A stretch of 64,000 nt of DNA from Alphaproteobacteria bacterium (GTDB taxonomy: Bacteria > Pseudomonadota > Alphaproteobacteria > Micropepsales > Micropepsaceae), in assembly GCA_025350465.1 (NCBI GenBank), contig JANXXU010000052.1, positions 124,001 through 188,000 of the forward strand. The letters run 5' to 3'. Below are positions 1 to 64,000 of this stretch, in pieces (within the stretch, counting starts at the first letter, position 1; each line of letters starts with the position of its first letter). The notes under the pieces were generated by a model. It was not told the DNA's origin. It saw only the letters and a list, made by a program, of their open reading frames with translations, and ran no database searches. The translations under genes and the position numbers were made by a program.

Positions 1-486
1 CCGGTCACTTTCAATCTCGATCGGCTGGAAATCAACCCTCGCTTTGCGGCGATCGCGCGCCCGGCAAACGCCGCCGTCTTGGTGAAATTGCGCGTCGACA
101 TGGAAGATCGCGGCGGGCGGATCGAGTTGCTGCTGCCCTACGCCACACTTGAGCCGATCCGCGAATTGCTGCTGCAGATGTTCATGGGCGAAAAGTTCGG
201 CCGGGACTCGATTTGGGAAGGTCATTTGGCGACTGAGCTTTGGCGTACAAATGTCGACATCGAAGCGGTGCTCGACGAACTGCCCATGACGCTGAACCAG
301 GTGATGAATTTCGAGGTCGGGCAAACCCTCTTGCTGAACGCCACTCCCAACTCGCCGATCGAAATGCGGTGCGGCGGCGTGGCGCTCCTAACCGGGCGGA
401 TGGGCCGGGTGGGCCACCAAGTCGCTGTGCGCGTCGAGTCGAACGTCCAACAAAAGAATCTGTTGCAGATCGAAGGACAAAAGTAA
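1..486 (+). CDS. fliM: Flagellar motor switch protein FliM, C-terminal part (5' end outside window)
   Basis: The reading frame is open from base 1 to a TAA at 484-486, giving the last 161 residues. FliM sits in the flagellar C-ring, binds phospho-CheY through its N-terminus and switches rotation direction. The part visible here contains the end of the CheC-like middle domain (near the ELLLPYATLEPIRELL stretch) and the C-terminal SpoA/FliN-like domain (DIEAVLDELPMTLNQVMNFEVGQ). The next gene starts on the last base of the stop codon, so they are cotranscribed. The N-terminal CheY-binding peptide cannot be checked because it is outside the window. Confidence 0.93.
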   Translation, partial: PVTFNLDRLEINPRFAAIARPANAAVLVKLRVDMEDRGGRIELLLPYATLEPIRELLLQMFMGEKFGRDSIWEGHLATELWRTNVDIEAVLDELPMTLNQVMNFEVGQTLLLNATPNSPIEMRCGGVALLTGRMGRVGHQVAVRVESNVQQKNLLQIEGQK

Positions 487-866
487 TGTGGTCATTCGTC
501 ATCGACTTGATTTTCGTTGCGCTGCTTGTTGCGACCATCGTCTTCGTGTTTCGGCTCGAGCGGCGCTTGGCATCATTGCGTGGAACAAAGGACCAGCTGG
601 CGGCCGTTATCGTTGAACTCAACAGTGCAGCGTCGCGTGCCGAGGCAGGCATCAAAGGCCTGAGGGCGGCGGCGGAGACGGCGGGCGCAATGCTTGAGGA
701 CCGCGTCAAGCGCGCGCGTTCGCTCAACGACGACCTTGGCGCGCTCGTGCAATCGGGTCAACGCGTTGCGCAGAAACTTGAGCTGGCTCGACCCGTGACA
801 AGAACCGCAAGCGCCTATGCGGACGAGCCGCGGCGCGAAGCTCTTCGCGCTGGTAAGGTTCGCTAA
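486..866 (+). CDS. DUF6468 family flagellar-associated membrane protein
   Basis: A 126-residue protein whose ATG overlaps the fliM stop by one base (TAATG). It has one N-terminal membrane segment (about residues 4-23, VIDLIFVALLVATIVFVF), followed by a predicted helical, charged cytoplasmic stretch (RLERRLASLRGTKDQLAAVI and beyond). This architecture and the position between fliM and a MotE-like gene match the uncharacterised DUF6468 proteins found in alphaproteobacterial flagellar clusters. Its biochemical role is unknown; an assembly or motor-associated scaffold role is only inference from the location. Confidence 0.75.
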   Translation: MWSFVIDLIFVALLVATIVFVFRLERRLASLRGTKDQLAAVIVELNSAASRAEAGIKGLRAAAETAGAMLEDRVKRARSLNDDLGALVQSGQRVAQKLELARPVTRTASAYADEPRREALRAGKVR

Positions 867-877
867 GGACAATACCG

Positions 878-1747
878 ATGGATAACCAGGTTCGTCTGTT
901 GCCAGCACTTATCGGCGCCGCGGCCGTGCTGGCCGTACTTCGGCTGGGCGCGATGTCTGTCGGAGAGGCCGGCATTTTTTCCGGCAGCGGAACTGCCGCG
1001 GCAGCCGATGCCGCTGCACCTGCAGCGCCTGTACCTGCTGCTCCTGCAACGGCAGCACCCGCACCTGCTGCGTCCGCGCCTGCTGCGCCGGCACTTGCGT
1101 CTGCAACCGCTGCGGCCCCTCCCGGCGATGTTGCACAAATTTCTTCGGGAACGGCGCCCGCCAAGACAGCTGAAGTCAAAGCCGCTTGCGAACAATCGGG
1201 ATCCGGACAGGCGCAGAACAAGGGCGAGGCCGACGTGTTGCACGGTTTGCGTGATCGTCGTGCCGAACTCGACGCGCGCGAGAACGAGCTTGCGTTGCGC
1301 GAGGAACTGCTCGCTGCGACGGAAAAACAGGTTGGCGAGAAGATAGGCGAGCTGAAGCAGCTTCAGGGCAAGCTGGACACCATGCTCGCCGCGCGGGACG
1401 ACGCGCAAAAGGCGCAGCTCAACGCACTGGTCAAGATGTACGAGAACATGAAGCCGGCGGATGCGGCGAAAATATTCGATAAGCTGGACCGTCGCATTCT
1501 TACGGACGTCGCAAGCGGCATGAAGCCGGTCAAGGTCGGTGCAGTGCTGGCCGCGATGGATACGGCGAAGGCCCAGGAGCTCACGGCCCTGTTGGCGAGC
1601 CGGCTCGTCCTGCCTATGCCGCAGCCTGTCGATGTCTCCGCGGCTACACTTCCGGGCGCTCCAGCAGCGTCGTCAGCGGGTGGTCAGGCTCCGGGCGCAG
1701 CACCTCCGGCACCTCAGCCGCCGCCGACGGCAACTCCCGCCGGCTAA
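878..1747 (+). CDS. motE: MotE-like flagellar motility chaperone with MgtE-N-like domain
   Basis: 289 residues, ATG at 878 with AAGGAC upstream. Order of parts: N-terminal membrane anchor (about residues 8-26), an Ala/Pro low-complexity linker (about 40-90), a charged coiled coil (about 115-165), a helical MgtE-intracellular-N-like domain (about 180-245, containing ALVKMYENMKPADAAKIFD), and an Ala/Pro tail. In rhizobia MotE is a periplasmic chaperone for MotC. The domain order and the flagellar neighbourhood support the call, but this family is diverse, so the exact function is inferred. Confidence 0.7.
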   Translation: MDNQVRLLPALIGAAAVLAVLRLGAMSVGEAGIFSGSGTAAAADAAAPAAPVPAAPATAAPAPAASAPAAPALASATAAAPPGDVAQISSGTAPAKTAEVKAACEQSGSGQAQNKGEADVLHGLRDRRAELDARENELALREELLAATEKQVGEKIGELKQLQGKLDTMLAARDDAQKAQLNALVKMYENMKPADAAKIFDKLDRRILTDVASGMKPVKVGAVLAAMDTAKAQELTALLASRLVLPMPQPVDVSAATLPGAPAASSAGGQAPGAAPPAPQPPPTATPAG

Positions 1748-1816
1748 GTGCGAACTGCTTAACACGGACTTAACCGCGCGGGACTTAGCGTCGAAGCCAT
1801 AAAGGCAGCAGGATCA

Positions 1817-4800
1817 ATGTCCGCGCTCACTCGCGCCGTACTCGCCGCATTCATCTTCGGTATCGGTTGGACACAGTCCGCCGTGGCTGAGACAAACGCG
1901 CCTGTGGAGGTGAAGTCCTCTTCCGCTGGAGGCTTTGGGCGAATTCAATTCGAGTGGCGCGAAAAAGCGCAAGCAAAGACAGTGCTCAACGACGGTATCT
2001 TGGTGATCTCGTTCGATCGTGCGTTCGATGCCGATACCGATGCGATGCAGCGGTCGCTCGACGCCTATGTCGCGTTGGTGCGCCAGGATCCGGATAAGAA
2101 AAGCCTTCGTCTTGCGCTCAAAGGTCCGGTGACGCTGAAGACGACCGACTACGCGACGCGTTTTGCCTTCGACATTCTTCCCCCGTCTTTTCGAGGTGAC
2201 CCGCCGCCGATTGCCCCGCCTTCGCAAGAGAGTCCGGATGCGGTGTCGGTGGTGCCCATCCGCGTAGCCGAGCGAGAGCATACAACGACGCTTCAGTTCG
2301 ATTGGCCGGTCAAGGTCGACTACACCGCAAAGATGGAAGGCGGGAAGTTGACAATCTCGTTTGCGAAAGCGGCGAAAATCGACCTGAAACGATTCAGCGA
2401 CTCGCCACCGGCGTGGATCAGAGGCGCGCGTTCGAGTGTCGTCGGTGGCAAGCTCGCGGTCGAGTTCGACGTCGATGCCGAAGCTGGCTTCGTCGATGTC
2501 AGTGAAGGTCATCGCATTGCTTTTGAATTGCGCGAGCCTGTAACGGACGCCGCCGCCACGCGCGCAGCTACAACCGCGCCGTCACTACCCATCGCCGCGG
2601 AAGGCGTGCCGCAGCTAACTGCCGAAATCATCAAATTCCCGATGCCGCCTCGCAAAGGGGCACCGGGTGTCTCGGCACCAACACCTATTGTTCCTGCGAC
2701 CGCAACCGCGCAAACGGACGCGGCGGCGGCCCAAGCCGCACTGGCCGGGTCGAACCTGCGCGATTCACTTGCCGCCGCGAGCGCGCTGCCGCCGGCTTTG
2801 CGGCAGGCTCCTACTGAACTCGACGAAGCGCTCGCTCCGGCGTCTCCCACCGTGGCCGCGACGCCCGGAAGAGCGAAGGCAGAGATTTTTGGGTCGATGC
2901 TGCGTCTCGAATTGCCCTACTCGAAGTTGCCGGCCGCCGCGGTGTTCAGACGCGGTCTTGCGGTCTGGGTTGTCGCCGCCAACAACGAGGCGATGGATCT
3001 CAGTGCGCTGACAGCGCTACCGAACGGGCCCGCCCATTTGTTGTCGGCCCCGGCTGAAGTAGCGCCCGGCGTCACCGCATTCCGTCTTGAGACCTCTCCC
3101 GCGATGACGGTGAGCGCGTCTGCGGCCGGTGAAACTTGGATTGTTTCAATTGGTCCGACCGTGCCGGAGATACCCGCGCAAGTGCAATTGGTGCGTGAGA
3201 TTCAGGTCCACGCATCGAAACTGCACGCCTTGATGCCAGGTTCGTCACAAGTGCTGTGGCTAAAGGACCCGCAGATCGAAGACCGCCTTGCGGTCGTGCT
3301 TGCTTATGCACCGGCGCGAGGCCTCGCAGAGGGTCAGCAATTCGTCGAATTCTCAGCGCTGCCGTCGATGCAGGGCCTTGCGTTTGAATCACGAGCCGAC
3401 GATCTGTCCATTACGATCGCCGGCAACGATGCGGTGGTGACGCGCCCGCAAGGACTCAATCTGTCCGCCGATCAGCCGGCGACGCTGGCCGGGACATCGC
3501 TCTTGGGCAATGGCGCAAGCCCCGCGTTCGTGGACTTCGCTGCGTGGGCGCAACCGGGCGAAGAGACTCGCGCCGAAGCCATTCGCAGACTCATGCGACT
3601 TTCTGCGTCGAGCGCCGGTGGTATGAGCGTGCCGCGGATGGCGCTGGCGCGCTACTACATCGCCGAAGGTCTGGGGTCCGAAGCGCTTGGTATGCTCAAA
3701 TTGATATCGAGCGAAGATCAAACCGCCGACGCCAACCCCCAGTTTCGCGTCGCGCGCGCCTTGGCGAATATGCTGATGAACCGCTATCGCGAGGCGATCA
3801 ACGATCTGAGCATGGACGTGTTGGGGCTTGACGCTCATGCCGCCTTGTGGCGTGGGCTGGCCGCGGCGGGCGCGCGTGATTGGCGCCAAGCGCGAAGCAA
3901 CCTCATGACGGCCGCAAAAGTTCTCGGCCATTATCCGGCGCCATGGCAAGCTCGCGCGAAGGTCGCGCTGGCACGCGCGGCACTTGAGCTCGGTGAACCG
4001 GCAAGCGCCATGCAGGCGATCGCAACGCTGCCGCAAGCCGCCGTCTCAGCCGATGTCGCGGCAGAAGCATTGCTGGTGCGAGCGAGCCTCGAGTTGCTGT
4101 CCAATAAATCCGACGTCGCTCTGGCTCTCTATCGACAAGTCGCCGGATCGCCGTACCGTCCGGCTGCGGTTCGCGGACTGCTCGAAGAGGCGCTGCTCAA
4201 AGAGAAGCTCGGTAAGATCAAACCTGCAGAAGCGATCGATGCACTCGAGCGTTTGCGCTTTCAGTGGCGCGGCGACGACGTCGAGCTTAGGACGCTGACC
4301 GAACTCGGCAATCTTTACGTTGCCCAAGGCCGCTATCGAGATGGACTGGACACCATGCGTCTTGCGGTGCGCCACTTTGCGCAAAACGATCAAGCACGCG
4401 CTACCGCCACGAAGATGGCGGCGATCTTCGAAGATTTGTTCTTGAGCGGCAAAGCCGACGCGATACAACCGATTCAAGCCTTGGGGCTTTTCTACGACTT
4501 CCGGGAACTGACTCCCGTCGGGGCCCAGGGCGACGAGATGATCCGCAAACTCGCCGACCGGTTGGTCAGTGTCGATCTCTTGGGCCAGGCGGCGGAACTG
4601 CTACAGCATCAAGTCGATCAACGCCTTGACGGTATCGCGAAGGCATCGGTGGCCGCCCGGCTGGCCGTGATCTATCTGCTCGACCGTAAGCCTGAGAAGG
4701 CGCTTGGCGCCTTGCGCTCGTCCAAACAGACACGTCTGCCTGACGATCTCTTGGCACAGCGATCCTTGTTGGAGGCTCGCGCCCTTGGCGATCTCAAACT

Positions 4801-5236
4801 GTATGATCAGGGGCTCGAGTTGATCTCCGCCGACGACAGCGTGGAGGCCAATCGCTTGCGTGCCGACGTCCTGTGGCAGGCACAGCGTTGGGCAGAGGCC
4901 GGCGCGCGGGACGAAGAGTTGGTTGGAACGCGCTATCAAGACACTGCGCCGCTGACGGACGGCGAGCGGATGGATGTGCTGCGCGCGGCCGTCGCGTATT
5001 CGCTTGCCGGCGACACGGCGAGCCTCGTGCGCTTGCGCACGCGCTTTGCGGCGAAAATGGCGACGAGTCCGGATGCCCGCGGCTTCGACGTCGTGACGCA
5101 AGGGCAAGACACGACAGGCGTCGATTATCGCAATTTGGTCAAGCGACTCGCAGGCGTCGATACGCTTGAAGCGTTCATGACCGATTTTCGCAAACGCTAT
5201 GGAACGGGTGGAGCGGCAGCGACCGTCACCAATTAA
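1817..5236 (+). CDS. Large secreted TPR-repeat protein of the flagellar neighbourhood
   Basis: 1139 residues beginning with a clear signal peptide (cleavage likely after QSAVA, near residue 24). The first ~540 residues are beta-rich with Pro/Ala-rich linkers (about residues 245-345) and contain two stretches resembling AMIN-like modules (ending around residues 130 and 230). The second half is helical with TPR-like repeats (about residues 590-1110). It follows the MotE-like gene in the same orientation after 69 bases. Proteins of this layout occur in alphaproteobacterial motility clusters, but I do not recognise a named function. A periplasmic scaffold for the motor or cell wall is a reasonable guess only. 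The gene ends in a 4-base overlap with convergent serB. Confidence 0.7.
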   Translation: MSALTRAVLAAFIFGIGWTQSAVAETNAPVEVKSSSAGGFGRIQFEWREKAQAKTVLNDGILVISFDRAFDADTDAMQRSLDAYVALVRQDPDKKSLRLALKGPVTLKTTDYATRFAFDILPPSFRGDPPPIAPPSQESPDAVSVVPIRVAEREHTTTLQFDWPVKVDYTAKMEGGKLTISFAKAAKIDLKRFSDSPPAWIRGARSSVVGGKLAVEFDVDAEAGFVDVSEGHRIAFELREPVTDAAATRAATTAPSLPIAAEGVPQLTAEIIKFPMPPRKGAPGVSAPTPIVPATATAQTDAAAAQAALAGSNLRDSLAAASALPPALRQAPTELDEALAPASPTVAATPGRAKAEIFGSMLRLELPYSKLPAAAVFRRGLAVWVVAANNEAMDLSALTALPNGPAHLLSAPAEVAPGVTAFRLETSPAMTVSASAAGETWIVSIGPTVPEIPAQVQLVREIQVHASKLHALMPGSSQVLWLKDPQIEDRLAVVLAYAPARGLAEGQQFVEFSALPSMQGLAFESRADDLSITIAGNDAVVTRPQGLNLSADQPATLAGTSLLGNGASPAFVDFAAWAQPGEETRAEAIRRLMRLSASSAGGMSVPRMALARYYIAEGLGSEALGMLKLISSEDQTADANPQFRVARALANMLMNRYREAINDLSMDVLGLDAHAALWRGLAAAGARDWRQARSNLMTAAKVLGHYPAPWQARAKVALARAALELGEPASAMQAIATLPQAAVSADVAAEALLVRASLELLSNKSDVALALYRQVAGSPYRPAAVRGLLEEALLKEKLGKIKPAEAIDALERLRFQWRGDDVELRTLTELGNLYVAQGRYRDGLDTMRLAVRHFAQNDQARATATKMAAIFEDLFLSGKADAIQPIQALGLFYDFRELTPVGAQGDEMIRKLADRLVSVDLLGQAAELLQHQVDQRLDGIAKASVAARLAVIYLLDRKPEKALGALRSSKQTRLPDDLLAQRSLLEARALGDLKLYDQGLELISADDSVEANRLRADVLWQAQRWAEAGARDEELVGTRYQDTAPLTDGERMDVLRAAVAYSLAGDTASLVRLRTRFAAKMATSPDARGFDVVTQGQDTTGVDYRNLVKRLAGVDTLEAFMTDFRKRYGTGGAAATVTN

Positions 5237-6102
5237 TCGCGCACGATTTCATCGTCGCGGTAGCCTTGAAGATAGAGCGCGCTTTCCAAATCGCTGTAAT
5301 CAAGGCGAGCGTTCGCGGCGGCTGCGACAATCGGTTTGGCATGATAGGCGACGCCGAGACCTGCGTCGCCTATCATGCCCAAATCATTTGCACCGTCGCC
5401 GATGGCAAGCGTGTCAGCGAGGAGGACGCCACTCTCGCGTGCCAAAAGATGCAGAGCGTCGCGTTTCGCTTGCCGCCCCAGAATCGGTTCGCGAACGGTG
5501 CCGGTGAGCTTACCGTCGACGACGAGCAGCTCGTTCGCCTGTTGCTCGGCGAATCCCGCCGCTTGGGCGACGCGCGAGGTGAAGAACGAAAAGCCGCCGG
5601 AGATGAGCATCGTCGTCGCCCCCGCCTCAGCCATGGTGCGCACGAGCGCTCGGGCGCCCGGATTCAGAACGACACGCTCTTCATAGACCCGATTGAGCAC
5701 GCTTGACGGCATGCCCTTGAGCAAGGCTACCCGCTCGCGTAAAGCGGACTCGAATTCGATTTCACCGCGCATGGCGCGCTCTGTCACTGCCGCGATTTGT
5801 TGCTTGAGCCCGGCAAAGTCGGCTAGCTCGTCAAGGCATTCGCAGCCGATGATCGTGGAATCCATGTCGGCGAGAAGCAGCCTTTTGCGACGGGATTGCG
5901 CTGCGACCGTGTTTGCGTCCACCCGATGCGGCGCGAGGCCGGCACGGGCGCGTTCGGTCAAATGAGAGTCCTGGACGAGGAATTCGCATGCTGTGCCGGC
6001 CGCAAGCCAATGCGGCGGATGGCCCGTGAGTGCGGCAATTTTCTCCACCGCGTCGTCGTGTAACTGACCGAGTGCGGCGGTCAGAACCAGCCTATAATCC
6101 AT
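5233..6102 (-). CDS. serB: Phosphoserine phosphatase SerB
   Basis: 289 residues; hydrolyses O-phospho-L-serine in the last step of serine synthesis in the cytoplasm. HAD-superfamily motif I is visible as DMDSTI (nucleophile Asp in DxDST), motif II as the LISGGFSFF region, motif III Lys in the GRQAKRDAL region and motif IV as GDGANDLGM. The N-terminal ~75 residues form an ACT-like regulatory region, usual for the long SerB form. Divergent from miaA with a 23-base gap, and convergent with the upstream TPR gene. Confidence 0.95.
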   Translation of the reverse strand: MDYRLVLTAALGQLHDDAVEKIAALTGHPPHWLAAGTACEFLVQDSHLTERARAGLAPHRVDANTVAAQSRRKRLLLADMDSTIIGCECLDELADFAGLKQQIAAVTERAMRGEIEFESALRERVALLKGMPSSVLNRVYEERVVLNPGARALVRTMAEAGATTMLISGGFSFFTSRVAQAAGFAEQQANELLVVDGKLTGTVREPILGRQAKRDALHLLARESGVLLADTLAIGDGANDLGMIGDAGLGVAYHAKPIVAAAANARLDYSDLESALYLQGYRDDEIVRD

Positions 6103-6125
6103 GACACTCGATCGTATGGGTCGCG

Positions 6126-7043
6126 ATGAATTTCGATGCCGTCCTTATTGCAGGGCCTACCGCGAGCGGCAAGTCGGCGCTCGCCCTCAAACTTGCGCGT
6201 GACTTCGGCGGGGCGGTTATCAATGCGGATTCGATGCAAGTCTACAGGGAGCTGCGTATCCTTTCTGCGCGGCCTGACGAGGGCGAGCGAAAGCTGGCAC
6301 CGCATCATCTCTATGGATTTGTCTCTGCGCTCGAGACGTTTTCGGTTGGCAAATGGCTTGAGGCGGCGGAGCGCGCGCTCGAAGATTGTCGCGCCAAGGA
6401 TCTGTTGCCGCTTGTCGTCGGAGGCACCGGACTCTATTTCGCGGCACTGACGGAAGGCCTGTCGCCGATCCCCGAAATCCATGCTGCGATCCGCGTGGAC
6501 GCGCGCCAGCGCCTGGCCGAGATCGGCAACGAGCGCTTTCACGCCGAACTCTCACTGCGCGACCCTGTGATGGGCGAGCGGCTGGCGCCCGGCGACAGCC
6601 AGCGCCTGGTGCGCGCCTGGGAGGTGATCGAAGCGACGGGACAATCCCTGGCCGAATGGCAGCAGTTGAAGGGGACGCCTGTGCTGACGGGTTCGCTCGC
6701 GCGGTTCGTGCTGAAGCCCGACCGTGCTTGGCTTCAGGCTCGTATCGCGACGCGCTTCGAGGCAATGATCGATGCCGGAGCGCTCGAAGAGGTCCGGGCG
6801 CTCAAGGCGCAGGGTCTCAACAACGGCTTACCTGCGGGCAGGGCGTTGGGCGTTCCGCAGCTGTCGGCCTTTCTCGACGGCAACATTTCGCTTGAACAAG
6901 CAAAGGCCGACGCCGTCGCCGAGACGCGGCGCTATGCCAAACGGCAGATAACTTGGTTTCGCCATCAAATGCGGGATTGGAAGATCATTGAACGCAGTGA
7001 GCCCGGCGAAATCGCTGAGGCCGTTGGGCGTGAACTCGATTGA
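6126..7043 (+). CDS. miaA: tRNA dimethylallyltransferase MiaA
   Basis: 305 residues. Transfers a dimethylallyl group to N6 of A37 in tRNAs reading UNN codons. The P-loop GPTASGKSALALKLA lies at residues 9-23, followed by the DSMQVYRELRI signature and the GGTGLYFAAL motif; length is normal for the family. It stands alone between serB and the ilv leader. MiaA modification affects translation of UNN codons, which may be pertinent because an amino-acid leader peptide follows, but the adjacency proves nothing. Confidence 0.96.
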   Translation: MNFDAVLIAGPTASGKSALALKLARDFGGAVINADSMQVYRELRILSARPDEGERKLAPHHLYGFVSALETFSVGKWLEAAERALEDCRAKDLLPLVVGGTGLYFAALTEGLSPIPEIHAAIRVDARQRLAEIGNERFHAELSLRDPVMGERLAPGDSQRLVRAWEVIEATGQSLAEWQQLKGTPVLTGSLARFVLKPDRAWLQARIATRFEAMIDAGALEEVRALKAQGLNNGLPAGRALGVPQLSAFLDGNISLEQAKADAVAETRRYAKRQITWFRHQMRDWKIIERSEPGEIAEAVGRELD

Positions 7044-7109
7044 CCCTCTTGACGCAAATGCAGCAATTTGGTTAGGTGTTTGGTAATAAAATTACGTGAA
7101 GCTGCCGAT

Positions 7110-7160
7110 ATGTGGAATTTTTCGCTTGTAATTACCTGCGCCGTCGGCCCGACGACCTAA
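7110..7160 (+). CDS. Candidate ilv leader peptide (16 residues)
   Basis: An ATG at 7110 opens a 16-codon ORF reading MWNFSLVITCAVGPTT, ending in TAA at 7158-7160. It contains consecutive Leu-Val-Ile codons (7125-7133) and a further Val codon, i.e. all three branched-chain amino acids, and lies 30 bases before a strong hairpin-plus-T-tract that precedes ilvI. That is the arrangement expected of a transcription attenuation leader. The ribosome-binding site is weak (GTGAAG about 10 bases upstream) and the number of control codons is modest, so translation is inferred. Confidence 0.55.
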   Translation: MWNFSLVITCAVGPTT

Positions 7161-7189
7161 TGGTCATTGGTTCGAGGCGGCGTGTCCGA

Positions 7190-7215
7190 GGGGCCCTTAA
7201 GGCCCCTTTTCTTTT
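7190..7215 (+). terminator. Rho-independent terminator / attenuator before ilvI
   Basis: GGGGCC (7190-7195) pairs with GGCCCC (7201-7206) across a 5-base loop, followed by TTTTCTTTT (7207-7215). It lies upstream of the ilvI start, so it must be either the miaA terminator or a conditional attenuator. A competing pairing is available: GGCCC at 7146-7150, inside the leader ORF, is complementary to GGGCC at 7191-7195 and could act as the antiterminator. Confidence 0.75.
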
Positions 7216-7238
7216 GCTCTGCGAGACTGAAAGACGAG

Positions 7239-9002
7239 ATGAGTGCGATGGCCCAAGAACTGACCGGCGCTGAAATGGTGATCCGAGCCCTGAAGGATCA
7301 CGGGGTTCGTCATATTTTCGGTTACCCGGGCGGCGCGGTGCTACCGATCTATGACGCGCTTTTCCAAGACGACGGCATCGAGCATGTGTTGGTGCGCCAC
7401 GAGCAAGGGGCAACGCACGCCGCTGAAGGCTATGCGCGCTCTACCGGCAAACCCGGTGTCGTACTCGTCACATCCGGGCCGGGCGCGACGAATGCCGTTA
7501 CAGGGCTGACGGACGCGTTGATGGATTCCATTCCGCTCGTGTGCATTACGGGTCAAGTGCCGACGCATTTAATCGGCAACGATGCATTTCAGGAAGCCGA
7601 TACCGTCGGCATCACGCGGCCTTGTACGAAACACAATTGGCTGGTCAGAGATATTCGCGACTTGCCCCGCGTTCTGCACGAGGCCTTTTATATCGCAACA
7701 ACTGGTCGGCCCGGGCCGGTGGTTGTGGACATACCGAAAGACGTTCAGTTCAAGCGCGGCCCCTATGTCGGACCGTCGAATATCAAACACAAAACCTACC
7801 AGCCGCGGATCAAGGGCGATCTCAAGAAAATCGAACAAGCGGTCGAGATGATTGCGCAAGCCAAGCGGCCGATTTTTTATACCGGCGGCGGCATCATAAA
7901 TTCGGGTTTGCTCGCCAGCCAATTGTTGCGTGAATTCGTGCGCTCGACCGGGTTTCCGATCACGTCGACGTTGATGGGCCTGGGCGCCTATCCGGCGTCG
8001 GATCGCCAATGGCTCGGCATGCTGGGGATGCACGGAACATACGAAGCGAACATGGCAATGCACGGTTGCGACCTGATGATCGCGATCGGTTCGCGTTTCG
8101 ACGATCGTGTGACCGGGCGCCTGGATGCCTTCTCTCCGAATTCGCGCAAGATCCACATCGATATCGATGCTTCGTCGATCAACAAGAATGTGCGGGTGGA
8201 TCTGGGCATCGTCGGCGACGCGGCGCACGTGCTTGAAGACATGATCCGCCTGTCGAAGGCGAAACTGCTGAAGGCGAACGGTGCCGCCATCAAGGCCTGG
8301 TGGATGCAGATCGACGGCTGGCGGGCGCGCAATTGTCTCGCCTACACGAACTCAAAGGACGTGATCAAACCGCAATATGCCGTCGAACGGCTCTACGAGC
8401 TGACGCGCGGACGCAAGACTTACATCTCGACGGAAGTCGGACAGCATCAGATGTGGGCGGCTCAATTCTACAAATTCGAGGAGCCGCATCATTGGATGAC
8501 GTCGGGCGGACTGGGCACAATGGGATACGGGTTGCCCGCCGCGGTCGGCATTCAAGTCGCCCATCCCGACGCGCTCGTCGTCGACATTGCGGGCGAGGCC
8601 AGCGTGCAGATGACGATGCAGGAGATTTCGACGGCCGTGCAATACGAGTTACCGATCAAAATCTTCATCTTGAACAACAAATATATGGGCATGGTGCGGC
8701 AGTGGCAGCAATTGTTGCATGGCGGGCGCTATTCGCATTCCTATTCGGAGGCGCTTCCCGATTTCGTCAAGTTGGCAGAGGCTTACGGCGCGGTCGGCAT
8801 CCGTGCGACGTCGCCTGGGGAGCTTGACGCCAAGATAAAGGAGATGATCGACGTGAAGCGGCCGGTGCTGTTCGACTGCGTGGTCGATCAATTCGAGAAT
8901 TGCTACCCGATGATCCCCTCGGGCGCCGCTCACAACGAGATGATTCTGGGCGATGCAGCAGGCGAGCCGGCAGTCAGCGAGGCCGGAAAGGTGCTGGTGT
9001 AA
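7239..9002 (+). CDS. ilvI: Acetolactate synthase, large (catalytic) subunit
   Basis: 587 residues from the ATG at 7239; the frame continues upstream through the attenuator, so a GTG/TTG start there is unlikely. ThDP- and FAD-dependent enzyme making acetolactate or acetohydroxybutyrate for valine, leucine and isoleucine synthesis. Visible: the catalytic-Glu motif RHEQGATHAAEGYAR, the central domain, and the C-terminal ThDP-binding region ending in ILNNKYMGMVRQWQQLLHGG. The first acidic residue of the metal-binding motif is Glu (AGEAS) where the textbook form is GDxS. Stop overlaps the small-subunit ATG by one base. Confidence 0.96.
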   Translation: MSAMAQELTGAEMVIRALKDHGVRHIFGYPGGAVLPIYDALFQDDGIEHVLVRHEQGATHAAEGYARSTGKPGVVLVTSGPGATNAVTGLTDALMDSIPLVCITGQVPTHLIGNDAFQEADTVGITRPCTKHNWLVRDIRDLPRVLHEAFYIATTGRPGPVVVDIPKDVQFKRGPYVGPSNIKHKTYQPRIKGDLKKIEQAVEMIAQAKRPIFYTGGGIINSGLLASQLLREFVRSTGFPITSTLMGLGAYPASDRQWLGMLGMHGTYEANMAMHGCDLMIAIGSRFDDRVTGRLDAFSPNSRKIHIDIDASSINKNVRVDLGIVGDAAHVLEDMIRLSKAKLLKANGAAIKAWWMQIDGWRARNCLAYTNSKDVIKPQYAVERLYELTRGRKTYISTEVGQHQMWAAQFYKFEEPHHWMTSGGLGTMGYGLPAAVGIQVAHPDALVVDIAGEASVQMTMQEISTAVQYELPIKIFILNNKYMGMVRQWQQLLHGGRYSHSYSEALPDFVKLAEAYGAVGIRATSPGELDAKIKEMIDVKRPVLFDCVVDQFENCYPMIPSGAAHNEMILGDAAGEPAVSEAGKVLV

Positions 9003-9547
9003 TGACCGAACAACCGAAGTCTGCCTACTTTCTCGTCGATACGAAAACCGCATCGGTCCGCAAGACGTTCGCAGTGCTGGTGGACAACGAAGCAGGCGTC
9101 TTGGCGCGGGTGATCGGCCTCTTCGCCGGGCGCGGCTACAATATCGAGAGTTTGACCGTGGCCGAGGTCGATCACCTCGATCATACGTCGCGCATTACGA
9201 TCGTGACTTCGGGCACGCCGGAGGTGCTCGAGCAAATCAAGCATCAGCTCGAGCGACTGATCCCCGTGCACAAGGTCATCGATCTGACCGAAGAGACCCC
9301 CGGGATCGAGCGGGAGATGGCGCTCGTCAAGGTATCGGGACAAGGCGAGAAGCGCGTCGAGGCGATGCGCCTTTCCGAAGTGTTCCGGGCGCGCGTGATC
9401 GATACGACGCACGCGAGCTTCGTCTTTGAGGTAACCGGCAATCAGCAGAAGATCGATGCGTTCGTCGACCTGATGAAGCCGCTGGGTCTTGTCGAAGTGT
9501 CTCGCACCGGCGTTGTCGCCATCACTCGCGGCGCGGAGGCGATGTGA
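9002..9547 (+). CDS. ilvH: Acetolactate synthase, small (regulatory) subunit
   Basis: 181 residues; ATG shares one base with the ilvI stop (TAATG), so translation is coupled. The N-terminal ACT domain (about residues 18-90) carries the typical FAVLVDNEAGVLARVIGLFA and GRGYNIESLTVA motifs that bind the feedback inhibitor valine, and the C-terminal ALS_ss_C domain follows. It activates the catalytic subunit and confers feedback control. ilvH and ilvN are both used for this family in alphaproteobacteria. Confidence 0.96.
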   Translation: MTEQPKSAYFLVDTKTASVRKTFAVLVDNEAGVLARVIGLFAGRGYNIESLTVAEVDHLDHTSRITIVTSGTPEVLEQIKHQLERLIPVHKVIDLTEETPGIEREMALVKVSGQGEKRVEAMRLSEVFRARVIDTTHASFVFEVTGNQQKIDAFVDLMKPLGLVEVSRTGVVAITRGAEAM

Positions 9548-9565
9548 GCAATTTGCCAGAAGCGT

Positions 9566-9600
9566 CGCGGTGCGGAGGGGATCGAGACCTCCGCACCGCG
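9566..9600 (+). terminator. 13-bp perfect hairpin in the ilvH-ilvC gap
   Basis: CGCGGTGCGGAGG (9566-9578) is the exact reverse complement of CCTCCGCACCGCG (9588-9600), with a 9-base loop. There is no T-tract, so this may be an intercistronic RNA-stability or processing element, or a pause site, rather than an intrinsic terminator. It starts 19 bases after the ilvH stop; the rest of the 262-base gap before ilvC shows no convincing gene. Confidence 0.6.
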
Positions 9601-9764
9601 GTTCCCCGCAAACGGCGGCGCGCGCGTTGTCGAGACGCCACCGTGTTTGCTGCGACTGCGAGTCGAGCGCCGCGCTTTCGGCTCATCGACACCGGCCTTG
9701 GCACCGGATGTCTGTCAGATGGAGCACAAGGCGTGGAGTCACAAGTGAGACTCGTCACGCTTAG

Positions 9765-11299
<1,535 letters not shown>

Positions 11300-11303
11300 A
11301 ATG

Positions 11304-11330
11304 CGGGAGCGGCTTTCACCGCTCCCGTTT
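11304..11330. terminator. Bidirectional hairpin between convergent genes
   Basis: CGGGAGCGG (11304-11312) pairs with CCGCTCCCG (11319-11327) across a 6-base loop, followed by TTT. It lies between the ends of the GFA gene and the convergent alpha/beta hydrolase gene, where a shared terminator is expected. Confidence 0.75.
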
Positions 11331-11341
11331 CGGCGCGTCAG

Positions 11342-12130
11342 TTAAGCCGCTAAGCGCGCCAGCGCGGCGATGACTGCTTCAGGCTGTTCGAGGGTCACCA
11401 TGTGGCCTGCGTTCTTGATCTCGACATAGTCGGAGTTGCGCAGTTTCTCGCGGAAGGTTTTCGCGTAGACCGGCTTGATCAACTTGTCGTCGTCGCCCCA
11501 GATCAACAATGTCTTCGCCTTGATCCGATAGAGCCGTTCGCCAAGCCCGCGATCGGGGATCGGGAATAACATCTTGCCGGCAAAGCCCAGTTGGCGTGAC
11601 GATTGTATCAAGAACGCCCGCAGGAAATCGTGGTCGTCGAGGTTGACGCCGGCCGTGATCAATTGCTCGCCGAGCTTCACGTCGTGAAACAACAGAGGCG
11701 GATAGTCGGCGGGTAGCAACGCGAATACGTCAGGGATCGGATGCGCATCCAACCAGAGACCGGCCGGCGCTATCAGGGCCAACCGTTTGATGTCGTTTGC
11801 CGCGAGCGCCGCCATTTCAGCCGCCAGCATGCCGCCCATCGAGTGGCCGACGACAAGCGGGTTGTCGACCTTCAACGCGTCGAGGATGTCGAGCCCTAAG
11901 AGGGTGATGTCGAGCATGGTGCGGAAATGGTCGCCGCCATCGGACTCGCCGTAGCCGGGCAACAACGGCGCGCGTACGCGGAAGCGGCGGCTCAACGCAT
12001 CGAGAAACGGATCGGCTTGCGTCGCGCCGCCGGCGCCGTGAAAGAAGACGAGGTCGGGACCGCGGCCGCTTTCGAGCACCTGGATTTTGGCGCGGCCGTC
12101 CGAAACGGTGATTGTGCGAGTGTCCATCAT
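11342..12130 (-). CDS. Alpha/beta hydrolase
   Basis: 262 residues. Oxyanion-hole motif FFHGAGG near residue 29, a nucleophile elbow GHSMGGML near residue 95, and a C-terminal catalytic His in NAGHMVTLEQPE. Its ATG overlaps the stop of the LLM oxidoreductase by 4 bases, so the two form a two-gene operon. Such pairs often degrade a ring or ester compound, with the hydrolase acting on the monooxygenase product (as in meta-cleavage pathways), but the substrate cannot be told from sequence. Confidence 0.88.
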   Translation of the reverse strand: MMDTRTITVSDGRAKIQVLESGRGPDLVFFHGAGGATQADPFLDALSRRFRVRAPLLPGYGESDGGDHFRTMLDITLLGLDILDALKVDNPLVVGHSMGGMLAAEMAALAANDIKRLALIAPAGLWLDAHPIPDVFALLPADYPPLLFHDVKLGEQLITAGVNLDDHDFLRAFLIQSSRQLGFAGKMLFPIPDRGLGERLYRIKAKTLLIWGDDDKLIKPVYAKTFREKLRNSDYVEIKNAGHMVTLEQPEAVIAALARLAA

Positions 12131-13368
12131 TGGGCGGCCTCCTCCAGGCGGGCCGGGACGGCACGTTTTTCAAGCGGCTTGATCCAAAAGCGGTTGTCGT
12201 GGGCGTAATCGGCCCAGATGTTCTTCAGCTTCGGCATCACTTTTTCGGCGAAGAGTTTCGTCGAGTAGCGCACCTTTTCCGGCGGCATGTTGCCGATCTG
12301 GAAAAGGCAGAAGAGATGCCCGACGCGCAGGCCCTTGATCAGTTCCTCGAGTTGCTGGCGCACGGTCTCGGGGCTTCCCGCGACGACCATGCGCTGCTCG
12401 ACCAATTCCTTCCAAGGTGTCAGCGGGAGCTTGGCCGCTTCGGTCGGCGTCATCTGCGACAGCACGTTTGCCTGCAGCGTTTTGATCGTGCGATAGCCCG
12501 GCGCATCGGCAAAGCCGCCATAGATATGGAGGCAACGGTTGTAGAAGTAGCTCGCGTGTTCCGAATATAGCTTTTCGGCCTCAGCGTCCGTATCGGCGAC
12601 GCAAATGATCTGAGCGAACCCAGCGCGGTAGGGCGAGTCGTCCTTGCCCTTTTGCGCCGCGCGCTCCCAATAGCCGTCGAGCAGTTTACGGCCGCGCAGA
12701 TAGCCGCTGTAGGAGAGGTAGGAGTAATTGTAGTCATGGTCGAGACAGAAATCCCAGGTTTCGATTGAACCGCCGCCGGGAACGAAGATCGGCGGGTGCG
12801 GTTTCTGCACCGGCTTCGGCCAACAATTCACGTAGCGCAATTTGTTGTAACGGCCGTTGAATGGAAACGGGCCGTCTTGGGTCCACGCCTTGATGATCAA
12901 CTCATGGGCCTCGGCATATTTCTCGCGGGTCAGCGCGGGCACGGTGCCGTAGCAGTAGTTGGTGTCCATCGACGTGCCGACGGGGAAGCCTGCACAGAGG
13001 CGGCCGCCCGAGATGACGTCGAGCATGGCGAATTCTTCGGCGACGCGGATCGGCGGATTGTAGAGCGCAATCGAATTGCCTAGAACCATCAGCGCCGATT
13101 TGCTCGAACGGCGCGCGAGAGCGGCAGCCATGATGTTCGGCGAAGGCATGAGCCCGTAGCCATTTTGGTGGTGCTCGTTGACGCCGATGGCGTCAAACCC
13201 TAGCGAGTCCGCATATTCGAGCTGATCGAGATAATCGTTGTAGACTGTGTGGCCGCGGACCGGATCGTAAAGCGTCGATGGAATGTCGACCCAGACCGAG
13301 CGATGCTTCTCGCGGAAGTCGTCGGGCAAGTGGGGCCAGGGCATCAAATGGAACCAGGTAAACTTCAT
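12127..13368 (-). CDS. LLM-class flavin-dependent oxidoreductase (luciferase-like)
   Basis: 413 residues, TIM-barrel luciferase-like monooxygenase using reduced flavin. Typical elements include the EHHQNGYGLMPSPNIMAAAL stretch in the first third and the TRYP-like flavin region around the LTREKYAEAHELI segment. First gene of a two-gene operon with the alpha/beta hydrolase; divergent from purT with a gap of about 107 bases that must hold both promoters. Substrate unknown. Confidence 0.9.
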   Translation of the reverse strand: MKFTWFHLMPWPHLPDDFREKHRSVWVDIPSTLYDPVRGHTVYNDYLDQLEYADSLGFDAIGVNEHHQNGYGLMPSPNIMAAALARRSSKSALMVLGNSIALYNPPIRVAEEFAMLDVISGGRLCAGFPVGTSMDTNYCYGTVPALTREKYAEAHELIIKAWTQDGPFPFNGRYNKLRYVNCWPKPVQKPHPPIFVPGGGSIETWDFCLDHDYNYSYLSYSGYLRGRKLLDGYWERAAQKGKDDSPYRAGFAQIICVADTDAEAEKLYSEHASYFYNRCLHIYGGFADAPGYRTIKTLQANVLSQMTPTEAAKLPLTPWKELVEQRMVVAGSPETVRQQLEELIKGLRVGHLFCLFQIGNMPPEKVRYSTKLFAEKVMPKLKNIWADYAHDNRFWIKPLEKRAVPARLEEAAQ

Positions 13369-13475
13369 AAGCGCGTCCTCCTCCCGGAGAATTTTGTTGA
13401 TATTGATGCGACAAGCTTAGGCACAACTGGGCAATTCCGTCTATTGCTTTGCGCGTGAACGAGAGGAGATATCCA

Positions 13476-14657
13476 TTGCGCATCGGCACGCCGCTGTCGC
13501 CGTCCGCCACCAAGGTGATGCTGCTGGGTGCGGGCGAACTCGGCAAAGAGGTGGTGATCGAGCTGCAGCGCTTGGGTGTCGAGACGATCGCCGTCGATCG
13601 CTACGCCAATGCACCGGCGCAGCAGGTCGCGCACCGCGGCCATGTCATCGATATGACCGACGGTCGCGCCGTGCGCGATGTGATTTTGAAGGAGCGGCCG
13701 CATCTGGTCGTGCCGGAGATCGAAGCGATCGCGACGGATGAGCTCGTGAAGATCGAGGCGGAGGGGATCGCTCGGGTCATCCCAACTGCAACGGCCGTGC
13801 ACACGACGATGAACCGCGAACGCATTCGCCGGCTGGCTGCCGAAGAGTTGAAATTGCCGACTTCGCCTTATGCGTTTTCGTCGTCTCTCGCCGAACTCGA
13901 AGCAGCTGTTGCGCGCATCGGTTTCCCTTGTTTCGTTAAACCGGTGATGTCGTCGTCCGGCAAAGGGCAGAGCAAGATCAGAGATGTAGCCGGCATCGCA
14001 AAAGCATGGGACTACGCGTTGTCCGCCGGCCGCGTGAAGCAGCCGCGTGTGATTGTCGAAGGAGAAATTCGCTTCGATTTCGAGATCACGCTGTTGACGG
14101 TGCGTCATGTCGGCGGCACCGCGTTTTGCGATCCCGTGGGTCATGTTCAGATCGACGGCGACTATGTCGAGTCATGGCAACCGCAACCGATGAGTGCTGC
14201 GGCGCTGGAACGTTCGCGCACGATCGCCAAGAAGATCACGGACGCACTTGGCGGGGCGGGCATCTTCGGCGTCGAGCTTTTCGTCAAGGGCGACGAGGTT
14301 TGGTTTTCCGAAGTCAGCCCACGGCCGCACGACACCGGGCTCGTTACGATCGTGTCACAGCATCAGAGCGAATTTGCCCTTCATGCGCGCGCGATCCTTG
14401 GGTTGTCCGTCGACATCTCTCTGCGGACGCCGGCCGCAAGCGCCGTCATCTACGGCGGAAAGGATGCCAAAGGCATTGCGTTTGACGGCGTCGACGAGGC
14501 GCTGTCGGTGGCGGGCACGGAACTGCGTTTGTTTGGGAAACCAGAGGCGTTCAAGAAGCGGCGCATGGGCGTCGCGTTGGCGCGGGCGAGCGACACCGAT
14601 ACGGCACGCGCCAATGCCAAGCGTGCGGCGTCTTTGGTGAAGCCTGTCGAGCGTTAG
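13476..14657 (+). CDS. purT: Formate-dependent phosphoribosylglycinamide formyltransferase (PurT)
   Basis: 393 residues. I chose the TTG at 13476 because GAGAGGAG (13461-13468) is ideally spaced before it and the protein then begins [16 protein letters not shown], the standard PurT N-terminus. ATP-grasp enzyme that formylates GAR with formate and ATP in purine synthesis. It shows the GAGELGKEV dinucleotide-fold motif, the ATP-grasp loop SSSGKGQS, and metal/ATP ligands near [12 protein letters not shown]. It ends in a 4-base overlap with the convergent ModE-like gene. Confidence 0.95.
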
Positions 14658-15040
14658 CCACGCGCCTTTTGTTTTGGCTTGATGGACCGCTGTACGCTGC
14701 CTCGGCCACGCGCGCTGTTCCTCAAAAGGTTGACTTCTTTCTCGGCCGCCGTTGCCGCCCGCTTCTCGGCGGTGCGGTAGAGCGCCACGACCTTGCGGCC
14801 GAGCGCCGTGAGTGTCGTTCCTCCGCCCCTGATTCCGCCTGCTGAAGCGTCGACCAAGGGCGCTCCAAACGTCGCGCTGGTGTCCTGAACGAGCTTCCAG
14901 GCGTGAGCATAGCTCATGCCCATGGCACCGGCTGCCTTTTGGATCGAGCCGCGCTCTCCCACCAGTTCCAGGAGGCGGATTTTCCCCGGCCCGATCGAGC
15001 CGTGCCCTTCAAGGTCGATGCGCAGTGTGATGCGTGCCAT
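14654..15040 (-). CDS. modE: ModE-like molybdate-responsive regulator, DNA-binding domain only
   Basis: 128 residues from the ATG at 15040 (an upstream in-frame ATG at 15133 would run through the operator, so it is less likely). The protein is a winged helix-turn-helix of the ModE/LysR N-terminal type: [20 protein letters not shown], then [19 protein letters not shown], then an [15 protein letters not shown] wing. It lacks the C-terminal Mop/TOBE molybdate-binding domains of E. coli ModE. Divergent from modA with a ModE-type operator in the gap, so it is the likely regulator of the mod operon, but how it senses molybdate is open. Confidence 0.82.
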
Positions 15041-15106
15041 TAAGCCCAGCCTGACGGCAATCGGCCGGCAAGCCAAGTCCCCTCGTTTGCGTTGTTCGCC
15101 GATCAC

Positions 15107-15130
15107 GTTATATTTGTTTGAGTATAACGA
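15107..15130. promoter_or_regulatory. ModE-type operator upstream of modA
   Basis: CGTTATA (15107-15113) and TATAACG (15124-15130) are perfect inverted repeats separated by 10 bases. This matches the known ModE-box pattern (CGTTATAT...ATAACG) and lies 13 bases before modA, in the gap to the divergent modE-like gene, where binding would block modA transcription. Confidence 0.82.
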
Positions 15131-15142
15131 CATGGGGATCGA

Positions 15143-15913
15143 ATGATGCGGGCTCTCAGTTTCTTCCTTTGCAGCATTGTCTTGGCACTCGGCGGGGCCG
15201 CACAGGCGGACTCGCCTCGCGAGTTAACGGTCTACGGTGCCGCATCGCTGACCAACGCGCTGCAAGACGTGGGCGCGGCGTTCACGGCCGCCGGCGGTGC
15301 AAGGGTCAAATTCTCGTTTGCTGCATCATCGCTGCTGGCACGGCAAATCGAAGCTGGAGCAGACGCGGATATATTTTTCTCGGCCGACACGGAGTGGATG
15401 ACCTATCTCGCCGACCGAAATTTGATTCAGCCCGCGACGCGCCGCGACGTTCTATCGAACCATTTGGTGTTGATCGCACCTTCGAACAGCGCGATAGCGA
15501 TCGAGATCAGGCCAAACTTTCCGCTTGCGCAAGCGCTGGGCGATGGGCGCTTGGCCGTCGCCGATCCCGATAGCGTGCCGGTCGGGAAATATGCGCGCCA
15601 GGCGCTGACCTCGCTCGGCGTGTGGGGTTCGGTGGCAGAGCATCTCGTGCGCGCGGAAAACGTGCGCGTTGCGCTTACTTATGTGGCGCGTGGCGAGGCA
15701 CCGCTCGGCATTGTCTACGAGACGGACGCGCGTGCCGAGCCGAAGGTCAAGATCGTTGGGATGTTTCCGGAGAACACGCATTTGCCGATCGTCTATCCGG
15801 TGGCGCTGACTGCACACGGCATGAGCGCCGGTGCTAGGGCGTTTCTTACATATGTGGAGGGGCCACAGGCGGCGGAGGTGTTCCGGCACTACGGATTCAT
15901 CGTGCTGCGTTAG
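15143..15913 (+). CDS. modA: Molybdate ABC transporter, periplasmic binding protein
   Basis: 256 residues, ATG at 15143 (a second ATG follows directly at 15146). Signal peptide about residues 1-23, ending in GAAQADS. Typical ModA motifs: VYGAASLTNALQDVG at the start of the mature domain and ADIFFSADTEWMTYLADR; C-terminal half shows ADPDSVPVGKYARQAL. It captures molybdate or tungstate in the periplasm. First gene after the operator, and separated from modB by the porin gene. Confidence 0.95.
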   Translation: MMRALSFFLCSIVLALGGAAQADSPRELTVYGAASLTNALQDVGAAFTAAGGARVKFSFAASSLLARQIEAGADADIFFSADTEWMTYLADRNLIQPATRRDVLSNHLVLIAPSNSAIAIEIRPNFPLAQALGDGRLAVADPDSVPVGKYARQALTSLGVWGSVAEHLVRAENVRVALTYVARGEAPLGIVYETDARAEPKVKIVGMFPENTHLPIVYPVALTAHGMSAGARAFLTYVEGPQAAEVFRHYGFIVLR

Positions 15914-15948
15914 TCGGTTTTGGGGAAGTAGGGGAATAGGGGGAATTC

Positions 15949-17622
15949 ATGCGTCGTCAATTTTGGCTCGCGTCGGCTTCAGCCGTCGCGATGATGGTCG
16001 CCTGCCCGCAGGCTGTGCGCGCCGACGAGGCCGACATCGCCAAGCGTCTGGAAGAAATGCAAAAGCGCCTTGATCGACAGGAGAGCGATCTCGCGGCGCA
16101 AAAGGCCGAAATCGTCCAGTTGAAGAGCGCATTGGCCAAACCGAAACCGCGATCGGCGGCGGCCGCTTCGGCTCCGACGGCGGCGATCGCCAGCGCGGAT
16201 GCGCCGGCGACCCAGGCCGACATACAGCAGCTCCGTGTCGACCTCGATCAGCAGAATGCGCGGGCGCGGATCGAAAAGCAGGAACAACCGGTTTGGAGCA
16301 TGGTCAATCTGCGGCCAACGGTGACCAGCCCTGACGGGCGGTTCTCGCTTTCGCTGCGCGGCCTATTCCAGTTCGATGCAGCAAATTACTTCCAGGACGC
16401 ACCAAGGGCGCTCAACGTCGATTTCCGGCGGGGCTCGGTGGGCGCGAGCCAGCGCGAGGTCAACTCCGCGCGCGAGCTGTCGGACGGCGTCAATTTCCGT
16501 CGCGCGCAGATCGGCTTCGAGGGCCGGTTCTGGCGCGACTTCAATTATCGCGTCATCTACGAGTTCGGCGGCAGCGGCACGGAAGGTCCGGCGCGCATCA
16601 ACGACGCGTATGTGAACTACACAGGCCTCGCGCCCTTCACGTTTCAAGTCGGCGCGTTCTTGCCGAACTCGAATATGGAAGATTCGACCTCAGCGACGGA
16701 CATATTGTTCATGGAACGCGCGACCCCGGCCGAACTATCGCGTGCGCTTGCAGGCGCTGATGGGCGTTATGGCGCAGGTGTGCGCGGCAACGGCGAACGT
16801 TGGTCCGCGTCGCTCTATTGGACAGGCGGCACGGTCGGCGATGCAGAGGTCGCGGGCGAACAAAGCTCGCTCGTTGGACGCGTCGCCGGACTCTTGCTGA
16901 CCGACAGCGACTACAATGTACATCTCGGCGCCAACGCGAGTTGGGTGTATCAGCCGCCCGATCAGGGCTCTCTGGTAACGTCAGGGCGCTTTCCTATCCG
17001 CTTTCGCGACCGGCCGGAATTGCGCGTTGACAGCACACGTCTCATCGATACGGGTGCGATCGATGCGAACGGCGCCCATGCCGCGGGCGTCGAGGCGGCA
17101 GCAAATTGGCGGAACTTCTTCTTCCAAGGCGAGTACTTCCAATACGGCATCGAGCGGCGAAACAGCCCAATATCCGACGACCCCAATTTCTCCGGCTACT
17201 ACGCCGAGGCAAGTTGGGTTCTGACAGGCGAGACGCATCGCTACAGCATGGCGACCGCGTCTTACAGCGCGCCCAAGCCCATGATCCCGGTCAGCGCAGA
17301 CGGCGGCTATGGCGCTTGGGAACTAGCGGCCCGTTACAGTCATGTCGATCTGAACTTCCATGAAGGCCTGCCCGGCACGGCTGCGCCTGTCGGCTCGGTA
17401 CGCGGCGGTCAGGAGGACATCTGGACTATGGGCGTTAACTGGTACTTGAACGCCAATTTGCGCGCATCGCTCAACTATTACATCGTCAATGTCGATCGCC
17501 TGAATCCAGCGGGGCCTGGAAATTTGACGCCGTTTGGCCCGGCGCCGGCGACCCCGCCGAATGGCGCGCAGATTGGACAAGACTATGATGCAATCGCGAT
17601 ACGCACACAGTTCGCCTTCTAA
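15949..17622 (+). CDS. OprP/OprO-type porin within the mod operon
   Basis: 557 residues with a signal peptide (about 1-26), a coiled coil (about 28-62, KRLEEMQKRLDRQESDL), a Pro/Ala linker and a second short heptad stretch, then a long beta-barrel of the phosphate-selective porin O/P type ending in the outer-membrane signature Phe (RTQFAF). It lies between modA and modB, 35 bases after modA and 12 before modB, all in the same direction, so it is probably co-regulated by the ModE-like protein. Known OprP porins are anion-selective; molybdate transport is inferred from context. Confidence 0.86.
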   Translation: MRRQFWLASASAVAMMVACPQAVRADEADIAKRLEEMQKRLDRQESDLAAQKAEIVQLKSALAKPKPRSAAAASAPTAAIASADAPATQADIQQLRVDLDQQNARARIEKQEQPVWSMVNLRPTVTSPDGRFSLSLRGLFQFDAANYFQDAPRALNVDFRRGSVGASQREVNSARELSDGVNFRRAQIGFEGRFWRDFNYRVIYEFGGSGTEGPARINDAYVNYTGLAPFTFQVGAFLPNSNMEDSTSATDILFMERATPAELSRALAGADGRYGAGVRGNGERWSASLYWTGGTVGDAEVAGEQSSLVGRVAGLLLTDSDYNVHLGANASWVYQPPDQGSLVTSGRFPIRFRDRPELRVDSTRLIDTGAIDANGAHAAGVEAAANWRNFFFQGEYFQYGIERRNSPISDDPNFSGYYAEASWVLTGETHRYSMATASYSAPKPMIPVSADGGYGAWELAARYSHVDLNFHEGLPGTAAPVGSVRGGQEDIWTMGVNWYLNANLRASLNYYIVNVDRLNPAGPGNLTPFGPAPATPPNGAQIGQDYDAIAIRTQFAF

Positions 17623-17634
17623 CGGCGGGAGCCA

Positions 17635-18324
17635 ATGCTGAGCGACGCTGAAGCGCAAGCCCTGTGGCTGAGTCTGATCGTGGCGACGCGATCGGTGACG
17701 TTCAGCTTGCCGCTTGCCGTTCTCGCGGCGTGGGTGCTGGCGCGCGGACGGTTTCCAGGAAAGACGCTGTTTGATGGGTTCGTGCATCTGCCGCTCGTGT
17801 TGCCGCCGGTTGTTGTCGGCTATTTGCTGCTGCTCGGCTTCGGCACGCGCGGACCGATCGGGCATTTTCTTTATGAGAATTTCGGCGTGCGGTTGGCGTT
17901 CACGAGTGCCGGCGCATCGCTCGCCACGGCAGTGATGTCGTTTCCGCTGATGGTGCGCGCGATTCGATTGGCTTTGGAGGCTGTCGATCGCGGCCTTGAG
18001 GACGCTGCGCGCACGTTGGGTGCGGGCGCTTTAGATCGTTTCGCGTCAATCACCCTCCCATTGATGTTGCCGGGAGTTTTGGCCGGCGCGGTTGTCGCCT
18101 TCGCCGCGAGCCTCGGCGAGTTTGGCGCCGTGATCACGTTTGCGTCGAACATTCCCGGCGAGACGCAGACCCTGCCGCTGGCGATCTATCAAGCGATCCA
18201 GACGCCGAACGGAGACGCCATGGCCGCGCGGCTTGCCACGCTTTCGATCGTGATCGCGTTTGCGGGCCTCCTTTTATCCGAAGTCTTGGCGCGGCGCATC
18301 CGAGCGACAACGGCGGCGCCGTGA
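17635..18324 (+). CDS. modB: Molybdate ABC transporter permease
   Basis: 229 residues with about five to six membrane segments and the EAA loop characteristic of ModB (AARTLGAGALDRFASITLPL, followed by MLPGVLAG). SD-like GGCGGGAG precedes the ATG at 17635. Forms the inner-membrane channel with ModC. The modC start overlaps its stop. Confidence 0.95.
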   Translation: MLSDAEAQALWLSLIVATRSVTFSLPLAVLAAWVLARGRFPGKTLFDGFVHLPLVLPPVVVGYLLLLGFGTRGPIGHFLYENFGVRLAFTSAGASLATAVMSFPLMVRAIRLALEAVDRGLEDAARTLGAGALDRFASITLPLMLPGVLAGAVVAFAASLGEFGAVITFASNIPGETQTLPLAIYQAIQTPNGDAMAARLATLSIVIAFAGLLLSEVLARRIRATTAAP

Positions 18325-19388
18325 TCGAGGTGCAGGTCAAAAAGACGCTCGGCGCATTTACGCTTGACGCGGCGTTTGCATGCGGCGCCGGCGTCACCGC
18401 TTTGTTCGGACGCTCCGGTGCAGGCAAGAGCACGATCGTGAAAGCCGTCGCAGGGCTCGTGCGTCCCGACGGCGGCAGAGTCCAGGTCGGCGATACGACC
18501 TTCTTCGATGCTGCCCGGAGGATCAATGTGGCAACCGAAAGGCGAGGAGTCGGCGTCGTATTTCAGGATGGGCGTCTGTTTCCGCACATGACCGTTCGCC
18601 GCAATTTGCGCTACGGGTATGACCGTGCGCGCGGCGAGAAGCGCGTGACGTTCGAGGCCGTGACGGACGTTCTCGGCATTTCATCGCTACTTGAACGCAG
18701 GCCGGTATCGCTCTCGGGCGGCGAGCGTCAGCGGGTCGCGGTCGGGCGCGCATTGTTGTCGCAGCCGCGCTTGCTGCTGATGGACGAGCCCCTGGCGTCA
18801 CTCGATGAGGTGCGCAAGGCGGAGTTGTTGCCGTATTTCGAGAAGCTGAATACCGAGTTCCGCATCCCGATCCTCTATGTCAGTCACGCGATCGACGAGG
18901 TGATGCGGCTGGCCTCAGACGTTGTGCTTATCGATGAGGGGCGCGTTGTCGCCGCGGGCTCGCTTGCCGACGTGACGAGCCGGATCGACCTACCCCCGGC
19001 GGCCGAGAGCTTCGGTTCGGGTGCGATCCTCGAATGTAGGGTTGAGAGCCATGACGCGTCGCGGGGGCTGACCAATTTGGCGACAGCCCTTGGGCCGGTC
19101 AAACTCGCGCTGATCGAACGCCCGCTCGGTTCGCGGTTGTCGATTCGAATTGCCGCGCGCGACGTTGCGATTGCGTCCGAACGCCCGACAAAAATCTCCG
19201 TCCAAAACATCTTCGACGGCAAAGTCATCGAATTGCGGAGCTTGCCGAACCACATCGTGCGTTTGAAAGTGGCGGTCGGCGGCGGCTATCTATTGTCGGA
19301 AATCACGGCCGAAGCGGCGGCTCGATTGGATCTCAAGCCGGGCCTGCAGGTTGTCGCCTTGGTCAAATCCGTCGCGATCGGGCGCTAA
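18321..19388 (+). CDS. modC: Molybdate ABC transporter ATPase with TOBE domain
   Basis: 355 residues, GTG start overlapping the modB TGA (GTGA). Walker A GRSGAGKST near residue 30, Q-loop FQDGRLFPHMT, signature LSGGERQRVAVGRALL, Walker B LLLMDEPLASLD, and a C-terminal TOBE domain (about 295-350, ISVQNIFDGKVIELRS). ModC hydrolyses ATP to drive molybdate import; TOBE domains can bind oxyanion and regulate it. Ends convergently with a PAS_5 gene 29 bases away. Confidence 0.95.
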   Translation: MIEVQVKKTLGAFTLDAAFACGAGVTALFGRSGAGKSTIVKAVAGLVRPDGGRVQVGDTTFFDAARRINVATERRGVGVVFQDGRLFPHMTVRRNLRYGYDRARGEKRVTFEAVTDVLGISSLLERRPVSLSGGERQRVAVGRALLSQPRLLLMDEPLASLDEVRKAELLPYFEKLNTEFRIPILYVSHAIDEVMRLASDVVLIDEGRVVAAGSLADVTSRIDLPPAAESFGSGAILECRVESHDASRGLTNLATALGPVKLALIERPLGSRLSIRIAARDVAIASERPTKISVQNIFDGKVIELRSLPNHIVRLKVAVGGGYLLSEITAEAAARLDLKPGLQVVALVKSVAIGR

Positions 19389-19417
19389 ACTGCCGTTCGA
19401 CCAATATGTCGTATCTG

Positions 19418-19978
19418 CTACCAGAGTAATTGTTTTCCCGAAACGGAACTTCCGAAGTTCTCCGGCTCGCTGAAAATCGAGCAGCCGAGAATTTGGGTAA
19501 CTGCCGAGCCGTCTTCACTCAAAGGCAGCCAAAGATTCTCGGCGGAGAGAAAGGATATCTTCTTGGCGGCCGTCCGCGGAGCGCTCGTTCGAATGGGCCG
19601 CTTGTACCGAGCCACCGGCTGCAGCGCGGCGAGGAGGCGGCGAACGAGCAAGGCCGTATCGGCCGAGCTGAACGTCGCGCCCGTGAAGTCACGCCCGACG
19701 GCGGCGACGAGAGCCGTGCCGACGAGGCGTACCTTGAACGACTGCCCGTCGTTGATGACCTCGTGGATTTGAATTCGGGGCAGGATCGGTGCCAAAGCTC
19801 GCGGCACGATTTCGGCGCGCTGCGGTCCGATACGCCCCGCTGCGAGTGCGGTCCATTGCGCGAACAATATTTGCAGCTGGGGCGCGATGAGCGTGTCGGG
19901 TCTTGCGAACTCGACAATTAGATCCTCAGGGCCCGACCAAGCAGACTCCGGGAATATTGGTGCCTCCGATCGATCCAT
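19418..19978 (-). CDS. PAS_5-family sensor-like protein (copy 2)
   Basis: 186 residues from the ATG at 19978. It has the PAS_5-type core: an N-terminal DTLIAPQLQILFAQWTAL helix, RIGPQRAEIVPRAL, then a PILPRIQIHEV and FKVRLVGTALV stretch, ending with ENLWLPLSEDGSAVTQILGC. The family is common in Rhodospirillales/Sphingomonadales with no assigned function; no kinase or output domain is attached. It follows a related gene (19990-20514), from which it is clearly paralogous. Confidence 0.72.
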   Translation of the reverse strand: MDRSEAPIFPESAWSGPEDLIVEFARPDTLIAPQLQILFAQWTALAAGRIGPQRAEIVPRALAPILPRIQIHEVINDGQSFKVRLVGTALVAAVGRDFTGATFSSADTALLVRRLLAALQPVARYKRPIRTSAPRTAAKKISFLSAENLWLPLSEDGSAVTQILGCSIFSEPENFGSSVSGKQLLW

Positions 19979-19989
19979 GCGCGCCACCC

Positions 19990-20514
19990 CTATGCCGGGC
20001 CGGAGGCGATCGAGCAGCCGACGACCTGGCTGACACTCAGGCCGTCCTCGGACAGGGGGAGCCACAAGGCCTCGACCGACAGGGTCGAAGGCTTGGTCGA
20101 GGCGATTCGTGGCGCGGTCACGATCAGCGGGATCTTGTCCATCACGATGCGCCGCATGATGGCGACGGCGCGACGGGCAGGCAGGTCGGTGTCGCTGTCG
20201 GAGAAGATTCGGCCTGTCTGGTCGCGGCCAAGGGCGGCCACGATGGCCGTCCCCAACACGCGCGCACGGAAGGTCTCCCCACCGTCAATGACGTCGTAAA
20301 GGTGGACGTGCGGCAGTAGAGCCGCCATGTCGCGAGGCTGGATATCGGCGCGTCTTGGAGCGATCCGACTCCCGGCGCGGGCTGTCCAATAGGCAAAAAA
20401 GGCTTTGAGGCCGCCGGCTTCGATGGCCGACGCTTGAGCAAGGCACAGTCGTGCACCCTCCGGGCCTGGCCATTCCTGGGTGGCATCTCGGGGTCTTGGG
20501 GCAGGAGATGCCAT
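19990..20514 (-). CDS. PAS_5-family sensor-like protein (copy 1)
   Basis: 174 residues. GAGGA lies just upstream of the ATG. Core matches the neighbour: FFAYWTARAGSRIAPRRADI, LLPHVHLYDVIDGGETFRAR, VLGTAIVAALGRDQTG, and EALWLPLSEDGLSVSQVVGC. The shared WLPLSEDG motif and the same length show tandem duplication. Function unknown; a stand-alone ligand sensor is possible. It is divergent from the leu leader region with about 268 bases between. Confidence 0.72.
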   Translation of the reverse strand: MASPAPRPRDATQEWPGPEGARLCLAQASAIEAGGLKAFFAYWTARAGSRIAPRRADIQPRDMAALLPHVHLYDVIDGGETFRARVLGTAIVAALGRDQTGRIFSDSDTDLPARRAVAIMRRIVMDKIPLIVTAPRIASTKPSTLSVEALWLPLSEDGLSVSQVVGCSIASGPA

Positions 20515-20782
20515 CGGTCCTCGCTTTGGAGGAGGTTAGATGGCAGATGCTTGCGGAATGGTTTCGTCCTGTTGCACGACGTTTCGATCTTGGCAGAATT
20601 CGCCCTTCGTGCGGGCTCCAAAGCGGCTTTTCCATTGCTTGTGCAGGCCGATTCGCACTAAAGATTCTGCAAGAACGACGCGGAGTTATGGCTTTGATTT
20701 CACCAGGCCTTAACGCTGCAGTCCTATGGTGAACGCTTGCCGAACAAGCTGGCGGCGTGAGGCGTGAGAAGGCATGGACGAA

Positions 20783-20896
20783 ATGCGGACGATCGATGCG
20801 ACGAAGGGGCAGGGTGCAAACCCAAGCTCGCCGTCGGCGCGCGTCTCACTCGTCCGGTCGCTGCGGACACTGAGGCTTCTACTTACTCGCCTCTAG
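20783..20896 (+). CDS. Candidate leucine leader peptide upstream of leuA
   Basis: A 37-codon ORF starting at the second of two ATGs (20774, 20783); AGAAGG at 20767-20772 is well spaced for the second. Its last 16 residues read SLVRSLRTLRLLLTRL, seven of them Leu, with the Leu codons CTG-AGG-CTT-CTA-CTT at 20870-20884 just before TAG at 20894-20896. It lies 114 bases before leuA. A Leu-rich short ORF directly in front of leuA is the hallmark of leucine-dependent attenuation. Confidence 0.72.
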   Translation: MRTIDATKGQGANPSSPSARVSLVRSLRTLRLLLTRL

Positions 20897-20967
20897 ACAC
20901 ACGCTCGGTCGCGCCAACGGGCAACGCGGCCGGTGTCTAGGGGAGGAGTTGAGACGGAAGCCCTCAG
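20870..20967 (+). promoter_or_regulatory. Folded leuA leader with three nested stems
   Basis: Three nested inverted repeats: CTGAGGCTTC (20870-20879) with GAAGCCCTCAG (20957-20967, one bulged base); CTAGACAC (20893-20900) with GTGTCTAG (20933-20940), perfect; CGGTCGCG (20906-20913) with CGCGGCCG (20925-20932), one G:T pair. The outer stem uses the leucine codons of the leader ORF, so a stalled ribosome would change the fold. There is no T-tract, so a translational or Rho-dependent mechanism is more likely than classic intrinsic termination. Confidence 0.6.
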
Positions 20968-21010
20968 ATGCAACCGCACCGCACACCAAGCGGGTCAGAA
21001 GGCGATTGAG

Positions 21011-22564
21011 ATGCCAAGTACGAACCAAGTGCTGATTTTCGACACAACATTGCGCGACGGCGAACAATCGCCGGGCGCGGCGATGAATCTCGACGAAAAA
21101 TTGAAGATTGCCGAAATGCTCGAGGAACTCGGTGTCGACATCATCGAAGCCGGTTTCCCGATTTCCTCGAATGGCGACTTCGAAGCGGTCTACGAAATTT
21201 CCAAGCGCGCGCAACGTTCGATCATTTGCGGATTGGCGCGGGCGGGCTTCAAGGACATCGATCGCGCGGCTGAGGCGATCAAGCCGGCAAAGCGCGGGCG
21301 GATCCACACCTTCATCTCGACGAGCCCCGTCCACATGAAGCACAAGCTCCAGATGGAGCCGCATCAGGTGCTCGAGGCGGTGATCGCAAGCGTCGCGCGG
21401 GCGCGCAATCACGTTGCAGACGTCGAATGGTCGGCGGAAGACGCGACACGTACCGAATTCGAGTTTTTGTGTCGCTGCGTCGAAGGGGCGATCAAAGCGG
21501 GCGCTACGACGATCAATATCCCCGATACGGTCGGCTACGCGATCCCGTCGGAATATGGCGCTTTGATCAAAGCGTTGCGCGAGAAGATCCCGGGCGCCGA
21601 CAAGGTGACGTTCTCGACCCATTGCCACAACGATCTGGGGTTGGCGGTCGCGAATTCGCTCGCCGGCGTAATGGCGGGCGCGCGCCAAGTCGAGTGTACG
21701 ATCAACGGTATCGGCGAGCGGGCGGGCAACGCGGCGCTCGAAGAAATCGTCATGGCGCTCAAAGTGCGTGCCGACATTATCCCCTGCGATACGGGCATTG
21801 CGACATCGGCGATTTCGCGCGTCTCCAAGGCCGTGTCGAATGTGACAGGCTTCCCGGTCCAATTTAACAAGGCCATTGTCGGCAAGAACGCGTTTGCGCA
21901 CGAGTCCGGGATTCACCAGGATGGGATGCTCAAGCACACGCAGACCTACGAAATCATGACACCGGAATCGGTCGGCGTCGCGAAGACCTCACTGGTGCTC
22001 GGCAAGCTGTCGGGCCGACATGCGTTCCGGGACAAGCTCGAGGCGATGGGCTACGAACTCGGCGGCAACGCGCTCGAAGACGCGTTCAAGCGCTTCAAGG
22101 ATCTCGCCGACAAGAAGAAACATGTCTTCGACGAAGACATCGCCGCTTTGGTGGACGAAGAGATCGCGACCGGACACGATCGCATCAAGTTCGAGAGCTT
22201 GCGCGTGGTCTCCGGAACGTTCGGGCCGCAAAGCGCGGAGCTCGAGTTGTCCGTCGACGGTGAGACCCGTCTCGGCGTAGCACGCGGCGACGGGCCCATC
22301 GATGCGATCTTCAACGCGATCAAGGTTCTGTTCCCGCACGAGGCGCGGTTGGCGATCTTCGAAGTGCACGCGGTGACCGAGGGAACCGACGCGCAAGCCG
22401 GCGTAACCGTGCGACTTGCCGACGACGGCAAGAGTGCGACGGGGCGCGGCTCGGACACCGATACGATGGTCGCGGCGGCGAAGGCTTATGTTCACGCGTT
22501 GAATAAGTTGCTCGTGAAGCGTCTGAAGACGGCGCCTGAGGCGTTGACGGCGGCGCGCGGGTAG
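21011..22564 (+). CDS. leuA: 2-isopropylmalate synthase
   Basis: 517 residues from the ATG at 21011, with AGAAGG (20997-21002) eight bases upstream; the frame is open further upstream but only through the leader structure. Condenses acetyl-CoA with 2-oxoisovalerate, the first committed step to leucine. Motifs: FDTTLRDGEQSPGAAMNL at residues 11-28, CHNDLGLAVANSL and NGIGERAGNAALEE in the TIM barrel, and the C-terminal LeuA dimer/allosteric domain. Uses the product of the ilv pathway encoded ~10 kb upstream. Confidence 0.97.
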   Translation: MPSTNQVLIFDTTLRDGEQSPGAAMNLDEKLKIAEMLEELGVDIIEAGFPISSNGDFEAVYEISKRAQRSIICGLARAGFKDIDRAAEAIKPAKRGRIHTFISTSPVHMKHKLQMEPHQVLEAVIASVARARNHVADVEWSAEDATRTEFEFLCRCVEGAIKAGATTINIPDTVGYAIPSEYGALIKALREKIPGADKVTFSTHCHNDLGLAVANSLAGVMAGARQVECTINGIGERAGNAALEEIVMALKVRADIIPCDTGIATSAISRVSKAVSNVTGFPVQFNKAIVGKNAFAHESGIHQDGMLKHTQTYEIMTPESVGVAKTSLVLGKLSGRHAFRDKLEAMGYELGGNALEDAFKRFKDLADKKKHVFDEDIAALVDEEIATGHDRIKFESLRVVSGTFGPQSAELELSVDGETRLGVARGDGPIDAIFNAIKVLFPHEARLAIFEVHAVTEGTDAQAGVTVRLADDGKSATGRGSDTDTMVAAAKAYVHALNKLLVKRLKTAPEALTAARG

Positions 22565-23671
<1,107 letters not shown>

Positions 23672-23719
23672 TGAGTTGAGCGGCCGTGCCAGCGGTCGCG
23701 AGAGGTAACAGAGCGCGCG

Positions 23720-24838
23720 ATGGCGTGGGACCGTAAGCAGCGCCGCAAACTGTCCGACGCAGGTAACTGGGCATTTGTCTCCAGCAACCTGTCGTTCCTG
23801 TTTTTTATTGTGCTTGCGGTTGCAATCATGATTGTCAGCCGCGCGCAAGTCGGCGTGTTCGATTCAGCGCGGGAAGCGGTGAACGATGCGGCGGCGCCGG
23901 TATTCGAGATGCTCGCTCAACCCGCCGGCATCTTGAAGCGCTGGGGGCAGGGCATCGACTCGCTCCTTTCCGTCTACGAAGAAAACCAGCGCTTGCGCGA
24001 AGAAAACGCGCGCCTGCTTGCCAAGCAGAGTGAGGTCGGCGAGCTTGAGCGCAAGGTTGCGCGCTATGAGGAATTGCTGAAGGCGCAGACCGATCCCTCG
24101 GTCGCCTCGGTTGCCGCGCGTGTCATCGCGGATGCGAGCGGCCCGTTCGTTCATACGGTGCTGATCAACGCGGGTCACAATCAGGGAATTGCGAAGGGCC
24201 AAGCCGTCGTCGACGAACTGGGGCTGATCGGCCGCGTCATTGCGTCCGGCAATCGCTCGGCGCGCATCCTCCTGCTCACCGACCTCAACAGCCGCATCCC
24301 GGTGATGGTCGAGGGCGTCAATCTCAAGGCCATTCTGGCAGGCGACAATTCGGTTCATCCCGCTCTGGAGTATTTGCCGTCGGGTGCGCGAATACCGGCA
24401 GGAGCCCGCGTCGTCACCACACCGGACGGCGGTGTGTTTCCGCCCGGCGTTCCCGTCGGGGTCGTCGCGGGCAATTCGCGCACGCCGCGCGTCAACCTCT
24501 TTACCGGCGAAGGCCGCGCGGATTTCGTGCGTATCTTGAGCTACACCGCACAGGTCGATGTCAATCGCGCGGCGCCTGAACCTTTGCCCGGTGCGATCAG
24601 CGAACAACCGCGGAAGGAGGCTACGACCGCGCCGCCCGCCGGCGCTCCGCCAAGCGCTGCCAATGTCGCTGCCCCAGCTGTCCAGGCGATCACGAGCGCG
24701 GCTCCCGCGCCCGTACCGGTCGCGAAACCAAAGCGGGTCAAGCCGACTGCTGCGGCGACAAAGCCGACCGTCGTTGCGCCCTCGATCCCGACGCCGTCGC
24801 CCGCGGCAACGCCGCCAACGCCCCCGACGGCGAACTGA
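23720..24838 (+). CDS. mreC: Rod-shape determining protein MreC
   Basis: 372 residues: cytoplasmic tail, one membrane segment (about residues 24-45, LSFLFFIVLAVAIMIVS), a coiled coil (about 90-125, ENQRLREENARLLAKQSEVG), the periplasmic beta-barrel MreC domain (about 130-275), and a long Ala/Pro-rich C-terminal tail (about 290-372), which is longer than in E. coli. It links MreB to PBP2 and RodA. Confidence 0.95.
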   Translation: MAWDRKQRRKLSDAGNWAFVSSNLSFLFFIVLAVAIMIVSRAQVGVFDSAREAVNDAAAPVFEMLAQPAGILKRWGQGIDSLLSVYEENQRLREENARLLAKQSEVGELERKVARYEELLKAQTDPSVASVAARVIADASGPFVHTVLINAGHNQGIAKGQAVVDELGLIGRVIASGNRSARILLLTDLNSRIPVMVEGVNLKAILAGDNSVHPALEYLPSGARIPAGARVVTTPDGGVFPPGVPVGVVAGNSRTPRVNLFTGEGRADFVRILSYTAQVDVNRAAPEPLPGAISEQPRKEATTAPPAGAPPSAANVAAPAVQAITSAAPAPVPVAKPKRVKPTAAATKPTVVAPSIPTPSPAATPPTPPTAN

Positions 24839-24845
24839 GGCGAGG

Positions 24846-25379
24846 ATGACAATCTTTCTCCAGTCCGCGATCGTCCTCATCGGAAGAGCACTGTTTCTGT
24901 CGATGCCGTTTCTTGCGACGGCAATCGTCATGCTGCTCGCGATCGTTCCGATCGATCTTTTCCGCGGCTGGCTGCCGGGTCCGGAATTCGGCGTCATTGC
25001 CGCGTTCTTCTGGGCGGTCTATGCGCCGAATCTTTTTCCGCCGATTGCGATCTTCTCGCTCGGACTCGTGCAGGACTTCGCGTCGGGCGGGCCTACCGGC
25101 TTTTGGGCGCTGATCTACCTGGCCGTCTACGGGTTCACATTGTCGCAGCGTGTTTTTTTCATCGGACGCTCTTTGATCGGTATTTGGTTGGGCTTCGCGG
25201 CCGTGGCGACGATTTCCGGGATCGCGGTATGGCTTCTCGCTTCGACGGTCTATAATCGCTGGGTTCCGCCGACCGAGATCTTCCTTCAGGTGGCGATTAC
25301 GACTCTGGTATTTCCGCTCGTCGGCCCGATGTTCTTGGCCCTTCGCCGTGCCATGACGACGGCTCCGGAGCGGCTGTGA
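24846..25379 (+). CDS. mreD: Rod-shape determining protein MreD
   Basis: 177 residues from the ATG at 24846, seven bases after the mreC stop; an upstream open frame overlapping mreC is Arg-rich and not genuine. Five to six hydrophobic membrane segments and the family motif PDFxxG-like FSLGLVQDFASGGPTG. Part of the elongasome membrane complex. Confidence 0.92.
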   Translation: MTIFLQSAIVLIGRALFLSMPFLATAIVMLLAIVPIDLFRGWLPGPEFGVIAAFFWAVYAPNLFPPIAIFSLGLVQDFASGGPTGFWALIYLAVYGFTLSQRVFFIGRSLIGIWLGFAAVATISGIAVWLLASTVYNRWVPPTEIFLQVAITTLVFPLVGPMFLALRRAMTTAPERL

Positions 25380-25395
25380 AGGGGCGCGCGCACTC

Positions 25396-27267
25396 ATGAT
25401 GGACGGCCGCGACAGTGTCCGCCATCGCGCGTTTACCCGGCGTACGCTGCTCTTGTCCGGCGGTGTGCTCGGCGTCTACAGCATCCTTGCCGGTCGCATG
25501 TTCCAGCTGCAGGTGCTGCAACAAGACCAGTTCACGATGCTGGCCGAAGACAATCGCGTGAACGTGCAGCTGATCGCGCCGCCGCGCGGACGCGTCTACG
25601 ACCGGTTCGGCGTCGAACTTGCCAATACCTCGCAGAATTACCGCGTGCTCATCGTGCCCGAGCAAACGCAAAACGCGGAGGCGACGCTCAGGCAATTGGC
25701 CCAGTTGATCCCGCTGGGCGAGGCGCGCATCGCGCGCGTGCTGCGCGACGTCAAGCACAACAAGCCGTTCAAGCCCGTTCTGGTGACGGAGGGTCTCGAT
25801 TGGAACGACTTTTCCAAGGTGAACATCAACGCGCCCGATCTTGCGGGGATCGAGCCCGACGTCGGTGAGCTGCGCTCCTATCCGTTCGGTCCGTGGCTTT
25901 CGCATGTGCTCGGCTACGTCGCGGGACCGACCGAAGACGATATCGACGACGACCCCGAACTATTGTCGCTCCCGGGATTTCGCATCGGGCGTTCGGGCGT
26001 CGAACGGGCGGCCGATGTCGAGCTGCGCGGCAAGCCCGGCGCGGCGCAAGTCGAGGTCAACGCCTATGGCCGCGTCATTCGCGAGCTGGCAAGGCGCGAA
26101 GGAGAGCCCGGCCAAGACGTCGTCATGACGCTCGATATGGAGGTGCAAAAGCTTACCGAGGAACGCCTTCGCGGGCAGTCAGGGTCGGCGATCGTCATGG
26201 ACGTCGACAAGGGCGAGGTCATCGCCATCGTTTCCGCGCCGGGGTTCGATCCAAATCCCTTTACGACCACCGTGACGCCGGAGATGTGGCGCCAGCTCAA
26301 CGAGGATCCGCTAAAGCCGCTGCTGAACAAAGCGATCACCGGCATGTATCCGCCGGGATCGACGTTCAAGCCGGTGGTGGCGCTGGCGGCGCTGGAAAGC
26401 GGGGCGATGAACCCGACGAACCGGGTGACCTGCACCGGCTCTGTAGCGCTCGGCAATCACGTCTTTCATTGCTGGAAGAAGGGCGGCCACGGCTCGATGG
26501 ACATGCATTCGGCCATCAAGAATTCCTGCGACTGTTATTTCTACGAGTGCGCCAGACGGACCGGCATCGACGCGATCGAGGAAATGGCGAAGCGCTTCGG
26601 GCTCGGTCAGGTTTACGGCCTGGAGATCCCCGGCGAAAAAGCGGGTCTGGTGCCGGGACAGGCCTGGAAGGAGCGCACGCGCAAAGAGAAATGGACGACG
26701 GGCGAAACATATAATGTCGGCATCGGCCAGGGCGCATTGTTACTGACGCCGTTGCAGCTGTGCGTCATGTGCGCGCGCCTGGCGAACGGCGGGAAGTCGA
26801 TCACGCCGCATGTCATCAAGACCTTCAACGACAAGGCACGAGACCTGCCGCCGGTTACGAATCTGAATTTGAAGCCGGAGCATATCGCTATCGTTCATGA
26901 CGGAATGGATGCGGTGGTCAACGAAGGCGGCACGGCGGCCCGCTCAAGGATCGACATTGAAGGGTTCGAAATGGCGGGCAAGAGCGGCACGGCGCAGATT
27001 CGAAAAATCACCGACGAGCTGCGCGGCAAGCCGTTCGATCAGATCCCGTGGGAATTTCGAGATCACGCGCTCTTCATCGCATTCGCGCCCGTTGCCAAGC
27101 CGCGCTATGCGATTTCGATCGTGATCGAGCATGGCGGCGGCGGTTCTAAAGTTGCCGCGCCGATCGCAAAAGACGTCATGACGTTGACGTTGCAGCGCGA
27201 CCCGACAGCCAAGCGTGCGTTCGTGCCGACGCTGCGCACGGCCGGCGGTTCGACGGCTGCGAGCTAG
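25396..27267 (+). CDS. mrdA: Penicillin-binding protein 2 (elongation transpeptidase)
   Basis: 623 residues. N-terminal membrane anchor (about 15-35), a dimerisation/pedestal domain, and the transpeptidase domain with STFK (active-site Ser in PPGSTFKP), SCD as the SxN-type motif (IKNSCDCYFYE), and KSGT (AGKSGTAQIRK). Cross-links lateral peptidoglycan with RodA. Sits 16 bases after mreD. Confidence 0.97.
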   Translation: MMDGRDSVRHRAFTRRTLLLSGGVLGVYSILAGRMFQLQVLQQDQFTMLAEDNRVNVQLIAPPRGRVYDRFGVELANTSQNYRVLIVPEQTQNAEATLRQLAQLIPLGEARIARVLRDVKHNKPFKPVLVTEGLDWNDFSKVNINAPDLAGIEPDVGELRSYPFGPWLSHVLGYVAGPTEDDIDDDPELLSLPGFRIGRSGVERAADVELRGKPGAAQVEVNAYGRVIRELARREGEPGQDVVMTLDMEVQKLTEERLRGQSGSAIVMDVDKGEVIAIVSAPGFDPNPFTTTVTPEMWRQLNEDPLKPLLNKAITGMYPPGSTFKPVVALAALESGAMNPTNRVTCTGSVALGNHVFHCWKKGGHGSMDMHSAIKNSCDCYFYECARRTGIDAIEEMAKRFGLGQVYGLEIPGEKAGLVPGQAWKERTRKEKWTTGETYNVGIGQGALLLTPLQLCVMCARLANGGKSITPHVIKTFNDKARDLPPVTNLNLKPEHIAIVHDGMDAVVNEGGTAARSRIDIEGFEMAGKSGTAQIRKITDELRGKPFDQIPWEFRDHALFIAFAPVAKPRYAISIVIEHGGGGSKVAAPIAKDVMTLTLQRDPTAKRAFVPTLRTAGGSTAAS

Positions 27268-27276
27268 GACCAGGGT

Positions 27277-28431
27277 ATGCCGCTCAACGATTTTTTCGGA
27301 CCGACCGGACGCGAGCTTCGCTTCAGCGACAAGCTTCTCGAAATCAATTGGATTCTCGTCGGGCTGATCACGGCGATCTGCTGCATCGGATTTGCGATGC
27401 TCTATTCGGTGGCGCAGGGCAATCTCGATCCTTGGGCCGGGCGGCAAATGGTGCGCTTCGGCATCGGCATGGCAATTCTTTTCGTGGTGGCGCTTGTCGA
27501 TATCCGGACGTGGATATCGCTTGCGTATCCGGCCTATGGCGCGACGCTGCTTCTGCTCGTCGGCGTCGAGGTCATGGGCCGCGTCGGCAAGGGCGCCGAA
27601 CGCTGGATCGATATCGGGCCGCTGCAATTGCAGCCGTCGGAGCTGATGAAGATTGCACTGATTTTGGCGCTGTCGCGCTATCTGCACGGACTCCATCTCG
27701 AGGACGTCTCAAAGCCGCTGCGACTTATTCCGGCACTACTGCTGATCCTTGTTCCGGCCGGGCTCGTGCTGTTGCAGCCGAACCTCGGCACGGCGACGAT
27801 CCTCATTGTCGGCGGGTGCGGACTTTTGTTCTTGTCGGGCCTGTCGTGGAAAATCATCGTGCCTGTGATCGCGCTCGGCGTTGCCGCGGTGCCGGTCGGT
27901 TGGAATTTCTTGCACGATTATCAGCAGGAGCGCGTGCGCACGTTCCTCGACCCCGATCGCGACCCGCTGGGCGCCGGCTACAACATCTTGCAGTCGAAGA
28001 TTGCGCTGGGCTCGGGCGGTATCGCCGGCAAGGGCTATCTGCAAGGCACGCAGAGCCGGCTCAACTTCCTGCCGGAAAAGCAAACTGATTTTATTTTCAC
28101 CGTGCTCGGCGAAGAGTTCGGATTGCTCGGCGTGTTGGTGCTGATGGGGCTTTATCTCGCGGTGTTGGTGCAAGGTGTCTTGATCGCGCTCGATACGCGA
28201 AGTCATTTCGGCCGGCTTGTCGCCATGGGTGTGTGCTTGAATTTCCTGCTCTACATCCTCATCAACACCTCGATGTCGATGGGATTGATTCCGGTCGTCG
28301 GCATTCCGCTGCCGCTCGTCTCCTACGGCGGTACGGCGTTGATTACCGTGCTCTTCGGCTTCGGTTTGCTCCTGTGCGTGCAAATCCATCGCGGCGTCGA
28401 CATCCCGCGCTCCGCCGCAAACGCTTGGTAG
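27277..28431 (+). CDS. rodA: Rod-shape determining glycosyltransferase RodA (SEDS)
   Basis: 384 residues with about ten membrane segments. SEDS-family peptidoglycan polymerase; key regions include GPLQLQPSELMKIALILALS, PNLGTATILIVG and the NTSMSMGLIPVVGIPLPLVS end motif. Last gene of the elongasome operon. Its stop abuts the stop of the convergent MFS gene with no gap. Confidence 0.97.
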   Translation: MPLNDFFGPTGRELRFSDKLLEINWILVGLITAICCIGFAMLYSVAQGNLDPWAGRQMVRFGIGMAILFVVALVDIRTWISLAYPAYGATLLLLVGVEVMGRVGKGAERWIDIGPLQLQPSELMKIALILALSRYLHGLHLEDVSKPLRLIPALLLILVPAGLVLLQPNLGTATILIVGGCGLLFLSGLSWKIIVPVIALGVAAVPVGWNFLHDYQQERVRTFLDPDRDPLGAGYNILQSKIALGSGGIAGKGYLQGTQSRLNFLPEKQTDFIFTVLGEEFGLLGVLVLMGLYLAVLVQGVLIALDTRSHFGRLVAMGVCLNFLLYILINTSMSMGLIPVVGIPLPLVSYGGTALITVLFGFGLLLCVQIHRGVDIPRSAANAW

Positions 28432-29655
28432 TTATTGCTCCTCGGGCGGACGGACGTGGCGAAACGTCCAGAGCAAAGCGCCGTCGTAGAGGATTTTCAG
28501 CACACCGCAGATGATGAACGGCCAGGCCTGATACCCGGCGGCGAAAAGGGCGCCGGCGAGAACCGGGCTGATGGCCGACGCCAAACTTCGCGGCACCGAG
28601 GTGAAGCTTGCCGCCGCCGTGCGTTCTGCCGGCGTCACCACCGCCATCACATAAGAGGAGCGCGTCGGTACGTCCATTTGCGACAACGCGGAGCGAACCA
28701 ACAGCAAGGCAAGCGCGACATACATGTTCGGCGCGATAGCGGCGAGGATCAAGCACACGCTTGAGGGCACGTGCGTGAAGACCATCGTATTGACCAACCC
28801 TATGCGACGCGAAAGCCACGCCGCTAGGGGATAGGAGAACGCGGCGAGGAGGCCCGCCCAGAAAAAGAAGAGGCCGGCAGCGGCGACCGACATGCCGAAT
28901 TTGTCGAAGAGCCAAAGTGCCATCAGCGACTGAACGACGAAGCCGCCGGCGAAGGCGTCGACGCTGAAGAGCGCCGCGAGCTTGTAGACGACGCGGCGCG
29001 ATGGACCGAGGACGCCCGTCTTGGCCTGAGGCAGCGGCGGCTCCGGCGGCAGGCGCGCATACATCAGCGCGCCGGCGATGCCCAACAGCGCGTAGAACAC
29101 GAACATCAGCTTGAGTGCCGTCAGTTGGGAGACGCCGATCGAGGAGAGCAATTCGGGGCTTGCGGCGGCGAGCGAGCCCGCGGCGGCGGCCAGAGCGCCC
29201 ATCAAGCCATAACGAGCGAACATTCGCGTGCGCTCGCTGCTGGCAACCGAGCGCGCCAATACCGCGTGCTCGAGCGGCACGAAAATGCTGACATTGCCGG
29301 ATGACGGATTGACCGTGCCGGCGAAGGCGACGCAGACGATGATGGCGTAGCTCGACGATGCGGCGAAGGCAAAGCCGGTCGCGATCATCAAGGCCGACGC
29401 GGCAATCAGCAATGTGCGTTGATCGAAACGCGCGCCGACGAAGCCGATGCCGAGCGTCATGAAGGCCGACCCCAGCAAGGCAAGCGTCGCCACGACGCCG
29501 ACCTCGAACGGCCCCAGACCCAGCGCCGTCAAATAGACGGGCAGCAGCAGCGCGATGAAGCCGTCGCCGAAATCGCGGATGGCACGGGCGATGTAGATGT
29601 GTGTGGTGACGTGGCGATCGGGCGTAAGGTCGGGTCTTGCGGCGGAAATCGTCAT
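28432..29655 (-). CDS. MFS-family efflux transporter
   Basis: 407 residues with about twelve hydrophobic segments in two six-helix halves separated by a longer cytoplasmic loop near residue 195-215 (PEPPLPQAKTGVLGPS). The loop motif GARFDQRTLL after helix 2 resembles the MFS A-motif. No substrate can be named; proton-driven export of a small molecule is typical. Single gene, convergent with rodA. Confidence 0.88.
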   Translation of the reverse strand: MTISAARPDLTPDRHVTTHIYIARAIRDFGDGFIALLLPVYLTALGLGPFEVGVVATLALLGSAFMTLGIGFVGARFDQRTLLIAASALMIATGFAFAASSSYAIIVCVAFAGTVNPSSGNVSIFVPLEHAVLARSVASSERTRMFARYGLMGALAAAAGSLAAASPELLSSIGVSQLTALKLMFVFYALLGIAGALMYARLPPEPPLPQAKTGVLGPSRRVVYKLAALFSVDAFAGGFVVQSLMALWLFDKFGMSVAAAGLFFFWAGLLAAFSYPLAAWLSRRIGLVNTMVFTHVPSSVCLILAAIAPNMYVALALLLVRSALSQMDVPTRSSYVMAVVTPAERTAAASFTSVPRSLASAISPVLAGALFAAGYQAWPFIICGVLKILYDGALLWTFRHVRPPEEQ

Positions 29656-29776
29656 GCGTTCCCCTCCTAGGCGATCCAGGACAGGGCAGCGCTTGGACGA
29701 ACATCGTCTGGGAGAGGATCGGGCGTCTGCCTTGCCCGCCGCGCTACGATAGGGCGGTCAACGCGCTAGTCAAGGT

Positions 29777-30292
29777 GTGATGCCGATGGGGAGCAAAGGG
29801 GGTATCATGCGGTCGCAGGCCTCTCATGAATTTCTGGATTCGATCATGGTGAAATTGCCGCCGCCGGTTTGGACGCTGATCTATCTCATCGTCGCCGGCA
29901 CCGTCAGCGCATACTATCCGTGGAGGGAAATCGTCGACCTCAGAGGCATTGCGCTCGGCGTCTTGCTGCTCGCGATTGGATTTGCCAGCGCCTTTTGGGC
30001 AGCAGGCCTATTCCGGCGCGAAGGGACGGAGATCAACCCGACGTCTGAGGCAAACAAGAAACTCGTCGTCTCAGGACCGTTCCGCTATACGCGCAATCCG
30101 ATGTATTTGGGCCTGGTGCTGGCGAGCGCGGGGGTTGCGTTTTTGGCGGGGTCGCTGCCGATGTTCGTGGTGCCGGTGCTGGTTTTCGCGACAGCGAATT
30201 GGGTGCACATCCCATTCGAAGAAGCCAAGATGCGCCGTCAGTTCGGCGCAGCCTTCGACGACTATACGCGGCGAACGCGGCGCTGGCTCTAG
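29777..30292 (+). CDS. PEMT/ICMT-type membrane methyltransferase
   Basis: 171 residues from the first of several in-frame ATGs (29777, 29780, 29786, 29807); the true start may be 29807. Four or more membrane segments, then the family core GPFRYTRNPMYLGLVL (SAM-binding) and EEAKMRRQFGAAFDDYTRRTRRWL, typical of isoprenylcysteine carboxyl methyltransferase-like / phospholipid methyltransferase-like proteins. Substrate unknown. Overlaps the convergent small gene by four bases. Confidence 0.85.
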   Translation: MMPMGSKGGIMRSQASHEFLDSIMVKLPPPVWTLIYLIVAGTVSAYYPWREIVDLRGIALGVLLLAIGFASAFWAAGLFRREGTEINPTSEANKKLVVSGPFRYTRNPMYLGLVLASAGVAFLAGSLPMFVVPVLVFATANWVHIPFEEAKMRRQFGAAFDDYTRRTRRWL

Positions 30293-30558
30293 CGCGCGAA
30301 GACACGTGAAGGGTTGGCGATTTCCTCAAGCTCGCAGATCACGCGCTTCAGGTTCTTGACGTGCGCGCGGTCGCCGTCTTTCTTGGCCTGGGCACGCCAG
30401 CGCCACAGAATGAGAAAGCGATCGGCGTCTTTCACGTTCGTCAGGCCGAGCACGTCGCGCGGATTGTTGAAGACCTGGCGCGGGTCGATCTTGGCTCTCG
30501 CGATGTCGGTCTCTTTCATGGGCTTGGTCTCTTGCGTCGGTTCTCGGTTGGCGTCCAT
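30289..30558 (-). CDS. Small hypothetical protein
   Basis: 89 residues, ATG at 30558 (alternative ATG at 30519). Charged, mostly helical, no cysteines or membrane segment. Contains PRQVFNNPRDVLGLTNVKDADRF. I recognise no family; conserved-looking small proteins of this type occur in alphaproteobacteria. Its end overlaps the methyltransferase stop. Moderate confidence that it is real, based on normal amino-acid composition. Confidence 0.5.
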   Translation of the reverse strand: MDANREPTQETKPMKETDIARAKIDPRQVFNNPRDVLGLTNVKDADRFLILWRWRAQAKKDGDRAHVKNLKRVICELEEIANPSRVFAR

Positions 30559-30642
30559 TAAAAACGAAATCCATTGCTGAATGGTTCCTGCAGTGCGGAT
30601 TTGTCGCGCGAAATTGCATTACGCTGCGGTTGCGAATGCGAT

Positions 30643-33318
30643 TCAAAGGTCGAGCGTGACCTCGACGACGCCCGGAAACGGGCCGTGCGCGGTGCGCCGG
30701 AAGCCCAATTCTTCGCACATTCTTAGCATCCGGCCGTTCTCGGCTAGAACGTCGCCGAAGATCTGCTTCGCCTTCACTGCGCGCGCATAGGCGATGATCT
30801 CGTGCATGAGCGCGAAGCCGAGGCCGTGGCCCTTGAGGTCGGTGCGGACGACGACGGCGAATTCGCCACGCTGGTGATCGGGATCGAGCGATAGACGCAC
30901 GACGCCGCCGATCGCGCCGTTCGGCTCCTCGATGACCAGCGCCATCTCGCGATCATAGTCGATTTGCGTCAAGCGCTTTGCCAGCATGTCGGGCAAGCGC
31001 TTCAAACTGGAGAAGAAGCGCATGCGGATGTCTTCCGGCGCGCTGGCAGCGACCGTCGCCTGCAACGCGTCCGCATCCTCGGGCCGAATCGGCCGCAAGC
31101 AATAGGTCGTGCCGGCGCGATCGGCGACCGTGCGGATCAGATCGGTCGGATAGGGCTTGATCGCAAAGCGCTCCGTACCGGGATGCGCGGCCGGCGCTAC
31201 TCTGATGCGCGCATCGAGCGCCAAGACGCCACGCTCGTCGGCCCACAGCGGGTTGATGTCGAGTTCCTTCACCTGCGGCAGTTCGACGGCGATGTCTTGC
31301 AAGGAGAGAAGCACGCCGACGATCGCCTCGATGTCGGCGGCCGGCCGGTCGCGATAACCGGCGAGCAAACGCGAAACGCGCGTACGGGCAATGAGGTCGC
31401 GGGCCAATGCAACGTTGAGTGGCGGAAGCGCCAGGGCGCGGTCGGCTATGATCTCCACCGCCGTGCCGCCTTGGCCGAAGAGCACGACGGGGCCGAAGAG
31501 CTCGTCTTCCGAAATGCCGACGATCAGTTCGTGCGCGCCCGGCCGTGTCGCCATGGGCTGAACGAGAAATCCATCGATATGCGCTGCGGGCACCTTTGCC
31601 GCGATCTTTCGCAGCATCTCTTCGGCGGCACGCGCGACGGCCGGTGCGTCCTGCAAGTGGAGCGTCACGCCGCCGACGTCGGATTTGTGTACGATTTCGC
31701 CCGACATAATTTTCAGCGCGACGGGAAAGCCGATCGCCGCAGCCGCTCGCGCCGCTTCTTCGGGCGTTGTGGCGACGCGCAAATCCGGCGTTGGGATGCC
31801 GTAGGCGTTCAAGACCTCGTGCGCCTCGCGCGGGTTCAGCCACGGACGCTCCTCGGCGATGGCTTTGTCGATGATCCGCCGCGCGGCACTGCTGTCGTGA
31901 GTCTCGCAGGTGCGGGCCGGTGGCGATTCCATCAGCATCGATTGAGCGCGATCGTAGGTCGCCAAGCGCAAGGCTGCGCCTACCGCTTGTTCAGGCGTTG
32001 GAAAATGGGGCAGGCCGGCATCATCGAATTTGCGGCGCGCCGCGGCAACGGCGTCTTCGCCGAGCCAGGATGCGAAGATGGGCGTGTGGCGGGATTGGTC
32101 CCGATCCGCCGTCGCAACGTCGATCACGGCTTGGGCGGCAGCCGCCGAATCTGCCACTGCGACGGGGCAGTTGATGGCGATGATGGCATCGACGTTGGGG
32201 TCGCCGCGCAACGCTTCCAAGCTCCGGCGATAGCGCTCGGCGCCCGCGTCGCCGATGATGTCGACCGGATTGCCGCCGCTCCAGCTTTTCGGCAGCGCGC
32301 CCGATAGTCTCTCGATCGTTTCCGGCGCGAGCGTCGCAAGCCGGCCGCCATGTTCGATCAGATAGTCGGTTGCGAGCACGCCGGCGCCGCCCCCGTTGGT
32401 CACGATGGCCAGCCGGTCGCCCGCGACGCGGACGTTGTGCGAAACGGTTTCGAGTGCGTCGAACAGTTCTTCCGTGGTCAATACGCGCAGCATGCCGGCG
32501 CGCCGAAATGCAGCGTCGTAGACGACGTCGGAGCCGGCGAGAGCTCCGGTGTGCGAGTGGGCGGCCCGCGCGCCCTCGCTGTTGCGGCCCGACTTGATCA
32601 CGATTACCGGCTTGATGCGCGAGCAGCGGCGGGCGGCAGACATGAACTTGCGCGCGTGGGTGACGTTCTCGACATAGAGAAAGACGGCGTGGGTGTCGGG
32701 ATCTGCCGCCATGTGGTCGAGGAAGTCGCCGAAATCGGCGTCGGCCATGCCGCCGAGCGACACGAGGTGCGAGAACCCGATCCGCCGGGCGGCGGCCCAA
32801 TCGACGATCGCCGTCAGCATTGCGCCCGATTGCGTGATGAACGCGATCCTGCCTGCGAGCGGCATGCGGTGGGAAAAACTCGCGTCGATGCCGGTCGCGG
32901 GCGAAAGGACGCCAAGGCAGTTCGGCCCGACAATGCGCAAGGTGTAAGGACGCGCGGCCTCGAGCATTTGCGTCTGCAACGCGAGGCCGTCAGCGCCGGT
33001 CTCGGCAAATCCGGCCGAAAGGACGACGACGGCCTTTGTTCCTTTGGCGCCCAGTTCGGCAATCAGCCCCGGCACGGTCGACGCGGGCGTCGCGATGACG
33101 GCGAGTTCGGGCGCCGACGGCAGGTCGGCCACGCTCGCCTTGACGGCGGTGCCATAGAGTTCCTTGGCGTGCGGGTTCACGAGCCAGATCGGTTCCTTGA
33201 AACCACCGCTCAGCAGATTGCGCGCCACGACGCCGCCGACCGACTTTTCGTCGCGGCTCGCTCCGATCAGCGCGATCGAGTGCGGCGTGAAGAAACTCTG
33301 GAGATTACGAACCGACAT
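30643..33318 (-). CDS. ADP-forming acyl-CoA synthetase fused to GNAT acetyltransferase (Pat-like)
   Basis: 891 residues from ATG 33318; the frame extends further upstream but the conserved start MSVRNLQSFFTPHSIALIGA fixes this ATG. Order: CoA-binding Rossmann domain (about 1-135), succinyl-CoA-ligase-like domain (about 150-290, with the SHTGALAGSDVVYDA motif), ATP-grasp subdomain (about 480-690), and a C-terminal GNAT domain (about 720-885, with LRPIRPEDADALQA and GLGFALMHEIIAYAR). This layout matches protein lysine acetyltransferase Pat/PatZ, which acetylates acetyl-CoA synthetase and others. The synthetase half may be catalytically inactive. Confidence 0.9.
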   Translation of the reverse strand: MSVRNLQSFFTPHSIALIGASRDEKSVGGVVARNLLSGGFKEPIWLVNPHAKELYGTAVKASVADLPSAPELAVIATPASTVPGLIAELGAKGTKAVVVLSAGFAETGADGLALQTQMLEAARPYTLRIVGPNCLGVLSPATGIDASFSHRMPLAGRIAFITQSGAMLTAIVDWAAARRIGFSHLVSLGGMADADFGDFLDHMAADPDTHAVFLYVENVTHARKFMSAARRCSRIKPVIVIKSGRNSEGARAAHSHTGALAGSDVVYDAAFRRAGMLRVLTTEELFDALETVSHNVRVAGDRLAIVTNGGGAGVLATDYLIEHGGRLATLAPETIERLSGALPKSWSGGNPVDIIGDAGAERYRRSLEALRGDPNVDAIIAINCPVAVADSAAAAQAVIDVATADRDQSRHTPIFASWLGEDAVAAARRKFDDAGLPHFPTPEQAVGAALRLATYDRAQSMLMESPPARTCETHDSSAARRIIDKAIAEERPWLNPREAHEVLNAYGIPTPDLRVATTPEEAARAAAAIGFPVALKIMSGEIVHKSDVGGVTLHLQDAPAVARAAEEMLRKIAAKVPAAHIDGFLVQPMATRPGAHELIVGISEDELFGPVVLFGQGGTAVEIIADRALALPPLNVALARDLIARTRVSRLLAGYRDRPAADIEAIVGVLLSLQDIAVELPQVKELDINPLWADERGVLALDARIRVAPAAHPGTERFAIKPYPTDLIRTVADRAGTTYCLRPIRPEDADALQATVAASAPEDIRMRFFSSLKRLPDMLAKRLTQIDYDREMALVIEEPNGAIGGVVRLSLDPDHQRGEFAVVVRTDLKGHGLGFALMHEIIAYARAVKAKQIFGDVLAENGRMLRMCEELGFRRTAHGPFPGVVEVTLDL

Positions 33319-33456
33319 GAAGGCGCCCCCGGGGTGGCCGCACGGTATAGGACGCTTAAAGCACTGCAGATTGAGCTGGATCAAGGACGTTGGCGTCCGA
33401 TCGGCGACATTGCGCGTTAAGTCTTGGCGGCCCGCGCGTCGAGTGGGAGAGGACAA

Positions 33457-34017
33457 ATGATGAATTTCTTGATGGTCTACGGTACGACCGAGGGCCAAAC
33501 CCGAAAGATCGCCCAATTCGTTTCCGAGCGGATCCGGGTGCGCAACCATGGCGTGACGCTCATCGACGCGACCGATCCGAGGATCGGCGATGTGAAGTTG
33601 AGGGATTACGACGGCGCGATTGTCGCGGCGTCGCTTCACGTCGGCCGCTTTCAATCGGCGATCGAAGACTTTGTCCGATCGCGGCACGACACGTTGAACG
33701 GCATGCGAACCGTTTTCTTGCCGGTGTCCCTTTCGGCCGCCAGTGAGGACGCCGACGACATCAAGGGGTTGGAGGAGTGCATCCGCCGCTTCACCACCGA
33801 CACGGCGTGGAAGCCCGGCGAGATTCACAATGCGGCCGGCGCGTTCCGCTATACGCAATACGATTTCTTCAAACGCTGGGGCATGAAGCTGATCGCGCAC
33901 CAGAAGGGCGTTTCGACGGACGCCAGCCACGATCTCGAATTGACGGACTGGATGGCGCTGACGCGCATCGCGGACGCTTTCGTGGCGACGGTCGAGAAGG
34001 CAAGAGCGCACGCGTAA
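33457..34017 (+). CDS. HemG-like flavodoxin-domain protein
   Basis: 186 residues from the first of two adjacent ATGs (33457, 33460), with GAGAGGAC upstream. Flavodoxin-fold: FMN phosphate-binding loop GTTEGQTRKIA at residues 9-19, and the ASLHVGRFQSAIEDF stretch typical of menaquinone-dependent protoporphyrinogen IX dehydrogenase HemG. Most alphaproteobacteria use other protoporphyrinogen oxidases, so the exact role is uncertain. Divergent from the Pat-like gene. Confidence 0.72.
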   Translation: MMNFLMVYGTTEGQTRKIAQFVSERIRVRNHGVTLIDATDPRIGDVKLRDYDGAIVAASLHVGRFQSAIEDFVRSRHDTLNGMRTVFLPVSLSAASEDADDIKGLEECIRRFTTDTAWKPGEIHNAAGAFRYTQYDFFKRWGMKLIAHQKGVSTDASHDLELTDWMALTRIADAFVATVEKARAHA

Positions 34018-34044
34018 GTCCAAATTCGCGAGCCTGATCCAGGT

Positions 34045-34668
34045 CTAGTGCTTCTGATCGGGGCCGCGCGCCGCGACGCGGGCGATAAATTCGTCACGCG
34101 AGTTGACTTGCGGAAACGGTTCGGCGGGAACGGGAACGCCGAGAAATTTGCACAGCGGCTCCCAACCCTGACCGGCCTCGTAAACCAGCAAGCGCTCCTT
34201 CGGAATCGAGCGCACGACCTCTTCCGTATGGCGTTTGAAATAAGCGACCATGAAATCGCGGTCGTGAATTTTGTCGCCGAAATCGCTCAACACCATCGCG
34301 AAGAACGGCTGCATCGGCGGCGGCGCGTTCACGGCGGGCGAGCGAGCCGAGAAAATCGTGGCCTGCGTCGAGTCGAACCAGACATTCGGGTCGCGCACCG
34401 AGTGTACGATCTTCGCCGACGGGTAATAGGCGGCAAGCTCGCGCCAGAATTTGCAGCCCGGGTAGTCGACCATCGCGGCGAAGCCGTCGAAGATCGCATC
34501 CCAATCGGGTTTGCCTTTGCCGGCGTTGACCCAAAGCGGCACGGAGTCGGGCCGCTGGAAGACTTCGATCATGTGATGACAGGGTCCAAAGCCCAGACGC
34601 TCGAGCGCGCCCTTGAGCGACAGCGTGCCCGTGCGTCCTAACCCCGATCCGACGATCTTGAGCGCCAT
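34045..34668 (-). CDS. Sulfotransferase-family protein
   Basis: 207 residues. PAPS-binding 5' loop GSGLGRTGTLSLKGALERLG at residues 7-26 and 3' motif KIVHSVRDPNVWFDS. The GRTGTxSLxxALExLG form is the common bacterial sulfotransferase group found in alphaproteobacteria and actinobacteria. Sulfuryl acceptor unknown. Divergent from a small membrane-protein gene. Confidence 0.85.
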   Translation of the reverse strand: MALKIVGSGLGRTGTLSLKGALERLGFGPCHHMIEVFQRPDSVPLWVNAGKGKPDWDAIFDGFAAMVDYPGCKFWRELAAYYPSAKIVHSVRDPNVWFDSTQATIFSARSPAVNAPPPMQPFFAMVLSDFGDKIHDRDFMVAYFKRHTEEVVRSIPKERLLVYEAGQGWEPLCKFLGVPVPAEPFPQVNSRDEFIARVAARGPDQKH

Positions 34669-34796
34669 GCGTTTGCGTCCCCCTGCGGCGTGATTTGCGA
34701 GACGTTATCGCACGCTTTGTGAGAAATTCACCGATCAATGCTGACGCGACGCGAACGGATGCTCTAAACTGCGTCGTCCAACAAGCGGAAACGTCC

Positions 34797-35141
34797 ATGC
34801 CAATCCATATCCATATGATCGCCCACGCCGTCGGCATCGCGACGGTTTTGTTGATCGTGGCCTATTTCATTCTCGTTGCCGCGCAAAGGTCGATCGGCTT
34901 CGTCAGCGGGCTCGGCACGCTGCTGGCGATTTGGCTCATCGTCATTGCGGGCGTCGTCGTTGCGGGCGCCGTCACGGCGCCGATGTTCGGCGGCAAGCCG
35001 TTCGGTCTCGATATGCCCGGGCCGCATGAACGCTGGATGCATCCTGATGGCCAAGAGTTGCCGGCGCCGCCGCCGAGTGCGCCCACGCAGCCCGAACCAG
35101 CCCCTGCGCCGGCGCCTGCACCTGCACCGTCGGGCGGATAA
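34797..35141 (+). CDS. Small two-TM membrane protein with Pro-rich tail
   Basis: 114 residues from ATG 34797. Two hydrophobic segments (about residues 7-29 and 39-60) and a Pro/Ala-rich C-terminus (PAPAPAPAPAPSGG). No recognised domain. Upstream of the PEBP gene by 5 bases, hence likely cotranscribed. May be a membrane partner or simply an orphan. Confidence 0.6.
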   Translation: MPIHIHMIAHAVGIATVLLIVAYFILVAAQRSIGFVSGLGTLLAIWLIVIAGVVVAGAVTAPMFGGKPFGLDMPGPHERWMHPDGQELPAPPPSAPTQPEPAPAPAPAPAPSGG

Positions 35142-35145
35142 GCGA

Positions 35146-35679
35146 ATGTCCACGAAGATCGCGGCATCGTTTCTTCTCCTTGGTCTCTCCGGTCTCCTCA
35201 GCCCGGCGTTCGCCGCCATGACGCTGACGAGCGCGGACATCACGGACGGCGCCGCGATCGCCGCTGCGCACATCTATCCGCGCTGCGGCGGGCAGAACGT
35301 GTCGCCGCAGCTGAGCTGGAGCGGCACGCCTGCAGGCACGAAGAGCCTGGCGCTGACCATGATCGATCTCGACGTGAAGCCGACGCAATGGTCGCATTGG
35401 ATCGTGGTCGATCTGCCGCCGGAGGCAACGACGCTAACGCGGGCCGTGAGCACGTTGCCGGGCCAGGCCAAATCCGTCGTGAGCAATTTCGGCGATGCGG
35501 GTTACGCCGGACCTTGTCCGCCCAAGGGAACGGGCGTGCATCATTATCAGTTCACGATCTGGGCGTTGCCGAGCGCGACCGCTTCGATCGGCGCCGACGA
35601 AAAGGCGACAGAGGTGAGCGCCGCGCTCTCCAAGATCGCGCTCGACAAGGCGACGCTGACGGGCACCGTCACGCGCTAA
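35146..35679 (+). CDS. YbhB/YbcL-family (PEBP-like) secreted protein
   Basis: 177 residues with a signal peptide (about 1-23, ending AFAAM). PEBP-fold motifs: CGGQNVSPQLSWSGTP, the DLDVKPTQWSHWIVV ligand-site region, and GPCPPKGTGVHHYQFTIWAL. Family members resemble phosphatidylethanolamine-binding/Raf-kinase-inhibitor proteins; bacterial functions are unclear. Pair with the small membrane-protein gene. Confidence 0.9.
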   Translation: MSTKIAASFLLLGLSGLLSPAFAAMTLTSADITDGAAIAAAHIYPRCGGQNVSPQLSWSGTPAGTKSLALTMIDLDVKPTQWSHWIVVDLPPEATTLTRAVSTLPGQAKSVVSNFGDAGYAGPCPPKGTGVHHYQFTIWALPSATASIGADEKATEVSAALSKIALDKATLTGTVTR

Positions 35680-35706
35680 CGGCTCTTCCCGGAGGCGTCC
35701 TTCGCT

Positions 35707-35738
35707 TTGTTACCGCCCCACGGCGGGGGCGGTAACAA
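35707..35738. terminator. Perfect 13-bp hairpin between convergent genes
   Basis: TTGTTACCGCCCC (35707-35719) and GGGGCGGTAACAA (35726-35738) are exact inverted repeats with a 6-base loop. It lies between the ends of the PEBP gene and the convergent secreted-protein gene. A shared terminator is likely, though the 3' flank (GTGAG) has no T-tract. Confidence 0.65.
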
Positions 35739-35775
35739 GTGAGATGCGAACGCGCCCGCCAGCTGCAGCGCGGTC

Positions 35776-36591
35776 TCAATCCGCCGGGTGGCAGGTGAGG
35801 GCGGGGCCGAGGGCGGTCGTCGTCGCGTGCCCGGCGGCGAGGATCGTCTGGGCCTCGTATTCGATGACGGAGGGCGATTCATTCCAGCGCTGTGCGTCGA
35901 GTTCTTTTAGCGCTGCGGCGATACAGGCGGGCGTCGGAGTCTTGTCGGCGTCGCAGCGCCCCTTGGCCATTTCGGTCTTGGCTTTGAGATAGCCAGCGGC
36001 GCAATCGGGCGCCGGTGACGCGGCGACGTGGGTCGCGGCGGCGATCTTCGCCCAGCACGCGGGGCCATCCTTCATAACGGAGCAAGCGCCGGCGACGCTT
36101 CTTTGATAACGCATCGTCAGCGTCGCGCCGTCCAACGCCAGCGAATGAAAACCGCCGAGCGCGGAATCCTCGAACAGTTTCTTGGCGGTGCTGTCGAAGA
36201 CGGCAAAGCCGAGCGCGCCGTTGACGCCGTCTTCCGCGTCGAAGAAAACGTCGTCGCCCTTGACGCCTTTGAGGTAACCGCCCCAGTCGTCCGCTTTGAC
36301 GATTTTCTCGCCGGCGACGTTCTTCCGCTGGCAGACGGGTTTGTGCGTTGCGTCGCCGGGCACAATCGAGAGCTGAGCGGCGCCGACTTCGCCCTCGTCG
36401 ACTTCCTTGACCATGAAGTGCGCATAGTAGCTGCAGGTCAATTTCGTCTGAGCTGCGCCCTTGGCGGCGGGCAAGGTCATCGTCTTCGTATCGGTGGGCG
36501 CGTCGAACACCGTGCTCGGCGCCGTCGCAGCGGACGCCGGCGGCGCGAGCAATGCGCTCAGCACGACAAAACCAAAGCCCGTCAATCTCAT
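35776..36591 (-). CDS. Secreted protein of unknown function
   Basis: 271 residues with a signal peptide (about 1-21, LLAPPASAA). Six cysteines in the mature part (near residues 53, 87, 170, 179, 197, 214 and 223 region), suggesting disulfides in the periplasm. No recognised family. Divergent from the 36728 hydrolase with 136 bases between. The acidic, Ala-rich composition looks like a genuine gene. Confidence 0.62.
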   Translation of the reverse strand: MRLTGFGFVVLSALLAPPASAATAPSTVFDAPTDTKTMTLPAAKGAAQTKLTCSYYAHFMVKEVDEGEVGAAQLSIVPGDATHKPVCQRKNVAGEKIVKADDWGGYLKGVKGDDVFFDAEDGVNGALGFAVFDSTAKKLFEDSALGGFHSLALDGATLTMRYQRSVAGACSVMKDGPACWAKIAAATHVAASPAPDCAAGYLKAKTEMAKGRCDADKTPTPACIAAALKELDAQRWNESPSVIEYEAQTILAAGHATTTALGPALTCHPAD

Positions 36592-36727
36592 GGTCGTCTC
36601 CCGTCAGGCCGCTGCCAAGCCTAGCCCGGCGCCGCCGCAGGCCGCAATCGCGCGCCTCTCGCGAGGCACGGGTTGACTTTGGTTTGCCCGGCGGCTGTCG
36701 TCTCTCCTTCGTAACGGGGGCGTCATC

Positions 36728-38035
36728 GTGAAGCTCGCATTTCTGAAGACAATCGCGCGCTGCATCGTGCTGGCGTCGGCCACGATGCTGATGGCGGGTG
36801 TCGGCCACGCCGCCGGTCTTGAGGGAAATTGGAAAGGCACATGGACCAAGGGCGGCGACGCGTTACCTGTCACGGTCACCTTCGCGAAATCGGCCGGCGG
36901 TTATTCCGGCTCGTTCGATTCCGACGCGCTGCAGGTCGTCGCCATTCCGTTCGCCGAGGTCGCCTACGCAAACGGCAAAGTTCATTTCCTGCTCAAGGGA
37001 GACCAGACGTCGAGTGCCTTCGACGGCAAAGTCGAAAGAGATGAAATCTCCGGCACGTTTGTCGAGAGCAGCGTCAACGGCACGTTTTCGCTGAGACGCG
37101 CGGCACAGCCGGCGCCGTCTGTGAGATCGCGCGACGTGACTTTCGCAAACGGCGACGCGACCCTTGCGGGCACGCTGCTGCTGCCGGCTGCTTCGGACAA
37201 ACATTTCGCCGTTCTATTCCTGCACGGCTCGGGGCCAGAAGCGCGCTGGGCCAACCGTTATCTCGCACAGAGATGCGCCGAGGCGGGCATCGCCGCGTTG
37301 ATCTACGACAAGCGCGGCGTCGGGCGGTCGACCGGCAATTGGCAGACGGCGGGTTTCGATGCGCTGGCGGGCGACGCCGTTGCGGGAATTCGCTTTCTGC
37401 AAGCGCAACCCGAAGCGACGGGCGCGCATATCGGGATTTATGGCCACAGTCAGGGCGCGACGTTTGCGCCGCTCGTCGCTTCGCGCGCGGGCAATCTCGA
37501 TTTCGTCATCGCGGCGTCGGCCGGCGGATTGCGGCCCGCCGATGTCGAGACCTATAGCGTGGAGAATTCGATCGGCGTTTCACGGCTTGCCCCGGCCGAG
37601 CAAGCCGATGCGCGCGCGTTTGTTCATGCGCTGATCGACGTCGCCTATCGCGGCAAGGACCGTGCGCTGCTTGCGGTGATGGCTGCAAAATACAAGGGCC
37701 GCGAGTGGTATTTCGATCCGCCGCCGCCGGACAATTCCTATTGGACGATATCGCGTCTGATCGCGGGCTTCGAGCCGGCGCGCGCTTGGCGCCAGGTTCA
37801 TGCGCGCGTCCTCTTGCTCTACGGGGGGCACGACGAGCGTGTGCCGCCGGTCGAAGGCGCGAATGCCATCCTCGCCGCACTCAAGGCGGGCGGCAACACG
37901 CACGTCACCTTGAAGAATTATCCGACCGCCGATCACGCGTTCTTCGTCGTCGATCCGCCCAACAAGACCGGCTGGCCGAGACACGAGCCCGACTATGCCG
38001 AGACGTTGACGCAGTGGATCCTGTCGGCGAAATAA
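36728..38035 (+). CDS. Secreted alpha/beta hydrolase with beta-rich N-terminal domain
   Basis: 435 residues. Signal peptide (about 1-29, VGHAAGL), a beta-rich domain (about 30-125, GNWKGTW and GSFDSDAL), then an alpha/beta hydrolase core: oxyanion FLHGSGPEAR, DKRGVGRSTGNWQ, nucleophile GHSQGATF and catalytic His in PTADHAFFVVD. This two-domain form matches bacterial secreted esterase/peptidase-like hydrolases with an uncharacterised N-terminal domain. Substrate unknown. Confidence 0.85.
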   Translation: MKLAFLKTIARCIVLASATMLMAGVGHAAGLEGNWKGTWTKGGDALPVTVTFAKSAGGYSGSFDSDALQVVAIPFAEVAYANGKVHFLLKGDQTSSAFDGKVERDEISGTFVESSVNGTFSLRRAAQPAPSVRSRDVTFANGDATLAGTLLLPAASDKHFAVLFLHGSGPEARWANRYLAQRCAEAGIAALIYDKRGVGRSTGNWQTAGFDALAGDAVAGIRFLQAQPEATGAHIGIYGHSQGATFAPLVASRAGNLDFVIAASAGGLRPADVETYSVENSIGVSRLAPAEQADARAFVHALIDVAYRGKDRALLAVMAAKYKGREWYFDPPPPDNSYWTISRLIAGFEPARAWRQVHARVLLLYGGHDERVPPVEGANAILAALKAGGNTHVTLKNYPTADHAFFVVDPPNKTGWPRHEPDYAETLTQWILSAK

Positions 38036-38077
38036 CCGCCTCGGTTGTTGCCGTTGACTTTGCGCTAGTCTCTCTCG

Positions 38078-38620
38078 ATGGACGATGCGGAGCATCAGAT
38101 TGCGGCGCTGCAGAGGCGGCTGTTGCGTGCGGCGCAAGAGGCGTGCCGGCGCGAAGGCGTCGGCCTCAAGAAGACCGCGGCGCGTGGACCCCACGCCAAC
38201 ACGATCGCGCTCGTCGCCATCGCGCGGTTGTTGAACGGGCTCGTCGCTGAGCGCGGCAAAGCATGCCCGGCGCGGTTGCGCGTGGCGGCAGACGCGGCAA
38301 GCGCCGTCGCGCAGTATCAGGCGCTGAAGGCGGGCGGCGCGCACGCAGCCGACCTCGCGCGGGCGGCGGTCGACATGGGCGCCGCCGAGCAGGCGCTGGC
38401 GTCGCGTGCCAGCCGAACGAAGGGGGCGGCGGCGAGCGCGGCGCGCAAGGCTGCAGTGAAGGCGCGAGCGCTCGCGATCGCGCGCGAACAAACGGGGCGG
38501 CGCATCGTCTCGTCTCTCGCGGCTAAGATCGCACGCAAGCTTCGCACCGAAGGCGTCAAGCGCAGCGACGCGGTCGTCGCCCGCTGGCTGCGCGAGTGGA
38601 TGAAATCGGGCGAGCTCTGA
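38078..38620 (+). CDS. Ala/Arg-rich hypothetical protein at the edge of an accessory module
   Basis: 180 residues, ATG at 38078. Very Ala/Arg-rich with long helices (AAASAARKAAVKARALAIAR), ending in a basic KLRTEGVKRSDAVVARWLREW stretch that might bind nucleic acid. No recognised domain. It precedes the HTH/RepA module but is not clearly part of it. Could be a real DNA-associated protein; composition bias reduces confidence. Confidence 0.45.
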   Translation: MDDAEHQIAALQRRLLRAAQEACRREGVGLKKTAARGPHANTIALVAIARLLNGLVAERGKACPARLRVAADAASAVAQYQALKAGGAHAADLARAAVDMGAAEQALASRASRTKGAAASAARKAAVKARALAIAREQTGRRIVSSLAAKIARKLRTEGVKRSDAVVARWLREWMKSGEL

Positions 38621-38802
38621 GATTCTTTGACTCTGACTAGCGAGCGTCGCGCCTTCGCGGCCGCGCTGCTTGTGCCGGACGCCGGATTCCGCGATGTCTG
38701 TCTTTGACTGCGGCACCCGTGCAGCGCTCGGTTTACGAGCGAGAAGTGGCTCTTCAGCAGCCAGACCGGTCGCGGCCATCCCAACATTTTCTGGAGGTCG
38801 CA

Positions 38803-39132
38803 ATGCGTCTGGTCACCAAGACCAATTTGGCCGCGAAATACCGCCGCTGCGAGAGAACCATCGATCGATGGATCGCGGGCGGCGTCGATCTCGGCCGCAT
38901 CAAAGTCGGCGGCTCTGTCTTCTTCGACGAAGACAAAGCCGACGCCGCGTTTCTTGCCGCTTCGAAAACTCTTTCCTCCCCCGTCGCTACGGGGGAGGTG
39001 GCGGAGCGCAGCGACGACGGAGGGGGGAAGTCGGCGCCCAGCACTTCCCCCCTCCGCCCTCGGCTTTGCCTCGTGCACCTCCCCCGTCAGAACGGGGGAG
39101 GAAAGGAGGCGCACGATGACAACGCCGGCTGA
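38803..39132 (+). CDS. HTH (excisionase-like) protein with repeat-derived tail
   Basis: 109 residues from ATG 38803, with TGGAGGT upstream. Residues 1-56 form a small winged-HTH of the AlpA/excisionase kind: MRLVTKTNLAAKYRRCERTI, then DRWIAGGVDLGRIKVGGSVF. From about residue 57 the reading frame is encoded by a 135-base palindromic element (38971-39105), so the tail SSPVATGEVAERSDDGGG... is not original protein. It overlaps the next gene by 17 bases. Such HTH proteins accompany mobile-element replication modules. Confidence 0.65.
   Translation: MRLVTKTNLAAKYRRCERTIDRWIAGGVDLGRIKVGGSVFFDEDKADAAFLAASKTLSSPVATGEVAERSDDGGGKSAPSTSPLRPRLCLVHLPRQNGGGKEAHDDNAG
38971..39105. repeat. MITE-like palindromic element B (135 bp)
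   Basis: Perfect 14-base terminal inverted repeats CTTTCCTCCCCCGT (38971-38984) and ACGGGGGAGGAAAG (39092-39105). Inside are two more nested inverted pairs: ACGGGGGAGGTG (38989-39000) with CACCTCCCCCGT (39076-39087), and GGAGGGGGGAAGT (39019-39031) with ACTTCCCCCCTCC (39043-39055). It is inserted in the 3' half of the HTH gene, and its right end supplies the GGAGGAAAGGAGG ribosome-binding site of the following gene. Confidence 0.88.
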
Positions 39133-39676
39133 CGAAATCACGGCGTGCCTGGAGCGTGCCGCGGCGGACGAGTGCTTGGCGCAAGCGCAAGCGATCAGAT
39201 CGCGATTGCCGGCGAGCGATGAGGTCTTGGCCAAGGCCTATGTGAGCGTCGCGCGCGTCGAGATGCTGGACGGACGCCTCATCCCAAGCGCGCGCGGCGA
39301 GTGGTCGATACTGGCCGGTGTCGACAACGAGGACGAAGGCATCGTCGACATCGCGGCCTTCAATCTTAGCGGCACGCGCTACGCGACGCTGCTGGGCGAA
39401 GGTTATTGCCTGGGCCTCTCCGATATGTACCGGGCGCGCTGGCTCGGGCCGCCGGTCGCCGTGCACACGAACGTCATGTCGTGGATCAAAGCGGATTGTC
39501 GCGGGTTGATGCCGTTCGATTGGGAGCGAACGGCGGTGATGCTGAAGGCGCACGACGTCTACGGCGTCGTCGCGACCAACATCGGCCAAGGCCGGGCGAT
39601 CGAAGAACGCTTGGCCCGCGCACTGGTGCCGCCGCGCGTCTTGGTACGGGGCGACGCGGTGGAGGTGGCGCCATGA
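39116..39676 (+). CDS. Hypothetical protein of the accessory module
   Basis: 186 residues from ATG 39116, whose very strong purine-rich ribosome-binding site (39097-39109) derives partly from the palindromic element B. Mixed alpha/beta protein with hydrophobic core segments (LLGEGYCLGLSDMYRARWLG) and no recognised motif. Stop overlaps the ATPase ATG by four bases (ATGA), so it is coupled to a RepA-like ATPase; similar uncharacterised genes precede replication ATPases in phage-like islands. Confidence 0.6.
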   Translation: MTTPADEITACLERAAADECLAQAQAIRSRLPASDEVLAKAYVSVARVEMLDGRLIPSARGEWSILAGVDNEDEGIVDIAAFNLSGTRYATLLGEGYCLGLSDMYRARWLGPPVAVHTNVMSWIKADCRGLMPFDWERTAVMLKAHDVYGVVATNIGQGRAIEERLARALVPPRVLVRGDAVEVAP

Positions 39677-40713
39677 GCGAGATCATTCCGCTCGCCGAAG
39701 CGATCCGGCGCGAAGAGCGCTTGCGCAACTCAAAGAGCGAGGGGCATGCAAAGCCCGCGATCGTTCTGCCTTCCGCGCCGGCCGACGAGCCCATCGTGTG
39801 GAAGACGGCGGCGGCGCTGCAGAAGAAAACCTTTGCGCCGATCAGCTGGGCGGTGCCGGGCATTTTCGTCGAGGGCTTGTCGCTCCTCGCCGGCAAACCC
39901 AAGCGCGGCAAATCGTGGTTCGCCTTGAATTGCGGGGTGGCGGTGGCGAGCGGCGGCACGGCGCTGGGTTCGCTCCAATGCGAAGAGCGCGACGTGCTGG
40001 CGCTGATGCTGGAAGACAACGAGCGGCGCATCCAGGATCGCCTGCGCCAATTGGAGCCATCGATGAACTGGCCCGAGCGCCTTGCGTATGCGACCGAATG
40101 GCCGCGGCTGGACGCCGGCGGGCTCGAGCGCATGGACGCGTGGCGGCGTTCGGTCAAGAATCCGGGCCTCATCATCGTCGACGTGCTGGAGGCGGTGCGC
40201 GGCATTCAACGTCGCAACAGCGCTTATGCCGACGATTACAGCGCGCTCCAGGGGCTGCACACCTTCTCGTCGATGCATCGCCTCGCCATCGCCGTCATCG
40301 TGCACTGCCGCAAGGCGAACTCGGACGACGATGTGTTCGACGAGATCTCCTGCACGACGGGCCTGACGGGTGCCGCCGACAGCGCGCTGGTGCTCAAGCA
40401 CGGCGGCACCGACGGGGCGCGCGCCGACTTCCTCAGCGGACGCGGCCGCGACCTGCCGGAATTCGAGAAGGCGCTGTCGTTCGACAAGACGCGGGGCCTC
40501 TGGACGCTGCTCGGCGAGGCGAGCGACTACCGCGGCTCGGAGACGGCGCGCAAAATCACCGACGTGCTGTCGGACACGAGCGAGGGCATGAGCTTGGCCG
40601 AGATCCATGCCGTTGTCGGTGGCGAGTATCAGTCGCTCAAGCAGCGGCTCTACCGCATGTCATTGAGCGGCGAGGTACGAAAGTTGGACAGAGGGAAATA
40701 CGCAGCGGCCTAA
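39673..40713 (+). CDS. RepA-like AAA ATPase / helicase-type replication protein
   Basis: 346 residues. RecA-fold ATPase: Walker A GKPKRGKSWF (about residue 75), Walker B LIIVDVLEAV (about 175), a sensor-type HCRKANSDDD stretch, then a C-terminal winged helix (about 305-345) with EIHAVVGGEYQSLKQRLYRM. This layout matches the RepA/RSF1010-like hexameric helicase-loader ATPases (COG3598-type) of plasmids and phage islands. No integrase lies beside it, so the module may be a decayed or non-autonomous element. Confidence 0.8.
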   Translation: MSEIIPLAEAIRREERLRNSKSEGHAKPAIVLPSAPADEPIVWKTAAALQKKTFAPISWAVPGIFVEGLSLLAGKPKRGKSWFALNCGVAVASGGTALGSLQCEERDVLALMLEDNERRIQDRLRQLEPSMNWPERLAYATEWPRLDAGGLERMDAWRRSVKNPGLIIVDVLEAVRGIQRRNSAYADDYSALQGLHTFSSMHRLAIAVIVHCRKANSDDDVFDEISCTTGLTGAADSALVLKHGGTDGARADFLSGRGRDLPEFEKALSFDKTRGLWTLLGEASDYRGSETARKITDVLSDTSEGMSLAEIHAVVGGEYQSLKQRLYRMSLSGEVRKLDRGKYAAA

Positions 40714-40719
40714 GACGTA

Positions 40720-40974
40720 TTCCCTACATTCCCTTTGTTACCTTTTGCCCAAACGGCTCGGCGATATCCGCTACGGCTCACCTCTCCCTCGTCTTCCAGG
40801 GAGAGGCAGCGAGCGAAGCGAGTGCCGTGAGGGAGCGGCGGCAAGCCCACGCTGAACCTAGCTTGTCTGCCTCCCTCACTACGCGCGCGAAGTCGCGCGC
40901 TGCCTCTCCCTCCCGAAGAGGACGGGAGAGGAAAACCTGAGCGAGGCAAAAGGTAACAAAGGGAACGTAGGGAA
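40720..40974. repeat. MITE-like element A, full copy (255 bp)
   Basis: Terminal inverted repeats of 30 bases differ at one position: left TTCCCTACATTCCCTTTGTT... (40720-40749), right complement at 40945-40974. The interior is composed of strong hairpins, e.g. CCTCTCCCT/AGGGAGAGG near 40782-40807. It starts 7 bases after the ATPase stop. The stretch from 40975 to the next gene end at 41135 shows no gene. Its right half (40871-40988) recurs at 43422-43539. Confidence 0.82.
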
Positions 40975-41134
40975 CGCGCCCTCCTGGTCGGTGCCGTCGC
41001 TGGAAGCGGCTGAAGATCGCCGAAAGCGGTACCGTCTTCTGTTGGGCCCAAATCGGACGTACGCATTGATGCCCAATCTGACAAGCCTTGTGTGTAAGCG
41101 CGCCCGCATCGCCGGACGCTGGCGACTCGCCGCT

Positions 41135-42535
41135 CTAGTCGCGCGGTTTCTCACTGGCGAACCCCCAAGCGACGATCTGGTCGATATCGTCGTCGCCGTA
41201 GCCCGCCTGTTTGCGGCCGATGCGGTTGAGCGGAGTTTCCGGTCGCTTGGAGCCACGCGCGGCCTTGACCGCTTCGATCGCCGCCAGTTCTGCCATAGCG
41301 GCATCGGGATTTTCCATCACGAAGCGTTCGCGGGCGGCTTCGGCGCGGGAGGTGAAGTAGTCGAACGCCTCGCGCCGCGCTTCCACGAGCGGGGCGCGGT
41401 CTGAACCGAGAAGCTCGCGCGACCAGCGCAGGCCCGACTGGGCATGGAACACCTCGTCGCGAAGGATGTATTCGAACACCTGCGCGATGTCGCTCTGACC
41501 GGCGAGCTTCTTCCGCCGCTGGATATCGAAAGCGAGATGGTCGATGGCAAGCCCCTCCATGAAGGTCTGCCGAATCAACATCCGCCAGAGAAGTTCCTTG
41601 CGGCTGCCGGTCTGGCAGGGCTCGAATTCGTAGAGTCCGTCATACGATGCGGTAGAGATTTCGAACTGGCCGTGGCGGACGCCGCGCGCTTGCATCAGCC
41701 GCCCGATCATCCGGGCATGCCTCCCCTCGTCGAATGCTTGCCTTGCTATGTCGCGATGGAAGTTCCACGGCATGGAAGGATGCTCGTAGCTGTTGCGGGC
41801 CATGAACTCGAGCGTGGTGAACTCCTCGTCGAGCTCCTTGTGCAGCAAGATTGCCAGGTCGCTCGCATTGTGGAGCGGGTCGGCCGGCAACAGCCCGAGG
41901 GAGCCGGAGGGAGAAAAACGCAATCCTTTCGGCCGCACCGCTGCGGGCACTCGGTCGAGCGGCTCCCACAAGAGCTGTTCGAGCGGGAGCGGTTCGCCGT
42001 TCTGGCGCGCGGTCCATAACCCGTCGAAGGTGCCGCCGCCCATTCGCGCTTTCGCCCTCGCCCTTTTGCTCCAGGGCACAAGCGAAAGCCCGCAGCGGCG
42101 CTCCGCGCGCAGCGCCGGAAGGACGGATGCGATGAGTTCGAGCGAGGCGCGATCGCCATCGGCATCGGCTCCTCGCGCGTGCGCCTCGCACATTTCAATC
42201 AGGCGCGGATAGAGCATGCCGTGGACGGCCATCACGAGGATTTCGGGATCCGGCGACGCGTCGATATGTTTCAGCGCAGCTTGCCAGCCTTTTGGGAGAC
42301 GCGGCTCAACCGCTACCGCGTGACAGAGCCCATGGATTCGGCTTCGCCACTGCGTGGCCCGCTCCATCGCGCGGTGCATCTGCGTGGCGAAGAGGAGCTT
42401 GGCCTCGAAGGCAGGCATCTTCACCGCCCAGCCGGCCAGGATGTGCGCAAGCGCACGTTCAAGGAAGGCAAGGCCGGCAAGAGACGACGCCGCTTGCGCT
42501 GGCGACCAGGTGGATGACCCGCGCCGCCCGATCAT
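41135..42535 (-). CDS. Ferritin-like DUF455-family diiron protein
   Basis: 466 residues. The central and C-terminal parts carry paired carboxylate-bridged metal motifs: DEEFTTLEFMARNSYEH, with ARQAFDEGRHARMIG, then FMEGLAIDHLAF, and ILRDEVFHAQSGLRW (ExxH). This is the DUF455 ferritin-like superfamily, some members of which resemble MiaE-type hydroxylases. The exact reaction is unknown. It is transcribed towards repeat element A and is followed (upstream) by a small secreted protein in the same direction. Confidence 0.75.
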   Translation of the reverse strand: MIGRRGSSTWSPAQAASSLAGLAFLERALAHILAGWAVKMPAFEAKLLFATQMHRAMERATQWRSRIHGLCHAVAVEPRLPKGWQAALKHIDASPDPEILVMAVHGMLYPRLIEMCEAHARGADADGDRASLELIASVLPALRAERRCGLSLVPWSKRARAKARMGGGTFDGLWTARQNGEPLPLEQLLWEPLDRVPAAVRPKGLRFSPSGSLGLLPADPLHNASDLAILLHKELDEEFTTLEFMARNSYEHPSMPWNFHRDIARQAFDEGRHARMIGRLMQARGVRHGQFEISTASYDGLYEFEPCQTGSRKELLWRMLIRQTFMEGLAIDHLAFDIQRRKKLAGQSDIAQVFEYILRDEVFHAQSGLRWSRELLGSDRAPLVEARREAFDYFTSRAEAARERFVMENPDAAMAELAAIEAVKAARGSKRPETPLNRIGRKQAGYGDDDIDQIVAWGFASEKPRD

Positions 42536-42562
42536 GTTGCCTCAGCCTCAATTCGTGCGCGT

Positions 42563-43243
42563 CTACCTTGCGAAGACGGAGGCATACATCGCCGGATCGG
42601 AATTGACCCCGATCTGGATCGCCTTGTTCCAAGGGCAGCAGGCATGGGCGTCGGCGGCGTCGAGATAGGAGCGGCCCACGGCGGCGAGGATGGCCCGGCC
42701 AAGCACCATTCGGCCGGCGATGGCTTCGATCTCGGCCGGAGTGGGTTGACCCTTTCCGCCCGCATCGGCGAGTCGCTTGGCCGCGATATGGGCGGCATCC
42801 TCGCGCGCGGTCGCGAACTGCTCGCGCGTCATCTGCTTGAGCACCTTGGTCTCGATTTCCGAGAACTTGTTCTCGGCAGCGACTGCGTCAGGTTGACGGA
42901 AGATGCGTTCCGTAAGAGAGGAATCGTTCAGCGCCGCATTTGCGATGTCCAAAAGATGCGCGGCCGTAGGATTGACCGGCACCGGTTGGACCACCACCTG
43001 GCGCGGCTTCTGGTGGCCGGAGAATAGCGACGAAACGTCCATGTTCACGTCGACGCCTGCACGCGGCGACGATCCGCCCGCCTTGGGTTGGCCAGTGTCC
43101 GGATGCGAGGGCGTACCGTTCGCCCCCGCCGGCCCAGCGAACGATTTTTTCAAGGGCAGGCCAAGCGTGACGGCAAACGCCGCGGCCGTGGCGGTGAGTG
43201 CGATGATGATCTTGCGCAGCGATGATGGGCTCTGGTGCTTCAT
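42563..43243 (-). CDS. Secreted unknown protein next to the ferritin-like gene
   Basis: 226 residues from ATG 43243, with GGGAGGAC well spaced upstream; a longer frame to 43360 is not needed. N-terminal signal/anchor (about 10-36, IIIALTATAAAFAVTLGLPL). Gly/Pro-rich linker, then a helical domain (about 95-215) with a Cys-Cys pair (DAHACCPWNKA) near the C-terminus. No recognised family. It lies 27 bases upstream of the ferritin-like gene on the same strand, so both are likely cotranscribed. Confidence 0.65.
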   Translation of the reverse strand: MKHQSPSSLRKIIIALTATAAAFAVTLGLPLKKSFAGPAGANGTPSHPDTGQPKAGGSSPRAGVDVNMDVSSLFSGHQKPRQVVVQPVPVNPTAAHLLDIANAALNDSSLTERIFRQPDAVAAENKFSEIETKVLKQMTREQFATAREDAAHIAAKRLADAGGKGQPTPAEIEAIAGRMVLGRAILAAVGRSYLDAADAHACCPWNKAIQIGVNSDPAMYASVFAR

Positions 43244-43421
43244 ATGTGTCCTCCCTTTGTTTGTTTTTTGTTTGCTCGACCACTCACGGCGGTCAATGCG
43301 ACAAGCAGACCAATGACAAGGGTAAGCCCGCACAAAGCTTAGTCCTGCGGCGGGAACCAAGCAATTGGTTTGGGCCAGTAAGCCATCGCTGTTGTGAGCG
43401 GCGCGCCCTGCAATCCGGGCT

Positions 43422-43539
43422 CTCCCTCACCACGCGCGTGAAGTCGCGCGCTGCCTCTCCCTCCCGAAGAGGACGGGAGAGGAAAACCAGAGCGAGGCAA
43501 AAGGTAACAAAGGGAACGTAGGGAACGCGCCCTCCTGGT
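43422..43539. repeat. Partial copy of repeat element A (right half)
   Basis: 118 bases matching 40871-40988 with only three differences. It lacks the left terminal inverted repeat found in the full copy, so it is a solo right half or a deletion product. The two copies flank the ferritin-like/secreted gene pair as direct repeats. The remaining 43244-43421 shows no gene. Confidence 0.85.
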
Positions 43540-43542
43540 ACG

Positions 43543-44427
43543 TCACGCCAGCGCGACGGGATCGCCGACGCGCAGATGTCCGGGCGCGGCGACAACGGCG
43601 TAGACGCCCGCGCACGGATAGCGGCGGCCGCCGGGAACCTCCAGCCTGTTGTGCAGCATCAGCGTACGCATGACCTCGGTGTCTTGCGGCAGTTCGCCTT
43701 GGGCCAGCGTCGTCATCACGCAGCGCGCGTCGGGCATGGCGACGGCGAGCTTTGCGTGCGCGCCGACGCCAAGCGCCTTGCCCACCCAGCCGTTCTCGAC
43801 AAAACCCTTTTCCGGCGTTTCGACGATGAGGTTCATGCGAAAGCGCCGCCGGTCGAAGCGGCTTTGGGGCGCGAGTTCGCCGAGCTTGCGCAGCGTCGAC
43901 ATCGTCATCACCGACATCGGAAAGAGATCGAAGAACGAGCCCTCGGGCACGGGCGAGGCGAGGCCCGCCGACTTGAAGAACGCGGCGCCCAGCTTTTGCT
44001 CGGCGATCTTGTTGCGATGCGCCGGATCGATGCCTTCGACATCGACGTAATATTGGTCGATCGTAAAGTGCTCCGGCGCGACACGCGCGAGTTTGACCTT
44101 GCGTCCGAAATGCGCCGACAGTTCGCTCTCGGCACCGGGCGCGCTGCTCACGACCGATTTGCCGTTCGGCAGCGCGATGCGCACGGCCGGCATGTCGCGG
44201 CCCGGCTGCGGCGGTTCGACGAAGGCGGCGCTGCATTCCAGCATGCCGGGAAACAGCGCGACGCTTTTGGCGCTGACGACCTTGCCGGTTTCCGCGTCGA
44301 TGAGCGCGTAGGCGCGATCGCCCAAAACGCCGTTCGTCGTCAGCTCTGCCGCCTCAAGCTGCTCGCCGGCCATCGATTTGACCGGAAACCTCCACAGTTC
44401 GGTGACAGCGCCGATCGCTTGGGCCAT
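43543..44427 (-). CDS. MOSC-domain molybdenum-cofactor protein
   Basis: 294 residues. N-terminal MOSC beta-barrel domain with LWRFPVKSMAGEQLEAAELT and NGVLGDRAYALIDAETGK, then the C-terminal MOSC domain ending with GVYAVVAAPGHLRVGDPVAL. The conserved Cys of the sulfur-carrier site is seen near YPCAGVYAV. This is the mitochondrial-amidoxime-reducing-component-like family, which binds Moco. The mod operon elsewhere in the window supplies molybdate, an inferred connection only. Confidence 0.88.
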   Translation of the reverse strand: MAQAIGAVTELWRFPVKSMAGEQLEAAELTTNGVLGDRAYALIDAETGKVVSAKSVALFPGMLECSAAFVEPPQPGRDMPAVRIALPNGKSVVSSAPGAESELSAHFGRKVKLARVAPEHFTIDQYYVDVEGIDPAHRNKIAEQKLGAAFFKSAGLASPVPEGSFFDLFPMSVMTMSTLRKLGELAPQSRFDRRRFRMNLIVETPEKGFVENGWVGKALGVGAHAKLAVAMPDARCVMTTLAQGELPQDTEVMRTLMLHNRLEVPGGRRYPCAGVYAVVAAPGHLRVGDPVALA

Positions 44428-44499
44428 GGGTTCGCCTTCTGAAATTTCGTTGCGGCGACGCTAGCGAGTCCACCAACGCGATGCACTGAAGCACACTAA

Positions 44500-44616
44500 T
44501 GTCATCCCCGCGTAGGCGGGGATCCAGCCCTATTCACAGAGACTCTTTCTTTCCAGAGCGTGTCATAGGCGGCGGTGCAAATTTCTCGCTGGGTCCCCGC
44601 CTACGCGGGGATGACA
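44500..44616. repeat. Palindromic repeat element C (117 bp)
   Basis: Left arm TGTCATCCCCGCGTAGGCGG (28 bases from 44500 to 44527) and its reverse complement at 44589-44616, one mismatch. Each arm is itself a hairpin. It lies in the gap between the MOSC and VOC genes; the rest of the gap shows no gene. Confidence 0.85.
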
Positions 44617-44627
44617 GTCGAGGGTAA

Positions 44628-45011
44628 CTACGGCGCGGGCTTGGGCTCCCAGAGTTCGATCTTGAGATCCTCAGGGCCCATGATGTGGGCGAAGCGGCCG
44701 TTGGCCTCGTCGCCGAAGATCTTCACCGGCTCGACGCCGTGCGCTTTACAGCGCGTCAACATCGCGTCGAGATCGTCGACCATGAAGTTGATCATGAAGC
44801 CGCGGGCTGAGGGCGCGAAGTGGTCGGTGTCGGCGGCGAAGGGACTCCACACCGTGGCGGCGCCAGGCTTCTTTGCCGCCATCTCGGGCGTGAAGACGAC
44901 GCCGCCCCAATCGGCAATCTCAAGCCCCAAGACGCGCGTGTACCATTCGCGCAAGGCCGCGCCGTCGCGCGCCTTGAAGAACACGCCGCCGATACCGATG
45001 ATTTTCGCCAT
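44628..45011 (-). CDS. VOC-fold (glyoxalase-like) protein
   Basis: 127 residues, a single vicinal-oxygen-chelate domain starting MAKIIGIGGVFFKARDGAAL, with metal-site-like acidic residues in the middle and the C-terminal FAHIMGPEDLKIELWEP motif. Likely a metal-dependent lyase/isomerase or binding protein; substrate unknown. It ends just before element C and sits next to the MBL-fold gene in the same direction. Confidence 0.85.
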   Translation of the reverse strand: MAKIIGIGGVFFKARDGAALREWYTRVLGLEIADWGGVVFTPEMAAKKPGAATVWSPFAADTDHFAPSARGFMINFMVDDLDAMLTRCKAHGVEPVKIFGDEANGRFAHIMGPEDLKIELWEPKPAP

Positions 45012-45034
45012 CCTCAGTCTCCGTCATAGCGGCG

Positions 45035-45883
45035 CTAGAGGGTGAATGTGTCACCGGGGCGCATGATCCGCAAGATTGCCGCGGCGGCCGTTGCTTTGAC
45101 GAAACGGTCGAGCGCGCCGGGCTCTTCGATGTAGTCGGGACTCTTGGGCGCGCCGTAGTGGATCGGCACGACAAGCCGGGCGCCAAGCACCTTCGCGGCG
45201 CTTGCCGCCTGTTCCGGCGTCATGCTCATCACTTGGCCGCTGTCGGTGAAGCGCCCCTCGATCTGGCGAAAGCCGTTGATCGGTAAGAACGCGAGGTCGA
45301 ACGGCCCATAGGCGCGCGCGATGTCCCACCAGCCGCCGTGCCACAACGTATCGCCGCAATGGATGATGCGCTTGCCGCCGCCTTCAACGATCCAGGACAC
45401 CTGCGGACTGCCGAGCCCGTCGGAGGCCGGGACGCAACGCGCGACGAACACAGCGCTGCCGCGCGAGAAGAAGACCGGCTCGTGAAACCGCACGGGCTGA
45501 ACGTTGACGATGCGATTGTCGATATAGCGGACGACCTCGTCATGCGTCACGAGATAACCTTGTTCGCCCAAGACGGGCTTCAGCGCGACGGGATCGCAAT
45601 GGTCGCCGTGGTGATGGGTGACGAGCGCGAAGCGCCGCTTGGCGCTGCTGGTCAGAGCGGGACCGGGCGCACCGGCGCCGGCGTTGGGCGCGGTCGCATC
45701 GATAAAGAGGGCCGTGTCGTCCAACTCCAGTTTCACGCCGGCCCACGCCAGCCGCTGGATGTTGATGCTTGTCTTCTTGTTCTGAGGCTGAGGCGCGGCC
45801 GAGGCCACCCCGCTCGCCAAGAGAGGCACCGCGCCCGCGGCCAGCACCAGCGCTCGCCGGTCCAATTCGACATCGCCTGCCAT
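45035..45883 (-). CDS. Metallo-beta-lactamase-fold hydrolase, exported
   Basis: 282 residues from the ATG at 45883; GGAGGT (45891-45896) is ideally spaced for it, while ATG 45889 is too close. N-terminus carries a twin-arginine-like signal (DRRALVLAAGAVPLLAS). MBL-fold motif THHHGDHCDPVAL (the HxHxDH zinc ligands) and further ligands near CGDTLWHGG. The family includes UlaG/YvqG-like proteins with unknown substrates. Divergent from the CGNR gene, so the latter may be its regulator. Confidence 0.85.
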   Translation of the reverse strand: MAGDVELDRRALVLAAGAVPLLASGVASAAPQPQNKKTSINIQRLAWAGVKLELDDTALFIDATAPNAGAGAPGPALTSSAKRRFALVTHHHGDHCDPVALKPVLGEQGYLVTHDEVVRYIDNRIVNVQPVRFHEPVFFSRGSAVFVARCVPASDGLGSPQVSWIVEGGGKRIIHCGDTLWHGGWWDIARAYGPFDLAFLPINGFRQIEGRFTDSGQVMSMTPEQAASAAKVLGARLVVPIHYGAPKSPDYIEEPGALDRFVKATAAAAILRIMRPGDTFTL

Positions 45884-45944
45884 GTTCATCACCTCCAAAT
45901 CTGTATCTTGACGGTAAGAGGAGGTTGTCTTACCTGTCAAACCA

Positions 45945-46589
45945 ATGGTTGCTGGTAAGACAAGAACTGGCCGGCCGGCCGCTCAATTTTCCGTCATCGG
46001 CGGCTCGGTCGTCGCCAATTTCGTCAACACGCGATCGATGGGGACAAACGGGCTCGTCGACGACCTGCCCAGCTTTGCCGATCTCGTCGCGTGGGCCGAA
46101 TTCTTCGCGCTGGCGACGCCGGCTCAAGCGCGGCAGCTTCGCGCGATGGCAGGGTCGACGGCGGCAAAAGCGGCGCTCGTCAGGGCGCTCGCCATTAGAG
46201 AAGCGGTGCGCGCTCAGTTCGAATCGAACCGCCGGGATCGGTCGATTGCACCAAGGGTCGTCAGGTTGCTGAATGCCGCCCTCGAGCGGCAATCCGGACG
46301 TTGGGTTTTTGAAAAGCAAAGCGCCAAGCTAAGCCTTCACTTCGCCGCGCGAATGGAAACACCGACGGACTTGGTGGCCGTGATCGCGCGCGAAGCGGCA
46401 GCGTTCCTGGCCAGCGATTATTTGGCGCGGGTTCGCCCCTGCGAAGGCGCCAAATGCGTCCTGTGGTTCGTCGACCGGACCAGGAACGGCTCGCGCCACT
46501 GGTGCCGCATGGACCGCTGCGGCGCACGAGCAAAGTCGGCGGCCTATTACCGGCGAAGGAAATCGTGGCATTCGCGCAAACGAGGCTAA
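45945..46589 (+). CDS. CGNR zinc-finger / ABATE-domain transcription regulator
   Basis: 214 residues. N-terminal ABATE ligand-binding domain (about 16-150) and a C-terminal CGNR zinc finger (about 170-210) with CEGAKCVLWFVDRTRNGSRH and CRMDRCGARAKSAAYYRRR. The usual CGNR motif reads CGAR here. The family are regulators that respond to stress or small molecules. Divergent from the MBL-fold gene with about 60 bases between, so it is a candidate regulator of it. Confidence 0.88.
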   Translation: MVAGKTRTGRPAAQFSVIGGSVVANFVNTRSMGTNGLVDDLPSFADLVAWAEFFALATPAQARQLRAMAGSTAAKAALVRALAIREAVRAQFESNRRDRSIAPRVVRLLNAALERQSGRWVFEKQSAKLSLHFAARMETPTDLVAVIAREAAAFLASDYLARVRPCEGAKCVLWFVDRTRNGSRHWCRMDRCGARAKSAAYYRRRKSWHSRKRG

Positions 46590-46609
46590 GCGGCGGAAGC
46601 GCCGCCGCT
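46589..46609 (+). terminator. Hairpin after the CGNR gene
   Basis: AGCGGCGG (46589-46596) pairs with CCGCCGCT (46602-46609) with a 5-base loop, right at the CGNR stop codon and before the end of the convergent DUF4337 gene. Likely a bidirectional terminator. Confidence 0.6.
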
Positions 46610-46630
46610 CGGCCTAAGCGATCTACGATC

Positions 46631-47194
46631 TTAGCCGAGCAGATGCGGCGCGACCATCGCGAGAACGGCGAAGAGGACGCCGATCACGCCGAGGCCCGCA
46701 CCGATATAGGCGATCCACACGAGGCCGGTGACGACGGCGGCCGAGGCCAGCAGAATGCCAAGCTGGAGCGCGGCGCTCGCGTGCTCGTAGTTCTCGCCGG
46801 CGGCGGAGCGCTCTTCGCGATGCGCGACGATCCCGTGGGCTTTGTCCGTCAGCTCCTTCATGCCTTCGCCTTTTTCGGGATCGGACTCGTAGCGCTTCAC
46901 GGTCGCGCGCCACTCCTCGACCTTCTTGGTGATGGCGGCCGTTTGCGCTCCCGGCCGCAAGCTCATTGCCGCGATCTCGAGTTCGTCGGCCGATGCACGC
47001 AGCGTGTTGGCGCGGATATTTTTCGCTTGATAGAAGGCCCAGGTGTCGGAGGCCTCGATCGTGTCGCGAACGGTGTCGACCTGAGCGTTGCGCGCGGCCG
47101 CTTCGGTCAACGCCAGCACGGCCGCCATCACCGCGATGATGACGCCGATGTGCTTGTTGGTTTCCGAGAATTCGAGCTCAAGTCCTTCGGCCAT
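46631..47194 (-). CDS. DUF4337-family membrane protein
   Basis: 187 residues from ATG 47194. One membrane segment near the N-terminus (about 18-35, VIIAVMAAVLALTEAA) and two more at the C-terminus (about 142-185), with a helical middle. This layout and the NKHIGVIIAVMAAVLALT motif match DUF4337, of unknown function. Convergent with the CGNR gene. Confidence 0.8.
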   Translation of the reverse strand: MAEGLELEFSETNKHIGVIIAVMAAVLALTEAAARNAQVDTVRDTIEASDTWAFYQAKNIRANTLRASADELEIAAMSLRPGAQTAAITKKVEEWRATVKRYESDPEKGEGMKELTDKAHGIVAHREERSAAGENYEHASAALQLGILLASAAVVTGLVWIAYIGAGLGVIGVLFAVLAMVAPHLLG

Positions 47195-47403
47195 TGGGCT
47201 AGATCCTTCTACTCGGTGGGAGATCGGTTGCGCACCAATCGCACGAGAGCGCGGCGCGGACAACCGGGAGCATGGCCGACGGAGGCAGGTATGGGCGGCT
47301 AGCCAGCCGACGCGGGGTCCGGCGCCCCTTCGCCATTTCCCTCAAGGGGCAAGACAAAGGCCCGCGGCTCGTCCATGCTTGGGCGCAGGAATTGGACATC
47401 ACC

Positions 47404-47907
47404 ATGCGCGTCCCACTATCGGCACTCGCTCTCTCGATTTCCTTTGGCCTCGCCTCAGCCGGCGCGGCCGATCAATGGCAGAGCGTTCGCGACCCCGCAG
47501 GCGCCTGGTCGATCGAATTTCCACAGAGCCCGACCGTGCAGCATGACACGACGAAGGCGAGCGGCCATGCCACGCCTTATGCGCAGTACGCGGTCGACCT
47601 CGGCGAGAGCGCGCTCATCTTCATGGACAGCGACTTTTCCACGACGCCGCACGACGGCCTCAAAGCGATCAAGGGCGGCGCCAAGGCGGTGGAGAAGGGC
47701 AAAACGGTCATCAGCGACGCGGCCGAGACACTCGACGGTCACGCCGGGCGTTCCATCAAAATGTCGGACGGCGAGCACCTCTTCACGGACCGCATCTTCT
47801 ACGTCAACGATCATCTCTATCAGGCGATCACCGTGCTGCCCCAAACGCCGTCGACCGACCAATCGGCAGCGGCCGACCACTTCAACCGCACGTTCCATCT
47901 CAAGTGA
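47404..47907 (+). CDS. Secreted unknown protein
   Basis: 167 residues from ATG 47404. Signal peptide about 1-22 (GLASAGAAD). Mature part opens with QSVRDPAGAWSIEFPQSPTV, similar in style to small periplasmic proteins with a lipocalin-like or DUF1795-like fold, ending in DHFNRTFHLK. No confirmed family. Divergent from the DUF4337 gene with 209 bases between. Confidence 0.6.
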   Translation: MRVPLSALALSISFGLASAGAADQWQSVRDPAGAWSIEFPQSPTVQHDTTKASGHATPYAQYAVDLGESALIFMDSDFSTTPHDGLKAIKGGAKAVEKGKTVISDAAETLDGHAGRSIKMSDGEHLFTDRIFYVNDHLYQAITVLPQTPSTDQSAAADHFNRTFHLK

Positions 47908-47979
47908 GCTGTGTGGCTTGCCGAGCCGTCGCTAGCGGACGCGAAGTGGCGTGAGCCACCCGAAGCCGAAGGCGAAGGG

Positions 47980-48055
<76 letters not shown>

Positions 48056-48209
48056 GCGCGGGGTGGACCCATGTGCGGGCGTTGCGCGCCCGCTTAGGTT
48101 CCGCGAAGAGGCGTGGCCTATATCAGGGCGCAAGGTCCCGTGTCCAGCGAACCGGCGCCCAATTTCCGCTCACGGGACAGGCTGCCTAAACATGTGTCAG
48201 CGTTGCTAT

Positions 48210-48227
48210 TAGTTGCAGATGAAACTA
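48210..48227. promoter_or_regulatory. Probable MarR-type operator upstream of hppD
   Basis: TAGTTGCA (48210-48217) and TGAAACTA (48220-48227) are inverted repeats with 7 of 8 matching bases and a 2-base spacer. It lies 51 bases before the hppD start. The homogentisate operon ends with a MarR-family gene, which is the natural candidate to bind it. Confidence 0.6.
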
Positions 48228-48278
48228 TATTGCCTGCCCAACAAAAGCTCACAAAAGCAAACGGCGCGGGAAACACGC

Positions 48279-49343
48279 ATGGCCGATCTCTTCGACAATC
48301 CGATGGGCACCGACGGCTTCGAGTTCGTCGAGTACACGGCGAGCGATACGGCGGCGCTCGGCCGCTATTTCGAGTTGACCGGGTTTCGCGCGGTGGCGCG
48401 CCATCGCTCCAAAGCGGTGACGCTTTACCGGCAAGGCGACATCAACTTCATCGTCAATGCCGAGCCTGAGAGTCACGGCGCGCGGTTCGCCCGGGCGCAC
48501 GGGCCGTCGGCCTGCGCGATGGCGTTCCGGGTGAAGGACGCGGCCAAGGCCTATGCGCTGGCGCTCAAGAACGGCGCCAAGCCGCACGAGAGCAAAGTCG
48601 GCCCGATGGAGCTCAACATTCCGGCGATCGAGGGCATCGGCGGCAGCGCGATCTATTTCGTCGACCGCTACGGCGAGGGCGGCGTCTCGATCTACGACGT
48701 CGATTTCGTGCCGACGGATCGCGTCAAGGGCATGCGCCACGATGGCGCGGGCTTGAAGGAAATCGATCACGTCACGCACAACGTCTATCGCGGCAACATG
48801 AATGTGTGGGCGGGCTTCTACGAGAAGCTCTTCAATTTTCGCGAGATCAAATATTTCGACATCGAGGGCAAGCTGACGGGCCTGAAGAGCCGGGCGATGA
48901 CGAGCCCGTGCGGGCGGATCCGCATCCCGATCAACGAAAGCTCCGACGACAAATCGCAGATCGCCGAGTATCTGAACGAATACAAGGGCGAGGGTATTCA
49001 GCACATCGCGCTGTCGACGGCGGACATCTACCACACCGTCGAAACATTGCGGCGAGGCGATGTCGCGTTCCAATCGACGCCCGACACCTATTACGACGGC
49101 GTCGAGAAGCGCGTGCCGAACCACGGCGAGGATTTGGCACGGCTGAAGCGCAACAACATCTTGATCGACGGCGGACCGGGCGCGGGGCTGCTGTTGCAGA
49201 TCTTCACGCAGAACGCGATCGGGCCGATCTTCTTCGAAATCATTCAGCGCAAAGGCAACGAAGGCTTCGGCGAGGGCAATTTCCAGGCGCTGTTCGAGTC
49301 GATCGAAGCCGATCAAATCCGCAGAGGAGTGCTCAAGGCATGA
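48279..49343 (+). CDS. hppD: 4-Hydroxyphenylpyruvate dioxygenase
   Basis: 354 residues from ATG 48279. Fe(II)-dependent conversion of 4-hydroxyphenylpyruvate to homogentisate in tyrosine catabolism. Ligands: His in EIDHVTHNVYRG, His in GIQHIALSTADIY and Glu in IGPIFFEIIQRKG; the C-terminal gate NEGFGEGNFQALFES is present. First gene of a five-gene operon; stop overlaps the next start (ATGA). Confidence 0.97.
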   Translation: MADLFDNPMGTDGFEFVEYTASDTAALGRYFELTGFRAVARHRSKAVTLYRQGDINFIVNAEPESHGARFARAHGPSACAMAFRVKDAAKAYALALKNGAKPHESKVGPMELNIPAIEGIGGSAIYFVDRYGEGGVSIYDVDFVPTDRVKGMRHDGAGLKEIDHVTHNVYRGNMNVWAGFYEKLFNFREIKYFDIEGKLTGLKSRAMTSPCGRIRIPINESSDDKSQIAEYLNEYKGEGIQHIALSTADIYHTVETLRRGDVAFQSTPDTYYDGVEKRVPNHGEDLARLKRNNILIDGGPGAGLLLQIFTQNAIGPIFFEIIQRKGNEGFGEGNFQALFESIEADQIRRGVLKA

Positions 49344-50473
49344 GCAACGGACGCTGGATCAGTTTTCCGCGCATCGAAGGCAATGCATCGCGCCAAGCGC
49401 ATGCCGACCTGCCGGCCGGAACTTATGAGCGCGAGATCGGGCGCGAAGGCTTCTTCGGGCCCGCGACGCATATGTATCACACGCACATGCCGACGGCGTG
49501 GAGCGCGTTCACCGGCCCGCTGCGCCCGCGCGCCTACGACACGACGAAGTTCGAGCAGCACGGTGCAAGCCCTTGGGGCGCGAAACCGTTGCTTGCCAAC
49601 TCCCATGTGAAGCTGCGCTCCTGGCGCGTGACTGCGGCGATGCGCGAGTTGGTGCGCAACGGCGACGGCGACGAACTCTTGTTCGTGCACGAAGGGGCGG
49701 GCGACCTCTATTGCGATTTCGGGCACCTCGCGTTTCGCGACGGGGACTACATCGTGATCCCGCGCGGGACGATGTGGCGGCTCGAACCGCACGACGCCGT
49801 CTCGCTGCTGCTGATCGAGGCGACCGACGATGCTTATCGGCTGCCCGATCGCGGGATGCTCGGCGAGCATGCGTTCTTCGATCCGGCGGTGTTGGAGACC
49901 CCGGCGATCGACCATCGTTTCATGAAGCAACAAAGCGAGGGCGAGTGGAAGGTCGCGGTCAAGCGGCGGGGTCAAATCTCGACCATCACCTATCCGTTCA
50001 ATCCGCTCGATGCCGTGGGTTGGAAGGGGGGCCTGGCGCCGGTCAAGCTCAACTGGCGCGATATCCGGCCGATCGTCAGCCACCGCTATCATCTGCCGCC
50101 TTCGGTGCACACGACGTTTCTGGCCGACCGCTTTGTCGTTTGCACCTTCGTGCCGCGGCCGATCGAAAGCGATCCGGGCGCGCTCAAGGTGCCGTTCTTC
50201 CACAACAACGACGATTACGACGAGGTGATTTTCTATCATCAGGGCACGTTCTTCAGCCGCGACAACATCAAGCCGGGGATGATCACGTTCCATCCGGCGG
50301 GTTTTACGCACGGGCCGCATCCCAAGGCCTTCGCCGCCGGCGCCAAGGCGGAGAGGAAAGAGACCGACGAGGTCGCGGTGATGATCGATACGCGCGACGC
50401 ACTTGACCCATCGCCGGAGGCCGAGGCGATCGAAGACTGCACCTACGTCGACAGCTGGCGCGGCGCGAAATGA
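49340..50473 (+). CDS. hmgA: Homogentisate 1,2-dioxygenase (short bacterial type)
   Basis: 377 residues, ATG overlapping the hppD stop. Cupin-fold ring-cleavage dioxygenase giving maleylacetoacetate. Metal ligands and active-site region: FHNNDDYDEVIFYHQGTF and HPAGFTHGPHPKAF. It is shorter than the ~440-residue animal/Pseudomonas form, matching the compact form common in alphaproteobacteria. The next gene, fumarylacetoacetase, follows after a repeat element. Confidence 0.93.
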   Translation: MSNGRWISFPRIEGNASRQAHADLPAGTYEREIGREGFFGPATHMYHTHMPTAWSAFTGPLRPRAYDTTKFEQHGASPWGAKPLLANSHVKLRSWRVTAAMRELVRNGDGDELLFVHEGAGDLYCDFGHLAFRDGDYIVIPRGTMWRLEPHDAVSLLLIEATDDAYRLPDRGMLGEHAFFDPAVLETPAIDHRFMKQQSEGEWKVAVKRRGQISTITYPFNPLDAVGWKGGLAPVKLNWRDIRPIVSHRYHLPPSVHTTFLADRFVVCTFVPRPIESDPGALKVPFFHNNDDYDEVIFYHQGTFFSRDNIKPGMITFHPAGFTHGPHPKAFAAGAKAERKETDEVAVMIDTRDALDPSPEAEAIEDCTYVDSWRGAK

Positions 50474-50517
50474 AGGCGTGCAGCGTGAGACGCTCCGATT
50501 GCGAAGTCGTGCTCCCA

Positions 50518-50706
50518 ACTCCCCTCGCCCTTCCGGAATCGGAAGGGAGAGGGGCCGGGGGTGAGGGATGGCGTTCGCGCGGTGCTTTCGACGATCGGAG
50601 TCTTGCAGGGACGTCAGTGCAAGGCTCGCCTGTTGAATTGCTGCATAGAGGCCTTCCCTCACCCCCGGCCCCTCTCCCTTCCAGAAGGTGGAAGGGCGAG
50701 GGGAGT
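50518..50706. repeat. MITE-like palindromic element D (189 bp)
   Basis: Left arm 50518-50568 and right arm 50655-50706 are inverted repeats of ~51 bases, each containing a further hairpin (CCCTTCC/GGAAGGG). The termini are ACTCCCCTCGCCCTTCC and its complement. It lies wholly between hmgA and the fumarylacetoacetase gene, so it will be part of the operon transcript. Confidence 0.85.
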
Positions 50707-50729
50707 CGAAATGCGCGAGGCCGCTCCTC

Positions 50730-51716
50730 ATGAAGCTCGCTTCGCTCAAGGGCGGGCGCGACGGGCGGCTCATCGTCGTTTCGCGCGATCTGACGCGTGC
50801 GGTGGCGGCGGACGGGATTGCGCCGACGCTGCAGATGGCGCTCGACACCTGGGAGCGCGCGGCGCCGCGGCTCGAGAAGATTTATCGCGAGCTCAACGAG
50901 GCGACGGTCGGGTCGTTTTCGTTCCGCGCGTCCGATTGCGCTTCGCCTCTGCCGCGCGCCTATCAATGGGCGGACGGCTCGGCTTATGTCACGCATGTCG
51001 AGCTCGTGCGCAAAGCGCGCGGCGCGGTGATGCCGCCGTCGTTCTGGACTGACCCCCTAATCTATCAGGGCGGTTCGGACAGCTTCATCGGGCCGACCGA
51101 CGATATCTTGGCCGGCGACGAAGCTTTCGGTATCGACTTCGAGGGCGAGGTCGCGGTCGTCACCGGCGACGTGCAGATGGGGATGACGCCGGCGCAAGCG
51201 GCGCATCACATTCGTTTGCTGATGCTCGTGAACGATGTGTCGCTGCGCAATTTGATTCCAAAGGAGCTGGAGAAAGGCTTCGGCTTCTTTCAGTCGAAAC
51301 CAGCAACCGCATTTTCGCCCGTTGCCGTGACGCCCGACGAACTTGGCGATCATTGGCGCGACGGCAAGGTTCATCTGCCCCTCGCTGTCGATCTCAACGG
51401 CGAGCGCTTCGGCGCGCCGAATGCCGGCGTCGATATGACGTTCTCCTTTCCCGAACTTATCGCGCATGCGGCGAAGACGCGCGAGCTCGAGGCGGGCTCG
51501 ATCGTCGGCTCGGGCACGATTTCGAACGCCGACCGGCAGAGCGGCTCGGCCTGCATCGCGGAGCGGCGGATGCTCGAAACAATCGAGCATGGGGCGCCCA
51601 AGACGGCGTTCATGCGCTTCGGCGACCGGGTGCGCATGGAGATGAAGCTGCCGGACGGGCAATCGATTTTCGGCGCTATCGATCAAAAGGTCGCGCGCTA
51701 CGAGGGACCGAAATGA
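50730..51716 (+). CDS. Fumarylacetoacetate hydrolase-family protein
   Basis: 328 residues from ATG 50730. FAH-type metalloenzyme that splits fumarylacetoacetate into fumarate and acetoacetate. Visible: the FEGEVAVVTGDVQMG acidic metal-site motif, GFGFFQSKPATAFSP, and the C-terminal SGTISNADRQSGSACIAERR stretch. Start overlaps the edge of element D; stop overlaps the maiA ATG. Completes the tyrosine catabolic route. Confidence 0.92.
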   Translation: MKLASLKGGRDGRLIVVSRDLTRAVAADGIAPTLQMALDTWERAAPRLEKIYRELNEATVGSFSFRASDCASPLPRAYQWADGSAYVTHVELVRKARGAVMPPSFWTDPLIYQGGSDSFIGPTDDILAGDEAFGIDFEGEVAVVTGDVQMGMTPAQAAHHIRLLMLVNDVSLRNLIPKELEKGFGFFQSKPATAFSPVAVTPDELGDHWRDGKVHLPLAVDLNGERFGAPNAGVDMTFSFPELIAHAAKTRELEAGSIVGSGTISNADRQSGSACIAERRMLETIEHGAPKTAFMRFGDRVRMEMKLPDGQSIFGAIDQKVARYEGPK

Positions 51717-52357
51717 AGCTCTATACGTACTCGAATTCCTCGGCCGCCTTTCGCGTGCGTATCGCGATGAACCTGAAGGGCATTGCGCCTGAGTTTGCCT
51801 TTGTCAGCTTGATCAAAGACGGCGGCGAGCAGCACAAGCCGGAATATCGCGCGGTCAATCCGCAAGAGTTGGTGCCTACTCTCGATGCCGGCGGGCACCT
51901 GATCGGGCAGTCGTTGGCGATCGTCGAATATCTCGACGAGACGCATCCGACGCCGCCGTTGCTGCCATCGTACCCGCTGGCCAAGGCGCGCGTGCGCCAG
52001 ATCGCTTATGCGATCGCCTGCGACATGCATCCGATCAACAATCTGAGCGTTCGGCAGTATCTGAAGTCGGGCATGATGCATTCGGACGCGGAGATCGCCG
52101 AATGGTACGAGCACTTCATCCATCGCGGCTTCAAACCGATTGAAGCGCTGCTGGCGAATTCCAAGGAGACGGGAACGTTCTGTCACGGCAACGAGCCGAC
52201 GCTCGCCGACATCTGCCTGGTGCCGCAGGTCTATAATGCGCGGCGCTACAAGATCTCGCTCGACGCCTATCCGACCATCGTGCGCGTCGATGCGACGGCG
52301 CGGGCCTTGCCTGCATTCGCCAACGCCGCGCCGGAGAAACAGAGCGATGCGGCCTGA
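51713..52357 (+). CDS. maiA: Maleylacetoacetate isomerase (zeta-class GST)
   Basis: 214 residues, ATG overlapping the previous stop. Zeta GST: N-terminal YSNSSAAFRVRIAMNLKGI (the SSxxxRVRIA signature with active-site Ser), glutathione-site PQELVPTLDAG and SLAIVEYLDETHP. Isomerises maleylacetoacetate to fumarylacetoacetate with GSH. The MarR gene overlaps its end. Confidence 0.96.
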   Translation: MKLYTYSNSSAAFRVRIAMNLKGIAPEFAFVSLIKDGGEQHKPEYRAVNPQELVPTLDAGGHLIGQSLAIVEYLDETHPTPPLLPSYPLAKARVRQIAYAIACDMHPINNLSVRQYLKSGMMHSDAEIAEWYEHFIHRGFKPIEALLANSKETGTFCHGNEPTLADICLVPQVYNARRYKISLDAYPTIVRVDATARALPAFANAAPEKQSDAA

Positions 52358-52817
52358 CGCCGTCAAAGCGCCGCGCCGCGAAGGGGTCTTGGTGCTCGAG
52401 GCCTTTCTGCCCTACCGGCTGTCGGTCTTGTCGAACACGGTGTCGAGCCGCATCGCGAAGTCTTACGCGGCGCGCTTTTCGCTGACCGTGCCGGAGTGGC
52501 GGGTGATGGCGGTTCTGGGCCGCTTTCCGGGATTGACGGCGGGCGAGGTCACCGAGCGTACCGCGATGGACAAGGTGCAAGTCAGCCGTGCCGTTGCGCG
52601 CTTGTTGCGCACCAAGCGGATCGAGCGGCGGGTCGTCGATGACGACCGGCGGGCACGCCATCTGTTTCTGACGGGCGAGGGGCGCGGCGTCTATGGCGAG
52701 ATTGTGCCGCTCGCCCTCGACTACGAACGCCGCTTGGCGGCGAGCCTCAACGCGGGCGAGCGCGGGCAGCTCGAGAAGCTACTTCTCAAGCTGACGACGG
52801 CGGCGCGAACGCTTTAG
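52347..52817 (+). CDS. MarR-family regulator of the homogentisate operon
   Basis: 156 residues from ATG 52347, overlapping maiA by 11 bases. Winged helix with PEWRVMAVLGRFPGLTAGEV, then MDKVQVSRAVARLLRTKRI and the basic wing DDDRRARHLFLT. It is the last gene of the operon and probably controls it through the palindrome at 48210-48227. Its end overlaps the convergent acyltransferase gene by about 39 bases. Confidence 0.9.
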   Translation: MRPDAVKAPRREGVLVLEAFLPYRLSVLSNTVSSRIAKSYAARFSLTVPEWRVMAVLGRFPGLTAGEVTERTAMDKVQVSRAVARLLRTKRIERRVVDDDRRARHLFLTGEGRGVYGEIVPLALDYERRLAASLNAGERGQLEKLLLKLTTAARTL

Positions 52818-53639
52818 CGGCGCGACGTCCGTGTCGAGCGCGTAGGTCCGGTCGCGCAGGAAATCCATCAGCGCTTTGCGATCCTTGAAGGACTTCAGGT
52901 CCTCATAGGGAATGCGCTTGCCGATGCGGAACTGGAGCGCACCGCCGATGCGGTCGTGCACCTCTTTGAAGAGCAGCGAGAGGCGCAAGGTCATGCTCAC
53001 ATGGCTCGCGACCTGGAAGAGGCGGCTGTTCTGGCCGGCAAAGAAGATCGGCACGACTGGCGCCTTGCCCTGGAGAATCATGCGGGCGGTGAAGTTCTTC
53101 CACTCCGGATCCTTAGCGCGGCGGGCAAGCACGGTGGGCGTCGTCGACACCGTGCCGCCCGGGAAGATGATCAGCACGCCGCCTTTGTCCAACACTGCTT
53201 TCGACTCGGCGCGCGACTTCAGATTGGTTTCCAACGCCGCCTTGGTCTCTTCGAAGTCGATCGGCAGCATATAGGGCTTGATCTCCTCGGCGCGGTTGAG
53301 GAGGGCGTTGGTCAGGATTTTGAAGTCGTCGCGAATTTGCGCGACGAGCCAGCAGGCGACGATGCCGTCGAGCACGCCGAAGGGATGGTTGGCGACGACG
53401 ATCGCCGGTCCCTCGCGCGGGATTTCAGACAGGGCTTCGCGATTGAATTCGACCTGAAGCTGAAGCTTACGGACCGCCGCGTTCCAAAAGCTCTCGCCCG
53501 GGCGCGGGTCGTTCTGGTGCTCCAAGTAAAGGCGCTTGAGTTCCGGCTGGCCGGACATGCGTTCGATCGCTTGGATGACCAACCGCTTGAAGGCGGTGTC
53601 TTCCTCGGAGGCGTAGGAGAACGTGTCGACCTTGGGCAT
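52779..53639 (-). CDS. Lysophospholipid acyltransferase-family protein
   Basis: 286 residues from the ATG at 53639 (a TTG at 53657 would add six residues). PlsC-like acyltransferase motif IVVANHPFGVLDGIVACW (H with a downstream D) at about residue 100, and a second motif FPGGTVSTTPT. Transfers acyl groups to lysophospholipids or related lipids; exact acceptor unknown. Overlaps the convergent MarR gene. Confidence 0.82.
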   Translation of the reverse strand: MPKVDTFSYASEEDTAFKRLVIQAIERMSGQPELKRLYLEHQNDPRPGESFWNAAVRKLQLQVEFNREALSEIPREGPAIVVANHPFGVLDGIVACWLVAQIRDDFKILTNALLNRAEEIKPYMLPIDFEETKAALETNLKSRAESKAVLDKGGVLIIFPGGTVSTTPTVLARRAKDPEWKNFTARMILQGKAPVVPIFFAGQNSRLFQVASHVSMTLRLSLLFKEVHDRIGGALQFRIGKRIPYEDLKSFKDRKALMDFLRDRTYALDTDVAPLKRSRRRRQLEK

Positions 53640-53744
53640 GCGCGGGCTTGGCACCAAATCATTCCGGTGACGCGTATTCTGCCCAAAATGCAGGCGCGTG
53701 GCGAGGGTGGCCGAAAACCCGGCCGTGCTACGCTTGAACCGACC

Positions 53745-54113
53745 TTAGTGGTGGGTAACGGCGCCGGCGATCGTGCTCAGAAGGGTGGTCGCGTCGAAGG
53801 GCTTGACCAGGCATTCGTCGACACCGACGCGGTGCGCCGCCGCGAGTTGGTCGCGCTGGGCCTCCGCGGTCACGATAATGAAGGGCGTTTCGCGAAGCTG
53901 GGCGTCGGCGCGAACCTCCTTCAAGAGGTCGTAGCCCGTCATCGGCTCCATGTGCCAATCGGAGATCACGAGCCCGTATCGCGTCGCGCGTAGTTTTTCG
54001 AGCGCCTCGCGCCCTGTCGAGGCTTCGTCGACATCGTCGTAGCCGATTTGACTCAGCAGGTCGCGGATGATGCGACGCATCGTGCCGTAATCGTCGACGA
54101 TCAGAACTTTCAT
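53745..54113 (-). CDS. CheY-like single-domain response regulator
   Basis: 122 residues from ATG 54113. Receiver domain only: acidic pocket Asp7-Asp8, phospho-acceptor Asp52 (ISDWHMEPMTG), Thr82 (IIVTAEA) and Lys104 (LVKPFD). The MKVLIVDDYGTMRRIIRDLL start is characteristic of CheY-type chemotaxis regulators. No chemotaxis genes are adjacent here, though a flagellar block lies elsewhere in the window. Confidence 0.92.
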   Translation of the reverse strand: MKVLIVDDYGTMRRIIRDLLSQIGYDDVDEASTGREALEKLRATRYGLVISDWHMEPMTGYDLLKEVRADAQLRETPFIIVTAEAQRDQLAAAHRVGVDECLVKPFDATTLLSTIAGAVTHH

Positions 54114-54390
54114 GAAAACGCGCCCCAGCGATCGGCGAGCGAGGTGATCAACCGATTGTGAGACGCTACAGGCCTTGCTATTTCGGATTCGTTTATGGGG
54201 ATGCGGCGATTGCAAAAAACTTGCGCAGCTGCTGCTCCAATCAGCATTTTGTCAGCCCGCACGCGCGAAATAAGAGAGCAGTGTTACGCAGCAGCCACGT
54301 ACGGTGGCGTTGGTCAGGTGGTTTCCACGGAGGCCGCACGCTATACCAAGATGCCTTTGGGACCGATCCTGAGGACTAGAGGGTCCGTGC

Positions 54391-55239
54391 ATGCGCCTCG
54401 ACGGCAAAGAGATCGTGATCACCGGCGGAACCGACGGCATCGGCAAGGTCACCGCACGCGAGCTCGCCAAGATGGGCGCCAGCGTCACCATCGTCGCACG
54501 CAACGCGACCAAGGCCCAGCAGGTGGTCAAGGAACTGCGCACGGCGGCGGGGCACGATCGCGTCGGTTTCGTGCGCGCCGATCTCTCCTCGCAGAAGGGC
54601 GTGCGGGGCGCGGCAGAGACGATCAGGGGCCGGCTGAAGCGGCTCGACGTTTTGATCAACAACGCCGGCGCGATGTTCGGCCGCCGCGAACTGACCGAGG
54701 ACGGCATCGAGCGTACCTTCGCACTCAATCATCTGGCCTATTTCCTGATGACCAATCTGTTGCTCGATATGCTGAAGGCCTCGGCGCCGTCGCGCATCGT
54801 CAACGTGTCGTCGGCGGCACATACCGGCGCCAAGCTGAATATCGACGATTTGCAGGGGGCGAAATCCTATTCGGGCTGGCGCGCTTATCAGCGCTCGAAG
54901 CTTGCGAATGTCTATTTTACCTACGAATTGGCGCGACGATTGAGCGGATCGAACGTGACGGTCAATTGCCTGCATCCGGGGTTTGTCGCCAGCCGTTTCG
55001 GCAGCAACAATGGCGCCGTTTCGCGCGCCTTGTTCGGCGTGGCGAAGTCGATCTTTGCCACCTCCGAAGGCAACGGCGCGCGCACGAGCGTTTATCTGGC
55101 GTCTTCGCCCGATGTCGACGGCGTCACGGGCAAATATTTCGACTCGCGCCGGGCAGTGAAATCCTCGGCCGCGTCGCATGACGAACAGAAGTGGCGCGAG
55201 CTGTGGCGCGCCAGCGAAAAACTCACCGGGATTTCCTGA
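54391..55239 (+). CDS. SDR-family oxidoreductase
   Basis: 282 residues from ATG 54391. Rossmann NAD(P) motif TGGTDGIGKVTARELAK at the start, NNAG in LDVLINNAGAMFGR, and catalytic Tyr-Lys in AYQRSKLANVY. It resembles retinol-dehydrogenase-like SDRs. Substrate unknown. Followed by a methyltransferase gene in the same direction. The 54114-54390 gap shows no gene. Confidence 0.92.
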   Translation: MRLDGKEIVITGGTDGIGKVTARELAKMGASVTIVARNATKAQQVVKELRTAAGHDRVGFVRADLSSQKGVRGAAETIRGRLKRLDVLINNAGAMFGRRELTEDGIERTFALNHLAYFLMTNLLLDMLKASAPSRIVNVSSAAHTGAKLNIDDLQGAKSYSGWRAYQRSKLANVYFTYELARRLSGSNVTVNCLHPGFVASRFGSNNGAVSRALFGVAKSIFATSEGNGARTSVYLASSPDVDGVTGKYFDSRRAVKSSAASHDEQKWRELWRASEKLTGIS

Positions 55240-55247
55240 GCGGGCCG

Positions 55248-55862
55248 TTGCGCTTTTCCATCGACATCGACACGGTCAAAGGCTTTCTCGACGCCGAGGA
55301 GGGCGCCGCCCTCTATCGCGCGGCGTTGGCGGCGGCGCCGCTCGGCCCGTTGCTCGAAATCGGCAGCTATTGCGGCAAGTCGGCGGTCTATATCGGCACG
55401 GCCGCGCGCGACGCGGGGTCGCTGCTCTTCACGGTCGATCACCATCGCGGCTCGGAAGAAATGCAACCCGGCTGGGAGCATCACGATCCGGCGACGTGGG
55501 ACGCGCGGGCCGGCGCAATGGAAAGCCTACCGTTCTTGCGCGACACGCTGCGCCGAGCCGGGCTTGACGAATATGTCGTGCCGATCGTCGGGCGTTCGAC
55601 GACGATCGCGCGCTACTGGCGCACGCCGCTCGGCTTTCTCTTCATCGACGGCGGCCATGCGATGACCGAGGCCGAGGCGGACTATCGCGGCTGGACGCCG
55701 CACATCGTCGTCGGCGGCACGCTCGCGATCCACGACGTGTTCCCCGATCCGAAGGACGGCGGCCGGCCGCCCTTCGAGATTTACAAGACGGCGCTGACGT
55801 CCAGGAATTTCATCGAGACCGGTGCCGTGAAATCACTGCGTCTGCTGCGGCGGATGGCCTGA
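55248..55862 (+). CDS. Class I SAM-dependent methyltransferase
   Basis: 204 residues if the TTG at 55248 is the start; earlier non-ATG codons overlap the SDR gene, so the start is uncertain. SAM-binding motif LLEIGSYCGKSAVYIG, then DHHRGSEEMQPGW, and a GFLFIDGGHAMTEAEAD motif II-like region. Methyltransf_24-like. Acceptor unknown. Confidence 0.82.
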   Translation: MRFSIDIDTVKGFLDAEEGAALYRAALAAAPLGPLLEIGSYCGKSAVYIGTAARDAGSLLFTVDHHRGSEEMQPGWEHHDPATWDARAGAMESLPFLRDTLRRAGLDEYVVPIVGRSTTIARYWRTPLGFLFIDGGHAMTEAEADYRGWTPHIVVGGTLAIHDVFPDPKDGGRPPFEIYKTALTSRNFIETGAVKSLRLLRRMA

Positions 55863-55868
55863 AGGCAT

Positions 55869-55894
55869 CCTCTCCTCCCACTTGGGAGGAGAGG
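55869..55894. repeat. Hairpin of the element-A type
   Basis: CCTCTCCTCCC (55869-55879) pairs with GGGAGGAGAGG (55884-55894), followed by CAACGAGCG and GTGAGGAGGG-like text, resembling the first part of element A at 40782-40850. Probably a diverged or partial copy. The surrounding gap (55863-56063) has no other gene. Confidence 0.6.
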
Positions 55895-56063
55895 CAACGA
55901 GCGCGTCTTGGCGCAAGTGTAGTGAGGAGGGACGCTAACCTGGGTCAAGCGTATCGCCGCAGATCGCTCCCTCACTCAAGGCCGTGGATTTGGGGCGGAG
56001 GCGGAGAGTGGTCGAGCAGTTGCTTACTCACCTGGCCTTCGACAAGATCGCGCCACGAGGCCA

Positions 56064-56660
56064 ATGCATCAGGCGGACGACTCGATGAGTTTGTGGCACA
56101 TCACCGAATGGGCCATCTTTGTTGTCTTGACGGCGACAATATATTTTCTATCTGCCGGAGTCACATTTGCCGCGATGTATCGATGGCCAAATGTATTTAA
56201 CGGACTCGTCCTCAGCAGGATCTATTCCCCCTTAGAGGCGCTCTCAAGACGGTCTCAGAAGTTCATGAGATTGTATAACGACTATCTCAATTGGTGCTAT
56301 TTTCGCTCTACAGGCTATGAAAACACTGTTCTGCGTCCGTTTATCCCACACGACCAAGTACGCATATTGGTGTCAGATGCGCAGCTTGCACAGGCGCTCG
56401 CTATTATTCGCAATATCTCAATTGAAGGGCATTTCACCATTTCCGAATGGGGAGGGCCCGGGGAAGGTCGTGCAATTCATAGCACAACACTTCGAATTAC
56501 CGCTGAAACGCATATTCTCTTTGAGAATGTTCGTGACCCTCAGACCTTTGACCTGATCGCCTATTCACATGAAGCCGACCACATGTGGAGGCCGACGTGG
56601 ATGGCGCTGATCAAAGAACTATCGCTTGCGTTTGGGCCAGAGTCAGTGGTGCGCGAATAG
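56064..56660 (+). CDS. AT-richer orphan membrane-anchored protein
   Basis: 198 residues from ATG 56064 (alternative ATG 56085). One N-terminal membrane segment (about 17-39, AIFVVLTATIYFLSAGVTF) and a soluble part with no recognised motif. Codon use is clearly AT-richer than its neighbours (e.g. ATA, TTT, CTA codons are common), which suggests recent acquisition. Function unknown. Confidence 0.55.
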   Translation: MHQADDSMSLWHITEWAIFVVLTATIYFLSAGVTFAAMYRWPNVFNGLVLSRIYSPLEALSRRSQKFMRLYNDYLNWCYFRSTGYENTVLRPFIPHDQVRILVSDAQLAQALAIIRNISIEGHFTISEWGGPGEGRAIHSTTLRITAETHILFENVRDPQTFDLIAYSHEADHMWRPTWMALIKELSLAFGPESVVRE

Positions 56661-56737
56661 GCGTCGGTTGTAACGGCCGTAGTTACGGCGGTGGCGCGGA
56701 GTGGGAGAAGGAGCGCGCCGCGCTGTGACCGAGCGGC

Positions 56738-57649
56738 CTATTTTTGAAATGGGATGAGCATGATGCGCCAGAATTGGTTCGAGCGCGGATAGGCGGCTGG
56801 ATCAGCGACGCCGAGGCGCTCAGGCAATTCGTCGGGGCGGTGGACGAAGGTTCCGAAGATCACGTCTAGAAACGAGAACGTCACGGCGTAGTTTTGGCCT
56901 TCGCTGACGTCGGCGCTGTGGTGATAGCGGTGCAGTTCGGCGCCGGCGAAGATGTAGTTGAACAAGCCGGCGCGCAGATCGACGTTGCAATGGGAGATCA
57001 CGCCTTGGAGACCCATGATCGCGGTTGCGGCGAACAACGTCTCCGGCGAAAAACCCAGGGCATAAAAAAGCGGAATGCGGATCAGGCCTTGGAGCAGGAT
57101 GAAATTGAACGGATGGCCGGCCGGATGCATCAGGACGTAGACCTGCTCGGGCAAATGATGCGCGGCATGCGTCTTCCACAAGACCTGCTTCCACGGCGTA
57201 TCGGCCTCATGGCTCCAGCGGTGCTGCCAATATTGGAAGAAGTCGAAGGTGAGAATCGCGGCGGGGACCGATAACCAGAGGGGCCAGTTGGTGGCCGGGC
57301 CGACATGCCCCGCCGCCAGAGTGAGGCCGATTAGGCCGAAGCCATAGTTCGTGGCTGCGCCGGTCAGGCCGCCAGCGAGAAAGAATTTGATATCGCGGAA
57401 GAAAAACGTGCGCCAGGTCATGCGCCAGCGCCGGTCCAACGGATAGGTGAATTCGAGCGCCACGAGCGTGACGATCGGAATTGCCGTCGCGACACCCAGC
57501 GTGACGCTCAGATTCCAGTGAAAGACGACGGCATGGGCGATGATGAGAATGTTGGCGGCGAAGAGGATCGGCCACGTCAGCCATGTGACGACCCACGGCG
57601 CGGCGCCCTCCCTTTCCGGCGATCGTTCGGTCAAGGCGATATTGGTCAT
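56738..57649 (-). CDS. Sterol desaturase / fatty-acid-hydroxylase-family protein
   Basis: 303 residues from ATG 57649. Multi-pass membrane diiron enzyme with the three histidine boxes: QHRWSHEAD, KTHAAHHLP and HRYHHSAD. Family members hydroxylate or desaturate lipids or carotenoids. Stop codon of the TetR gene lies within its start, so both are one operon. Confidence 0.88.
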   Translation of the reverse strand: MTNIALTERSPEREGAAPWVVTWLTWPILFAANILIIAHAVVFHWNLSVTLGVATAIPIVTLVALEFTYPLDRRWRMTWRTFFFRDIKFFLAGGLTGAATNYGFGLIGLTLAAGHVGPATNWPLWLSVPAAILTFDFFQYWQHRWSHEADTPWKQVLWKTHAAHHLPEQVYVLMHPAGHPFNFILLQGLIRIPLFYALGFSPETLFAATAIMGLQGVISHCNVDLRAGLFNYIFAGAELHRYHHSADVSEGQNYAVTFSFLDVIFGTFVHRPDELPERLGVADPAAYPRSNQFWRIMLIPFQK

Positions 57650-58260
57650 TTCGATTTCCTCGTGCGTTTCTCTTTGGCGTTGTCCGGTTCGAGTCCATCC
57701 CAAAGCGCGTCAACGAGCATTCGCACGCCGGCCTTCGGCATGGCGCCGCCGTGAAAGCCCATGATCTCGAAGAGGGCGATCGAGTGGAGCGCGGAGACCA
57801 GGAGCGCCGACGCGGCAAAAGGATCATTGGCCGCCAGCCGGCCGCGCCGGTGTTCGTCGCGCAGATATGCAGTGACGGCGTTGAGCAGGGTCGTCGCCGG
57901 GCTTGTATCGAAATTTCGTGGCAGATCGGCGCCGAATGTCGGATGGGCGACGAGCGGCAGGATCATCGGGATGGCCGTGCGGAAGTAGTCGAGCACAGCT
58001 TGAGCGATTTTTTCGAGACCTGCGCGGGCGGAACTCGCCTTGGCCGCTCTTGTCATTACATCTTCGATGGCTGGCGTGGGAGGCACCATGGCGGCCATGA
58101 AGAGCTGCGCCTTGGTCGAAAAGCGTTTGAAGAGCGCCGCCTCCGAAATACCCGCGCGTTCCGCGATCTCACGGGTCGAGCCGGCGGCCCCGTGCTTCAG
58201 AAACACGGCGCGCGCGGCGGCGAGCATGTCTTCGTTCGAGATGGTCTGCGGTCTTCCCAT
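57646..58260 (-). CDS. TetR/AcrR-family repressor
   Basis: 204 residues from ATG 58260. N-terminal HTH: EDMLAAARAVFLKHGAAGST, REIAERAGISEAALFKRFST. A C-terminal ligand-binding domain follows. Its stop overlaps the sterol-desaturase start by four bases; the palindrome at 58260-58283 covers its own start, implying autorepression. Confidence 0.88.
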   Translation of the reverse strand: MGRPQTISNEDMLAAARAVFLKHGAAGSTREIAERAGISEAALFKRFSTKAQLFMAAMVPPTPAIEDVMTRAAKASSARAGLEKIAQAVLDYFRTAIPMILPLVAHPTFGADLPRNFDTSPATTLLNAVTAYLRDEHRRGRLAANDPFAASALLVSALHSIALFEIMGFHGGAMPKAGVRMLVDALWDGLEPDNAKEKRTRKSK

Positions 58261-58283
58261 AGTAAGTGAGTAGTTACTTACTA
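58260..58283. promoter_or_regulatory. TetR-type operator
   Basis: TAGTAAGT (58260-58267) and ACTTACTA (58276-58283) are perfect inverted repeats separated by 8 bases. They overlap the first base of the TetR ATG and lie in the gap to the divergent phosphoesterase gene, so the repressor probably controls itself, the sterol desaturase and perhaps the neighbour. Confidence 0.7.
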
Positions 58284-58373
58284 AATGAGCCGGCGTCAAG
58301 CGGGAACCCTTGCGGACTGCTGCGCCGTGTGAAGTGTCGCAGAATTGTCGCCAACCTTATGGATAAGGTGACG

Positions 58374-61202
58374 ATGAACCGGAGAATCTCGATGCGTCGC
58401 CGCCCATCATTGTCTGCGTGGATTGTCGCCGCCTGCGTTGCGGGCGCCCAAGCCGGTGAGCAATTGCCGACCGGCCAAACGATCACGCCGCTCGCGGCGC
58501 CGGGATCGACCTTTCTGCCCCTCGCGCTTGATCTGCCGCAGGTCGGGCGGCGGGTGAGCGGGCAGGCAGTGACAAGCACGCTTAGTGCGGGTGGGCGGAC
58601 GCTCTTCGTGCTGACCAGCGGCTTCAACGTGTGGAATGGGCCAGACGGCAAACGTGTGCCCGAGGCATCGAGCGAGCATGTGTTTGTCTACGATGTCGCC
58701 GGCGCAACGTTGACGATGCGCCAAGCGCTTCCCGTGCCTAACGCCTATGGCGGCCTCGCGCTCGGGGCGGACGGACACACGATGTTCGTGGCGGGCGGCG
58801 TCGACGATGTCGTTCACATCTATGAGGCGAACGGCGACGGCGAGTGGGCGGAAGCGGGCGAGCCTATTGCGCTTCGCCACGAAGCCGGCAACGGCCTGCA
58901 GAAGAAGCGCGAGATCCTGAAGCCGATGGCGGCAGGCGCGGCGCTCACCGCCGACGGACGATCGCTGGTCGTCGCCAATTACGAGAACGATTCGATCAGC
59001 GTCGTCGATCTCAAGACGCGCGAAGTCGACGAGTTGGATTTGCGCCCCGGCAAGATCAGCGCCGACCTGAAAGGTATTCCCGGCGGGGAATTTCCGTATG
59101 GCGTCGCGGTGCGTGGCTCCGACACGGCGTATGTCACGAGCTTGCGCGATCGCGAGATCGTGGTCGTGGCGCTTGCGCCGTCGCCGCACGTGACCGGCCG
59201 GATCCGGGTCGATGGTAACCCGAACCACCTCATCCTCAACCGGGACGGCACGCGCCTCTTTGTGGCGAGCGACAACGCCGACTGCGTTCACGTGATCGAC
59301 ACGTCAAGCAATCGCGTCGTCCATACAATCTCAGTCGAGGCGCCAGCGGGCCTCTTGCCGGGGCGCGCGGACCGACCGGGCGCGAGTCCCAACAACCTTG
59401 CGTTGTCGCCGGACGAGCGATTTCTCTATGTCACCGATGGCGGCACCAACGCCGTCGCTGTGGTCCAGCTTACCGACTCGCCGCGCACCATCGGCTTGAT
59501 CCCGACCGCGTGGCAGCCGAACGCCGTGAGCGTCAGCAACGACGGACGCACGCTCTTCATCGCGAACGGGAAGAGCGCGGCGGGGCCGAACCCGCAAAAC
59601 TGCGCCAAGGCACAAGTGAGCGAGATCTGCAGCGCCGCAATTCAGGCAGGAGCGGCGAACCAATATGTCTGGCAACTCACGGCCGGAGGCGTCGCCGCGG
59701 TGCCGGTGCCCGAAGGCAGCTGGTTCGACCGGGAGAACAAGTCGAACCTGATGACGCGCCTGACGCAAGATGTCGCGCACAACAACGGTTTCGGCGAAGA
59801 GATGACGGCGCAAGACCGGCATCTGATGCGGGCGCTGCGCCGGCGCATTCGCCACGTGATCTATATCGTCAAAGAGAACCGAACCTACGATCAGGTGCTG
59901 GGCGATCTTGCCGGCACCGACGGCGATGCGAGCCTCGTTCAGTTCGGCGCCGCGCTGACGCCGAATCAGCATGCGCTGGCGCGCAACTTCGTGGCGCTCG
60001 ACGCTTTCTTCGACAGCGCCGAGGCGAGCGGCGACGGCTGGAATTGGAGCACGGCGGCGCGCACGACGGACGCGATCGAGAAAATGATGCCGGTCAACTA
60101 TGGCGGCCGCGGCCTCAGCTACGACTTTGAAGGAGGCGCGCGCGGCGTGAACGTGGCGCTCGATGGCGAAGATCGCGGGCACGCTAATCCGCTCACCGAT
60201 AAGGACCCTGATCTCCTACCCGGCCCAGCGAACGAGACTGCGCCAGACGGGCCGGAAGGCGAGATAGAGCAGGGCTATCTTTGGGACGCGGCATTGAGGG
60301 CGCATCTCTCGGTGCGCAATTATGGCTTCTTCCTCGACATCGCGCGCTATTTCTCCCGCGTGCCGGAGGCCGTGCGCATCCCGCTAGAGCGCGAGCCGTT
60401 CGAGCACGATACGCAGGTCGCCTTTCCGGCCAACGCTGCTCTTGCGCCGTATACCGACATCCATTTTCGCGGCTTCGACACCAAGTTCGCCGACACCTGG
60501 CGGTATCGCGAATGGGAGCGCGAGTTCGACACTTATGCAAAGCGCGGCGACCTGCCGAGACTGTCGCTGGTGCGCTTCATGAACGATCACATGGGCGAAT
60601 TTGACAAGGCGCAGGACGGCGTGAACACGCCCGAGCGCCAGGTCGCCGACAACGACTATGCCGTCGGCTTGCTCATCGAGAAGGTCGCCAAGAGCCGGTT
60701 CGCCAAGGACACGTTGATCTTCGTCATCGAGGACGACGCGCAAGACGGACCCGATCACGTCGATGCGCACCGTTCGATTGCCTTTGTCGCCGGCCCTTAT
60801 GTCAAGCAGGGCGCCGTCGTATCGGAGCGCTACACGACGGTCAGCATGCTGCGGACCATCGAGGAAATTTTGGGAATGGCGCCGTTGAATTTGCACGACG
60901 CAAGCGCGCGGCCGATGAGTTCGGTGTTCGATTTGAGCGCGCGCCGGTGGACCTTCGAGGCGACGCCGTCGGACATTTTGCGGGGTACGCAGTTGCCGTT
61001 GCCTGCCGCGCGCTCGGCGCTTGCGCCACTCAAGCCGACGCATGACGCGGCCTATTGGGCAAACGCGACAAAGGGTTTCGATTTCTCGTCGGAGGACCGA
61101 TTGGACAGCGCCGCGTTCAACCGCATCCTTTGGGCCGGATTGATGGGCGACGCGCCGTACCCTGATACGCGCTCGGGCGTGAACTTGCGAAATGAGCCTT
61201 AG
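58374..61202 (+). CDS. YncE-type beta-propeller fused to alkaline-phosphatase-family domain
   Basis: 942 residues from ATG 58374, with AAGGTGA upstream; a longer frame exists but lacks a good ribosome-binding site. Signal region about residues 8-30 (LSAWIVAACVAGAQA). Residues ~60-480 form a YVTN/YncE beta-propeller (repeats such as SLRDREIVVVAL and RLFVASDNADCVHVIDTSSN). Residues ~490-900 are a phosphoesterase/alkaline-phosphatase-like domain (HVIYIVKENRTYDQVLGDLAGTD split, DALDAFF, EDDAQDGPDHVDAH). This bifunctional layout is seen in bacterial secreted proteins of uncertain substrate. Confidence 0.85.
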   Translation: MNRRISMRRRPSLSAWIVAACVAGAQAGEQLPTGQTITPLAAPGSTFLPLALDLPQVGRRVSGQAVTSTLSAGGRTLFVLTSGFNVWNGPDGKRVPEASSEHVFVYDVAGATLTMRQALPVPNAYGGLALGADGHTMFVAGGVDDVVHIYEANGDGEWAEAGEPIALRHEAGNGLQKKREILKPMAAGAALTADGRSLVVANYENDSISVVDLKTREVDELDLRPGKISADLKGIPGGEFPYGVAVRGSDTAYVTSLRDREIVVVALAPSPHVTGRIRVDGNPNHLILNRDGTRLFVASDNADCVHVIDTSSNRVVHTISVEAPAGLLPGRADRPGASPNNLALSPDERFLYVTDGGTNAVAVVQLTDSPRTIGLIPTAWQPNAVSVSNDGRTLFIANGKSAAGPNPQNCAKAQVSEICSAAIQAGAANQYVWQLTAGGVAAVPVPEGSWFDRENKSNLMTRLTQDVAHNNGFGEEMTAQDRHLMRALRRRIRHVIYIVKENRTYDQVLGDLAGTDGDASLVQFGAALTPNQHALARNFVALDAFFDSAEASGDGWNWSTAARTTDAIEKMMPVNYGGRGLSYDFEGGARGVNVALDGEDRGHANPLTDKDPDLLPGPANETAPDGPEGEIEQGYLWDAALRAHLSVRNYGFFLDIARYFSRVPEAVRIPLEREPFEHDTQVAFPANAALAPYTDIHFRGFDTKFADTWRYREWEREFDTYAKRGDLPRLSLVRFMNDHMGEFDKAQDGVNTPERQVADNDYAVGLLIEKVAKSRFAKDTLIFVIEDDAQDGPDHVDAHRSIAFVAGPYVKQGAVVSERYTTVSMLRTIEEILGMAPLNLHDASARPMSSVFDLSARRWTFEATPSDILRGTQLPLPAARSALAPLKPTHDAAYWANATKGFDFSSEDRLDSAAFNRILWAGLMGDAPYPDTRSGVNLRNEP

Positions 61203-62269
61203 GTATCTAGCGCGACGTCGCACAAGATCTGTGCCGCCGGCGTTGCGCTGCAGAGCGCGTCGGCGGCGATGAGGACGGCCGCCGAAGTCCACGCCGGTTT
61301 TTCGTGCGGCCACGGCGCGTTCGATTCGTATTGCCAGCCCATCCAATAAGCGCCGTCGGCATCACGCCACTGATGTTGGGACTGCCAAAGGTCGAGGGCC
61401 TTGCGCGTTTCGCCGACGCCGACGAGAGCCAAAGCGAGCTCGCAGCTCTCGGCGATGGTCACCCAAGGCTGCGCTAGGACGCAGCGGCAACCTTTGCCTT
61501 GCGTGACGAACTCGTCCCAGCGGCTGCGCAGGCGCGCGGCGGCAGCATCGCCGCGATAAACGCCCGCGAGCACGGGGTAGTACCAGTTCATAGAGAAGTA
61601 GTCCTTGTTCTCCCACTGGCGATCGAAGCGATGAGGTTTCGAGCGCACGGCATCGCCCAAGCGCGCGCGTGCGTGACGCCACTCGACCATGTCTTGCCCG
61701 AGAATTTGTCCGAGCCGAATGGCGCATTCGAGGCTTTTGTGGATGGAGCTCGAACCAGCGAGCAGCGCGTCGTCTTGCGGTGTCGCCGGATCGGGCGCGG
61801 ACCAGCGGATTTCGCCATGCTCCGTCTGGAATTGCAGAACGAAATCGATCGAGGCGCGGACGACGGGCCACATGCGCTTCAAGAAGGTGCGGTCGCCGGT
61901 GATCAGAAAATGATGCAGCACGCCGGTCGCCGGATAGGCGCAATAATTCGTGTCGCGTACGCGCGGTTCGTTGCCGGTGCCTTCGTATTTGTTGGTGTCG
62001 AGGGGGACGGCCGAACCGTATTGGCCCCACCACGAACCGTCGGGCAATTGCGATTGCGCCAGAAATTCGTATGCGCGTTCCGCTTCGCCGGTGCAGCCCG
62101 CGACCGAGAGACCCATCGCCGCATGCGTGTGATTCCACGCGTCGATGACGCCGCCGTTGTACCAAGGGATCGACCCGTCGGAGCGTTGCAGCTCCAGAAT
62201 GCGGCGCACGGCACCGTCAAAGAAACCGGGTGCGGCGAGCGCGCCGAAGTCGCGGCGAACGAGGGTCAT
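61199..62269 (-). CDS. Alpha/alpha-toroid protein (prenyltransferase/terpene-cyclase-like)
   Basis: 356 residues. Repeated QxxDGSxxW-type motifs (LQRSDGSIPWY, LPDGSWWGQYG) indicate a squalene-cyclase/prenyltransferase-like toroid; often annotated simply as prenyltransferase. No catalytic DxDD or metal motif was found, so enzyme identity is unproven. Last gene of a three-gene operon with the methyltransferase and GT4, whose stop overlaps its start. Confidence 0.72.
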   Translation of the reverse strand: MTLVRRDFGALAAPGFFDGAVRRILELQRSDGSIPWYNGGVIDAWNHTHAAMGLSVAGCTGEAERAYEFLAQSQLPDGSWWGQYGSAVPLDTNKYEGTGNEPRVRDTNYCAYPATGVLHHFLITGDRTFLKRMWPVVRASIDFVLQFQTEHGEIRWSAPDPATPQDDALLAGSSSIHKSLECAIRLGQILGQDMVEWRHARARLGDAVRSKPHRFDRQWENKDYFSMNWYYPVLAGVYRGDAAAARLRSRWDEFVTQGKGCRCVLAQPWVTIAESCELALALVGVGETRKALDLWQSQHQWRDADGAYWMGWQYESNAPWPHEKPAWTSAAVLIAADALCSATPAAQILCDVALDT

Positions 62270-62982
62270 GCGTTCGCCCGCTCAAAATAGAAAACGGCGC
62301 TCTTGCCGATCAAAGGAGCGGTCAACACCTCGCCGATGCGCGTGACCAAGGGCCGCTGCAAGATGTCCCACTCGAGCAGATGCCGATAGGCTCTTACGAC
62401 CGGTGACGTCTCGCGCTTGTCCCAGAGCCAGCACTGGAGCCACCAATAAGGCGAATGCAGTCCGTGCGCATGATGCTTGCGGTAGAGCCGAAAGCCGGCG
62501 CGCTCGGCCGCCGCGATCAGCGCTTGCGGTTTGAAGATGCGGATGTGGCCACCTTTGGCCTGGTGATAGCGCGGCTCTAATTTCCAGCACAACCATTCAG
62601 GAAAGAAACGGGGGACACTGACCCCAAGTTTGCCTCCCGGTTTCAGCGTGCGCGCGCATTCGTCGAGGACGGCAACAAAATCCGGCACGTGTTCGAGCAC
62701 CTCCGAGCAAATCACGCGATCGAGGCTGGCATCGGGGAAGGGCAGGCGGCGCGCGTCGGCGGCGGCAAGACCGAACCAACGGTGCGAGTTCGTTTCCATA
62801 TCCGGTATCGAGCCGAAGCCCGCGCGCGTGCGCTCCACATCGGCGAGTTCGATATCGACGCCGATCGCATCGACGCGTGCGAAATAATAGGCGGCATGCA
62901 AGTGCCGCCCGGCGCCGCAGCCGAGGTCGAGCAAACGCATGCCGTCCTCAAGGCCGAGTGTTTTGAGATCGACGGTTTGCAT
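62266..62982 (-). CDS. Class I SAM-dependent methyltransferase
   Basis: 238 residues from ATG 62982. SAM motif LLDLGCGAGRHLHA, acidic DIELADVERTRA, and SEVLEHVPDF post-motif; C-terminal region with aromatic residues (WWLQCWLWDKRE). Acceptor may be a sugar or lipid of the same operon. Its ATG lies inside the end of the GT4 gene. Confidence 0.88.
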   Translation of the reverse strand: MQTVDLKTLGLEDGMRLLDLGCGAGRHLHAAYYFARVDAIGVDIELADVERTRAGFGSIPDMETNSHRWFGLAAADARRLPFPDASLDRVICSEVLEHVPDFVAVLDECARTLKPGGKLGVSVPRFFPEWLCWKLEPRYHQAKGGHIRIFKPQALIAAAERAGFRLYRKHHAHGLHSPYWWLQCWLWDKRETSPVVRAYRHLLEWDILQRPLVTRIGEVLTAPLIGKSAVFYFERANA

Positions 62983-64000
62983 CAATGGCCTTGAGATAAA
63001 CTTTCGTGACGTCTTGCGCCGTGCGCGACCAGAGGAAGTTGTTGTGGATGCGGCGTCGGCCGGCCTCGCCAAGCGCGGCGCGACGCGCGGGATCGTCGAG
63101 CAGTGCGCCGATGGCCTGCGCCAGCGCTTGCGGATTCTGTTTGGGCACGATCACGCCGGCGTCGCCAACGACCTCCGGCAAGGCGCCGCCGTCGGTGACG
63201 ACCACCGGTACGCCGCACGCCATCGCCTCGCCCGTGGGGAAGCCGAAACCTTCGTAGACCGAGGGTGCGACCGCGATCGTCGCTGCGGCATAGAGCTCGG
63301 CGATTTGCTCGCTGGAAAGACCCGAAACGAATTCGACCTTGTCGCGAATGCCGAGTTCATCGAGGAGCTTCGAGGTTTGGCCCTCGCGCAATTTGCCGAC
63401 AACGAGAAGCTTGAGGTCGGGGCGCGTCGCCAACAGCAAATGGTAAGCGCGAATGAGATAGATGAGCCCCTTGAGCGGAACGTCGGCGCTGGCGACGGCG
63501 ATCAACCGGTTCGTCTTGCGCGCGATGTTGGGATAAGGGCGAAAGGTTTCGGCATCGATGCCGTGATAGACGATGACCATACGGTCCGGGTCGAGGCCAA
63601 AATCCGTGACGACATCGCGCTTGGTGCTTTCGGATACGACGATGATGGGGTCGAGAGCGCGGGCGACCTTCTTCTGCATTTTGAGAAACGAGTACCAGCG
63701 CGCGATCAAGAGTTTGAGCGACAGCTTGTCCGCGTGGTCGATAGCGATGCGCCGGTCCATGGTGATGGGGTGATGGATCGTGCCGGCGACCGGCACGCCC
63801 ATGGCGCGAATCTTGAGCAGACCCCAGCAGAGCGTTTGGTTGTCATGGACGACGTCATAGTCGCCGACACGCGTCTCCATCCAACGCGCCAAGCGCTCGC
63901 CGAACGTATATGGCTCACCGAAGGCGCCACTGACGTGCAGCAGCCATTCGCGCACGTCGATGGAGTCGCGAAACTCGCTGGCTTTGGGCCACGGCAAGCC
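62948..64000 (-). CDS. GT4-family glycosyltransferase, N-terminus outside window
   Basis: At least 350 residues; the frame is open to the right edge, where only a TTG lies, so the start is outside the window. GT-B fold: C-terminal Rossmann domain with VPLKGLIYLIRAYH, the sugar-nucleotide EGFGFPTGEAMACG (E-x7-E) motif and VVVTDGGALPEVVG. Transfers a sugar to a lipid or glycan. First gene of the operon; overlaps the methyltransferase by 35 bases. Confidence 0.92.
   Translation of the reverse strand, partial: GLPWPKASEFRDSIDVREWLLHVSGAFGEPYTFGERLARWMETRVGDYDVVHDNQTLCWGLLKIRAMGVPVAGTIHHPITMDRRIAIDHADKLSLKLLIARWYSFLKMQKKVARALDPIIVVSESTKRDVVTDFGLDPDRMVIVYHGIDAETFRPYPNIARKTNRLIAVASADVPLKGLIYLIRAYHLLLATRPDLKLLVVGKLREGQTSKLLDELGIRDKVEFVSGLSSEQIAELYAAATIAVAPSVYEGFGFPTGEAMACGVPVVVTDGGALPEVVGDAGVIVPKQNPQALAQAIGALLDDPARRAALGEAGRRRIHNNFLWSRTAQDVTKVYLKAIDANRRSQNTRP

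Follow-up and report, generated by a model that had tools for sequence, protein, structure and literature searches.

Molybdate is generally taken to cross the outer membrane unspecifically, through porins. A porin gene that stands inside a molybdate transport operon raises the question of whether such an operon may include its own outer membrane route. A locus of this type is found in a Micropepsaceae genome (Alphaproteobacteria), in a stretch of 64,000 nucleotides that was analysed as a whole and is referred to below as the window. The sequence-only reading of the window had proposed that the porin is a molybdate/tungstate channel co-regulated with the ABC system. The features that bear on this proposal are the following (window coordinates).

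14654–15040, minus strand: modE-like regulator gene, 128 aa, one domain, divergent from modA (TIGR00637, 70.7 bits; HTH_1, 32.2 bits)
15106–15129, no strand: ModE-type operator CGTTATA-N10-TATAACG (pattern search of window, genome and related loci)
15143–15913, plus strand: modA, periplasmic molybdate-binding protein (TIGR01256, 215.5 bits; NF007958, 268.8 bits)
15949–17622, plus strand: OprP/OprO-family porin gene, 557 aa (PF07396, 184.8 bits; model against OprO/OprP, Z about 37)
16024–16284, plus strand: N-terminal coiled-coil domain of the porin, residues 26–112, mod-linked type (AF2 helices 27–63 and 85–112; trees; heptad pattern)
16285–17619, plus strand: porin barrel, residues 113–557, nearest to sulfate-operon porins (AF2 model, trees, identity)
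17635–18324, plus strand: modB, molybdate ABC permease (TIGR02141, 221.5 bits)
18321–19388, plus strand: modC, molybdate ABC ATPase, GTG start (TIGR02142, 417.7 bits)
about 19197–19376, plus strand: TOBE domain, C-terminal in modC (TOBE, 40.9 bits)

Operon layout, operator and regulator

The products of modA, modB and modC each score above the NCBIfam equivalog cut-offs (TIGR01256, TIGR02141, and TIGR02142), and the modA-porin-modB-modC layout noticed earlier, with gaps of 35 bases (modA/porin) and 12 bases (porin/modB) and a 4-base overlap of modB and modC (−4), is borne out by coordinates and family matches. Scanning of the modA-porin and porin-modB gaps revealed no terminator-like site in either, and because these gaps are short and have no such site inside, the prediction that the porin gene and modABC form one operon is supported. 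A sigma-70 promoter scan of the locus gave no match, which may be expected outside enteric bacteria. On the 3′ side of modC two adjacent PAS_5 proteins are encoded on the opposite strand (19418–20514, minus).

The palindrome before modA, previously placed at 15107, is real: CGTTATATTTGTTTGAGTATAACG occupies positions 15106–15129 and is the single exact match in the window, with 0 matches in 100 shuffles, and across the 4.06-Mb genome a search with CGNTATA-N8..12-TATANCG found no other site. In the E. coli ModE consensus, ATCGNTATATA-N6-TATATANCGAT (PMC545781), 10 bases separate CGNTATA from TATANCG, and the spacing of the window operator is identical. In 2.06 Mb of fetched loci the pattern CGnnATA-N10-TATnnCG was met at 27 sites, 26 of them less than 300 bp upstream of modA, and eight other spacings used as controls gave 0–2 matches each; these loci were centred on modA and the porin, with some duplicate records, so that the count is not independent for each genome, but the position upstream of modA is specific. 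In related species the operator often reads CGTGATA...TATCACG, a symmetric change in both arms.

The divergent ModE-like gene was absent from the sequence-only reading. Its product matches TIGR00637 with an E value of 8e-20 at a score lower than the model cut-off of 98.5, is the only match to this model in the genome, and shows 32% identity to the HTH of a full-length Phenylobacterium ModE when the two are aligned. The molybdate-binding (Mop/TOBE) C-terminal domains are absent from this short protein, and in a TOBE profile search of the genome ModC was the only match. Since the regulator carries no molybdate-binding domain and the sole TOBE of the genome resides in ModC, repression of the operon in response to molybdate may be suggested rather than asserted; in the ModE control claimed earlier, the operator, by its spacing and its position upstream of modA, agrees with the claim, and the domain content of the regulator does not.

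The window shares with E. coli modABC/ModE the modA-modB-modC order and the spacing of the ModE-type operator, but differs in the porin between modA and modB and in the DNA-binding-only regulator. One-domain ModE proteins of Desulfovibrio (PMC545781) likewise consist of the DNA-binding domain only, although the Desulfovibrio sites have the form CGGTCACG-N14-CGTGACCG (PMC545781) and the window operator is of E. coli type. Three PF00384 molybdopterin oxidoreductases are encoded in the genome, which indicates its need for Mo or W.

Recurrent linkage to modA and loss in sister species

In 96 genomes of the window's family modA was searched and loci were counted when the ModA tblastn score was above 200 bits. 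The search of other genomes suggested by the sequence-only reading did return mod-linked porins: the porin is directly downstream of modA in 17 of 63 family loci (16 of 62 fetched, plus the window), and the named relatives include Rhizomicrobium (Micropepsaceae) together with Parvibaculum and Phenylobacterium. In a further case (locus L038) modA is cut by the contig end. Of 13 modA-porin junctions examined at base level, 6 show a 4-base overlap of the porin start with the modA stop (ATGA/GTGA); these include both Parvibaculum loci, and the cultured Parvibaculum sedimenti HXT-9 has this overlap. In Phenylobacterium LY.5 the order is porin-modA-modB-modC-modE, with a ModE that has Mop domains. 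Most family modA loci are without a porin, and in a class-wide sample of 385 genomes no further modA-linked porin was found among the best loci fetched with 1.5-kb flanks. Porins of this type number only a few per genome, so chance adjacency to modA should be rare, and the porin-modA linkage recurs across genomes and is not accidental.

The surroundings of modA vary considerably. In many relatives modBC is located elsewhere in the genome, apart from modA; in most members of genus g5 (L035–L048 and other loci) modA, with or without porin, and modBC are separate, and modA often has, at a distance of a few kb, pstB-like genes and the gene of a predicted membrane transporter (possibly a symporter). 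Two loci have two tandem porins behind modA, likely a duplication within the operon (L043, 6132–9467; L044, 4197–7521), and in one more (L054, 7308–10031; G058) a family porin and a more distant modA-modB-modC operon are divergently oriented.

The sequence-only reading had counted absence of the porin from the mod operons of relatives as a point against itself. Two genomes of the same genus do have no porin: in G001 the order is purT-modE-modA-modB-modC, and in G009 modB follows immediately after modA. In contrast, G010 keeps in the same modA-modB gap a decayed piece that matches porin residues 483–557 and contains in-frame stops, which means that the porin was once present in the G010 lineage and then lost. 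The absence in sister species thus looks like loss, and by these comparisons the porin is an old but dispensable part of the operon.

Porin fold and mosaic ancestry

The assignment of the porin to the OprP/OprO type proved right. Its score against PF07396 (Porin_O_P) compares with a curated cut-off of 20.9, and the AF2 model, built as a single chain (pLDDT 84.1), has an OprP-type barrel that matches OprO with Z 37.0 over 370 residues (rmsd 2.7), the next group, general porins, reaching about 25. The protein ends in TQFAF. Residues R59, R60, and R133 of OprP are conserved in every mod- and sulfate-linked row of the comparison. In the OprP central site, formed by D94, Y62, S124, S125, K121, K126, R34, and R133 (PMC5877670), the window porin retains only S124 and R133, while R34, Y62, D94, S125, K121, and K126 differ; Y62, D94, K121, and K126 are replaced alike in mod-linked and most sulfate-linked porins. 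An attempt to derive the substrate from filter residues failed: because most OprP-site columns do not separate mod-linked from sulfate-linked porins, pore selectivity is not readable from sequence. According to model and alignment, the protein is predicted to be an anion pore that has the OprP fold but no OprP phosphate site. It resembles P. aeruginosa OprP and OprO (phosphate/polyphosphate porins; 2O4V, 4RJW) in family, barrel type and the three arginines, but differs from them in its operon, in its presumed substrate, in the four replaced residues named last and in an additional N-terminal coiled coil some 90 residues long.

In a tree of 92 porins those adjoining modA fall in three places, all among porins upstream of sulfate transporter genes: clade A (19 rows, including Parvibaculum), group B (the window and G026, with an unlinked porin of G029 beside the pair), and group C (the Phenylobacterium mod-linked porin). 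A single origin of the mod-linked porins was rejected (AU p 0.019 for full length with A+B; p 6e-7 for barrels). Recruitment of the window barrel from a sulfate porin is favoured over the reverse direction because sulfate-linked rows preponderate, the porin tree being unrooted.

The same genome has two more porins of the family. One heads a porin-sbp-cysT-cysW-cysA operon annotated by NCBIfam (L104, G000:C6, 1580–7021) with an Rrf2-type regulator gene upstream, and many relatives, as well as Parvibaculum and Phenylobacterium, have the same porin-headed sulfate layout. The third (L105, G000:C24, 7272–8933) sits on a long branch, and neither mod nor sulfate permease genes were detected near it.

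The N-terminal part has another history. In the AF2 model residues of about 26–112 form a two-helix domain outside the barrel, presumably periplasmic; no solved structure aligned to this domain when it was compared as part of the whole porin model. Its motif [RK][LIM][DE]x[ML]Q is present in every one of the 21 mod-linked porins in A and B, in 1 of 32 sulfate-linked porins and in 0 of 37 others. The heptad core of the mod-linked type reads L34, M37, L/I41, Q44, L/I48, Q51, I55, L58, and L62, with Q44 in 21 of 21 mod-linked porins and Q51 in each of the 18 in which this position is present, while sulfate-linked porins mostly have Leu there, after which their helix ends. The first helix of the window porin shares 44% identity with clade A and 14% with the barrel-nearest sulfate porins; for the barrel the values are 42% and 50%, and sliding identity switches sides at about residues 115–140, near the barrel start. 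The porin of group C has no mod-type N-terminal domain.

In the N-domain tree A and B are joined with support of 97–99, and placement of B with its barrel kin is rejected (AU p 2e-5, or 4e-4 under a fixed alignment), whereas in the barrel tree B joins the sulfate porins with support of 100 and A+B is rejected (p 6e-7). Since the trees of the two porin halves reject each other, the window porin is probably a chimera of a mod-type coiled-coil tail and a sulfate-type barrel, a result that comes from quick tree searches with test groups chosen after the first tree and from a domain short and coiled-coil enough for convergence to be possible. Testing clade A alone in the N-domain tree was uninformative, since that split fits both hypotheses.

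Proposed function and competing explanations

It is considered likely that the operon provides a three-layer import route, in which an OprP-type outer membrane anion pore would admit molybdate, probably also tungstate, to the periplasm, ModA would capture molybdate there, and ModBC would pump it into the cell, while one operator beside the divergent, putatively repressing ModE-like protein would switch the whole operon. The pore would then be a channel for divalent tetrahedral oxyanions, expressed together with ModABC for molybdate/tungstate. Because sulfate and molybdate resemble each other as tetrahedral dianions, the kinship of the barrel with porins of sulfate ABC operons fits a molybdate role. 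Of the co-regulated channel proposed by the sequence-only reading, the operon structure and the recurrent linkage to modA are supported, and the molybdate/tungstate substrate and the control by molybdate are putative. The N-terminal coiled coil may link the pore with molybdate import; it might, for instance, serve as a docking site for ModA or give shape to the trimer underneath the pore. A bolder version, speculative and on balance doubtful, is that the coiled coil serves as an exchangeable address tag coupling a generic divalent-oxyanion barrel to ModA, so that the tail and not the filter would make the molybdate pore. In this version the conserved Q44 and Q51, at core d positions, could form a polar and possibly anion-holding layer in a trimeric stalk underneath the pore.

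The shared filter columns and the barrel nearest to sulfate-operon porins would also suit an anion pore of general or sulfate-preferring type that merely shares its transcript with modABC and lets in mostly sulfate or other anions, and the porin is missing from many mod loci. Such a pore is nevertheless unlikely, given that the same genome already has a separate sulfate-linked porin and that the linkage to modA, often with the 4-base overlap, recurs in separate barrel lineages, two of them with the mod-specific N-terminal domain. A phosphate or pyrophosphate pore like OprP/OprO, to which the Pfam name, the closest solved structures and the pstB-like genes that many related loci carry a few kb away from modA could point, is very improbable: the OprP residues Y62, D94, K121, and K126 are not conserved, the pst-like genes are near modA in related loci with or without the porin, and close kin of the porin sit in sulfate operons.

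The mosaic itself may be a recombination accident, in which a sulfate paralogue overwrote the barrel, the 5′ end next to modA remained and the coiled coil has no mod-specific role. The junction near the barrel start, the convergence-prone nature of short coiled coils and the Phenylobacterium case agree with this explanation, but L34, Q44, Q51, I55, and L58 are kept in nearly all 21 mod-linked rows, unlike the 32 sulfate-linked ones, and a pattern kept in the former and differing in the latter suggests selection. The accident is given somewhat less than an even chance, an estimate not additive with the others, for this explanation is compatible with the three-layer import route.

Phrase and word searches of an open-access literature library returned no paper on a molybdate, tungstate or sulfate porin. 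In P. aeruginosa ModA is paired with the outer membrane protein IcmP for molybdate (PMC8602904), which is the only dedicated outer membrane partner for molybdate found described in that search; as in the window, ModA goes together with an outer membrane protein, but no porin is involved. The porin psp of Geobacter and relatives (PMC545781), weakly similar to the same family (PF07396-like), is also under a metal-dependent regulator, Fur, but belongs to an iron regulon with no ABC operon described.

In summary, a porin that is encoded within the mod operon and linked to modA in several genera offers a specific, testable candidate for the outer membrane step of molybdate uptake, and its place in the operon, its recurrence in relatives and its mosaic build suggest a dedicated outer membrane route for a trace metal. 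To the sequence-only reading the present analysis adds that one gene appears to combine a coiled-coil tail of mod type with a barrel of sulfate type. Should the tail indeed direct the pore to ModA, this would be an example of how generic outer membrane pores become assigned to a given ABC importer.
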